From contig CABXDL010000007.1 in NCBI GenBank assembly GCA_902510995.1, positions 1-47,083 of the forward strand: a stretch of DNA of 47,083 nt, given 5' to 3'. Under the pieces are notes generated by a model. It saw only the letters and a program-made list of their open reading frames with translations, was not told the DNA's origin and ran no database searches. Origin of the DNA: an uncultured Candidatus Actinomarina sp. GTDB lineage: Bacteria > Actinomycetota > Acidimicrobiia > Actinomarinales > Actinomarinaceae. Position numbers and translations under genes: made by a program. Below are positions 1 through 47,083 of this stretch, one piece after another. Within the stretch, counting starts at the first letter, position 1. Each line of letters begins with the position of its first letter.

Positions 1-672
1 TTAGTAACAAAAATAATATTTACATCAAAAACAGAGTACTCATTTGCAGTAGAAAATTTTAATAAGTATTTGAATAAGTTCAAGCTTATTGAGTTTTGTC
101 CTGATGTTAGTTTCTGGAGTAAAGAAGATACTCCATTAAGTAAAGGTAAGAAAGATATTTTATTTATTGGCAATAATGAAGAAAGGTGTTTTGAAATACT
201 AGAACCTTTAGCAATTGAACTTAAAGACTATCAGTTCACATATATAACGAATAATGAGAGTGTAACAAAAATAAACTTGCCCAACGTAAACACTATTTCA
301 GCTAAGTGGAGTGGCAATAATTTAAGTGATTTAGATTTATTGAAAATATATAGAAAATCTAAAATTACAATATTACCAATTCAGGACAAACTAGTAGCTT
401 CAGGTCAAAGTGTTGCACTTCAATCTATGTGTAATAAAACACCCGTAATGATAACAAACACTAAGGGTTTTTGGAATAGAGATCTATTTGAAAATGAAAA
501 AAATATAATTTTTGTGAAAAATAATACGGTTAAAAGCTGGGCTTCACAGTTGATAAAGTTTTATGATGATGAGGTTGCATTAAATGAGATTGCAGAGCAA
601 GCATATAATACTGTACAGAAGAACTATAAAAAAGAAAGATTCGATACTGAGTTTTTAAAATTATTTAGTTAA
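1..672 (+). CDS. Glycosyltransferase, C-terminal part (5' end lies outside window)
   Basis: Frame 1 is open from base 1 (LVTKIIFTSKTEYSF...) into the listed ORF, so the TTG at 70 is probably internal. The 'SGQSVALQSMCNKTPVMITNTKG' region resembles GT4-like C-terminal domains. Confidence 0.6.
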   Translation, partial: LVTKIIFTSKTEYSFAVENFNKYLNKFKLIEFCPDVSFWSKEDTPLSKGKKDILFIGNNEERCFEILEPLAIELKDYQFTYITNNESVTKINLPNVNTISAKWSGNNLSDLDLLKIYRKSKITILPIQDKLVASGQSVALQSMCNKTPVMITNTKGFWNRDLFENEKNIIFVKNNTVKSWASQLIKFYDDEVALNEIAEQAYNTVQKNYKKERFDTEFLKLFS

Positions 673-690
673 CAAGTATATTATAAATTT

Positions 691-1368
691 ATGGCAAATT
701 CAGACATCAATGCACTTGAATCAATGGATTATGCTATTAGATACAATAGCTATATTTTAAAAAAGATTCTTGAAAATCTAAGTGAAGGTAACATATTAGA
801 TTTTGGTGCTGGTTTTGGTACTTTCTCCAAATTATTAATGAAAAGTGGTAAAGAAGTAACTGCACTAGAGATAGATTCTGAGGCTATTTCAAAATTAAAA
901 AAAGACAATATTATTAATATAAGTAGTCTTAATAATAAAAGTGAGTCATATCAAAATATAGTCTCAATCAATGTATTAGAACACATAGATGATGACGAAG
1001 AAATTCTACGCTTGCTTTTCCAAGCACTTAAACCTTCTGGAAAATTAATCTTATATTTACCTGCATCGATGTTGGTATGGAGCTACATTGATGTATGGGT
1101 AAATCACAGGAGAAGATATATGAAAAAAGATCTTAAATTGAAAGTAGAAAATGCTGGGTTTCATGTATTGAATATAGAATATGTTGACTTTACTGGTTGG
1201 ATAGGGGTATTGTTCATGAAAATCTTACATTACAAGCCTGCTCTAAATGAATCAAAGATAAAATTTTATGATAAGTTCATATTTAACCCATTTAAGTTTA
1301 TTGATTTAATTTTTAAAAGAATAATAGGGAAAAATATTTTTTTAGTTGCTGAAAAAAAATCACAATAA
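691..1368 (+). CDS. Class I SAM-dependent methyltransferase
   Basis: Motif I 'ILDFGAGFGTFSKLL', 'INVLEHIDDDEEILRLLFQALKPSGKLILYLPA'. Confidence 0.85.
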   Translation: MANSDINALESMDYAIRYNSYILKKILENLSEGNILDFGAGFGTFSKLLMKSGKEVTALEIDSEAISKLKKDNIINISSLNNKSESYQNIVSINVLEHIDDDEEILRLLFQALKPSGKLILYLPASMLVWSYIDVWVNHRRRYMKKDLKLKVENAGFHVLNIEYVDFTGWIGVLFMKILHYKPALNESKIKFYDKFIFNPFKFIDLIFKRIIGKNIFLVAEKKSQ

Positions 1369-2217
1369 ATGAACATTGAAAACATAAAATATAAATTTAC
1401 AAAACTTTATAGGCTAATTAATTTACAATTTCAAAATATCCGATTGAGTCTTTTTTATAAAAAAAAGAAGAACTTATTATTCGAGAATATAGTTAAACAG
1501 AATAGAGAATATTTAAATTCGTTTGATTATTTTCTAAGTTATGAGAATTATCTAAATAATGATTACGGCATTCAAGAGAGAATATATAAAGATTTGAATA
1601 AACCAATAAAGAATTATCCGACCTACAGTGATTTAATCTGCTTTTTCTACATTAATCACTTTACAAATAAATTTAACTATCTTGAAATTGGATGTTCTGT
1701 TCTGAAAAATGTATTACAAATAAAGAACTTCGTTAATAATTCTAATATAGTGAGCTATGATATCAATGAAATTAATCCTGACTTAAAAGATAAATATTTT
1801 GAAAAAATAAATGACAATAATTTAGTATATTTTAAAGGTGATGTGTTAAAAAAAGAAGATTACACTAACTTCAAAAATGATCTTAACCATAAATTCAATT
1901 TTATTTTTTCTGATGCTTTACATGAGCCACATGCCGTTTATTCAGAATTTGAGAATATATATAAAGATATACTAGATGACGAATTCATAATATACTATGA
2001 CGACTTAGATTTTCCAGGATTAAAAGATACAGTTAGAGAAATAAAAGAAAGACTGTCAGAGTCTTATGAACCTTTAAATTTTTATACTTTTAAAGTATAC
2101 GGGTGGATTGGCCAATACGAAGCTTTACATTTAAATGGGATATTGACTAATTTAGATATAGAAAAATCCTTACTAGAAAAAGATATAAAAATATACAATT
2201 TTAAAAAAATTCACTAA
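1369..2217 (+). CDS. Methyltransferase-like protein of the glycan locus
   Basis: 'FNYLEIGCSVLKNVLQIKNF...VSYDINEIN' and 'FIFSDALHEPHAVYSEFENI' suggest a Rossmann-type SAM fold. Abuts the preceding gene. Confidence 0.5.
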   Translation: MNIENIKYKFTKLYRLINLQFQNIRLSLFYKKKKNLLFENIVKQNREYLNSFDYFLSYENYLNNDYGIQERIYKDLNKPIKNYPTYSDLICFFYINHFTNKFNYLEIGCSVLKNVLQIKNFVNNSNIVSYDINEINPDLKDKYFEKINDNNLVYFKGDVLKKEDYTNFKNDLNHKFNFIFSDALHEPHAVYSEFENIYKDILDDEFIIYYDDLDFPGLKDTVREIKERLSESYEPLNFYTFKVYGWIGQYEALHLNGILTNLDIEKSLLEKDIKIYNFKKIH

Positions 2218-2256
2218 CTTTTAGTGATAAATTTATTGCAAAAAATATAAACTCTT

Positions 2257-3381
2257 CTAGGATTTCCCTAAGATTTTCTTGTAATCATATATTTCTTGAT
2301 TAACAGCATTTTCAAAAGAATTTTTTTTGCTAACTGATTCATAGGCATTTTTTGATATTTTATTACAATAATCAGAATCTTTAAGTTTCTTAATAATATT
2401 AATTAAACTCTGATGATCTTTTAAAGAAAATAGAAATCCATTTTCACCGTGTTTAATAATCTCTTTATGATTGTCAATGTTTGAAGCAATTGGAATACAA
2501 CCATTACTCATTGCTTCAAGTAGCACTTTTGGGTTGCCCTCATATATTGAAGGAATTAAAAAGTACTTGTAGTTTTGAAATAAATCATTCAATTCAAAAT
2601 AACCAATATTTTTTATAAAATTTATATTTACTTTTTTTTCATTTGATAAAGATATTAATTCATCTTTCTCTGAGCCTTCACCAAGAATATCTAATGTAAA
2701 ATTATTATAAGCTAAACACTCAATAAGATATTTATAATTCTTTTGATTCTCAAGTCTCCCAACAGAAATAAAATTATTTGGTCGTTCTGAAATGTTTTTT
2801 ATATTGTTTTTTTTAATTATCCAATTTGGTCTGTATATTAATTTACTTTTTTTAAAACTATAGTTTTCATTAATAAACTTGAAATCAGATTTACTAGTAA
2901 CAGAGTATAGGCTTGAATTATGTAATGCCATTTTTGTTAGCTGATAAAAAAAGGTTCTTTTTAAATATCTTTTCTTTTCTTTAATACTGAAAATATATGC
3001 ATCATAACCTGTTCTTAAAAATAATGGTTTTTTTAAAACTTTCTTAAATACTATTGCTACCCAGCTTCCAGTAAGTTGATTTGTTTTTATTAAATCAATA
3101 TTATTTACTTTTTTTCGAATTTTAAATGGCAGTATTAAAGAGTAAATAAAAGTTAAAGCTTTTGAATTAGTTTTTTTAAATATAGAAAACATTGGAATTA
3201 TACTGATATTGTCTTTATTGATTAAATTAACATCACTTGAATCGCCATAAGTTATTAAGGTGTATTTAACTTTTCCAATTTCTGATAATCTTTCAATAAA
3301 TTGAAACTCTCTTTCTAATGCACCTGTTTGTTTCCAGAGTTCAAGTGAATACTTGAAACCAAATATATATAAAATATTCAT
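2257..3381 (-). CDS. Glycosyltransferase family 4 protein
   Basis: 'SVGRLENQKNYKYLIECL', 'LIPSIYEGNPKVLLEAMSNGCIPIASN' typical of GT4. Confidence 0.85.
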   Translation of the reverse strand: MNILYIFGFKYSLELWKQTGALEREFQFIERLSEIGKVKYTLITYGDSSDVNLINKDNISIIPMFSIFKKTNSKALTFIYSLILPFKIRKKVNNIDLIKTNQLTGSWVAIVFKKVLKKPLFLRTGYDAYIFSIKEKKRYLKRTFFYQLTKMALHNSSLYSVTSKSDFKFINENYSFKKSKLIYRPNWIIKKNNIKNISERPNNFISVGRLENQKNYKYLIECLAYNNFTLDILGEGSEKDELISLSNEKKVNINFIKNIGYFELNDLFQNYKYFLIPSIYEGNPKVLLEAMSNGCIPIASNIDNHKEIIKHGENGFLFSLKDHQSLINIIKKLKDSDYCNKISKNAYESVSKKNSFENAVNQEIYDYKKILGKS

Positions 3382-3387
3382 TGATAA

Positions 3388-4344
3388 CTATTTTCGACCA
3401 ATTAAGTTCACTCTCCAGTTGCCAGGCTTAATTTCTTTAAAACCTGAAGAACTAAACCAATTAAATACCTCATATATAGTATGTCCAGATTGGAAACTTG
3501 TCGTAACTGCATCAAACGTATCTAAAATTGACCACCTAATGTCGCTTAAAACCATAGTTGGAAAAAATAAGCGAATAGGGTATGTTAAATATTTACTTAT
3601 TAAACCTAAATAGTGATTAAGTGTACCAAATATTCTTGAATAGATTAGTGGTGGATAATGTCCTAATAGTGGCCACATTCCTTTGAATACTCTCCTCCAG
3701 AATGTAACACTGCTAAACGTATACAGACTTTGCTTTGAATAAACACTGATTGCAAATATTCCATCTTTTTTTAAAACCCTATAAGCTTCTTCAACTCCTT
3801 TTTTTGGATTGGGGGTGTGGTGTAATACGCCTATAGAATATGAAAAATCTATAACTTCATTTTTTATAGGCAACGAAAGCGCATCTCCTTGAATAAATAA
3901 TACATTTTTATTGTTTACATTGTCTTTTGCAGCATCAATTGCATTTGAGTAATCTAAAGCAATTGTTGTTCCACCCATAGTGGATACAATATCTGCAAAA
4001 CGTCCTGATCCGCAGCCAATATCTAAGACTAGTTTATTTTGAATTTCTCTTTTATTAAATTCTGTAATAGTGGAAAACATATTTTTTGAATAACCCTCCA
4101 TTGGTCTGCCAATATTTTCATCTTCAAATTGCACCCTCGCCCATTTATTCCACTGCCAACCAAAATTATCAGAATAGCCCTCGTCTTTTACAAATCTTGG
4201 TATACCATTACTAATTTCGTACGTGTTTGAACTAGATATAAGTTCTCCTGATATAACCTCAACAGAGTTCTCTTCATTAACTATTAACTCTAGGTCTTCT
4301 CCCGTAATGGGATCACAGAGAATTTTTGTAAACTTTTTATGCAT
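3388..4344 (-). CDS. Class I SAM methyltransferase with N-terminal Trm112-like segment
   Basis: N-term 'ILCDPITGEDLEL...YEISNGIPRFV' (Trm112-like), then 'VLDIGCGSGRFADIV', 'SIGVLHHTPNPKKGVEEAYRVLKKDG'. Confidence 0.85.
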   Translation of the reverse strand: MHKKFTKILCDPITGEDLELIVNEENSVEVISGELISSSNTYEISNGIPRFVKDEGYSDNFGWQWNKWARVQFEDENIGRPMEGYSKNMFSTITEFNKREIQNKLVLDIGCGSGRFADIVSTMGGTTIALDYSNAIDAAKDNVNNKNVLFIQGDALSLPIKNEVIDFSYSIGVLHHTPNPKKGVEEAYRVLKKDGIFAISVYSKQSLYTFSSVTFWRRVFKGMWPLLGHYPPLIYSRIFGTLNHYLGLISKYLTYPIRLFFPTMVLSDIRWSILDTFDAVTTSFQSGHTIYEVFNWFSSSGFKEIKPGNWRVNLIGRK

Positions 4345-4404
4345 CTAGTTTTAAATTATATACACATAAATAGGTTTTACGGATAGTTAGTTCATTGGAG
4401 TAAT

Positions 4405-5886
4405 TCATTTATCTATTAAAAAATAAATATTTAGATCGCCGATACTTTTTTTTGAGTAGTTAATACCTGTAGAGAACTCTTCCCTGGTCACTATAAAATC
4501 TACTTTATCTTGTAGAGGTTTTAATTTCTGATCATTATCCCAATTTTCTAAGACTTTAAAATTACCATCATATGTTAGCTTCTGTTTTGGGAAATAGTAG
4601 TCAGGATCCCAATAGACTAAGTTATATGGACTATCTATATTTATATACATGTTTTCAATAAAATCTAAAGACTCATATAGATTTGAGGTCCAAGCTTTAT
4701 TTTCTTCAAAACCATAATTTATCTGAGTATAGATATTAGTGACTAATCCGTTTAGAGATAAAATCAAATAAAAAGAGAACACTATCTTTGATATTTTGCT
4801 TTTCTTGTAAGGAAGAGTTAAAAATAAATAACAACCTAAAAACACAAAAGGAATCATTAAGTAGTATATCCAAACTCTACTTATCAAAACTGTATGAAAC
4901 AATACAGAAATACAAAAAAATAATAAAAAATAAGTCTCTTTAAGATTTATTTTTTTATATAAGTTAGTAAATAATTCGAAAACAAGAAATAAGTAGAAAA
5001 GAATTAATATGTATCTATTGATTGAAAATATATTCTCTAAAGAAAGTAACCAATTATCTATACTTGCAAACAAACTACTAGTTATACTTTCCTGGTCGTA
5101 AATTATAGCTACTTTAACTTGGGATATAATTCTTCGAATAATTGGAGGGTATGGAATGATTATGGCTGGTTGAGCAATAATTAATCCAAGGATTGTATAT
5201 AAGATAGCCCTCGTAGCTTTTTTTATATCATTTATCTTATTTAGAGGATAAATTAAGTACACGCCCAAGAGAAACGCTGGAAGAAGACTTGTCAACTTTA
5301 TACCAATTGATATTCCTAAAAATATAAAACCACGATTGTAATTCTCATCTTTCAGTAAAAGCTTTATGGCGATAAACATAGTCAACAAGACAAGAACATC
5401 TGGTTTTGGTGGATTTAGAACATAAAAGATACCTGGCGCTCCTAAAGAAAATAGGACAAATAGACTCTGATATTTTTTTAATACAAAATGTCTAGAAAAA
5501 TAAAAAAGACTGAAATACAGAATAAGTACTAGTAAAAGACGCTCAATAATTATTGGTAAGGAGTCTGAGAAAAAAAAGAAAGGTGCACATATAAATACGA
5601 ATACATTGCTCCAGAGTCTCCCATAGTCTAAATTTCCGCCAATAATTATTTCAGAAAAAAATATCAGAATTTTTTTTATATACAAATTACTTACATTCGA
5701 AAATCTTTCAAATTCATCATTTAGAAAGAAAACGTTATAAATGTCGTCTATTAACTGTCTTTCATCGACAAATAGGTATATGTATTCCAATTTGATGAAA
5801 ATATTTTTAATATTTAATACCAAAAGAGAGAAAATTAAAATTATTGTTAATCTCAAAATGTATTTTTGGGTTTTATTATTATTCAA
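4405..5886 (-). CDS. Multi-pass membrane protein, GT-C/GT39-like glycosyltransferase
   Basis: Long multi-TM ORF; acidic loop 'FVDERQLIDDIYN' after TM1; soluble C-terminus. Fold-level inference. Confidence 0.5.
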   Translation of the reverse strand: MNNNKTQKYILRLTIILIFSLLVLNIKNIFIKLEYIYLFVDERQLIDDIYNVFFLNDEFERFSNVSNLYIKKILIFFSEIIIGGNLDYGRLWSNVFVFICAPFFFFSDSLPIIIERLLLVLILYFSLFYFSRHFVLKKYQSLFVLFSLGAPGIFYVLNPPKPDVLVLLTMFIAIKLLLKDENYNRGFIFLGISIGIKLTSLLPAFLLGVYLIYPLNKINDIKKATRAILYTILGLIIAQPAIIIPYPPIIRRIISQVKVAIIYDQESITSSLFASIDNWLLSLENIFSINRYILILFYLFLVFELFTNLYKKINLKETYFLLFFCISVLFHTVLISRVWIYYLMIPFVFLGCYLFLTLPYKKSKISKIVFSFYLILSLNGLVTNIYTQINYGFEENKAWTSNLYESLDFIENMYINIDSPYNLVYWDPDYYFPKQKLTYDGNFKVLENWDNDQKLKPLQDKVDFIVTREEFSTGINYSKKSIGDLNIYFLIDK

Positions 5887-5924
5887 TACTTATAATTATA
5901 GAAGGATAAGCTAAATTTATATTT

Positions 5925-6851
5925 ATGAAAAAAAAAGGAAATATCTTAATACCTGTTTTTAATGAGAGTAAAGGTATTGAAGAATTCTGTAATCTAATTG
6001 AAAGCGTTGTTCCAACAGATAGTTACGATTTTACAATTACCTTAATTGATGATGGTTCGGTAGATGGAAGCTGGAAAATAATTAAAAACTTGAAGTCAAA
6101 TCTAATGAATTTTAGAAAAATTAAGCTTACGAGAAATTTTGGTCATCAAAGTGCTATTTTTGCTGGATTAGAAAATAATGAAGAAGATTTTGTAGTTATT
6201 ATTGATGCAGACTTTCAAGATGATCCAAAATATATAGCTGACCTGATAAACAAATGGGAACTTGGGTATAAAGTTGTTCTAGCAAGAAAGGTGAGAAGGA
6301 ATGGTGAGTTTTTAAAAAAGATTTATACAAAAATTTATTTCAAGTTACAAAACAAGTTTACACAATTCACTATTCCTAAGGATGTGGGTCACTATTCTTT
6401 GATTGATTTATCAATTGTTAAAAGCCTTTCTGACTTACCTGAAGTTAACAAATTTTTACTTGGCTTAAGAGCTTTCATGGGATCTGAAGTTGGTTATGTA
6501 GATGTAATAAAAAATAAAAGAAGATACGGGAATTCAAAAATGTCTTTTAAGCAACTATTTAATCTATCCATAGATGGAATACTCAGTTTTTCAACACTAC
6601 CTTTAAATTTAATAGGTGGTGTTGGAGTAGCTATCTCTATCGTGACAATTTTTTATACAATTTTTCAATTATTAAATACATTTTTTAATGGTGGTGATTT
6701 TAATCAATTAAATGTTAACCTATTAGGTTTGCTTTTCATTAGCGGATTACAGTTATTTTCATTAAGTATTCTTGGCCAATATATTTCAAAAATATTTTAT
6801 GAAACTAAAAAAAGACCAGCTTTTATAATCGAAAAAAAAATAATTGACTGA
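5925..6851 (+). CDS. GT2 glycosyltransferase, polyprenyl-phosphate sugar synthase type (ArnC/GtrB/DPM-like)
   Basis: 'ILIPVFNESKGIEEF', 'LIDDGSVDGSW', 'IIDADFQDDP', 'RRYGNSKMS', two C-terminal TM segments. Confidence 0.85.
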   Translation: MKKKGNILIPVFNESKGIEEFCNLIESVVPTDSYDFTITLIDDGSVDGSWKIIKNLKSNLMNFRKIKLTRNFGHQSAIFAGLENNEEDFVVIIDADFQDDPKYIADLINKWELGYKVVLARKVRRNGEFLKKIYTKIYFKLQNKFTQFTIPKDVGHYSLIDLSIVKSLSDLPEVNKFLLGLRAFMGSEVGYVDVIKNKRRYGNSKMSFKQLFNLSIDGILSFSTLPLNLIGGVGVAISIVTIFYTIFQLLNTFFNGGDFNQLNVNLLGLLFISGLQLFSLSILGQYISKIFYETKKRPAFIIEKKIID

Positions 6852-6929
6852 ATTATTAATTATTTTTTTTAAATAGTCTAAAAGAATCAAGTTAAAGTTT
6901 TTAAGGTTTTTGATACTACAATCACTAAA

Positions 6930-8861
6930 GTGATAAAATTTTTCAAAAAAATAAATACTTTAAACATAAAAAGAACTTCATTCAGAAATGACATCACTGG
7001 ATTAAGAGCTATTGCAGTATTGTCAGTAGTTTTTTACCACGCAGATATTTCTATATTTAATGGTGGGTGGCTTGGTGTAGATGTATTTTTTGTTATATCG
7101 GGTTACCTGATTACAAATATTATTTTGTCTGAACTTAACGAAGGTAGTTTCTCTTTTAAAAGGTTTTATATAAGAAGAATTAGAAGAATAATTCCAGCTT
7201 TAATTTCAACCATTCTTCTAACAATACCATTTGCTTATTGGCTAATGACACCAAAAGCAATCTTGGAATACGTTGGTACGATGTATTCTTCTATGTTTTT
7301 TTATGCTAATTTATATTTTCAAAACCTTGATTTTTATAATGCTGAATCAACTAGTTTTATGCCTCTACTACACACATGGAGCTTAGCGATTGAAGAACAG
7401 TTTTATATAGTTTTTCCACTATTCTGTTTCATTCTTTATAAAACAAAAAAATATTTTTTACTATTTCTTTCCGCTACAATTTTATATTCTGTTTATCTAA
7501 ACTCAACAACTAATTATCTAATCAAATTTTATCAGATTCAATTTAGAGCTTGGGAACTTTTAATAGGCGGGTTAATAATGATCATTGGTCAAAAAGTTAA
7601 CTTACGGCACTCTGAAAAAATTGGCATCTCATTAACACTATTTTCTATATTTTATTTTGATGACAAGATGGTTACTTTAAACTCTATTGAGCCAAAATTA
7701 TTTGCAATTATTGGTGTCTGTTTAATACTTTTATCACAAAATGATACTCCTATCCAAAAGTTCCTTGGAAATAAGTATTTTGGTTTTTTTGGTTTAATTT
7801 CATATTCAATGTATTTGTTGCATCAACCTTTGTTTGCTTTTTTAAAGATATATCAAATAAGATACGAATCATACACTACATTCTTTTTGCGTGTAGTTTT
7901 TTTTGCTACTCTTATATTCTTATCTTTCTTAAGTTGGAAATATGTAGAATTATATTTTCAGAAAATAAATTTAAATAAGCTAGCTATATTTTTATCTGGA
8001 TCAATATTTTTAATTATATTATTTATAAATTATACAATTCAAACTGATGGCTATAAAGAAAGATACAGTCATGTTCCTGAAAATGTCTTATTTTACTCGG
8101 CAAATACAAACCTCTATCCAAACCCTTCTGATTTAATTGAATTCAATGAACATTGTGCAGATAGTGAGATTACAAAAAATTTACTAATTATTGGTGATTC
8201 ACACGTTAACACTTTCACATATACACTGATTAACGAATATAAAGATTTATCCTGCCAATTTAATATTAATTTCATTTTGAATCCAGAGGGGAGGTGTCTC
8301 TTGTCAATGCAAACAGATATTGTTGGAGAATTTTACTCTTGTAGTGATGAATATTTTGATAAGTTTATTAACAGACTAAATGAAAATGAATATATTGTTT
8401 TAGCTATTGGCAGATATGATAGATGGCTTGATAACTCAAAAGGAGGTGTTGAAGTTAAGTGTAGCAATTGTGACTACCAAGATATTTTCTATGAAAGGAT
8501 GGTAAAAATATCTGAAAATTCCGAATTTTTTATTATTGTTGAGCCAGTCCCTACTTACCCTGTAAAAGTTGCAGAAAGCTATCTGTACAAAAGAGTTGAA
8601 TGGGGAGATGACATAACCATAACATATTCAAATTGGATCGACTACATAAGCTCCACTAAAGACTTTCTAAATCGAATAAATTTAAATAATACACTAATAA
8701 TTTCTCCAGAAGATATTTTATGTAATAAAGAGTTAAATAAATGTTACGGCACAAAAGGGTACGAAATGTATTATTCAGATGATAATCACCTTACAGTAGA
8801 AGGTAACAAATTATTGATTGAATTAGTTATTTCGGAATTAAAAGAATTTATTAACAGATAA
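6930..8861 (+). CDS. Acyltransferase 3 (OafA/YrhL-like) with C-terminal SGNH domain
   Basis: GTG start. 'FRNDITGLRAIAVLSVVFYHADI...GWLGVDVFFVISGYLIT', 'HTWSLAIEEQFYIVFP', SGNH 'LLIIGDSHVN' and 'DDNHLT'. Confidence 0.9.
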   Translation: MIKFFKKINTLNIKRTSFRNDITGLRAIAVLSVVFYHADISIFNGGWLGVDVFFVISGYLITNIILSELNEGSFSFKRFYIRRIRRIIPALISTILLTIPFAYWLMTPKAILEYVGTMYSSMFFYANLYFQNLDFYNAESTSFMPLLHTWSLAIEEQFYIVFPLFCFILYKTKKYFLLFLSATILYSVYLNSTTNYLIKFYQIQFRAWELLIGGLIMIIGQKVNLRHSEKIGISLTLFSIFYFDDKMVTLNSIEPKLFAIIGVCLILLSQNDTPIQKFLGNKYFGFFGLISYSMYLLHQPLFAFLKIYQIRYESYTTFFLRVVFFATLIFLSFLSWKYVELYFQKINLNKLAIFLSGSIFLIILFINYTIQTDGYKERYSHVPENVLFYSANTNLYPNPSDLIEFNEHCADSEITKNLLIIGDSHVNTFTYTLINEYKDLSCQFNINFILNPEGRCLLSMQTDIVGEFYSCSDEYFDKFINRLNENEYIVLAIGRYDRWLDNSKGGVEVKCSNCDYQDIFYERMVKISENSEFFIIVEPVPTYPVKVAESYLYKRVEWGDDITITYSNWIDYISSTKDFLNRINLNNTLIISPEDILCNKELNKCYGTKGYEMYYSDDNHLTVEGNKLLIELVISELKEFINR

Positions 8862-8908
8862 TTTTTGTATTTAAAGCAAGTCTTTAAAAATATTTATAGA
8901 AAATCTAA

Positions 8909-10198
8909 TTACTTAACTCTCTCCCAAAAAAAGGATGAAAATAATGGATCAATATCTCTTTTAAAAATATTTTTATTTGGAAAGCTTTTTTCAAATATTT
9001 CTTTTGACATTCTCGCATCTTTAGCAGGATATAGAGCTCCTTCATGTGAGATTACCAACTTATCTAGTAGTTGTAAGAATTTTAATGTACTGTTTCCCTT
9101 GTTAGGAAAATCAATAGCTAAAGTAACCCCCTCCCTGGGAAATGATAAGTTTCCAATAGATTGAATAGAACCAAACTTTTTTAAAACAGTAAGAGCTGGG
9201 GTTTGGTTGTTTTCATTCAGAATTTCAATAAATTTTGAGATAAATGACTCAGCATATTTACTTGGAACAACAAATTGATACTGAAAAAAACCATTCTTGC
9301 CGTATGCTTTGTTCCAATTATTTATAATATCTAAAGGGAAAAAAAAGCTTCTATAAGTTTGCTTCGTACTTTTTTTTTCTTTATTTATTGCAAAATATAA
9401 ACTATTTAGAATTTTAATTGTTATTTTATTGATAAGAGAAAAAGGGAGGGTTAAAGGAAAAGAAATTTGTCTACTTTTTTTAAGAATATTTACTTTATCA
9501 GTTTCATTATTTAAATGATTGCCAGCTAACAATACTCCTCTAAAACTACCTTTTCTTAAATTAACAAGATCCAACCAACCAACACAGTATTCATAATTTT
9601 TTTCAAAATTATTATTTAATTCTATAAATTCTTTGAATGAATAAAACTTTTTACTTACAGTTTCCATATATATTGAATTAATTTTCTTTAGTTCAATAGT
9701 GATTGAAATTATAGTGCCTGTAAGACCCAGCCCTCCAATAGTTGAATTAAAAACTGATTTATTATTATTTTCATCACAGGTAATCATTCCGATGTCTGAC
9801 CTGTGAAGCTCTATGCTTTTAACAAAATTACCAATACTACCAGATGTGTGATGATTCTTACCATGTATATCATTTGCTATTGCTCCTCCAATAGTAATAT
9901 TTTGTGTACCAGGTACTACTGGAAGAAAGTAACCTTTAGGAACAATTTCATTTAACACTTCTTTAATTGTCAAATTAGAGGAACATGTCAATAAGCTATT
10001 TTCTTTGTCTACTTTCAAAAATTTTTTATGATTAGCAAGGCTTAATAACCTAGTGTTTAAACACACATCACCATAACTTCTACCTTTTCCATGTGTAAGT
10101 ATTTTTATTTCACTTTTATTAAAAAACTTTTTATCATAGTCTAAAATTTCAATATCTTTTTCAATAGGTAAGTTTCCCCAAGAAAGATTTTTTTTCAT
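8909..10198 (-). CDS. dprE1: FAD-binding oxidoreductase, decaprenylphosphoryl-beta-D-ribose oxidase (DprE1) homolog
   Basis: 'HGKGRSYGDVCLN', 'VPVVPGTQNITIGGAIANDIHGKNHHTSGSIGNFV', 'GGLGLTGTI', 'WNKAYGKNGFFQYQFVVP' closely match recalled DprE1 motifs. Confidence 0.85.
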   Translation of the reverse strand: MKKNLSWGNLPIEKDIEILDYDKKFFNKSEIKILTHGKGRSYGDVCLNTRLLSLANHKKFLKVDKENSLLTCSSNLTIKEVLNEIVPKGYFLPVVPGTQNITIGGAIANDIHGKNHHTSGSIGNFVKSIELHRSDIGMITCDENNNKSVFNSTIGGLGLTGTIISITIELKKINSIYMETVSKKFYSFKEFIELNNNFEKNYEYCVGWLDLVNLRKGSFRGVLLAGNHLNNETDKVNILKKSRQISFPLTLPFSLINKITIKILNSLYFAINKEKKSTKQTYRSFFFPLDIINNWNKAYGKNGFFQYQFVVPSKYAESFISKFIEILNENNQTPALTVLKKFGSIQSIGNLSFPREGVTLAIDFPNKGNSTLKFLQLLDKLVISHEGALYPAKDARMSKEIFEKSFPNKNIFKRDIDPLFSSFFWERVK

Positions 10199-10274
10199 AT
10201 ATTTATAGTAATCAAACTATAAGATTTAGTTTCTGATAGATACTTTCTTATTGAGGGTTTAGCTTGATTAAGAA

Positions 10275-10928
10275 CTAAAATCTATCAATTATTTTTTGAG
10301 GCAATAATAACAACAGTAATCTTGAAAAGTAGATTCCAAAATTAGCATGAGTGACTCCACTTTTGTTAAGCTTTTGGAAAATTATTTTTGCTGCTTCATC
10401 ACAAGTCATTGTGAACGGAGGGTTTTTATGACCTTTTGACATTTTTGAATCTACCTTTCCAAAACGAATTACTAAATAAGAACTTATGTTCAAAAACTTT
10501 ATTGATTTTTCAAGTTTATTTTTAGATAGTCCATAAATATAATTTTTATTCCTTGCACGCACTGAGGCAATTGAGGAAATAAATATAAACTTTTTTATGT
10601 GAGTTTTAATAGAAAGCTCTTTTGTGAGAAAATAAGGAACCTGAAAATTAATATAGTCAGTTAATTCTATTTGTCTTAAATCTGGATTTTGGATATTTCT
10701 ATTTTCAGCTAAATATCCATTAAAATATATAACTGTTGGACTCTCTATTTTTTCTATAAAGTCTTTAATGTAATCCAAATCTTTTAAATAATCATTAACT
10801 TTGAGGTGTTTGGAATTATTACTAGTAGATCTTGATATGGTAAAAAAAGGAATATTTCTTTTAGCCAATAATTTTTGAAAACTTTGACTTATTTCTGACC
10901 CTGAACCAACTACTACATAGTTTCTCAT
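10275..10928 (-). CDS. dprE2: SDR-family oxidoreductase, DprE2-like
   Basis: 'VVVGSGSEI', 'ISSIASVRARNKNYIYGLSK', 'VIRFGKVDSKMSKGHKNPPFT', C-term 'LLLLLLPQKIIDRF'. Next to dprE1-like and ubiA-like genes. Confidence 0.75.
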   Translation of the reverse strand: MRNYVVVGSGSEISQSFQKLLAKRNIPFFTISRSTSNNSKHLKVNDYLKDLDYIKDFIEKIESPTVIYFNGYLAENRNIQNPDLRQIELTDYINFQVPYFLTKELSIKTHIKKFIFISSIASVRARNKNYIYGLSKNKLEKSIKFLNISSYLVIRFGKVDSKMSKGHKNPPFTMTCDEAAKIIFQKLNKSGVTHANFGIYFSRLLLLLLPQKIIDRF

Positions 10929-10937
10929 ACACTTAAT

Positions 10938-11795
10938 TTAGAACAATATTCCAAATAATGTAAAAAAGTTAAATAATAAAAAGTTAAAAAGTAGTATTTT
11001 GTCAATTTTTAATATTGATATAAAATCTTCAGTCTTCGAAGATAGACTTAAGTTATAAAACCTTTTTGAAAACAAGACTAGAAACAAATTTGCAAAAATA
11101 AAAACTAATTTGAGACTATCTAAACTGAAAAAGACCCACAAATTATATGTAATTAGTGTTAAAGAAAGAGAAAACTGGATAATTCTTTTTAAAAACTTAG
11201 AATTATAATTTTGCCCGATTGATTTTTTTACTTTTGAATAATCAAGATTTTCATCTAGATGAATTGATAATTTTTTACCCGTAACAAGTGCCAGGCTGGA
11301 AAAAAGTATTACCAAAAGCAAATAATTTGATATGTATATATCTGTTGCAAGTGAACCTAAATAGGTCCTGTATACAAAAAATATAGAAATCAAACTTATG
11401 TCAAAAAATTTAATATATTTTAGATATTTTGAATATAAAACACTTAGCAAAAGATAGATTAAGCTAAATAACAACACCAAAGGGTTTGTTGCAAACAAAA
11501 TAAGCACCCCACATAAAAAAATTACTACAGATATTATTTTTCCTTGATAAATTGATAATTTTCCTGATGCTAAAACTCTGTTTCTTTTTATATAATGAGC
11601 TCTGTCTGATTCAAGATCAAGAATGTCATTAACTATGTACCCAGATGAGACTATAAGTGAAAACCCAATAAATATGGAAAATAGATCATAAAAAATTTCT
11701 TGTTCTAATTTGGTAGCAGATATTGGAACTAAAAATATTAGCAAGTTTTTTGCCCATTGCTCTAATCTGATTAATTTAAGAATATTGTACGTCAT
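10938..11795 (-). CDS. UbiA-family prenyltransferase, decaprenyl-phosphate phosphoribosyltransferase-like
   Basis: 'NDILDLESDRAH' (NDxxDxxxD), 'FFVYRTYLGSLATDI', 'SSLALVTGKK'. Resembles the Rv3806c family; multi-TM. Confidence 0.8.
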   Translation of the reverse strand: MTYNILKLIRLEQWAKNLLIFLVPISATKLEQEIFYDLFSIFIGFSLIVSSGYIVNDILDLESDRAHYIKRNRVLASGKLSIYQGKIISVVIFLCGVLILFATNPLVLLFSLIYLLLSVLYSKYLKYIKFFDISLISIFFVYRTYLGSLATDIYISNYLLLVILFSSLALVTGKKLSIHLDENLDYSKVKKSIGQNYNSKFLKRIIQFSLSLTLITYNLWVFFSLDSLKLVFIFANLFLVLFSKRFYNLSLSSKTEDFISILKIDKILLFNFLLFNFFTLFGILF

Positions 11796-11950
11796 TGGTC
11801 TTATGTCTTCTTTATGTTAGGTTTATGTGCTTACAAGTCAATAATAGCTACTTAAGCCACTAGAAATTAAGTCTTAAAATTTTTCTTTTTTATCTAGTAA
11901 ATACTCTATTAAATCAATATTATTTTAAAAGGAGGTAGACTTTTTATTAA

Positions 11951-13534
11951 ATGCTCAATCAATATATAAAAAAAAATACGAATCTCTACTTAACGATAAC
12001 AATACTCATAATATCAATATACGGAATTGGTTATATAGACACTTCAGTGCTTTCACATAAATTTTTTCACGATGATTCATATTATTATTTTGAAATTGCA
12101 AATAACTTCCTCGATACAAAAAACTTTACATTTGACACTTTAAACAACACCAATGGTTTTCATTTATTGTGGTTAATTGTCCTAATTTTTGTTGGTTTCA
12201 TTTTTAAAGTTTTCACAAATTCATATTTAGATATAGCTCAAATAGCAATTCTAATTCAAGGTATTATATTTTATTTAAGCTTTAAATCTATAGATAATTC
12301 TTACTCAAAAAATAGCTTAGATAAGGTTCTTATTTTTAGTGTTCACCTTATGTTTCTACCTTTCTTCATCAATGGGATGGAGACAGGATTAATTATTCTA
12401 CTTTTAAATTTATATATAAAAAAAATTTTTCTTTCAAAAGACTACTCAAAATCTATTTTCTTAATATTTTTAATATTACTCACAAGATATGACTCCGTAA
12501 TTATTATTTTTTTAATTGTTTTATTAACTACTTTTAAGAAAAAAAATCTAGCCTACTTGAAACAATTTATAACGGCATTTTTAATTTTTGTAATTGTAAT
12601 AATTTCATTTAATTTTTTAATAGGTGTTGGTTTTGACAATCTTTCAACAAGTAGCTCTGTAAAAAATTTTTGGCATGAATTAGACTATAAAGAGCATTTA
12701 AACAACTGTGAAATTCAAAATTTAAACTGTAGTTTGTTTTATGCGAAAAATAAGATTGAATTCCTGCCAGTTTATATTGCTAATGTAAATAAATTACTCT
12801 TCTCAACAGTGCAGTATACCTCAGCTTATAATTCTTTTGGGGAGATACCTATCAGAAGAATTATTCCATTTCTAATGGTTGTATTTCCAATTTTTATTTT
12901 AAATTTAATGAAAAATACTAAAATTAGAAAATTTGATATTAATAGTCTATGGTCTATTGCAATTATTCATCTAACTTTTCTTAGCTTAACTTCTGTTATT
13001 TGGCTTGTTTTTGACTGGTATAACTATTTTGTAATTAGCATATTTATATTTACTTTGATTGAAGTTCTTTTAAATAGTAAAAAATTAATAAAGATACTAT
13101 TTTCAATATTCGTTTTAATTAACTCATATATATATGTATCATCTCCACCTTCTCAATGGGCAAAAGTATACGGTGATACGGCAAACTATCTGAATTCTTA
13201 TGAAGACATTGTAATAGGAACATGGGCAGCGGGGCATATCGGTTACTATTCTGACAACCCAGTAGTAAATCTAGAAGGCCTAGTTAGTGATAATGATATT
13301 ATCGAAATGAATAAAAACGGTACACTTGAAATATATATTGTTAATAATCTCGACTTTGTAGTAACAAATTTTGACCCATACAAAACACCAAGTGATCCAA
13401 AGTGGTTTTATGAATTAAGAATAAATCCATTATTAAAAATAAAAGAAAAATTAGATATTATTGAAATAATTAAAAGAGATGATGAAACTTACACTATGTA
13501 TATATTTAAAATAAACAACAAAGGTGACGTGTGA
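11951..13534 (+). CDS. Multi-pass membrane protein, GT-C-type glycosyltransferase candidate
   Basis: 'KFFHDDSYYYFEIANNF' acidic loop after TM1, multiple TMs, soluble C-terminus. AAAAGGAGG upstream. Confidence 0.5.
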   Translation: MLNQYIKKNTNLYLTITILIISIYGIGYIDTSVLSHKFFHDDSYYYFEIANNFLDTKNFTFDTLNNTNGFHLLWLIVLIFVGFIFKVFTNSYLDIAQIAILIQGIIFYLSFKSIDNSYSKNSLDKVLIFSVHLMFLPFFINGMETGLIILLLNLYIKKIFLSKDYSKSIFLIFLILLTRYDSVIIIFLIVLLTTFKKKNLAYLKQFITAFLIFVIVIISFNFLIGVGFDNLSTSSSVKNFWHELDYKEHLNNCEIQNLNCSLFYAKNKIEFLPVYIANVNKLLFSTVQYTSAYNSFGEIPIRRIIPFLMVVFPIFILNLMKNTKIRKFDINSLWSIAIIHLTFLSLTSVIWLVFDWYNYFVISIFIFTLIEVLLNSKKLIKILFSIFVLINSYIYVSSPPSQWAKVYGDTANYLNSYEDIVIGTWAAGHIGYYSDNPVVNLEGLVSDNDIIEMNKNGTLEIYIVNNLDFVVTNFDPYKTPSDPKWFYELRINPLLKIKEKLDIIEIIKRDDETYTMYIFKINNKGDV

Positions 13535-14784
13535 ATTTAAAAAAAAAGCTTGATATTGATAATCTGCTCCAAAGCACACTATTAACTACTTTTATTTTAC
13601 TCTTAATATTTGGAAGGAATTTTACAGGCATAGAAATTTTTGATTTTAGAATTGGTGAAATATTAGTTCTTTTCCAAGTAATATTATTTCATTTTTATTC
13701 TATAAAAAGTAATGACAGGTCCTTACAGAAAATATTATTATTTTTTCTATTAATATTTTATTTAAAATTATTTTATGTAATTTTTGAAATAGAAAATTTT
13801 AATTTCTTTAGATTTAGCTCTACCTTTTGGGCAATGTCTATTTATATTTTGGCTAAAGAGTCAAAATTAAGTAATGAAAAAATAACAGTATCACTAGTTG
13901 GTTCTTTATCTATTCTTTATATTTTAAATTTTTTATATTATCCAAATTTTATTTTAGATTTCTTTAATACTTATTCTGATAAGTTTGACTTTACAAAAGC
14001 ATCCGATTTGTTTGCAATTTATGCTTTAACTATTTATTTTTCCTACAGATTTACAAAATTTAAAACATTTTTATTCATATTTATTATTTTTACTTTTTTA
14101 TATTTACCAAAATTTTTCTTTCTAAGTGCTGGAAGTACTTATTCTATTTTGTTCGCATTTCTTGTATTTGGCATAAGTGTTGTATATAAAAAAATGAAAA
14201 TTAAAAATAAAACATTATATTTATTAATTATTATTTCAATACTATTGGTGCTTTTTTCACTTTTTAATCTAAGTAAAACTTCGATAGAGATTACAGATAT
14301 CACAAACACTAATTTGACAATTACTTCGATGGAGAAGAAAATTATTCCTGATAAATTGTTTTATCTAGATGATAATTTAATTAGATCTTCCGACACTGAT
14401 ATAGATTGGAGGTTAATGATTTGGCAAACAACAATATCGGATTCTTATTTTAATAATCAGATTATATTTGGAATGCCAATTAATGAAGTTGTACCTATTA
14501 TGCAACACCCTTACTACAAGACCGTAAACCTTAACAATGTTAATCTTCACAATTACTTTATTCAGACATTTGCTTACTTTGGGTTATTTGGTGTTTTATT
14601 AGCCTCAACTTTTTTCTTTCTTATAATAAGAAAAATTTTTATTAGAGAAAATAATTTAAACATTTTGGTTCTTATAGTCCCAATTTTATTCGTTTCTTCA
14701 TTTGATTCTTCAATGGAAACTGTTAGATTTCCATTTATAATCTTTGCAGGATTGGGTTATTTGTCGAGGACTAATGACGTGTAG
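13531..14784 (+). CDS. O-antigen ligase/polymerase (Wzy/WaaL)-like membrane protein
   Basis: GTG start overlapping previous stop. About 10 TMs; 'RLMIWQTTI...NLHNYFIQTFAYFGLFG' typical of the Wzy_C/O-antigen ligase loop. Confidence 0.65.
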   Translation: MNLKKKLDIDNLLQSTLLTTFILLLIFGRNFTGIEIFDFRIGEILVLFQVILFHFYSIKSNDRSLQKILLFFLLIFYLKLFYVIFEIENFNFFRFSSTFWAMSIYILAKESKLSNEKITVSLVGSLSILYILNFLYYPNFILDFFNTYSDKFDFTKASDLFAIYALTIYFSYRFTKFKTFLFIFIIFTFLYLPKFFFLSAGSTYSILFAFLVFGISVVYKKMKIKNKTLYLLIIISILLVLFSLFNLSKTSIEITDITNTNLTITSMEKKIIPDKLFYLDDNLIRSSDTDIDWRLMIWQTTISDSYFNNQIIFGMPINEVVPIMQHPYYKTVNLNNVNLHNYFIQTFAYFGLFGVLLASTFFFLIIRKIFIRENNLNILVLIVPILFVSSFDSSMETVRFPFIIFAGLGYLSRTNDV

Positions 14785-15209
14785 TCACAATAAGATTTAA
14801 ATCTATTACCATACTTATCTTTTCCAGACATGGAAATCTTTACTTTACTTAAATCATCTAGATTGTTGTAGTTATTAAAATTTATAAGTATTGAATTAGT
14901 AAATACATCTGATAATCCATAGCTTTTTCTATCAATTAAAATTTGATCTAGTTGAGTTGAATTTACGTAAAGTGTGACAGAAAACGATTCTATATAATCT
15001 GAATTAGTACTTATATCTACCTTAACTATATTTTCATTTTCTGTACTTAATTCAATTGGGCATGATAAATAACCACTTACATCATAAGAATTTTTGCTAT
15101 AAAATTGAAAATTAATTTGTTGAAAAAAGATAAACAAAAAAAGTATCGAAATAAATAGATTTTTTTTACTTATTTTTTTCATTTTAAATTTTGAATTTAA
15201 TATTGACAC
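14757..15209 (-). CDS. Hypothetical exported/membrane-anchored protein
   Basis: N-terminal basic residues then 'NLFISILFLFIFFQQINF'. Convergent 28-bp overlap with upstream gene. Confidence 0.5.
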   Translation of the reverse strand: MSILNSKFKMKKISKKNLFISILFLFIFFQQINFQFYSKNSYDVSGYLSCPIELSTENENIVKVDISTNSDYIESFSVTLYVNSTQLDQILIDRKSYGLSDVFTNSILINFNNYNNLDDLSKVKISMSGKDKYGNRFKSYCDYTSLVLDK

Positions 15210-15278
15210 TATAAGAAATAATTATAATTGTAAAACTGACTATTAGAATAATAAGTATAGAAATTCTTAAGGAGAATA

Positions 15279-15932
15279 TTGATTACAGGCATAATAGGGA
15301 TAAAGGAAGTTTCGGAAAGAGTTCAAAATAAAAATCTTAGAACTTTAGGCAATAAACCATTATTCTGTTGGATTATAGACACCTTGCTTTCAATAGACCA
15401 AATATCTGAAATTATTATCAATGCTGATGGCCAAAATTTAATTCAACAGTTAAAAGATGTGTATGGAGAAAAAATTATTGTCATTGAAAGAGAGGATGAA
15501 CTTAAAGGTCATGATGTTCCTATGAATGATATTATTTTGAGCTCATTAGACATTTGTAAAAATGAAATTATTTTAAATACTCATGTAACAAACCCTTTTT
15601 TAAAAGATAGCACTATTAAAGATGCTGTTAAATCTTATAACTCACAAAATGTAGGATTATTTAGTGTTTCAAAACATCAAAGTCGATTTTACAAGTCAAA
15701 CTTTGAACCAATAAACCACGATCCAGATGTTCTTTTAAAAACTCAAGACTTAGAAGCAGTTTATGAAGAAAATTCACTTTTATACATTTTTTCAAAAGAA
15801 GAATTTTATAAACAAAAAAATAGAATTACAAAAAATTCTAAACCTTTTGTTACTTCAAAACTTGAATCAATAGATATTGACACAGAAGATGATTGGTATC
15901 TATCAACAAAAGTTGCTCAGGATATAAGTTAA
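15279..15932 (+). CDS. Acylneuraminate/CMP-sugar cytidylyltransferase-like protein
   Basis: TTG start with AAGGAG upstream. 'SERVQNKNLRTLGNKPLFCWIIDTL', 'NTHVTNPFLKDSTI', 'ESIDIDTEDDW' match the NeuA/KdsB-type nucleotidyltransferase pattern. Confidence 0.75.
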   Translation: MITGIIGIKEVSERVQNKNLRTLGNKPLFCWIIDTLLSIDQISEIIINADGQNLIQQLKDVYGEKIIVIEREDELKGHDVPMNDIILSSLDICKNEIILNTHVTNPFLKDSTIKDAVKSYNSQNVGLFSVSKHQSRFYKSNFEPINHDPDVLLKTQDLEAVYEENSLLYIFSKEEFYKQKNRITKNSKPFVTSKLESIDIDTEDDWYLSTKVAQDIS

Positions 15933-15938
15933 GATAAT

Positions 15939-16847
15939 TTGAAAGTTTTAATTACATGCCCTAGAGTCACTCAGTCTGAAAAGTTATTTAATGATTTTTT
16001 TAACGAAAATAACTATTCAGTAGATTATAAATATCCTGAAAAACAGGGATTTAACTCAAATGAACTAAGTAATATCTATAAAAAACACGAACTTTTAATT
16101 GTAGGAGATGATCAAGTTGATTCAACTTTTCTTGAAAAAGCATCCGAAATAAAATTAATTATTAAGTGGGGCAAAGGTGTCGATAATATCGATCAAACCT
16201 ACTGTGCAGCTAATAATATAGAGGTATTAAATTCACCTGGAGATATGTCTCAATTTGTTGCCGAACATGGCTTAAGCTTAATACTGGCTTTATTCAAGAG
16301 ACTTAATTTAAACACTCAAATGCTAAAAAATAATATTTGGTCAAAAGAAGAAAGCTTATCCTTGTTTAATAAAAATGTAGGATTTTATGGTTTTGGAAAT
16401 GTATCCAACAATTTAGCAAAACTAATTGCTCCATTTAATCCGAGAATTCTATTTTACGATATAAAAGAAATTAAAAATAATTATATACAAACTGGATATG
16501 ATGAATTGTTCGGAACTTCTGACATTGTTATTATTGCATCAGAATTAACTAATGAGAATGAAGGTATTGTAAATTTTGAAACAATAAAGAGAATGAAGCC
16601 GTCCTCTGTTCTTATTAATATTTCTAGAGGAAAGATTGTAAATGAATCTGACTTAATCCGTGCTTTAGAAGAGAATTTGATATTTGGTGCTGGTTTAGAT
16701 GTACTGGAAGAAGAGCCTATAAACTTAACGAACCCCTTACTATCATTTAATAATGTAATAATTACTTGTCATAATGCTTCGAATACTAAAGAAGCTACTA
16801 TAAGTGTAAATAATGAAATACTAGAAATATTAAAATTAAATAAATGA
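15939..16847 (+). CDS. D-isomer-specific 2-hydroxyacid dehydrogenase (SerA-like)
   Basis: 'NSPGDMSQFVAEHGLSLILAL', 'VGFYGFGNVSNNLAKLI', 'SVLINISRGKIVNESDLIRALEENLIFGAGLDVLEEEP'. Confidence 0.85.
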   Translation: MKVLITCPRVTQSEKLFNDFFNENNYSVDYKYPEKQGFNSNELSNIYKKHELLIVGDDQVDSTFLEKASEIKLIIKWGKGVDNIDQTYCAANNIEVLNSPGDMSQFVAEHGLSLILALFKRLNLNTQMLKNNIWSKEESLSLFNKNVGFYGFGNVSNNLAKLIAPFNPRILFYDIKEIKNNYIQTGYDELFGTSDIVIIASELTNENEGIVNFETIKRMKPSSVLINISRGKIVNESDLIRALEENLIFGAGLDVLEEEPINLTNPLLSFNNVIITCHNASNTKEATISVNNEILEILKLNK

Positions 16848-17509
16848 ACATTGTTACAGGATCATCAGGAGGGCTTGGAAAATCAGTCTACAATTTATTT
16901 GTAAAAAATAGCCTTCCTGTTATTGGAATTGACATAAATAAGTCTGAAACTTGTGATTTAATATTAGATTTATCTAAAAACAATTTTGAAGATTTGACGA
17001 ACACTTTAGGTGAAACAAAAATTGATTCTATAACTTTTTGCCATGCCATTGGAAATTCTGTTGAAGAAATTAATAAATATAGCTTAGATGATTATTTAAA
17101 AATAAATGCACTATCAAGTCTTGATTTATATAATTTTTTAAAAAAGAATCTAAGTAAAAATAGCTCATTAAGCCTAATCTCATCTATACATGCAATATCA
17201 ACTAACAAGCAAAGCAGTAGCTACGCCCTTTCGAAAGTTCTCTTAGAATCAATTTTCAAAATGATGTGTCTTGATGAAACCACTCCAAAACTGAATTTAA
17301 TAAGGTTGGGTGCCGTCGATACTAGCATGCTTCATAAAAATATATCTAATATTGATAGTTTAAGAGATTCAATTCCCTCAAAAGAAATACTAGAACCAGA
17401 TGAGGTAGCAGGTCTAATCTATGACATACACACAAAACATTCAAGCTTGTTAAACAAGGCTATATTACAAATTGATGGTGGTGCATTGTTTAAATTATCT
17501 ACTGATTAA
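16844..17509 (+). CDS. Short-chain dehydrogenase/reductase
   Basis: 'IVTGSSGGLGKSVY', 'SLISSIHAISTNKQSSSYALSK', ATGA overlap with upstream gene. Confidence 0.85.
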   Translation: MNIVTGSSGGLGKSVYNLFVKNSLPVIGIDINKSETCDLILDLSKNNFEDLTNTLGETKIDSITFCHAIGNSVEEINKYSLDDYLKINALSSLDLYNFLKKNLSKNSSLSLISSIHAISTNKQSSSYALSKVLLESIFKMMCLDETTPKLNLIRLGAVDTSMLHKNISNIDSLRDSIPSKEILEPDEVAGLIYDIHTKHSSLLNKAILQIDGGALFKLSTD

Positions 17510-18446
17510 AAAAATACTTCTTGTAAAATTTATGATCTGAATCTTTTGGTTGGTTATCAGTTGTTCTTAATTTTTTACTATTTTCTTTTTTTAAAGCAAT
17601 ATATTGAGCAATATTTTTTAAAATAAAATAATTTAATATATGAAAAATAGAATTTTGATTAAAGCCTTCATTTTGTTTTTTAAAATTGAGTGCATCTTTT
17701 ATATCTAAAATAATTTTTTTAAAACATTGAAAAATGCTCAATTTAAAGATATTTGAAAAAATAAAACTGATAGCAATAGCTTCTCTATTAAACCTATTGT
17801 AAATCTGTTTATTTGATTCTTCGTGAAAATGCTCAACAGATATGTCTTCACCGTAAACAATTATTTTATTGTCTGCCAGTCCCCTTCTAGCTATTTCTAT
17901 ATCTTCACATCCTGATAATGATGGATCGAATTTATAATTTTTCCAAAAGTCATAAGGGTAACCCGCATTACCATTATTGCTAAAAGAGTAAAATTTTTGT
18001 GAGTAATCCTCTTTGAACCAATTATCTAAATGTGCAGCTTCAGATACTGAAGAATGTTTATATCCAACTTGTTTTCCAAATACAATACTTGCTTTTGTGT
18101 TCTGAAATATGATTATATAGTTCTTAATAAAGTCATTGTTTTTAGGGAAACAATGAGCTGATAAAGAGACTAAATAGTCACTTCCTTTAGCTAATTCTGC
18201 ACATTGATTTAAAGCACCTCCGTATGTAAAATTTTCTTGTTTTATTGTGTCGATAATAATTTGATACTTTGAATTATAATTTTTTACATAATCAAGAGAA
18301 CCGTCTGTGCTTCCCGAATCTAAATAAACAACTTGAAAATTTATATAATTTTGTTCGTCTAATAAGGGAAATAAAATTTTTAGGTTGCTTAACTCATTGT
18401 AGCTTCTAATTAATAAAGAAACCTTGGGGTCAAGGGTACTATTCAT
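17499..18446 (-). CDS. GT2-family glycosyltransferase
   Basis: 'VSLLIRSYNELSNLKILFPLL', 'VYLDSGSTDGSLDYVKNY', 'LSGCEDIEIARRG'. Confidence 0.85.
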   Translation of the reverse strand: MNSTLDPKVSLLIRSYNELSNLKILFPLLDEQNYINFQVVYLDSGSTDGSLDYVKNYNSKYQIIIDTIKQENFTYGGALNQCAELAKGSDYLVSLSAHCFPKNNDFIKNYIIIFQNTKASIVFGKQVGYKHSSVSEAAHLDNWFKEDYSQKFYSFSNNGNAGYPYDFWKNYKFDPSLSGCEDIEIARRGLADNKIIVYGEDISVEHFHEESNKQIYNRFNREAIAISFIFSNIFKLSIFQCFKKIILDIKDALNFKKQNEGFNQNSIFHILNYFILKNIAQYIALKKENSKKLRTTDNQPKDSDHKFYKKYFFNQ

Positions 18447-19266
18447 TTATAAACTCGACTTCATAATGACAATTAAAGTCTAAAGGTCCTTTTAGGGCTT
18501 TGTTGTCTTTAATTGAATCTACTAAATGCTTTTTACTATTCGAGGCAGGCTCTAAAACCATTACATTATGATTTCTCCAACCTCCTTGGGATTGAAATAT
18601 CCAAAAATATCTTAAATTTTCATCTCCAAAATTTAGCTTCATGGAATTGTTTAATGAATCTTGCACTAATATTTCATTTCTTTTTAAATCAATATATGCA
18701 AAGTCAAAGTTGCCTGAATCTTTTTTTAATTTAAAAAAATCTTTGCCTTTATTAATAATATTTCCAAAATCATCGTAGACTTTTTCAATGTTGCGAGAAT
18801 CACAAATTACTTCGGTACTACTATCTAGTGGAACTGCTAGGTGCAACTTAAACAGAAAATTATCATTAAACTTTATATCCGCTTTGTAGTCTACCTTGAT
18901 CGTATTGTCGCTAATCTTTATAATTTTTTTAAATACAGTTCCAGAATCAAGTATTTTTGTTGATAGATTTACTTCATTATCTGTTATGAAATCAATATTC
19001 CAAGCTGTTGACCATAACTCTCCATGATCTAAACCTTTACCCCATTCAAATTCTTCAATTGCATCATTAGGAAAAAGTTCTTCCCAACCACCTTGCCAAT
19101 TATCATCATAATTTGAATATTTTGATACAGGTTTGTTTTCTATTTGACTATTTTTCCAGACCCAATTTTTATTTGTAGGTATATAAATAATCGAGTCAAT
19201 CCTTCCCCCTAAATCAGGGGTTATTTCAACTCTTAACAATTCATTTTCAAGATTTAGATTATTCAT
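18439..19266 (-). CDS. Galactose-mutarotase-like (aldose-1-epimerase fold) protein
   Basis: 'LENELLRVEITPDLGGRIDSIIYIPTNKNWVWKNS', 'GGWEELFPND', 'DHGELW'. Overlaps neighbours by 8 nt. Confidence 0.55.
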   Translation of the reverse strand: MNNLNLENELLRVEITPDLGGRIDSIIYIPTNKNWVWKNSQIENKPVSKYSNYDDNWQGGWEELFPNDAIEEFEWGKGLDHGELWSTAWNIDFITDNEVNLSTKILDSGTVFKKIIKISDNTIKVDYKADIKFNDNFLFKLHLAVPLDSSTEVICDSRNIEKVYDDFGNIINKGKDFFKLKKDSGNFDFAYIDLKRNEILVQDSLNNSMKLNFGDENLRYFWIFQSQGGWRNHNVMVLEPASNSKKHLVDSIKDNKALKGPLDFNCHYEVEFINE

Positions 19267-20302
19267 ATATTTTTATATTTGGATTGGATTTAATTATATT
19301 ATTGAGCATTTTGTTGTGATATTTATAATATTTTTTAAAATTCCTGTCTTTAAAGAAAGAATAATCGAATGCATAATTTTTATTCCCCTCGTCAATAATT
19401 TTTTGATCATAATCCCAAACTGAATCTAATTCTTTTTCTAATTCGAAACTAACAGCTCCTAGGTGAACAGTACTCGAAAGACTAGTAGCAAGAGGTAGCA
19501 TATATTGTGTCATTACATTGTGCGTATTTTTTGTGTAAATTTTATTTTCTTTGATCAGAAAATTTACTTTTAATTTTTTTGAAGATGTCACTCCTATTAA
19601 CTTAGTTTCAATACCAGCATTTTTAAGAATAGGTATTACATTTGATGGAACAATTAAGAAATCTATCAAACTTTCGATTTTTTTAACTTTTTGAATAAAA
19701 TTTAGCGCATTTTCATCGTAAGAAAAATGAAAAAGAGGATCTCCAAATGAAAGTATTACTGTAGGTGAATCTATTTTTTCTATTATATTTATTGAATCAT
19801 TACATATAATTACAGGTTTTGATTTAATATTTTGAATTATTGAAGAAAACTCTGGAGAATTTCCCAAAACATAAAGTTCTTTATCGTTTAGAACTTCTTT
19901 AAGCTCATGGTAATAATTTAATGAAACATCTGTGTAATGGTCTCTGTCAGGAATACTAGAAAAATCAAAATAGCCGGTATTTATTAACATATTCATTCCA
20001 TAATGACCAAAATAATTTATTCCCACAACTCTCATTCTTTTAATGAAAAATATATTTCGAAGTAATTTTCCATAATTTAACTCTCCTATCAAAATTAAAC
20101 AATCGCAATTTTTTTTTGTTGTAGAGGTGCAAATTTTTATATTTTTGAAGAAATAAAAATTAGAAATTTTAGAATCATGATAGCCCAGAAATGAGTAACT
20201 TGTATAAATGTTAGTATTGTTTTTTTGAACAAAACTTAAAACAACAAAAAGAATTAATTTTGGTAATTTTTTTAAAGATTCTTTAACAGAATAATACCAC
20301 AT
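19259..20302 (-). CDS. Candidate DUF115/GT42-like (sialyltransferase-fold) protein
   Basis: 'LYVLGNSPEFSSII', 'PVIICNDS', 'NVMTQYMLPLATSLSSTVHLGAVSF' give an N-to-C order resembling CstI/DUF115 proteins. Remote, by eye. Confidence 0.35.
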   Translation of the reverse strand: MWYYSVKESLKKLPKLILFVVLSFVQKNNTNIYTSYSFLGYHDSKISNFYFFKNIKICTSTTKKNCDCLILIGELNYGKLLRNIFFIKRMRVVGINYFGHYGMNMLINTGYFDFSSIPDRDHYTDVSLNYYHELKEVLNDKELYVLGNSPEFSSIIQNIKSKPVIICNDSINIIEKIDSPTVILSFGDPLFHFSYDENALNFIQKVKKIESLIDFLIVPSNVIPILKNAGIETKLIGVTSSKKLKVNFLIKENKIYTKNTHNVMTQYMLPLATSLSSTVHLGAVSFELEKELDSVWDYDQKIIDEGNKNYAFDYSFFKDRNFKKYYKYHNKMLNNIIKSNPNIKIYE

Positions 20303-20340
20303 TAAAAACTACTCTAAATATCATTGGTTAATACTAGCTT

Positions 20341-21063
20341 CTATAATATCAATTTTTTATATTTTCTTAATACTTCAGATGATTCGTCTATCTCTACCAC
20401 TTCTCCTTCATGAATTAGTATTACTAAATCACAAAGACGCTCAATTAATGAATTTGAATGAGAAGTTATAATTGCGGATCCAAGGTTATCTATTTCATTT
20501 TTTAAAAACTCGACAGCATTTTCCTGAAATTCTAAATCTCCAAAATTAAAAAACTCATCCAAGCCTAGGAAATCAATATTTTCTATAAAAGCTAGGGTAA
20601 GTCCAAATCGAACTTTTGACTGAGTTCCTTTTGACAGGTGACTAATTGGTACTTGCAATTCTTCAGTAGTTAGTCTTGATATTTCTTTTACCCTTTCTAG
20701 CTTATTTGGACTATTTCTATCATTTTCCAGTATTTTCAATGCTTCTAAGTTATCAATTGAGTTTAAGTCATCTTGATATGTATTAGGAATATCAAGCAAC
20801 TTACCGCTATTAAAATTCCTTCTTATAAAACCTGAGGATGGTTGATAGTAATCAAATATTAGTCTCAACAGGGTTGACTTTCCTGACCCATTCTTACCAA
20901 TTACTCCATATATTTTATTATTTTCAAGTTTTAAATCAATATTTTTCAATACTGATTGCTCCACATTATCGTTGATAGAAGTTGTTCTTTTTAAAGAAAA
21001 CTTAGGCCTAGTTTTATAACTAAAGCTACAATTTTCAAGTTCTACACTATATTCGCTATTCAT
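20341..21063 (-). CDS. ABC transporter ATP-binding protein, polysaccharide-export (Wzt-like) type
   Basis: Walker A 'GVIGKNGSGKSTLL', signature-like 'LSKGTQSKVRFGLTLA', Walker B 'IDFLGLDEFFNFGD'. Confidence 0.85.
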   Translation of the reverse strand: MNSEYSVELENCSFSYKTRPKFSLKRTTSINDNVEQSVLKNIDLKLENNKIYGVIGKNGSGKSTLLRLIFDYYQPSSGFIRRNFNSGKLLDIPNTYQDDLNSIDNLEALKILENDRNSPNKLERVKEISRLTTEELQVPISHLSKGTQSKVRFGLTLAFIENIDFLGLDEFFNFGDLEFQENAVEFLKNEIDNLGSAIITSHSNSLIERLCDLVILIHEGEVVEIDESSEVLRKYKKLIL

Positions 21064-21850
21064 ACAAAATTAGATCTCTGATTTTTGATATATATTTTGA
21101 ATTATGTAAAAAGAAATAATAAGAAATAAACATAATTAATGACGGAATTATAAAACTAATTAAGTTTAGGCTATAGTCTTTATCAATCACAAAATTTAAT
21201 AAGTCGAAAATAAAATAAAAAGGGTTTGCTGTTTTAATAAAAGTATCAATATAAATATTGCTGCTTTCAGCAACCCACAATATTGGACTAAGATAGAGCG
21301 TTACCCTAAGTACGTGAGGTATCAAGTCCTGAAGGTCAATAAATTGTTTTGATAAAATAGTTGTAGGAATACAGATAATGAATGTATAAATCATACATAA
21401 TGTATTAACTAAATATGCAAAAATTAATATTTTTATACTTTCAGAAATTGTAAATTTAAAATCATAATTAAAGAAAAATAATTGAACTATCACTATTACA
21501 GGCAATAGATAGAAAACTGGCAAAAAATTAAACAAGACTTTAGATAAAAATAATTTCAATAATGCATGTCTAACAGTAATAAAATTTATTAAAGCGTGGT
21601 TATAAATCCATTCAGTAGCTCCATTCATTGAGTTTGTTATACCAGAAAATATTAATATTCCCATTGTGATTACAAAACCTCTATTACCATCTTGTTGGAT
21701 CGCAGAAAATACAAGGGTATAAATACCCATGAATATAACCGGATTTAGATACTTCCACAAAATTCCAAAGAATTTTTTTCTGTGTTCAGCTTTGTATTGA
21801 AAGTTTGCAAGTTTAAATACGTCAGATGTATAATTTAAAATTTTCATCAT
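21056..21850 (-). CDS. ABC-2 type permease (Wzm-like)
   Basis: 'AEHRKKFFGILWKYLNPVIFMGIYTLVF', multi-TM, 8-nt overlap with the ATPase gene. Confidence 0.8.
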   Translation of the reverse strand: MMKILNYTSDVFKLANFQYKAEHRKKFFGILWKYLNPVIFMGIYTLVFSAIQQDGNRGFVITMGILIFSGITNSMNGATEWIYNHALINFITVRHALLKLFLSKVLFNFLPVFYLLPVIVIVQLFFFNYDFKFTISESIKILIFAYLVNTLCMIYTFIICIPTTILSKQFIDLQDLIPHVLRVTLYLSPILWVAESSNIYIDTFIKTANPFYFIFDLLNFVIDKDYSLNLISFIIPSLIMFISYYFFLHNSKYISKIRDLILYE

Positions 21851-21957
21851 ATTGATTATTCTAAATTAAGAGTATAAATACTTACCCTCTTATATTTATT
21901 TTGTAACTTCATTACCATATTTTATTACTGAAATTGCTACAAAATTTATGAAATGTT

Positions 21958-23844
21958 TTAATCGTTCAATAAAATATTTTTTATGCTCGATCTTTCTATA
22001 GCTGCTTTTGCGCCATAATATGATAAATGTGAGCCATCGGTAAAGAAATAGTTTCCATTTTCTAAATAATTACATTTTTTTGATTTGCATAATGAATCAA
22101 AAATATTCAAATATTGAAACTTAGGATTTTTTGAAAATCCTAAGTTTTTGACAACTTTTTCAAATTCTAAATTATTTTTATATTCTTCTTCAAAGTGAAT
22201 TAAATTTTCTGAAACTATTAAAGCTGAATTTTTTCTATAATACATGAGTTCATCAATTTTTGGAGAAGGGGTGTATCCTATTAGGATTATTTGATTGTTA
22301 TTTGAAATTAGTAGATTAATTGTTTCTATTAGGTCTTTTTCAGTTATTTGGACAAACCCATTATCAAAATCTCCTCCTATCAGAATATTTGTGTTCGATA
22401 ACGATGTTATGTCTTCATAATAAGTAGTCCCTGGTATAAATTCACACCTATTTATTGCCGGGTAGCAACCTGATTTAGTATATTCATAAATCGTATAAAC
22501 ATTTAAAATTTCATCATCAAAAAAACCATTTACCATTGATGAAGTCATTGAGTCGCCCAATATGTAAAGATCTTTCTTGCCTGAACCAAATTTACAAATA
22601 GTATCAATTGAATCTTGATCTATGCAAGTTTGCTTCTTTTGATTGACTAAATAATTTGTACCAGGTTTAGTTTCATAGCTTTGATCTAAGGCTTCAATAT
22701 TAAAACCGGTTTTATTAAATAAAGTACTTGCATTTTTTGGAAATATTGTAAATCCTAAAATAAAAATAAAAGCTACTAATACGATCTTGAAATTAAAAAA
22801 AGAAAAAAACCTGGCCTTTCTATAAGTCTGCTCTACTAGTAAATAATTAAATAAAGATATTAGATAAATAGAAATTAGAATCGCTGTTAAAAAGGCAGCC
22901 TTGTTTAAATTAAATATACTTTCTTGATCAAGATTAGCGTAAAATATATGATTTCTTATTGCTGCAAGTATTGGCTGGTGAAATAAATATAAAGAAAAAG
23001 AAATATTCCCAAGATGAACCAACAAATTATTTAACTTTCCATTACTTAATTTAAATTCATTAATCATTAGAAAAAAAGCAACAAATGTCACAACAAATTT
23101 GTTATAGGGCCCTAAGTCAAAGTAAAAATTAAAAACTAAGATAATAATAAAAAATAAATTAAACTTTGAAAATTTTGATAATAAATGTTTTGATGAGATA
23201 GAGGCGCCTATGGAACCAGCTAAAAACTGAAAAGCTCTTGAAAATGGGCTGTAGAATAAATAATTTTCATAAGTAAAAAATATATTCGATAATGATAATC
23301 GCATATAGAATACTTCACTCAAACCCCACAAACTTAATAAAAAACAAACTAAGAATAATTGATATCTATATTTAAATAATTTAGATGTGACTATTAAGAA
23401 AATGGGGAAAACTAAATAGAACTGCTCTTCTACACTCAGGCTCCAAAGGTTGATAATTAGGTTTCTTTTAGAATCTATCGTGAAGTAATCAATGGTTTGT
23501 GAAAAGAATATATTTCCAATGAAGAGAAGAGAATATTTTATTCCTCTTATTAATTCGTAATAGTGCTCTAAAGATAAGTTATAAAAACCAAGAATTAATG
23601 TAAAGATTGAACTTGTTACTAATGATGGAAAGATTCTTTTAAATCTTCTAAAGTAAAAATTTGATAATTTAAAATTATTTTTATCAATAAGTTCTAAAAT
23701 TTGCTTGCTTATTAAATATCCACTTATTACAAAGAATAAATCAACACCTAGATATCCGAAAGGAAGCAACTCTTCCTTAAAATGATAAATAATTACGGAT
23801 AATACTGCTATTGCTCTATAAAGTTGGATATCTTTTCTTACCAT
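21958..23844 (-). CDS. Acyltransferase 3 (OafA/YrhL-like) with C-terminal SGNH domain
   Basis: 'QLYRAIAVLSVIIYHF', 'GYLGVDLFFVISGYLIS', 'NLWSLSVEEQFYLVFP', 'LYILGDSMTSS', 'FTDGSHLSYYG'. Confidence 0.9.
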   Translation of the reverse strand: MVRKDIQLYRAIAVLSVIIYHFKEELLPFGYLGVDLFFVISGYLISKQILELIDKNNFKLSNFYFRRFKRIFPSLVTSSIFTLILGFYNLSLEHYYELIRGIKYSLLFIGNIFFSQTIDYFTIDSKRNLIINLWSLSVEEQFYLVFPIFLIVTSKLFKYRYQLFLVCFLLSLWGLSEVFYMRLSLSNIFFTYENYLFYSPFSRAFQFLAGSIGASISSKHLLSKFSKFNLFFIIILVFNFYFDLGPYNKFVVTFVAFFLMINEFKLSNGKLNNLLVHLGNISFSLYLFHQPILAAIRNHIFYANLDQESIFNLNKAAFLTAILISIYLISLFNYLLVEQTYRKARFFSFFNFKIVLVAFIFILGFTIFPKNASTLFNKTGFNIEALDQSYETKPGTNYLVNQKKQTCIDQDSIDTICKFGSGKKDLYILGDSMTSSMVNGFFDDEILNVYTIYEYTKSGCYPAINRCEFIPGTTYYEDITSLSNTNILIGGDFDNGFVQITEKDLIETINLLISNNNQIILIGYTPSPKIDELMYYRKNSALIVSENLIHFEEEYKNNLEFEKVVKNLGFSKNPKFQYLNIFDSLCKSKKCNYLENGNYFFTDGSHLSYYGAKAAIERSSIKNILLND

Positions 23845-23864
23845 TTTTATTTAAGTTTTATGAT

Positions 23865-24560
23865 TTAATTTAACCTATCCCATCTTTCCCAAACCATATA
23901 ATAAGTCCAGATTTCTTTATGTGTGTTTTTTAACTCATTCCTTATTTTTTCTCGCCACAGTTCCGCATTTGGAATACTTTCATGAAATTGGATTTTTAAT
24001 TTATCAATTTTTCTAATTTCTCCAGTTCTTATTAATTTTTCAAGTAGTTCATATTCCATACCTTCAATATTTAATTTCAGTAAATCTATGTTTTCAATAC
24101 TCAGTTCTTTTGTTACCTCTGTGATGTCTCTTACTGCTATCTTTAATTCTGTCTTTTTATCTGTAACTTTTGAACTTTCAGAATCATCTGTTAAAAATAA
24201 ATTTTTAGTTTCACCACCTAAGCCATAATTGAATAGCTTTACATTATTTTTATTCATAAACTTTTTCTGCAGTTTCGCAAAATACTCCGGATGTGGTTCG
24301 AATATATAAGATTTACAATCATATTGATTTAAAATTTTATCAGTATAGTCTCCTTCAAATCCCCCAACATCAAAAAATATTGAATTTGAATCTAAATCAA
24401 ATTTTTTATGAGAAATGCTGTCTCCCCTCTTTACAATCCACAAAAGATGCGCTCGTGGCTCCTTAAGGTAGATCGCTCTAAAAACAAATCTGAACTTATA
24501 GTAAACAGCCAAGACTGCTGGAAATCTATTTTTTAAATAATTAATATTTTTTTTATACAT
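23865..24560 (-). CDS. FkbM-family methyltransferase
   Basis: 'IFFDVGGFEGDYTDKI', 'YIFEPHPEYFAKLQKKF', 'ENIDLLKLNIEGMEYELLEKL'. Confidence 0.85.
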   Translation of the reverse strand: MYKKNINYLKNRFPAVLAVYYKFRFVFRAIYLKEPRAHLLWIVKRGDSISHKKFDLDSNSIFFDVGGFEGDYTDKILNQYDCKSYIFEPHPEYFAKLQKKFMNKNNVKLFNYGLGGETKNLFLTDDSESSKVTDKKTELKIAVRDITEVTKELSIENIDLLKLNIEGMEYELLEKLIRTGEIRKIDKLKIQFHESIPNAELWREKIRNELKNTHKEIWTYYMVWERWDRLN

Positions 24561-24581
24561 TTATGCTTTCTCTATTTTAAC

Positions 24582-25463
24582 TTATTCATCTTTACGTGTT
24601 TCATGATTTTCTGGATGTGTTTTTTTTAAGTTTAACCAATTTGCAATAACTATTAATAGTGAACCAACGTATATATAGATATCTCCAGATTCAGAATAAA
24701 ATATTATTCCAATCAATACAGCTAAAGGTAGTCTAAATAAATCAATTGGCGCAAGTAAACTTGGTGGAGCATAAGTTAGAGCCGTAGTTATACAGTAGTG
24801 CGCAGCAAGGCCTCCTAATCCAAGAACAACTATCCAAGGAATACTTTCAGCCGACGGTAAATCTAATTTTCCATCAATAAAAGAAGTAAGAAATCCAAAT
24901 ATTAATTGCATAGAGGTGAGAAAAAATATAATTGTTAATGTTGACTCTGTCTGCGTAAGCCTTCTTGTGTATATATTTGTAAGTGCAAAAGCAATAGCAG
25001 AAAAGCCAGCAGCAACTAAGCCAAGCTTAAAACTTCCTATATCAGGCCTTACTATTATTAAGACACCTATAAAGCCAACCCCTATTGAAATAATCCTAAA
25101 TTTATTCAACTTTTCATTAAGCATAAAAAAAGAAAAGAAAATAATCCAAATGGGCATTGTGAATTCTAGCGAGGTTACTTCAGCTAAAGTTATAGTGCCT
25201 AAAGCATATAACCATAAATTCTGACCCGTAAAATGTGCTATATTTCTTTTAAAATGTGTACGTATTTGATTTACGTTTATTTCATGAAATAAGCCTTTTC
25301 CAGCTAATACAAATAAAATAATTACAATTCCTATAACGCTTCTAAAAAATAATATTTCGAATGTATCAATCTGTAATGAGATTTCTTTCCCAGCAATTGC
25401 CATTAATGTAAGTGAAAAAACCCCACCAATCATCCATAAAGGCCCTTTTAAAGTTTCATTCAT
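24582..25463 (-). CDS. EamA/DMT-family transporter
   Basis: About 10 TMs; 'FLVTSMQ'-type and 'EVTSLEFTMPIWIIFFSFFMLNEKLN', 'LAPIDLFRLPLAVLIGIIFYSE'. Confidence 0.8.
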   Translation of the reverse strand: MNETLKGPLWMIGGVFSLTLMAIAGKEISLQIDTFEILFFRSVIGIVIILFVLAGKGLFHEINVNQIRTHFKRNIAHFTGQNLWLYALGTITLAEVTSLEFTMPIWIIFFSFFMLNEKLNKFRIISIGVGFIGVLIIVRPDIGSFKLGLVAAGFSAIAFALTNIYTRRLTQTESTLTIIFFLTSMQLIFGFLTSFIDGKLDLPSAESIPWIVVLGLGGLAAHYCITTALTYAPPSLLAPIDLFRLPLAVLIGIIFYSESGDIYIYVGSLLIVIANWLNLKKTHPENHETRKDE

Positions 25464-25475
25464 GAAATAGTGCAG

Positions 25476-27371
25476 TCATGTTAAGTTTTTTTGTAATAAA
25501 AAAGATTTATCATCCCAAGGTCTTCCAAGAAATTCTTCAACAAGATCCTGGGCTGGTTTTGTCCCACCAGGCCTTAGTATTTTTTCCTTGTAATCAACTC
25601 CGACTTTATTAGAAAGAATCCCTTCTTCTTCAAATCTACTAAATAAATCATCTCCAATAATTTCTGCCCAAAGATATCCATAATACGCAGCATCATAACC
25701 GCCTAATAAGTGCCCAAATGCACCAAGGTGATTTGTGTCATCTGGATAATTAATAGTTGTAACAGATTGAGATTTTTTTTCTATTTCAATTAATGAGTCA
25801 CTGAAATCTTTTCCATGTAAATGCTGGTCAGCTAAACCAAATGAAACTTGCCTTAAGGTTAGAAGGCTAACTCCAATATTTTTTGATTCATTTAGTTTAA
25901 TGCATATAGCTTCATCTAAGGATTCACCTGTATCAATATGTTTTGAAAATCTTTTAAGACATTCACTCTTCCATACCCAATGTTCCATTATCTGACTTGG
26001 TGCTTCTACAAAATCCCATTCAACATTTGCACCTACAAATCTTGCATACTTTGCTTTACCTATTCCAAAATGTAGTACGTGACCAAATTCATGAAAAAGT
26101 GTTTCAACTTCGTCAAATGTCATGAGCCCATCACCCGAATTTGGGTTTGGAAAATTTGCAACCATAGAGCTTACAGGAAGTAAGTCTCCATCTTGACTGC
26201 CAATAGAAAGATCAAATACCGCAGCATGAGTATACTTACCTATCCGTGGGTAAAGATCAAGATAAAAATAAGCCAATTTTTCTCCAGTACTCTCCGATAT
26301 TGACCAAAGCTCAACATCTTCGTGCCATGCAGTTCCTGAATCCTCTTCTTTTATTTCAATATCAAAAACTTCTTCACATATAGAAAACATTTCTTTTTTA
26401 ACATCATGAATATAAAAATATTTTTTTATTTCACTACTATCAACATTGCTTTCTTTATTTCTTTTATTTGTTATAAAATACCTAACATCCCACGGTTCTA
26501 TATTTTCAACCTTCACTTCATCAATAACTAATTGTTCTTTTTCTTTTGCTGCAGATTCTTGTAGTTTTGGAATTAAATTTTTATACATCTTATCAACATT
26601 GTTAGGAGTTTTCGCCATTCTATCTTGTAATCTATATTCAGCCCATGTTTGAAAATCAAAAAGTTTTGCTTTTTCATTTCTTAATGAAACAGCTTCCTTA
26701 AGAATTGGACTATTTTCACTAACAGCTCTATTGTTGAAGGCTTTCCAAACTTTTTTTCTAGATTTACGTATTTTACAATTTTCCATTACAGCATTTACAT
26801 CAGGATAAGCCATGGTTACTACAAAATTATTATCTTTTTTCTTTAAATTATTTAATTCACCTGGACTTAATCCATCTAGCTCTGAAGCTTCAAAGGTGAG
26901 CTCTGATTTATCGTCAGCAATATTTTTAGAGAAAGTAATTTCTAAATCTATTAATCTTTTTTCTATCTCAATTAGTCTTACTTTTTGTTCCTCCTCTAGT
27001 AGATGACCAGCATCAATAAATTCTCTTTCGACCTCTTTAAAATATTTAAGTGACTCTCCCTCTAAAGAAGCTTTATCTATTTCTTGAAATTTCTCATACA
27101 GCTTTACATCTGTAATAGTTTCTAATAAATAATTCTCAATTATTGATTCTGCTTCGTTAGAAAAATTTCTAATTTCTTCATCTACATGTACATCTCCCAT
27201 AAAAGTTACCCTTCCAGAAAGATCTGAAATTTGTCTTTCGAATAAGTCGAAAGATTCTAGGTTTACTTCTTCTGTTTCCTTTAGTTTTGTAACAAAGTTT
27301 TTGCTGTTTTCTATGGTTTCAGTAAGGTCTGATTTTAAACTTTCTTTAGTGATTTTTGAATAGTTAAACAT
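25476..27371 (-). CDS. M3-family zinc metallopeptidase (oligopeptidase)
   Basis: 'TLFHEFGHVLHFG' (HExxH), 'EAPSQIMEHWVW', 'RPGGTKPAQDLVEEFLGR'. Confidence 0.9.
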   Translation of the reverse strand: MFNYSKITKESLKSDLTETIENSKNFVTKLKETEEVNLESFDLFERQISDLSGRVTFMGDVHVDEEIRNFSNEAESIIENYLLETITDVKLYEKFQEIDKASLEGESLKYFKEVEREFIDAGHLLEEEQKVRLIEIEKRLIDLEITFSKNIADDKSELTFEASELDGLSPGELNNLKKKDNNFVVTMAYPDVNAVMENCKIRKSRKKVWKAFNNRAVSENSPILKEAVSLRNEKAKLFDFQTWAEYRLQDRMAKTPNNVDKMYKNLIPKLQESAAKEKEQLVIDEVKVENIEPWDVRYFITNKRNKESNVDSSEIKKYFYIHDVKKEMFSICEEVFDIEIKEEDSGTAWHEDVELWSISESTGEKLAYFYLDLYPRIGKYTHAAVFDLSIGSQDGDLLPVSSMVANFPNPNSGDGLMTFDEVETLFHEFGHVLHFGIGKAKYARFVGANVEWDFVEAPSQIMEHWVWKSECLKRFSKHIDTGESLDEAICIKLNESKNIGVSLLTLRQVSFGLADQHLHGKDFSDSLIEIEKKSQSVTTINYPDDTNHLGAFGHLLGGYDAAYYGYLWAEIIGDDLFSRFEEEGILSNKVGVDYKEKILRPGGTKPAQDLVEEFLGRPWDDKSFLLQKNLT

Positions 27372-27381
27372 TTTTCATTTC

Positions 27382-27984
27382 TCAATCATAACGTGTTGGT
27401 ACAAGAGTTGTTACAAAATGAGTATAAGAGCCTGTTTCAATATTAGATTCTATAGAGTCAATAATTTTTCCTCTAACTACTTCCATTATGTTAAAAACAA
27501 AATAAAAATTTTTAGGCATTATGTCTACAGCTTGTGCTCTAAAAATACCTGTGCAACTTAACTTCCATTTAGTGTTCTTATTTTCTGAAGAAGTAAGTCT
27601 AAAATGAAGCTCTCTGCAGCACTTAGCCTCATCAGTGTCTTGATGTTTCCACCATTCATTATTCATCATTATTACAGCTCTTTTAGTCTCTGGAAAATTC
27701 ACTAGCGACTCAACAACATTGTCAATTTTTTCACTCATTTCAATTGAGTAGTCTCCTTGGGAACCACCACGATATTCTGTTTCAAAAAGTTCCTTCTCCT
27801 TCTCTGAAACCTCCATTCCACAATTCTTTTTTCCATAATACTTTAATGACTGCTCATCAAAAAGTTCTGTTTCAACAAGCGCATTTTCTTCAGTAAACGA
27901 ATCTATGACTCCTACGAAATCAAAAGTTGGTGCTTCTTTTAATGCGTAATTAAACATTTCTAGCGCTGATGAATAGGTGTTCAT
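27382..27984 (-). CDS. Divergent thymidylate-synthase-like protein
   Basis: 'KRAVIMMNN...KCCRELHFRL...KWKLSCTGIFRAQAVDIMPKNFYFVFNIMEVV...GSYTHFV' aligns by eye to ThyA 'RRIIVSAWN...APCHAFFQF...[28 protein letters not shown]...GDTHLY'. Confidence 0.55.
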   Translation of the reverse strand: MNTYSSALEMFNYALKEAPTFDFVGVIDSFTEENALVETELFDEQSLKYYGKKNCGMEVSEKEKELFETEYRGGSQGDYSIEMSEKIDNVVESLVNFPETKRAVIMMNNEWWKHQDTDEAKCCRELHFRLTSSENKNTKWKLSCTGIFRAQAVDIMPKNFYFVFNIMEVVRGKIIDSIESNIETGSYTHFVTTLVPTRYD

Positions 27985-27987
27985 TAG

Positions 27988-28935
27988 TTAAGAAGCCACT
28001 CTTTGAATAATTAGATCTATAACTTTTTCTTCATCAACTTCGATGCAAATATTTACATTTCTTCTGTCTTCCCAAGGGTTGTGATCTAATTGATCCATAC
28101 CTGTTCCCATCCATGTTTTACCTCTACTAATTCCAAGCGTCTCAACAACAATTGGATACTGTATCGTTTTAAATAAATTCCTGTCGATAAGATAGGCTAT
28201 TGCTGAAGAATCATGAGTGGCCATACCTTCTTTATCAAAAAACTTACTTAGAAAATCTACATAAAAAGGAAAAATTTTCTTAAGGTGTTTAGTCTGAGGG
28301 CTATCAAAATTTACAATCTTGTCGATATGTTCTTTATCCATAAATACTTGATTAGTAACATCTAGACCTACCATTGAAATTTCACAATCTGCAGAAAATA
28401 CAATATCTGCAGCTTCCGGATCGTTTCTTATATTTGCTTCAGCTGAAGGACTTGCATTTCCTTGAGATAGTGCATTTCCTCCCATTAATATTATCTCTTT
28501 AATATCTTTTGCAATTTTAGGATTATTTAATAAGAGTTGAGCAATATTAGTCAGAGGACCAACAGGGACCAAAGTTACTTCTCCTGGGTTTTCTTTTATT
28601 GCCTTCTCCAAAAAATCTACAGCTGATCCTGTACCTTTTTTAGTCTTAGCGGGTTCAAGATTTGTGTTGCCTTGGCCATCATGACCATGGACAAACTCTC
28701 CTTTTCCTGTATATTCACTCTCTAGTGGTTTAATAGCTCCTGCATAAACTGGTATATCTGTCCTTGATGCAATTTCTAAAATCCTCAGTGCATTTATAGT
28801 ACCTCTTTCTGTTGGTGTATTGCCATAAACCGTAGTTAACCCAAGAACATCAATCTCTGGAGAATTGAGAGCAAAAAATATTGCCATGGTATCGTCTATC
28901 CCGGGGTCTGTATCTATAATAATTTTTTGACTCAT
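27988..28935 (-). CDS. Inosine/uridine-preferring nucleoside hydrolase
   Basis: 'IIIDTDPGIDDTMAIFFAL', 'TVYGNTPTERGTINAL', 'LVPVGPLTNIA', 'ILMGG'. ORF track starts at 28974; ATG at 28935 (MSQK) fits the motif and the upstream micro-ORF better. Confidence 0.9.
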   Translation of the reverse strand: MSQKIIIDTDPGIDDTMAIFFALNSPEIDVLGLTTVYGNTPTERGTINALRILEIASRTDIPVYAGAIKPLESEYTGKGEFVHGHDGQGNTNLEPAKTKKGTGSAVDFLEKAIKENPGEVTLVPVGPLTNIAQLLLNNPKIAKDIKEIILMGGNALSQGNASPSAEANIRNDPEAADIVFSADCEISMVGLDVTNQVFMDKEHIDKIVNFDSPQTKHLKKIFPFYVDFLSKFFDKEGMATHDSSAIAYLIDRNLFKTIQYPIVVETLGISRGKTWMGTGMDQLDHNPWEDRRNVNICIEVDEEKVIDLIIQRVAS

Positions 28936-28937
28936 AA

Positions 28938-29039
28938 TTACCCCGCTCGAAGGAAAGCGGTTGTTAACTGCCATACTAAAACAAAAATAATCACAGCAGT
29001 TCTTTTAGAAACCTTACGACCTTTTAACCAATCCATCAT
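28938..29039 (-). CDS. Small (33 aa) single-TM protein
   Basis: Reading the minus strand gives MMDWLKGRKVSKRTAVIIFVLVWQLTTAFLRAG*: basic N-term plus hydrophobic span. TAA ends 2 nt before the ATG of the nucleoside hydrolase. Not in the ORF track (too short). Confidence 0.45.
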   Translation of the reverse strand: MMDWLKGRKVSKRTAVIIFVLVWQLTTAFLRAG

Positions 29040-29156
29040 TATCAATTAAACCATAATATATCGTTTAAAGCTGGGTTGTCTAAGCTTATACAAAAATAAA
29101 GTGTATTATTTATTAAAGAGTGTCAGAATATTAAGATTGCGTCAGTTAATGAAAAA

Positions 29157-31193
29157 ATGTCTTCGATAGTAAAAAAACTAACAACAAATCGAAGCCTTGT
29201 TTTAATACTATTTTGTATTATTTATTTGTTTCCCGCTAGGGGCCTAGGAGTTCTTTCAGGCATTCCATACAATACAGAAACTAAATTAGCTTCGTTATTT
29301 ATTTTTGTAATTTTATTATTTAAGAACTTTAAAGAAAAAAAGAACCTATATCTTTTTACAATATTGTTTCTAATAAAAATATTCTTAATCTTTTTTCCAG
29401 CTAATGGTTGGGAAGTATGTATTGAAAGCGAAATAACACCAAAAAAAGAATCCTACACTTTTCCTCTCGAAAAAAAAGAATGTGAAATGAGTTTCGATTC
29501 AGTCTTTACCGACAAAACTATAATTTTGGATAAAGTTAACTTTTCCTCTCAAAATATTGAGTATGAGTTTCTAGGCGTTAATAGTTCAAATTTTCCTCTT
29601 AGTTATTTAAATCAATCAGCATATAATTTTTACGATAAAAATAGATTTTGGCTTCCCTTTTCAACTACATTAATTAAAAACCCTATTGAACAATCAACTA
29701 TAGAGATTGAGTATATAGGTGATTTACTTGTCTCTGTTGATAACTCAATCTCTGTATTCCCAAGTAATTATATAAATTCAGAAACAATAGAGATAGTTAT
29801 CCCAAAGGACACAGTGAGTATTGAAATTAAATATAAATTTTCAAAAGGTGAATATTTTGAAAATCAAAATTCTATGACATATAAAGAAGTCTCATTAAAC
29901 AATATCGATGTTAATTATGCAAAATTAATTATTAATGAAGAACAAAATAATAACTTCGATTTACTCCTTATTTTTCAAGTATTTTTTCTTTCTATGATGT
30001 TATATATAAATAGAGTTGTCTTAACGGATTTAAGAAAAAATAAATCAATTCTTATATTGATTTTAATTCTTACAAGTTTAATTTTTAAACAACAATTAAA
30101 TCAAATTAACTTTCTTAATTTTTCAATATTTACATTTGTAGGGTATTTCTTTATTTTTTATTTATATAAATACACAAACAGGAAAGAAGGGTTCTTATCT
30201 CTTTTAAATATTTATTTATTAATTAGACATTTTTTCACAGATCCTCCTTGGGATTTAAATAGTCTTTTTGTTAAATTTGGAGGGTCAGATAGTTTAACTT
30301 ATGAAAACTTTTCCAGGTTGATAATCGAAGGTGATTTATTTAGAGGAGGCGAGAATATATTTTTCTACTCTCCGGGTTATAGGTACTTTTTAACTATTTT
30401 TCATATCATTTTTGGAGAGAACTGGATTACTATATGGACTTTAATTTTATCTTCGGTAATTTTTATGGTTTTATATTTTTCAGAAGAACTTACATTATTA
30501 AGATTCCTAACAATTGTTTTTCTATTGTCGGACACTGTTAGAGCAGTATTTGTAGTTGGAATGTCAGAAACTATAGCCTTGCTATTTGTAGTTGCTTCTT
30601 TATATTCTTTAAAATTTTATAAAAACAATTATTTACTTATTTTTCTAATTTCTACATTTGTTTTGATTAGACCAAATTTACTATTCCTATCTATATTATT
30701 TTTTCTATCAAATTATAAAATATTTAATAAGAAACAGAACTTTATGTACTTTTGTATTCTTCTTCTTCCTTTAATGCACAACATATATTTTGGAAGATCA
30801 TTTGTTTTATTTACAAACTCTTTTTTAACACCATTTTCTTTAAATTTTGATCCAATTAAAAATCTAAATTATATAATTTTTAATCCTTTTAATTCAGACA
30901 TTGTTTCCAATATAGGAATCCAACAAGCACTTCTAGGTTTCCTTATTGTAATTATTGGTGTTTTAAATTTAGTTAACTTAATTAAGAATAAAAATATAGA
31001 TAAAAATAGTCTTACATTCATTTACGCTCTAAGTGTTATTCTTCCTTATCTTGTTTATGATCCAAGTATTTTCTTTCCAAGACATTTAATAATAGCAATA
31101 TCATTGGTTGGCCTTACTAATCTCTCAATAACAAAGGTTTTAAAATCTAATCATAAATTGAAAAGGGAATCGGCGAGGACTCCCTTTTCGTGA
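29157..31193 (+). CDS. Large multi-pass membrane protein, GT-C-like with N-terminal non-TM domain
   Basis: Starts ATG. 'GGSDSLTYENFSRLIIEGDLF...FFYSPGYRYFL' acidic loop and many TMs; about 190-residue beta-rich-looking segment after the first TMs. Confidence 0.5.
   Translation: MSSIVKKLTTNRSLVLILFCIIYLFPARGLGVLSGIPYNTETKLASLFIFVILLFKNFKEKKNLYLFTILFLIKIFLIFFPANGWEVCIESEITPKKESYTFPLEKKECEMSFDSVFTDKTIILDKVNFSSQNIEYEFLGVNSSNFPLSYLNQSAYNFYDKNRFWLPFSTTLIKNPIEQSTIEIEYIGDLLVSVDNSISVFPSNYINSETIEIVIPKDTVSIEIKYKFSKGEYFENQNSMTYKEVSLNNIDVNYAKLIINEEQNNNFDLLLIFQVFFLSMMLYINRVVLTDLRKNKSILILILILTSLIFKQQLNQINFLNFSIFTFVGYFFIFYLYKYTNRKEGFLSLLNIYLLIRHFFTDPPWDLNSLFVKFGGSDSLTYENFSRLIIEGDLFRGGENIFFYSPGYRYFLTIFHIIFGENWITIWTLILSSVIFMVLYFSEELTLLRFLTIVFLLSDTVRAVFVVGMSETIALLFVVASLYSLKFYKNNYLLIFLISTFVLIRPNLLFLSILFFLSNYKIFNKKQNFMYFCILLLPLMHNIYFGRSFVLFTNSFLTPFSLNFDPIKNLNYIIFNPFNSDIVSNIGIQQALLGFLIVIIGVLNLVNLIKNKNIDKNSLTFIYALSVILPYLVYDPSIFFPRHLIIAISLVGLTNLSITKVLKSNHKLKRESARTPFS
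31160..31189. terminator. Perfect 9-bp stem-loop at the gene's 3' end (hairpin H1)
   Basis: GAAAAGGGA ... TCCCTTTTC with 12-nt loop; overlaps the last codons of the 29157 gene. Confidence 0.5.
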
Positions 31194-31220
31194 CAAAGTA
31201 CTAGTGATAGAAACTTTGTC
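31192..31220. other. Perfect 8-bp stem-loop (hairpin H2)
   Basis: GACAAAGT ... ACTTTGTC, 13-nt loop, directly after H1. Confidence 0.45.
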
Positions 31221-31296
31221 TCTTGAAGTTTACTTATTAATCATTGTAAAATAGTTAAATCTTATATTACTGATACATCTTGTAATATTTGACTTG

Positions 31297-31331
31297 GAAA
31301 AAGGGAGTTCTCTGTCTGAGCTCCCTTTTTC
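31297..31331. terminator. Bidirectional terminator-like hairpin (H3)
   Basis: GAAAAAGGGAG ... CTCCCTTTTTC, 11-bp perfect stem, A-/T-rich outer arms, between two convergent genes. Confidence 0.65.
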
Positions 31332-31401
31332 GTTGTAATATTGTTACTCAAGATTTCCTGAAGAGTTAAGTTTGAGGATATAGATAATTGTTTTAACTTA
31401 G

Positions 31402-32325
31402 TTATGATAAATTCACACTCGTAAATAAATCAATAAATTGATTGAATCCTTCAGGTATTGTATATTTTTGAGCTTTCTCAAAAGCATATTCAGTTTCTAC
31501 CTGAGCTTTATTAAATTCATTAACTTCAAAAATAGCATTTTCATGAAGAATCTCCGGAGCGACACCAACCCTTGTAGACAATATTGGTGTTTTTGTAATT
31601 GAACATTCTAAAATTGCTTGAGGCCCGCCTTCTATTCTTGATGTAACTAAATATAAATCTAAAATATTATAAAGTTTATTCACTACATCTAATGATGCCA
31701 TTTCAAAATACTTATAAGGTATACCGATTTCTTTTAAGTTATTAATTAAATAGTTTCTTCTTTTGCCAGAAAGAATTACTTTTAATTTATTATTCTTTTT
31801 GTACTCTTCTTTAATCAAATCCAAAAATATATCCGGCCCTTTTATGAGTTTTGGTGAAATCAAATCATGTCCTTCAGTATCTCTCTGAAAACTTCCAATA
31901 AGATAATCTTCTTTATCCAAATTAAAACTTTCTCTTAAGCTTTCTTTTTCTTCTATTTCAAACCAATCGTTTTGATTAACCCAAAAAGGAATAGAAGTGA
32001 TTTTTTTGTTCGTAAGTGTTGATAGTTGAGTCTTTGTAAATTGAGATATCACATGATACTCATCTACATATTGATCTAAATTAAGAAAATTTTCTTTTTC
32101 TTTTTCTCCAAATTTATTAAATTCAAAATGATAATAGGAACAAACTACTTTTTTGTTTTTTAAGTGTCTCTTAGGAATTTTTTTCCAAATCCAAGGTGCT
32201 ATTACCCAAATAATATCTGCTTCTCTGATTTTATTAGTTGAGATAGAGTTATTGAATTGATACCATTCTTCCCTCACCCTATCAACAATCCATGATTCAT
32301 TGATTTTGCTTAAATATATCTTCAT
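31402..32325 (-). CDS. Glycosyltransferase family 4 protein
   Basis: 'SGKRRNYLINNL', 'LYLVTSRIEGGPQAILECSITKTPILSTRVGVAPEIL'. ORF track start (32421) overlaps the divergent gene; ATG at 32325 (MKIYLSK) preferred. Confidence 0.8.
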   Translation of the reverse strand: MKIYLSKINESWIVDRVREEWYQFNNSISTNKIREADIIWVIAPWIWKKIPKRHLKNKKVVCSYYHFEFNKFGEKEKENFLNLDQYVDEYHVISQFTKTQLSTLTNKKITSIPFWVNQNDWFEIEEKESLRESFNLDKEDYLIGSFQRDTEGHDLISPKLIKGPDIFLDLIKEEYKKNNKLKVILSGKRRNYLINNLKEIGIPYKYFEMASLDVVNKLYNILDLYLVTSRIEGGPQAILECSITKTPILSTRVGVAPEILHENAIFEVNEFNKAQVETEYAFEKAQKYTIPEGFNQFIDLFTSVNLS

Positions 32326-32404
32326 TACTTTGCTATTAAAACTAATCTTTTTTGGTGTGTAGTTGGCATCCTTATTTATAATACATGTTTTAAACTGCTT
32401 ATAT

Positions 32405-33370
32405 ATGAAAAATATTCTCATAACAGGAATAACTGGACAAGATGGGGTTTTCTTAACCTCTGAAATATTAAAAAATAATCCTAACCTTAATATCTATGGT
32501 GTCTCAAGGAAGAAAAATAATTCTTTATTTCTTAACAAATTAAACACGATTATAGAGACCCCCACAGAATCAATTAAATTATTAAATGTAGATTTAAATA
32601 ATTATGAAGAAACTAAAAAATTAATTCAAGATACAAGACCTGATTTTGTTTATAACTTAACGGGACCAAGTTCTGTATACGATTCCTTAAAAAAGGCTTC
32701 GACGACTAAATCTTTAATAGTTAATATCTTTGATAACTTAACTAAAGCAATTATTGAAGAGTCTTTGTTTTCTAATTTTTATCAGGCCTCTTCATCTGAA
32801 ATGTTTGGAATTGATGATGATAAAAAATTACATGAGGAATCAAGCTTTAATCCAAATTCTCCTTATGCAGAAGCAAAATTAGAGAACCATTTTAAAGTAT
32901 TAAAACTATCTGAAAAGTATGAATGGAAAATCTTTTCAGGAATAATGTTTAATCATGAATCACAATTTAGAGAAGATAACTATCTTTTTATGAAAATAAT
33001 AAAAGGAGCTATAGATATAAAAAACAAAAATATAGACAAGCTGACATTAGGAAGTCTTGACTATATAAGAGATTGGAGTTACGCAGGAGACACATCTAAA
33101 GCAATATATAAGATTGTTAATGAAGGAAAGTCTAATGCCTATGTTATTGGTTCAGGGAAAGGTCATAAAATAAAAAATATTGTTGAAATCGTGTTTGACC
33201 GATTTAATTTAGATATAAACAAATACATAGATGTTGATGAATCGTTAATTAGAAAAGGAGATCCAAAAAGTATTGTATCAAATCCATTAAAAATTCAAGA
33301 AGAACTAAATTGGTCTACAGAAGTTAGTTTTGAAAAACTTGTAAATATTTGTATTGATTCAAGAATATAA
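32405..33370 (+). CDS. GDP-mannose 4,6-dehydratase-like NAD-dependent epimerase/dehydratase
   Basis: 'ILITGITGQDGVFLTSEIL', 'YQASSSEMFG', 'SPYAEAK', 'LGSLDYIRDWSYAGDTSKAI'. ATG at 32405 preferred over ORF-track start 32363. Confidence 0.85.
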   Translation: MKNILITGITGQDGVFLTSEILKNNPNLNIYGVSRKKNNSLFLNKLNTIIETPTESIKLLNVDLNNYEETKKLIQDTRPDFVYNLTGPSSVYDSLKKASTTKSLIVNIFDNLTKAIIEESLFSNFYQASSSEMFGIDDDKKLHEESSFNPNSPYAEAKLENHFKVLKLSEKYEWKIFSGIMFNHESQFREDNYLFMKIIKGAIDIKNKNIDKLTLGSLDYIRDWSYAGDTSKAIYKIVNEGKSNAYVIGSGKGHKIKNIVEIVFDRFNLDINKYIDVDESLIRKGDPKSIVSNPLKIQEELNWSTEVSFEKLVNICIDSRI

Positions 33371-33468
33371 ATACATTTTTAACTTATTCATCTACAATTA
33401 TCGCTCATTACTGAGGACAACCTCGAAGTAAATAACCCTACCTAGCGCACATTAAAACATTGAGCAGG

Positions 33469-33490
33469 TGACAGTTTTGTGACAGTTTTG
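33469..33490. repeat. 11-nt tandem repeat TGACAGTTTTG x2
   Basis: Direct reading: gTGACAGTTTTGTGACAGTTTTGa, 23 bp from the tRNA-Phe 3' end. Confidence 0.8.
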
Positions 33491-33512
33491 ATTAAATAAT
33501 TAAAAAACCTTG

Positions 33513-33585
33513 TGGCCAGAGGCAGAATCGAACTGCCGACCCCTTGTTTTTCAGACAAGTGCTCTACCGACTGAGCTATCTGGCC
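33513..33585 (-). tRNA. tRNA-Phe (GAA)
   Basis: Reverse complement GGCCAGATAGCTCAGTCGGTAGAGCACTTGTCTGAAAAACAAGGGGTCGGCAGTTCGATTCTGCCTCTGGCCA folds as a cloverleaf. Confidence 0.95.
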
Positions 33586-33590
33586 TTAAG

Positions 33591-33665
33591 CGGGGACGAC
33601 GGGATTCGAACCCGCGACCTCCTGCGTGACAGGCAGGCGTAAACTCCAGACTTTACCACGCCCCC
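33591..33665 (-). tRNA. tRNA-Asp (GTC)
   Basis: Reverse complement GGGGGCGTGGTAAAGTCTGGAGTTTACGCCTGCCTGTCACGCAGGAGGTCGCGGGTTCGAATCCCGTCGTCCCCG; anticodon stem CCTGC/GCAGG. Confidence 0.93.
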
Positions 33666-33734
33666 ATAACCTTTAAATTATAACTGAAAAAAAAACTTCA
33701 ACGTAATAAAAATATAGACAATAATATAAGTAAT

Positions 33735-35171
33735 GTGAGATTAAAAAGTTACTTAAAATACCTTACGAGATTCTTGTTTCTTCAAGTTTTACTAACATTC
33801 TTAACTATTTATTATTTTGATAATTTTTTAATTTATAACCAAGAAATTAAACAAAATATTTACTTAAACCTGATTGAAGATGCTACTAGGTTCATGCCAT
33901 TTATAAACTCAGAATTTATTACCATAGACTCATTTTTTGTACTAGCTATTTTTATATTTTTAATTATTTTGTTTTCAACAAAATTTTATACATATGTAAA
34001 TGAGTTGAGTTTCTCTATAAATAGAAACTTAATAGATGAATATTTTCAATTATATCTTTTGTGGACAAGTTATTTATTTGTAATATTTTATATTTTCCGC
34101 TTTGAAAGTGTATCTAGAGGCTATTTGTTCATCTATTCTTTTTTGATACCTTTTATATTATTAATTTTTAGAAATACAGAATTTATTTCTTCATTATTAG
34201 GAAGGTCTGTAACAAATGAAGCATTTATAACATTCAACTTAGATGATAATTCAAATTTTAGAAACTTAAGATTATTAACATTTAGAAAAAATATAGGTTC
34301 TTTTAATATAAGAAATTTCAATAACCCTGATAATTTAATAAAAAAAATAGACAAAATTAATAAAGAAAACAAGATTAATTTAATAATTATAAATTTAGAT
34401 ACTATAAAAACAATAAACGAGAAAATTGAAAAATATTTGATTCTATTAAATAAAAAAATATTGTTGATCTCTAAAAATAAGCTGAATTTTAAAAATAAAT
34501 TTATTTATAGATATGAATTGATAGACGGAAGAAATCTTATTTATTTTAATAACGATGTGCAATATGGTTCAAAATATATATTAAAAAGAATTATTGATAT
34601 AGTGCTTTCAATTTTTGGAGTAATTTTGTTTTTACCAATTTCTCTATTAGTTATCTTTTTAATATTAATAACTGATGGATATCCATTCTTTATTAAACAA
34701 AGAAGAGTAGGTTTACATGGCAATCACTTTAATATGTTGAAATTTAGAACAATGAAAAAAGACTCTCACAAATTAAGAGACTCTTTGGAAGATTTAAATA
34801 AAGGAAAAGGTCCATTATTTAAAATTGAAGATGACCCAAGAATAATAAAAAAGCTCAAATTTATTAGAGAATTTAGTTTAGATGAAATACCTCAATTCAT
34901 AAATGTACTTAAAGGAGATATGTCAATAGTTGGACCTAGACCTTTATTTGATGATGACACTAAACTTTTTGACACTAGCTACATGAGAAGATTAAATGTT
35001 CTTCCTGGTATTACAGGACTATTGCAAATTAACGAAAGAAATACCGATGATTTTTCAACTTGGTATAAATATGATATTGAATATATTGAAAATTGGAGTC
35101 TTTATTTAGATTTAAAAATTATCTTAAGAACTCCGCTTGCTATATTTTCTAAGAAAATAAAAGGACTGTAG
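33735..35171 (+). CDS. Polyprenyl-phosphate sugar phosphotransferase (WbaP/WcaJ-like)
   Basis: GTG start. 'KFRTMKKDSHKLRD', 'IREFSLDEIPQFINVLKGDMSIVGPRPL', 'LPGITGLLQI', 'YIENWSLYLDLKII'. Confidence 0.9.
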   Translation: MRLKSYLKYLTRFLFLQVLLTFLTIYYFDNFLIYNQEIKQNIYLNLIEDATRFMPFINSEFITIDSFFVLAIFIFLIILFSTKFYTYVNELSFSINRNLIDEYFQLYLLWTSYLFVIFYIFRFESVSRGYLFIYSFLIPFILLIFRNTEFISSLLGRSVTNEAFITFNLDDNSNFRNLRLLTFRKNIGSFNIRNFNNPDNLIKKIDKINKENKINLIIINLDTIKTINEKIEKYLILLNKKILLISKNKLNFKNKFIYRYELIDGRNLIYFNNDVQYGSKYILKRIIDIVLSIFGVILFLPISLLVIFLILITDGYPFFIKQRRVGLHGNHFNMLKFRTMKKDSHKLRDSLEDLNKGKGPLFKIEDDPRIIKKLKFIREFSLDEIPQFINVLKGDMSIVGPRPLFDDDTKLFDTSYMRRLNVLPGITGLLQINERNTDDFSTWYKYDIEYIENWSLYLDLKIILRTPLAIFSKKIKGL

Positions 35172-35178
35172 AGAGCTG

Positions 35179-35251
35179 TGGGTCGGGTGGGAATCGAACC
35201 CACGACCTTGAGCTTAAAAGGCTCCTGCTCTACCAATTGAGCTACCGACCC
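35179..35251 (-). tRNA. tRNA-Lys (TTT)
   Basis: Reverse complement GGGTCGGTAGCTCAATTGGTAGAGCAGGAGCCTTTTAAGCTCAAGGTCGTGGGTTCGATTCCCACCCGACCCA; loop CTTTTAA. Confidence 0.93.
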
Positions 35252-35306
35252 TATCAAATAATAAAGAATAGTACCTTAAAAAGAATTTAAGTGAAAAAAA
35301 TAATTA

Positions 35307-35612
35307 TTATTCTTCTTCTATTTTAGAATCATACACATCTGTTATCTTTTTACTAACTTGTCTAAATGAAACTAACAGTTCATTATTTATTTTTTCAACA
35401 ATATCCTTTGTTTCATTTTTTATCTGCTCATCCTTTATGGTCGATTCTATTGAAGACAAAATATTCTTAAAAAGATCTGAAGTATTTTCAATAGTATCTC
35501 TTAATGAATCTTTTAAATCCTCAACTAAATCTTCATTATCAACTTTATTTTTTATTTTTTTTGTAACATCTGAAACTTCTTTTGATATCTCAGACCAATT
35601 ATTGTTTTCCAT
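35307..35612 (-). CDS. Small charged, probably helical/coiled-coil hypothetical protein
   Basis: 101 aa, Lys/Glu/Asp rich, no TM, regular hydrophobic spacing. Confidence 0.5.
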   Translation of the reverse strand: MENNNWSEISKEVSDVTKKIKNKVDNEDLVEDLKDSLRDTIENTSDLFKNILSSIESTIKDEQIKNETKDIVEKINNELLVSFRQVSKKITDVYDSKIEEE

Positions 35613-35631
35613 ATAAGAAATTATAAGTTAT

Positions 35632-36492
35632 TTATAATTTTGATTTATCTTTAAATTTTAATCCTGGATTTCTTTTTATTCTTTGCTGAGCCCACCTTGC
35701 AGGAGCTATAAGTCTAAAAAATGGAGGCAAAAAAGGTCTAATAATTTTTAATAATGATAAGTTAAAGTTAACTAGAAGCTTTTTATATTTTGTATTTTTT
35801 ATCCCGTATATTTCTTTAAATTCTTCAGGAAGAGAATTAAAAGCAGTAAAAGCAATGAACGGCCATATTGGTTTTATGTGTATAGGGACAGGACCTCCAG
35901 CAATTATTTCTTTTACATCCCTTCCAACATCAGTAAGTAGAATATAATCTTTTTCTCTAGATTTTTGAATGACCCAGTCTCTTAATTCATTATGTGTCTT
36001 TGGAGTTAAGTTCTTATCAACTAATACCAATTCTGCAGCCTTCATGTTCTCTTTGTGATATTGATTTTTTTGTTTTTCTGTTAATTTTTTAACTGTTTTT
36101 TCATAAAAATATATTGAAGAAATTTGTAAGCAAGCATGAACCCACAAAAGTTGTTCGTGGTCAAGTGCATCATAGTTACCCCCTGTCACCTCGTCTTTGC
36201 CTTTAATGACTTCATGAAGTTTATTAATCCTTAAAGCGCTCTCGTCTGCCTCTTCTTTTGTTCCAAAAGTAACTGAATTTTGTAATGATAAGGTCCTAAT
36301 CAATCGTTTCCATGGGTCTCTCTGGTAGAAGGAAGTTTGTCTTGCCCCAGCAGCAATTAAAGGATGGGCAGCATGCATCAACAAAGCTCTTGCTCCACCA
36401 AAAAGAACTGTTATTTCTTTATTTACTTTCCACATCATAGACTTTGGTCCAAAATATCCTGGATCTGCTTTCATATATATAAATTTTATCAA
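35632..36492 (-). CDS. MpaB/DUF2236-family oxygenase-like protein
   Basis: 'NKEITVLFGGARALLMHAAHPLIAAGARQTSFYQRDPWKRLIRTL' and 'DHEQLLWVHACLQIS' are characteristic DUF2236 segments. Confidence 0.8.
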   Translation of the reverse strand: MIKFIYMKADPGYFGPKSMMWKVNKEITVLFGGARALLMHAAHPLIAAGARQTSFYQRDPWKRLIRTLSLQNSVTFGTKEEADESALRINKLHEVIKGKDEVTGGNYDALDHEQLLWVHACLQISSIYFYEKTVKKLTEKQKNQYHKENMKAAELVLVDKNLTPKTHNELRDWVIQKSREKDYILLTDVGRDVKEIIAGGPVPIHIKPIWPFIAFTAFNSLPEEFKEIYGIKNTKYKKLLVNFNLSLLKIIRPFLPPFFRLIAPARWAQQRIKRNPGLKFKDKSKL

Positions 36493-36577
36493 TATAAAGA
36501 TGTATTAATAATCAATAGAGTTTTTTTAAAAAGTTATTTTATGTGTTTATGGCTCATATACTCAATTAAAGATAGAA

Positions 36578-37690
36578 ATGTTAAATAAGATTGTATATAT
36601 TACTTACCAAACTTTTCCTGCTGATACAGCAAATAGCCTGCAAACAATATCAAATATAAAATATTTTATAAAAAACAAAATAAAAGTTGACCTGTTTTTC
36701 CCATTAAGAAGTGTAGAAAGCACTGACGAAATTGAAACTTTACATAAATTTTATGATTTCACAGAAAACTTTAACTGTGTGGGGGTAAGGCATCCTTACC
36801 CTCATGGAAAAGTTAGATTTTTTAAAGCTATATCATTTCATATAAGTCATTTCCTTTGGGCTAAAGCCATTACTGGTGATTTAATAAATGTATATGATGA
36901 GAATACTCAATTTTTTACTCGTTCAGATTGGGTTGCCTACTTCTTAGCTAGAAAAGATTTAAAGGTTGTATTTGAATGTCATCAAACTTCTAAAGTTAGA
37001 AATTATGTAATCAAAAAAATCAAATTTTATGAAAATGTTAAATTAATTTTCTTAAATGATAATCTAAGTAAGTTCTATAAACATCCTAAAAATTCTTTAA
37101 TAGCTCATAACGGTGTAGACTCTGAAATTTTTTCATCAAGTAAGATAGCAAAAATACAAAATTCAATTATCTTCGTTGGTAATTTATCAAGATTTAATAA
37201 GTCAAGAGGACTTGAGTCTATTATTAAATATTTTTCTTCAATTGGTTTAAATAGAACTTTTTCTTTAGATGTAGTTGGAGGCCCAGAAGAACAAGCAAAA
37301 AAATTAAAAAAAATTGTAGATGAGAATAACCTTAACGGTTCGATTAAAGTCCACGGAAGACTTAATAGAAAGGAAACCATAGAAATAATACAAAAATCAT
37401 CTTTTGGTTTATTAGTTAATTCTCAAGAAAATTCGCACTCTTATAATTTCACTTCTCCACTTAAATACTTTGAATATCTTTATGGAAATTTAAATGTGAT
37501 AGCTGTAGACTTTCCCTCTCACAGGGCGTTACCTTATGCTAATAAAATCTCATTTTATGATTTAGACGATGAAAAAAGTTTCTTTAATGCATTAAATAAT
37601 GCTCAAAACACCAAACCACTTAATATAAATGAATTAAGTTCAATAACGTTAGAGGCTAGAACAAAAAATATTCTTAAATTCTTAAATTAG
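36578..37690 (+). CDS. Glycosyltransferase family 4 protein
   Basis: 'YITYQTFPADTANSLQTISN', 'IIFVGNLSRFNKSRGLESII', 'SHSYNFTSPLKYFEYLYGNLNVIAVDFPSHRAL'. Confidence 0.8.
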   Translation: MLNKIVYITYQTFPADTANSLQTISNIKYFIKNKIKVDLFFPLRSVESTDEIETLHKFYDFTENFNCVGVRHPYPHGKVRFFKAISFHISHFLWAKAITGDLINVYDENTQFFTRSDWVAYFLARKDLKVVFECHQTSKVRNYVIKKIKFYENVKLIFLNDNLSKFYKHPKNSLIAHNGVDSEIFSSSKIAKIQNSIIFVGNLSRFNKSRGLESIIKYFSSIGLNRTFSLDVVGGPEEQAKKLKKIVDENNLNGSIKVHGRLNRKETIEIIQKSSFGLLVNSQENSHSYNFTSPLKYFEYLYGNLNVIAVDFPSHRALPYANKISFYDLDDEKSFFNALNNAQNTKPLNINELSSITLEARTKNILKFLN

Positions 37691-37692
37691 AG

Positions 37693-37766
37693 CACGCCTG
37701 GAGGGACTCGAACCCCCAACCCTCTGATCCGAAGTCAGATGCTCTATCCAATTGAGCCACAGGCGC
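37693..37766 (-). tRNA. tRNA-Arg (TCG)
   Basis: Reverse complement GCGCCTGTGGCTCAATTGGATAGAGCATCTGACTTCGGATCAGAGGGTTGGGGGTTCGAGTCCCTCCAGGCGTG; stem TCTGA/TCAGA, loop CTTCGGA. Confidence 0.93.
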
Positions 37767-37815
37767 AGGAATTTCTTTTAATCTAATTTTTATACTTTCT
37801 ATAATAGGTTCCATA

Positions 37816-38559
37816 ATGAAAACCACTAAGATATTTCAAACAAATATAACTGAAATAACTATCAACGAATTAGCTGAAATACTAACAACAACCAAGGGTA
37901 ACTTAGTAGCAATATGTAATGCAAATACATTGGTTAGATGTGCAAGAGATAGACATATTAGAAAAGTTATTGAGAATTTTACTATAAAAACAGCAGATGG
38001 GTTTCCTGTAGCAAAATTACTATCAATTTTTTCGAAGAAGAAGCATCTTAGAGTAGATGGGTATAAGGTTTTTATGAAAACCTTAGAGCATGGCCTTGAA
38101 TCAAACACTAAGCATTATTTCTTTGGAAATGATAAAGATGTTGTTGAGTTAATGATTAAGAATATAAAAAATATTTATCCAAATGTAAATATTTCTGGTT
38201 ACCTTTCCCCAAAATATCTGGAACCAGAAGAACTTGTCAAAGATTATAAAAATAATTTTGACAATATTGAAGCTGATATTATCTGGGTGTCTCTGGGTTT
38301 TCCAAAGCAAGAAGTTTTTATTAACAAATTAAACAACGAGAAGAATTTAAAATATAATTTCGTAGGAGTTGGTGCCGTATTTGAGTGGGTAGCTGGAACT
38401 AAATTTAAAGCACCTGAAATTGTTGCAAATTTTGGTCTTGAGTGGATATTAAGATTAATTCAAGAGCCAACAAGGCTATTTAGAAGATACGCGATAGATA
38501 TTCCATTTTTTGTATTTTTCTTTGTAAAACAGTTATTTGGAAAAAATAATAGTAATTAG
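37816..38559 (+). CDS. WecG/TagA/CpsF-family glycosyltransferase (GT26)
   Basis: 'VAICNANTLVRCARDRHIRKVI', 'TADGFPVAKLL', 'IWVSLGFPKQEVFI', 'GVGAVFEWVAGTKFKAPEIVANFGLEWILRLIQEPTRLFRRY'. Confidence 0.92.
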   Translation: MKTTKIFQTNITEITINELAEILTTTKGNLVAICNANTLVRCARDRHIRKVIENFTIKTADGFPVAKLLSIFSKKKHLRVDGYKVFMKTLEHGLESNTKHYFFGNDKDVVELMIKNIKNIYPNVNISGYLSPKYLEPEELVKDYKNNFDNIEADIIWVSLGFPKQEVFINKLNNEKNLKYNFVGVGAVFEWVAGTKFKAPEIVANFGLEWILRLIQEPTRLFRRYAIDIPFFVFFFVKQLFGKNNSN

Positions 38560-38572
38560 AATAAAATAATAT

Positions 38573-40210
38573 ATGAAAATATTACAAGAACTTCTTTCTG
38601 AACTGGAAGAAAATTTACAAAAATATGAAATATTTGAAGAAATAGATTTTAAAATATCGAAAACTGCAGATTTTGATTATCAAATAAATAATTTAGTTAA
38701 ATATCAAAATCATGAAAAAATAAATTCTATCTCTGAAAATTTTTCTAGTATCTTAAGTCAATCAAACAATATCGAAAAATTTGAATTTGCTGATAACTTA
38801 TTTATAAATTTAAAACTTAATTTAAATAAAATTTCTAGTTTTATTAATAACTTAGAGGAAACCAATTTAGTACAGGACTCTAAAAGAATACTCATTGACT
38901 ATGGTGGGCCAAATATAGGGAAGCCATTACATGTTGGCCATTTAAGATCCCTTAATATTGGTAGAAGCTTAAAGAAATTAAATGAACTAATTGGAAATAA
39001 AGTAACCACAGATATACATCTTGGAGATTGGGGAATGCCAGTTGCTCAAATTATTAGTTTCTGCGAATTAAATGAAATTGATATTAAATCCCTTTCAGCA
39101 GATCAATTAATCGATATTTATCCTCAGTCTGCTGATTTATATAAAAACTCAGAAGAATTTAAAAAACAAGCTCAAATTATTAATAAGAAACTAAACCAAT
39201 CAGAAAAAGAAGTTATAAATAAATGGGAATTCTTAAGAAAAATTTCTATAGAAGATCTTAAAAAAACTTTAAAAATTCTAAATCATGATTTTGATTTATG
39301 GCATGGAGAAAGCAGTGTTAATCATCTAATTGAACCCATGATTGAATCCCTAAAGAAAGAAGGGAAAGTTGATTATGATGAAGGAGCGCTTGTAAGCACC
39401 GAAGATGCAGATCCAAAAATCTTAATTACTAAATCAGATGGATCTTATTTATATTTAACTACAGATCTCGCAACTATACTTGATAGGCTAGATAGCAATG
39501 ACTTTGATACAACACTTTATGTTGTTGACAGCAGGCAAAAACTACATTTTGAACAATTGTTTAAAACAGTTGAATATTTTAATTTTGAAAAAAGAGACTT
39601 TACACATGTCGATTTTGGAACAATTAATGATGAAGAAGGTAAGCCCTTCAAAACAAGAGATGGTGGAACTAAAAAATTACTCTCACTTTATGATGATACT
39701 TTCAAATATATTAATAAGATTAATGAAAATATAGATAATGAAACAATTCATAAATTAACTAATACTGTATTAACTTATAGTGATTTGTTAACAAATAGAA
39801 AAACAGATTATAAATTTAATATAAAAAAGTTTACAAATATCTCAGGTAAAACAGGAATCTATATTCAATACGCACAAGTTAGAGCTAAAAAAATATTAAA
39901 CAAATCTAAAATAAACTTAGATAATAAAGAACTATCTATATCAACTATTTCAGAAAGAAATTTAATAATTAGTCTTCTAAATCTTGAACTCTATATTAAA
40001 CAATCAATAACTTTTAATGAGCCTCATCATCTTGCTAATTATTTATATGAAGTTTGTAATCTATTTAATGTTTTTTATCAGGAAGAAAATATATTAAGTT
40101 TAGATAATCATGAATTGAAAACTTCTAAGCTTCTTCTAACAAAATATTTTTTGGATAATATTAATTTAGTATTTAACTCACTTGGTCTAGAACCAGTTGA
40201 TGAAATGTAA
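38573..40210 (+). CDS. argS: Arginyl-tRNA synthetase
   Basis: 'IDYGGPNIGKPLHVGHLRSLNIGRSL', 'HLGDWGMPVAQI', 'YLTTDLATILDRL', 'GKPFKTRDGGTKKLL', C-terminal anticodon-binding region. Confidence 0.92.
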   Translation: MKILQELLSELEENLQKYEIFEEIDFKISKTADFDYQINNLVKYQNHEKINSISENFSSILSQSNNIEKFEFADNLFINLKLNLNKISSFINNLEETNLVQDSKRILIDYGGPNIGKPLHVGHLRSLNIGRSLKKLNELIGNKVTTDIHLGDWGMPVAQIISFCELNEIDIKSLSADQLIDIYPQSADLYKNSEEFKKQAQIINKKLNQSEKEVINKWEFLRKISIEDLKKTLKILNHDFDLWHGESSVNHLIEPMIESLKKEGKVDYDEGALVSTEDADPKILITKSDGSYLYLTTDLATILDRLDSNDFDTTLYVVDSRQKLHFEQLFKTVEYFNFEKRDFTHVDFGTINDEEGKPFKTRDGGTKKLLSLYDDTFKYINKINENIDNETIHKLTNTVLTYSDLLTNRKTDYKFNIKKFTNISGKTGIYIQYAQVRAKKILNKSKINLDNKELSISTISERNLIISLLNLELYIKQSITFNEPHHLANYLYEVCNLFNVFYQEENILSLDNHELKTSKLLLTKYFLDNINLVFNSLGLEPVDEM

Positions 40211-40211
40211 T

Positions 40212-40754
40212 TTATAAGAAAATTTGTGAAGAAATTATCCAAACTAGCAAAGTAAAACTATAAGATAATCTATTGATAAAGATAGATGAAGTTCTAATAG
40301 TATGTTGCAAAAATAATATTAATGGGACTGCAATAAAACCAGAAAATGAAACTGACTTACCAATTGATGAAATATCGCTCAATATCAATGAATCAGAACT
40401 AATGAAGTATTGGAAGATAATTAAGGAAAATAATGATATTCCAATTGAATAAATAATATTAAATATTAGATCTTTAAACGTTGAATTATATATTTTATAT
40501 ACATTTAAAAACTCAACAGGTATAAATAAAATGAATATTGCCATAAAAAATAATATAAGACACCAAAATAAACCTTGGCCACTCCAGGTAATAATGCTTC
40601 TTTGTACTCTTTCTGTAGCCTCGAGTAATAAGTAGATAGAATATCCCGAAAATATAGTCCCTAATGAAAAAAGGTAGAGCCCAAAAATACTAAGAAAATT
40701 CTTTGATTGAAAGGTAAAATTCACTTTGTTGTCTGTTAATCTCTCATATTGCAT
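40212..40754 (-). CDS. Hypothetical multi-pass membrane protein
   Basis: About 5 hydrophobic spans; no family motif recognised. Confidence 0.55.
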   Translation of the reverse strand: MQYERLTDNKVNFTFQSKNFLSIFGLYLFSLGTIFSGYSIYLLLEATERVQRSIITWSGQGLFWCLILFFMAIFILFIPVEFLNVYKIYNSTFKDLIFNIIYSIGISLFSLIIFQYFISSDSLILSDISSIGKSVSFSGFIAVPLILFLQHTIRTSSIFINRLSYSFTLLVWIISSQIFL

Positions 40755-40798
40755 ACTGTAATATATTAATGTTTTTTCTATTAAAATAAATAGTAATT

Positions 40799-41032
40799 AT
40801 GGAATTAATTGATACACCAAATCCAAATGCAAAGAAAATAGTAATTGACCAAACTGCACTTGATCAGTCCAATCTTGAACTACAGCAACATGATCTTTCA
40901 ATAAATTTATATAAAATAGAAGGTGTATCTTCTGTTTTTTTTGGTCCTGGTTTTGTAACGATCACAAAAGAAGAAGATGTAGGGTGGGAATCAATAAATC
41001 AAGACATTATTAACATCTTTGATAAACTGTAA
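40799..41032 (+). CDS. Stand-alone Nfu/NifU N-terminal-domain protein
   Basis: 'TPNPNAKKIVID...LYKIEGVSSVFFGPGFVTITKEEDVGWESI' matches the Nfu_N pattern. Confidence 0.8.
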   Translation: MELIDTPNPNAKKIVIDQTALDQSNLELQQHDLSINLYKIEGVSSVFFGPGFVTITKEEDVGWESINQDIINIFDKL

Positions 41033-41035
41033 TAT

Positions 41036-41647
41036 ATGGAAACATTTAACCCGGACCCAAAACCAGGAAGATTGGTATTACCACTAGTTCTTATCGGAAT
41101 GATTGCAACTACTTATACATTTGTAAATAGAGTAGCAACAAATAACGATCTTGATATTTCTGCAGTAGAAGAAGAGATTGTAGTAATTGAAGAGGAAGTA
41201 ACTGAAGATTCAACTACAACATCGACTACAACAACTACATTGCCTCTCGAAGTAGTTACATATCTTGAAGAAATTCAAGGAGAAAAAGTTCAATCTGATG
41301 AACTAGGGCAGACTGTTCTAGAAGCTAATGAAAAATGGGATGATGAGCTTTACTCTTATCAAGAAGCTAAAGATGAATTTGCAAAATTCATAGAAGATGC
41401 TGAACAATTCGTAGATACTGTCTCAGAACCAGGGCCTCCTAATACTTTTGCTAATTTAGTAACTAGTCACGATGAATTGAAAGTTCTAGCTAGCTTAATT
41501 TATGAAGATACCAAAGAATTGCTTGAAGGGTTAACCTCATCAGATACTGGTGAAAGAAGGGCTGCTGCTCTAGATTCTTTTAATAAAAATTTAGCTTTAT
41601 TCCAACAAAAGATTGAAGAGACTATTGCTTCAGCAACTTCTAGCTAA
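41036..41647 (+). CDS. Hypothetical single-TM anchored protein with Thr-rich linker
   Basis: N-terminal TM 'LVLPLVLIGMIATTYTFV', acidic stretch, 'TTTSTTTTTLP' linker, helical C-terminus. Confidence 0.6.
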   Translation: METFNPDPKPGRLVLPLVLIGMIATTYTFVNRVATNNDLDISAVEEEIVVIEEEVTEDSTTTSTTTTTLPLEVVTYLEEIQGEKVQSDELGQTVLEANEKWDDELYSYQEAKDEFAKFIEDAEQFVDTVSEPGPPNTFANLVTSHDELKVLASLIYEDTKELLEGLTSSDTGERRAAALDSFNKNLALFQQKIEETIASATSS

Positions 41648-41651
41648 AAGC

Positions 41652-42668
41652 TTAAGAACAAATAGTATCAATCATTAACATAGCTATAACGTAAGGGTCT
41701 GCATTTGCATTTGGTCTTCTATCTTCTAAGTATCCTTTTTTATCAACCTCTACTTGCCAAGGAATTCTAACTGAAGCTCCTCTATCGCTAACTCCATAAG
41801 AAAAGGTATCGTACCTTTGTGTCTCATGATCTCCAGTGAGTCTTTCTTCAATTCTGGCACCATAGTTTTTTACATGAAGCTCTGCATTCTTGCCCAATGC
41901 TTCACAGCCCTCAACAATCGCATCATATCCTCCATCTTCTCTCATTTGTTTAGTAGAAAAGTTTGTATGCATACCAGCTCCATTCCAGTCTCCTTTTACT
42001 GGTTTTGGGTCTAGTGTTGCTGAAATATTGTAATCCTCAGCAATCCTGTAAAGTAACCATCTTGAAACCCATATTTGGTCTCCAATATCTGGTGCTCCAA
42101 TAGGGCCTATTTGATACTCCCACTGTCCAGGCATAACTTCTGCATTTGTACCAGAAATCTCTAAACCCGCAATCATGCATGCAGAAGCATGCTCTTCAGA
42201 TATCTCTCTTCCATAAACTTCATCGGCTCCAACGCCACAATAATAGCCTCCCTGTGGTGCTGGATATCCTGACGGTGGAAACCCTAATGGTTGTCCAACT
42301 TTTAGAGAATCATAAGATTGCTCATAAAAAGTGTATTCCTGCTCAAGGCCAAATATTGGTTCAAACTCAGCAAAATTTTCAGCAGCTGCCACACATCCCG
42401 CTCTTGTATTTGAGACATGAGGAGTCATATCAACATTTAAAACTTCACACAAAACTAATATATTTTCTCCACCTCTTATAGGGTCGTTAAATGTTGATAC
42501 AGGTCTTAAAACACAGTCTGAATTATCTCCTGTTGCCTGTTCTGTGCTTGAACCGTCAAAACCCCATATTGGTGGCTCTGATCCTTGCTCTATTATCTTT
42601 GTTTTACTCCTTAATTTACTAGTAGGAGTTTTACCATCTATCCATATATATTCTGCTTTTATTTTCAT
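41652..42668 (-). CDS. glnII: Glutamine synthetase, type II (GSII, eukaryotic-like)
   Basis: 'AEYIWIDG', 'IWGFDGSSTEQATGDNSDCVLRPV', 'LEISGTNAEVMPGQWEYQIGP', 'KGDWNGAGMHTNFSTKQMRE', 'RGASVRIP'. Confidence 0.93.
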   Translation of the reverse strand: MKIKAEYIWIDGKTPTSKLRSKTKIIEQGSEPPIWGFDGSSTEQATGDNSDCVLRPVSTFNDPIRGGENILVLCEVLNVDMTPHVSNTRAGCVAAAENFAEFEPIFGLEQEYTFYEQSYDSLKVGQPLGFPPSGYPAPQGGYYCGVGADEVYGREISEEHASACMIAGLEISGTNAEVMPGQWEYQIGPIGAPDIGDQIWVSRWLLYRIAEDYNISATLDPKPVKGDWNGAGMHTNFSTKQMREDGGYDAIVEGCEALGKNAELHVKNYGARIEERLTGDHETQRYDTFSYGVSDRGASVRIPWQVEVDKKGYLEDRRPNANADPYVIAMLMIDTICS

Positions 42669-42681
42669 ATTTACTAATGTA

Positions 42682-42697
42682 GTATCAATTTTGAATA
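42682..42697. promoter_or_regulatory. Weak candidate GlnR-box-like site
   Basis: GTATC-AATTTT-GAATA in the GSII/GlnR intergenic gap versus the GTnAC-n6-GaAAC consensus; imperfect match. Confidence 0.2.
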
Positions 42698-42735
42698 TTT
42701 GGAATTTCTAGATATTAATATTTTGTTTCAAGATT

Positions 42736-43365
42736 ATGGTTAATGGATATATAAATTTAGATAAAGAACATAGTGATTTTTTAACAATATTTAAGAATAT
42801 TGGTATTAAAAAACTCACTTTAAAGAAAGTTAATAATCAAAATGAGGTTGATATTGTTTTAACTTCATTATCTAAATATGGAGAAACAAAGAAAAATCTA
42901 TCAGATATTGAAAGCTCTAGTAAGCCAATACCTACTCTAATTATCTCTAACAATAAGGAATTTGATCAAACCATTGATTTAATTAGAAATGACCAGATTG
43001 AGGTTATTTCTAACAAGAGTCGCGTTAGTGAGATAAATGCAAGAATCAATTCTCTTATAGGTGATAGCAGTTCAGAAAAATTAGAGTTTAGAGATCTCGT
43101 GATTAATTTAAAAACGTATGAAGCAAAAATAGATAATGAACTTTTAGATTTAACTTATATGGAATATGAATTATTAAAATTCTTTATTGAAAATCAAGAA
43201 AATGTTTGGTCAAGAGAAGAACTTCTGGAAAAAGTTTGGGGATATGATTATTTTGGAGGCGCTCGAACAGTAGATGTTCACGTTCGAAGACTGAGATCAA
43301 AACTAGGTGAAAAAAGATTAGACTGGATTAAAACTGTTCATTCAGTTGGATATAAGTTTAACTAA
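42736..43365 (+). CDS. glnR: GlnR-like OmpR-type regulator with degenerate receiver
   Basis: C-term 'LDLTYMEYELLKFFIENQENVWSREELLEKVWGYDYFGGARTVDVHVRRLRSKLG' is near the actinobacterial GlnR DNA-binding domain; N-term lacks the usual Asp pocket. Divergent from GSII. Confidence 0.75.
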   Translation: MVNGYINLDKEHSDFLTIFKNIGIKKLTLKKVNNQNEVDIVLTSLSKYGETKKNLSDIESSSKPIPTLIISNNKEFDQTIDLIRNDQIEVISNKSRVSEINARINSLIGDSSSEKLEFRDLVINLKTYEAKIDNELLDLTYMEYELLKFFIENQENVWSREELLEKVWGYDYFGGARTVDVHVRRLRSKLGEKRLDWIKTVHSVGYKFN

Positions 43366-43705
43366 AACTATTTCCGCAACCACAAGTTCTTGAAACATTT
43401 GGATTGTCTATTGAGAATCCAGTTTCCATTAAACCTTCTTTATAATCTAATGTTGCACCTTGAATGTGGGATGCGCTTTCAGTATCTACTACTATTTCAA
43501 CGCCATCATATTCTTCAATAGAATCACCATCAAATTTTTCAGTGTCGAAAAACATTTCATAAGAATAACCTGAACAACCTCCTGGCTTAACTCCCATTCT
43601 TAAGAAGCTATTTTCTGAATCTTCAGCAAGCTTAAGTTCTTTAAGCTTCTTTACTGCACTATCGGTAGCTAAAACTACTCTTGATGATTTTATTTGTATA
43701 TCCAT
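43358..43705 (-). CDS. HesB/IscA/ErpA-type Fe-S cluster assembly protein
   Basis: 'LRMGVKPGGCSGYSYEMFFD', C-terminal 'TCGCGNSFS' (three conserved Cys). Confidence 0.92.
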   Translation of the reverse strand: MDIQIKSSRVVLATDSAVKKLKELKLAEDSENSFLRMGVKPGGCSGYSYEMFFDTEKFDGDSIEEYDGVEIVVDTESASHIQGATLDYKEGLMETGFSIDNPNVSRTCGCGNSFS

Positions 43706-43780
43706 AAATCAATTATACCAAATTCTGGATTTTGTAAAAATTTATTATTATAAGTACATTTCCCATAATAAGATATCAGT

Positions 43781-44914
43781 ATGCTACAAAATGATATTCT
43801 TTTAAAACACTTATCAAATGTTATGGACCCTGAATTAGGTGTAAATATTGTCGATTTAGGCATGGTTAAAGATATAACTTATACAAATTCTGAAGTAACA
43901 ATAGACCTTGCTTTAACAATTGCTGAATGCCCTATGAGAAACCAAATTGAAACAGAAATTAAAAGAAAGCTTAAATTAATTGAAAATATTGAAGAAGTTT
44001 ATATAAATGTAGTTGAAATGAGCAAAGAAGATAGATCTTCTCTTATGACAATAGCTAGAAAAAATGCTCGAGATAAAGCTGTTCCAACAAACATTAATAG
44101 TCGAACGAGAGTAATAGCAGTTGGAAGTGGTAAAGGCGGCGTTGGAAAGTCTACTATATCAACAAACCTTGCAGTGGGGCTAGAAAGTTTAGGGTTTACA
44201 ACTGGCCTACTTGATGCAGATATTTGGGGATTCTCAATACCAAGATTATTAGGAATAGAAGGAAGGCTAGAAGCAAATAAAGATAAAAAAATAGTTCCAT
44301 TCAAAAAAGGCGGGCTTGAAGTTGTTTCAACTGGGTTGATAACTGATGATGAAGATACCGCTCTGATGTGGCGAGGACTTATGCTTAGCAAAGCACTTGA
44401 ACAGTTTTTATTTGATGTTGAATGGGGAAACCTTGATTATCTCGTAATTGACATGCCACCAGGTACAGGTGATATTCAAATGGCTTTAGGTAGGCTTTTG
44501 CCACAAACAGAATTGGTTGTTGTTACAACACCTCAATCAAGCGCTCAGAAAGTAGCAACTAGAGTGGCCGATATGGCAAAGCGAAGTTTTATTCCTCTTT
44601 TAGGTGTTGTTGAGAATATGTCTTATTTTGAATCAGTGGATGGAAATAAATATAATATTTTTGGAGAAGGTGGTGGAAATGATCTTTCTAAAAAATTTGG
44701 AATACCATTACTAAACAAAATACCAATAAGTGAAGACTCAATAGAAGAGGCAGAAAATGGAACCCCTGTTCTTTTACAAGAAAAAGAAACTCCTACTAAA
44801 AAAGCTATACAAGATTTAGTAAATACAATTATAAAAATTCTACCTCCAGTATCTGATGAAACATGTACCGGAAGGTTGGCTAAAGTTCTTGAGGAATTAG
44901 AGGTAGAAGTTTAA
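43781..44914 (+). CDS. mrp: Mrp/NBP35-family Fe-S carrier ATPase (DUF59 N-term)
   Basis: DUF59 'VMDPELGVNIVDLGMV', Walker A 'GSGKGGVGKSTISTNLA', 'DMPPGTGDIQM', 'TTPQSSAQKVATRVADMA'. Confidence 0.93.
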   Translation: MLQNDILLKHLSNVMDPELGVNIVDLGMVKDITYTNSEVTIDLALTIAECPMRNQIETEIKRKLKLIENIEEVYINVVEMSKEDRSSLMTIARKNARDKAVPTNINSRTRVIAVGSGKGGVGKSTISTNLAVGLESLGFTTGLLDADIWGFSIPRLLGIEGRLEANKDKKIVPFKKGGLEVVSTGLITDDEDTALMWRGLMLSKALEQFLFDVEWGNLDYLVIDMPPGTGDIQMALGRLLPQTELVVVTTPQSSAQKVATRVADMAKRSFIPLLGVVENMSYFESVDGNKYNIFGEGGGNDLSKKFGIPLLNKIPISEDSIEEAENGTPVLLQEKETPTKKAIQDLVNTIIKILPPVSDETCTGRLAKVLEELEVEV

Positions 44915-44919
44915 ATTTG

Positions 44920-46215
44920 ATGGAAAATATATCAGTAAATAATTTAGTTGAAGAATTTGAATCAAACCTCCCAAGAGAAATATCTATTTCAATTGCTAAA
45001 AATATTTTAAATTCAAAAATAAGTAAAGAGAATGCAATAAGTGAGTATAAGAAAAATATTGGTTTGCTAGAAAAAAAAATTCAAAGAAGTGTTCTTAATT
45101 GCACAGGTACTTTACTTCATACAAACCTAGGAAGAGCACAAATTAACCCTGAATTTACTGGAGATGCTTCAAATATCGAATATGATCTAGACAAACACAA
45201 CAGAGGAAAGAGAAATGAATACTTAACTTCTTCTATGAATTTACTACTTAACTCTGAGAATGTTTGTTTTGTAAATAATAATGCTGCCTCTTTATTTATT
45301 GCATTAAAAACTATAAAAGAAACTTCTGAAGTAAAGTCTGTAATTATCTCTAGAGGAGAATTAATTGAAATTGGGGGTTCTTATAGATTGCCTGAAATAA
45401 TTGAATCTAGTGGTTTAAAACTTAAAGAAGTTGGAACAACTAACAAAACAGATGTTAAGGATTATGAAAAAGCATTAAAATCTAACCCGGACTCTCTTCT
45501 TCTTAAAGTTCACAGGTCTAATTTTTCTATTGAAGGCTTTTCAAAAGAAGTTTCAATCAAAGAACTTAAAACTCTCTCAAAAAAATATAATGTTGAACTT
45601 TTTCATGATCTTGGGAGCGGACTTGTGGTTGATAGAAAATTTCTAGAGTCACAACAAGTAAATATCTTTGATGACGAGCCAACGGTTCAAGAATCTTTAA
45701 CAGAAGGTTCAGATTTAGTTATGTTTTCTGGAGATAAGCTATTCGGCTCAGTTCAAGCAGGAATAATTGCTGGGAGGGAAAAGCTCGTTGAGGATATTAA
45801 AAATAATCCTTTATTTAGAACATATAGATGCTCTCCATTAATTCTTTTTGAGTTACAAAATACTGTTAATAAATACATAGAAAAAAATGAAATAGAAATT
45901 CCTATTTGGTCTTCTTTATTGATGACCTACGAAGATATTCTATTAAGAGTCAAAAATATTTCAAAAGAAATAAAAATGAATCATGAGATTGTGGATAGTG
46001 AGTCCTTAATTGGTGGAGGTACAATGCCTGATAAAAAACTTTTGACACCAGTAATTAGTATTGGTAATCAAAATATTGATAATCTTTTGACAATATTATC
46101 AAATCAAGACACTCCTCTAGTACCAAGAGTTTCTGAAGATAAAATAATAATCGACGTAAGAAGCTGTTCAGTAAAAAATGACAAAAAAATAATAGAATTG
46201 CTAAACAAAGTATGA
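44920..46215 (+). CDS. selA: L-seryl-tRNA(Sec) selenium transferase
   Basis: 'LNCTGTLLHTNLGRA', 'VNNNAASLFIALKTI', 'FHDLGSGLV', 'MFSGDKLFGSVQAGIIAG', 'RTYRCSP'. ATG at 44920 preferred over TTG 44917. Confidence 0.92.
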   Translation: MENISVNNLVEEFESNLPREISISIAKNILNSKISKENAISEYKKNIGLLEKKIQRSVLNCTGTLLHTNLGRAQINPEFTGDASNIEYDLDKHNRGKRNEYLTSSMNLLLNSENVCFVNNNAASLFIALKTIKETSEVKSVIISRGELIEIGGSYRLPEIIESSGLKLKEVGTTNKTDVKDYEKALKSNPDSLLLKVHRSNFSIEGFSKEVSIKELKTLSKKYNVELFHDLGSGLVVDRKFLESQQVNIFDDEPTVQESLTEGSDLVMFSGDKLFGSVQAGIIAGREKLVEDIKNNPLFRTYRCSPLILFELQNTVNKYIEKNEIEIPIWSSLLMTYEDILLRVKNISKEIKMNHEIVDSESLIGGGTMPDKKLLTPVISIGNQNIDNLLTILSNQDTPLVPRVSEDKIIIDVRSCSVKNDKKIIELLNKV

Positions 46216-47083
46216 CAGTACTTGCGACAGCAGGGCATGTAGATCATGGGAAATCAACATTTGTTAACTTTCTAACAAATCAAGAAACCGATAGATTAGC
46301 TGAGGAAAAAAAAAGAGGTTTAACAATTAATCTAGGTTATACGTATTTTAAGAACGAGAATCAAACATACTCTATCGTTGATGTACCAGGACATAGTGAT
46401 TTTTTTAAGAATACTGTTTCTGGTTTTTCAAATGCAAATGTAATTTTATTTATAATTGACTCAACTCAAGGCTGGTCTCAACAATCAGAACAACACTTCA
46501 ATACGCTAATTGAACTAGGTAAAGAAAATTTTATATTTGTTTACACAAAAATAGACTTATTAGAACCTTTGACAAAATATGATGACTTAGGTAAACAATC
46601 AGAAAAACTAAAAAATTTAAACTATAAAGTTCTTGAATTTGATTTAAAAAATTCTAAAAGGGACAAAATAATTAAAGAAATCGTTGAATTTATTAAAGAA
46701 TGTAAGTTTAAAGAAAACAATGCTTCGATGTGGATAGACAGAAGCTTTATTATTGAGGGAATTGGTCGAGTTATTACAGGTACAGCAAATTCAAATTTTA
46801 CTACAGATAAAATTTACTATTCCTCTGAGGGAGGAAAGTTAGAAGTAAAAGAATTGCAAAGCATAAATGAATCTTATGAAGATAGTTTGAATTCAAAAAG
46901 AATCGCTATCTCTCTGAAAAAAATTAATAAAAAGTTCCCAAAAAAAGGAAATTTATTAACAAATGAAACTATTAGTTTTACTAATTTATTATTTGTTAAA
47001 TTCAAAAACAAGATAACTGATAAAAAATTTCATAAAGGCACTAGAAGAATGTTTCTTGGAACAACTAGTGTTTTAATAAAAAA
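46212..47083 (+). CDS. selB: Selenocysteine-specific elongation factor SelB (partial, runs off window)
   Basis: MTVLATAGHVDHGKSTFVNFLT...RLAEEKKRGLTINLGYTYF...VDVPGHSDFFKN; ATGA overlap with selA. Confidence 0.92.
   Translation, partial: MTVLATAGHVDHGKSTFVNFLTNQETDRLAEEKKRGLTINLGYTYFKNENQTYSIVDVPGHSDFFKNTVSGFSNANVILFIIDSTQGWSQQSEQHFNTLIELGKENFIFVYTKIDLLEPLTKYDDLGKQSEKLKNLNYKVLEFDLKNSKRDKIIKEIVEFIKECKFKENNASMWIDRSFIIEGIGRVITGTANSNFTTDKIYYSSEGGKLEVKELQSINESYEDSLNSKRIAISLKKINKKFPKKGNLLTNETISFTNLLFVKFKNKITDKKFHKGTRRMFLGTTSVLIK

Follow-up and report, generated by a model that had tools for sequence, protein, structure and literature searches.

A widespread cytidylyltransferase cassette, carried by an uncultured Candidatus Actinomarina, that may make CMP-activated 2-ulosonic acids without a NeuB/KdsA-type synthase

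To our knowledge, every CMP-activated glycan sugar described so far depends on a synthase that condenses phosphoenolpyruvate, NeuB and KdsA being examples. The 47,083-nucleotide stretch of Candidatus Actinomarina sp. DNA analysed here (contig CABXDL010000007.1, hereafter the window) carries a cytidylyltransferase, CT, among dehydrogenase and glycan genes, and an earlier note on the sequence saw no NeuB, NeuC or KdsA homolog with it. How could a sugar acid be made and activated at such a locus, and which compound would it be? The six open reading frames described in that note were all recovered, from position 15279 to 20302, and the two exporter genes that it placed after the minus-strand group were found there on the same strand. 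The genes are as follows.

CT, 15279..15932, plus strand: CTP_transf_3 cytidylyltransferase with a TTG start, proposed CMP-2-ulosonate synthetase
HADH, 15939..16847, plus strand: D-2-hydroxyacid dehydrogenase, proposed to oxidise C2 of an aldonate
SDR, 16844..17509, plus strand: short-chain dehydrogenase, proposed aldose 1-dehydrogenase
GT2, 17499..18446, minus strand: family-2 glycosyltransferase (PF00535 Glycos_transf_2, 2e-15)
MUT, 18439..19266, minus strand: protein of predicted galactose-mutarotase fold, in the slot that a lactonase occupies elsewhere
ST, 19259..20302, minus strand: weakly MptE-like protein, candidate transferase of the CMP-activated sugar
Wzt-like ABC ATPase, 20341..21063, minus strand: PF00005 ABC_tran, 2e-14; probable glycan exporter
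Wzm-like ABC permease, 21056..21850, minus strand: NF050109 galactan Wzm, 1e-4, below the cut-off

HADH and SDR overlap by 4 bases (ATGA) and the Wzm/Wzt pair by 8 bases. For Wzt the best NCBIfam model is also a galactan one, at 84 bits, below its cut-off.

The three plus-strand enzymes can be placed in their families, and their catalytic motifs are intact. CT belongs to the CTP_transf_3 superfamily (PF02348, 6e-16, 59.3 bits against a cut-off of 22.6). HADH matches PF02826 (2-Hacid_dh_C, 3e-43, 147.5 bits), and its triad R230, E259 and H278 is invariant across 21 relatives, which identifies it as a D-2-hydroxyacid dehydrogenase; its profile matches PGDH, glyoxylate reductase and 2-ketogluconate reductase. 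SDR matches PF13561 (adh_short_C2, 7e-13, 49.2 bits against a cut-off of 27) and keeps S114, Y127 and K131, as in classical short-chain dehydrogenases. The top PDB match of the SDR family profile is the glucose 1-dehydrogenase 3vtz (9e-63), the window copy being divergent, and at some Roseobacter loci a xylose-1-dehydrogenase-like SDR adjoins an SMP-30 gene. Our guess is that SDR would be an aldose 1-dehydrogenase, its specificity within this diverse family being part of the guess.

The other two proteins of the minus-strand group are harder to place, and neither MUT nor ST had a significant sequence match in the PDB. The earlier note had called MUT mutarotase-like, and it probably is: the Pfam matches are weak or sub-threshold (DUF4380, DUF5107, DUF4432), and a low-confidence AlphaFold model from a two-sequence alignment (pLDDT 51) has mutarotases as its best fold matches, with E-values down to 4e-6. 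H81, H142 and E239 are invariant among four MUT sequences. The sialyltransferase fold proposed for ST is less well backed. The window protein has no Pfam match, its orthologue at L030:10107-11213 scores just under the cut-off of the MptE-like family PF01973 (8e-8, 32.6 bits against 34.6), and hhalign against MptE-like cassette proteins aligned 36 columns only, at a probability of 31%. The AlphaFold model of ST, also from a two-sequence alignment, was poor; a fold search with it was uninformative, and neither was used.

That these genes form a set, as the earlier note supposed, is borne out by their recurrence elsewhere. Three genomes of the same genus carry the same six genes as a single collinear operon, ST-MUT-GT2-CT-HADH-SDR, with GT2 immediately upstream of CT. 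The core GT2-CT-HADH(-SDR) is found at dozens of loci in many phyla, including Actinomycetota, Pseudomonadota, Cyanobacteriota, Planctomycetota and Nitrospirota, and GT2-CT-HADH-SDR is conserved as a unit. Among the 96 CT loci surveyed, HADH is present in 85, GT2 in 74 and SDR in 58, and the median gap between CT and HADH is -3 bases. L096 seemed to encode a GT2-CT fusion (621 aa) and L105 a long CT (630 aa), but both were rejected, since in each the N-terminal part looks like a spurious, out-of-frame extension. No relatives of CT were found in phage records, while plasmid searches with CT returned annotated Roseobacter loci together with NeuB-linked loci at about 25% identity. The latter served as controls. 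Near these distant CTs of NeuA/PseF type, NeuB was found at 9 of the 11 control loci and HADH or a lactonase at none.

We propose that this widespread cassette produces a 2-ulosonic acid in CMP-activated form and transfers it, with no synthase that condenses phosphoenolpyruvate, and that the window holds one copy of it rearranged into two convergent halves. Taken together, we put the probability of this reading at roughly 0.58. In place of the missing synthase there seems to be an oxidative route, in which SDR would oxidise C1 of an aldose to give an aldonolactone, a lactonase would open the lactone to the aldonate, and HADH would turn the aldonate into a 2-ketoaldonic acid, such as a hex-2-ulosonic acid, by oxidation at C2. 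CT would then join CMP to the anomeric C2, and GT2 and/or the MptE-like ST would add the ulosonate of the resulting CMP-2-ulosonate to a glycan, to be exported by Wzm/Wzt. No carbon-joining synthase would be needed in such a route. The reactions and their directions, like the nature of the sugar, are all inferred from sequence. Free aldoses are unusual precursors in glycan loci, where nucleotide sugars are usual, and this counts against the oxidative route.

The lactonase step can be followed in the other phyla. With identities taken from Pfam, NCBIfam and PDB matches, an SMP-30 lactonase lies near CT in 25 loci and a UlaG-like metallo-beta-lactamase, which at L111 is fused to GT2, in 18. The two never occur together in the 81 non-aldolase loci (hypergeometric P 4.6e-4, with kinship ignored), and they alternate repeatedly on the CT tree. 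Locally, 39 of 97 loci have neither a lactonase nor an aldolase. A lactonase is in or beside the cassette at 43 other loci, whereas Actinomarina has no recognised one and has MUT instead: SMP-30 was absent from the four Actinomarina genomes and a UlaG-like gene from their loci. There MUT may supply the correct anomer or act on the lactone.

At 15 loci the same CT family is paired with an HpcH/HpaI aldolase, in some cases together with HADH and a HAD phosphatase, and in this second variant the aldolase seems to replace the missing synthase. The same could hold for the window if an aldolase, HpcH/HpaI-like or of another kind, were encoded outside the locus and made a 3-deoxy or hydroxypyruvate-derived 2-ulosonic acid, leaving HADH and SDR only to supply or tailor it. 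The window CT is a long branch whose nearest rows on the tree include, with weak support, two aldolase-type loci (L072 and L091). However, none of the four Actinomarina loci includes an aldolase, and their genomes give no HpcH/HpaI match that passes the cut-off. The Actinomarina HADH groups separately from all but one of seven sampled aldolase-type HADHs, and the genes follow the order seen in the lactonase type, GT2-CT-HADH-SDR. We regard an aldolase origin of the Actinomarina sugar as unlikely, while rating it above the other alternatives. In favour of the oxidative route, no dehydratase that would give a 3-deoxy product was seen among ten common cassette neighbours lacking an assigned family; these were glycosyltransferases, ABC ATPases, methyltransferases or proteins with no Pfam match.

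What CT itself activates was approached through its relatives. It reaches 68 bits with the PseF model (cut-off 206) and 20-32 bits with the KdsB models (cut-offs 155-248), and on the tree it belongs to a family of its own, apart from the sampled NeuA/PseF groups and KdsB, with a weakly supported root position. The grouping with a known specificity that would have spoken against the earlier note was not seen, and its suggestion of a compound other than a standard nonulosonic acid or KDO gains ground. The motifs S-x-R-V-x-x-K-N, T-H-x-T-N-P and D-I-D are all kept. In the T-x-P motif the family has an invariant His at the position of a Gln in 6ifd, a solved NeuA, and this difference leaves room for a non-ulosonic substrate (hydroxy acid, phosphonate or alcohol), in which case HADH and SDR would reduce rather than oxidise. 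Against this, the closest solved relatives of CT are all CMP-ulosonate synthetases (NeuA, KdsB), and sugar-acid chemistry fits both the lactonases and the aldose-dehydrogenase-like SDRs. Such a substrate appears improbable to us, somewhat more so than the aldolase origin.

The note's observation on NeuB and KdsA holds for the whole genome of the window, where neither was found, but this genome is 75% complete. Neither NeuB nor KdsA was found in G210 (96% complete), despite its two CT copies, or in G169 (95%) and G209 (94%), which both have the cassette CT. In G077 (83%, also with the cassette CT) the sole NeuB match is a DAHP synthase. The KdsA model TIGR01362 gave nothing over the cut-off in eight genomes, and the KdsA-like PF00793 matches in cassette-bearing relatives were rejected as one 350-aa DAHP synthase adjoining TyrA- and AroA-like genes in an aro cluster. 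Two cassette-bearing relatives (G089, G037) do have true NeuB genes, but these lie several kb from the cassette in an island with a second, NeuA/PseF-like CT. An ordinary nonulosonic-acid or KDO pathway with its NeuB or KdsA in the missing part of the genome is thus very improbable, also since CT matches no known specificity model. At the level of sequence, a CMP-activated sugar-acid pathway without such a synthase is supported.

The proposed cassette shares parts with several known systems. Like the NeuB/NeuA pathways for sialic, pseudaminic and legionaminic acids, it would rely on a CTP_transf_3 enzyme for the activation of an ulosonic acid that probably ends up in a surface glycan, with MptE-like candidate transferases nearby. 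Unlike them it has no NeuB or NeuC but HADH, SDR and, in other phyla, a lactonase, and its CT is outside the sampled NeuA/PseF groups. As in the KdsA/KdsB pathway to KDO, a 2-keto sugar acid would be CMP-activated, but KdsA is absent and CT is only weakly KdsB-like. The combination of an SDR and a lactonase that takes an aldose to an aldonate is known from oxidative aldose pathways (xylose dehydrogenase with SMP-30, sulfoquinovose or glucose dehydrogenase with a lactonase), and the cassette SDR families match aldose 1-dehydrogenases. Those pathways are catabolic, whereas the cassette genes lie beside CT, glycosyltransferases and polysaccharide exporters, with no dehydratase among the neighbours checked. 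The 2-ketogluconate reductase GhrB, which acts on 2-ketoaldonates, belongs to the same D-2-hydroxyacid dehydrogenase family as HADH; HADH would work in the direction of oxidation and scores 113 bits against the equivalog cut-off of 492.

Short 2-ulosonic acids do occur in bacterial polysaccharides, as in the E. coli K3 antigen, described as containing 4-deoxy-2-hexulosonic acid (Dengler et al. 1988, cited in PMC10433991). No gene cluster could be assigned to K3 (PMC10433991), and we found no link between this antigen and the CT cassette. With partial coverage of the literature, no published description of the cassette or the route was found, either in searches that paired cytidylyltransferase with hexulosonic acid or with gluconolactonase or in broader ones.

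We hold even odds on a wider claim, that this is an undescribed and widespread route to CMP-2-ulosonic acids that keep the 3-hydroxyl (CMP-hexulosonates or CMP-pentulosonates), made from ordinary aldoses by oxidation. CMP-sugars would then have one more origin besides NeuB and KdsA, and the route would come with a CMP synthetase family of its own, dedicated transferases and unrelated lactonases recruited several times independently. If true, the synthase-free route predicts a class of acidic surface sugars that have rarely been tied to genes, and many 'acylneuraminate cytidylyltransferase' annotations would be corrected, in organisms that perhaps make no sialic acid.

The six genes at 15279-20302 lie where the earlier note had placed them (ORF coordinates), and they belong to the families it had named. 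Domain matches place the cytidylyltransferase (CT) in CTP_transf_3, HADH in the 2-hydroxyacid dehydrogenase family, SDR among the short-chain dehydrogenases and GT2 among the family-2 glycosyltransferases; MUT resembles mutarotases. We found no database matches for the window's ST protein; a weak profile match of an orthologue makes ST a candidate transferase. The CT of the window has a divergent sequence, and its placement on the CT tree is uncertain. The window, from a genome of the genus Candidatus Actinomarina, has a low G+C content, 24-32%.

The genes had been described as two convergent operons. This arrangement is present, but it does not represent two gene sets. In three genomes of the same genus (CT loci L029, L030 and L031) the order is ST-MUT-GT2-CT-HADH-SDR on a single strand, with mostly overlapping ends, so the two halves in the window are one rearranged cassette. 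Besides the window's, a close CT occurs in only three of the same-genus genomes searched; the cassette therefore varies within the genus, as is usual for glycan islands.

Other glycan and side genes in the window are:
6930-8861: large acyltransferase-3-like protein, similar by eye to the next
21958-23844: large acyltransferase-3-like protein with a fused SGNH domain (Pfam); both proteins are likely to function in glycan O-acylation
8909-11795, minus strand: FAD-binding oxidase (PF01565), Pfam-unmatched SDR-like protein and UbiA prenyltransferase, consecutive; resembles a DprE1/DprE2/UbiA set that would supply a polyprenyl-phosphate arabinose-like donor
44917-46215, plus strand: SelA, L-seryl-tRNA selenium transferase (PF03841, 9e-103); ARAGORN finds no tRNA-Sec in the window

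A search profile built from 16 CTs detects at least 523 CT-related loci among GTDB genomes. We retrieved the best 80 of these, and computed neighbouring-ORF clustering and gene distances over 96 loci. In this phylogenetically uneven sample, picked by CT similarity, 85 of 96 loci carry HADH, mostly immediately 3' of CT with a median gap of -3 bases; 74 carry GT2, which mostly lies immediately 5' of CT; 58 have SDR, mostly 3' of HADH, and 58 have an MptE-like gene nearby. Represented among them are Actinomycetota, Alpha- and Gammaproteobacteria, Nitrospirota, Planctomycetota, Chloroflexota, Cyanobacteriota and Verrucomicrobiota. Locus L047, recorded as the MAG Klebsiella pneumoniae ZE-13nov19-135, also bears the cassette; mis-binning is possible and a Klebsiella host should not be assumed. 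Recurrent neighbours unmatched in Pfam (L030 11283-12800, L031 5485-7722, L035 8181-9245, L050 4685-6343, L059 10365-11753) may in part be further transferases.

The suggested lack of a NeuB/KdsA-type synthase holds as far as sequence can tell. The window's genome (982 kb, 32 contigs, 75% complete; the window is contig C7) has no NeuB, nor do the relatives G210 (96% complete, two CT copies), G169 (95%) and G209 (94%), and the KdsA model has no match over the cut-off in eight genomes. The KdsA-like PF00793 matches in relatives are one 350-aa DAHP synthase adjoining TyrA- and AroA-like genes. Among eleven control loci of distant NeuA/PseF-type CTs, NeuB is nearby in nine, the other two being short stretches ended by contig ends, and HADH, SMP-30 and the metallo-beta-lactamase-fold protein (MBL) are found in none.

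We propose that SDR would oxidise an aldose to the aldonolactone, a lactonase would open it to the aldonate, HADH would convert this to the 2-ketoaldonate and CT would form CMP-2-ulosonate, for transfer to a glycan via GT2 and/or the MptE-like ST and export by Wzm/Wzt. What we observed is which genes are present or missing, how they are conserved and which motifs they keep; each reaction, its direction and the sugar are inferred. Among the common cassette neighbours checked we saw no dehydratase, so the product probably retains its 3-OH.

In the PDB the SDR profile matches glucose 1-dehydrogenase 3vtz best (9e-63), with a margin of six orders of magnitude over the second match, and other aldose dehydrogenases are near the top. 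Some Roseobacter loci have a D-xylose-1-dehydrogenase-like SDR instead, beside SMP-30. HADH has an intact Arg/Glu/His triad and groups by profile matches with phosphoglycerate dehydrogenase, glyoxylate reductase and 2-ketogluconate reductase. The substrates known for NeuA/KdsB-type enzymes, 2-keto sugar acids that are bound at their anomeric C2, make the adjoining HADH, a D-2-hydroxyacid dehydrogenase, plausible as the maker of the 2-keto group. Oxidation is the sensible direction for HADH, since reduction would remove the substrate of CT.

One extra gene is found close to the core, often immediately 5' of GT2. It is an SMP-30/gluconolactonase (PF08450) in 25 loci and an MBL in 18, with L-ascorbate-6-phosphate lactonase UlaG among the best named matches. 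The UlaG-like domain is fused to the cassette GT2 in L111 (4378-6042), and GT2 lengths suggest a similar fusion in L070, L080, L092 and L102. SMP-30 and MBL never occur together in the 81 non-aldolase loci (hypergeometric P = 4.6e-4, relatedness of loci ignored), and they are repeatedly swapped on the CT tree, with at least seven SMP-30 and at least three MBL changes on well-supported branches alone. The strongest indication that a lactone is opened there comes from this independent gain of unrelated lactonases by one and the same gene set. Lactonase and aldolase are both absent locally in 39 of 97 loci. In Actinomarina, MUT occupies the slot 5' of GT2 and no lactonase was recognised (SMP-30 sought in four genomes, a UlaG-like gene at the cassette loci); MUT may be a mutarotase that provides the correct anomer, with the lactone opening on its own.

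The same CT family occurs with an HpcH/HpaI aldolase (PF03328) in 15 loci:
L026, L032-L034, L038, L049, L054, L072
L085, L090, L091, L098, L099, L114, L118
None has a lactonase; some (Acuticoccus) also have HADH and a HAD phosphatase. Their HADHs are largely apart on the HADH tree (2 changes). Here the ulosonic acid would presumably be formed by aldol addition, with HADH as a possible supplier of hydroxypyruvate, giving what looks like a second synthase-free route to CMP-ulosonate. No match to HpcH/HpaI exceeds the cut-off in the window's genome.

In a literature search that covered few subscription journals, we found no paper linking hexulosonic acid or gluconolactonase with a cytidylyltransferase. 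Bacterial polysaccharides do contain 2-hexulosonic acids: the E. coli K3 antigen has a 4-deoxy-2-hexulosonic acid (Dengler et al. 1988, cited in PMC10433991), and PMC10433991 was unable to assign a gene cluster to K3. CMP-ulosonate synthesis as such is known; what would be new here is a different route to it.
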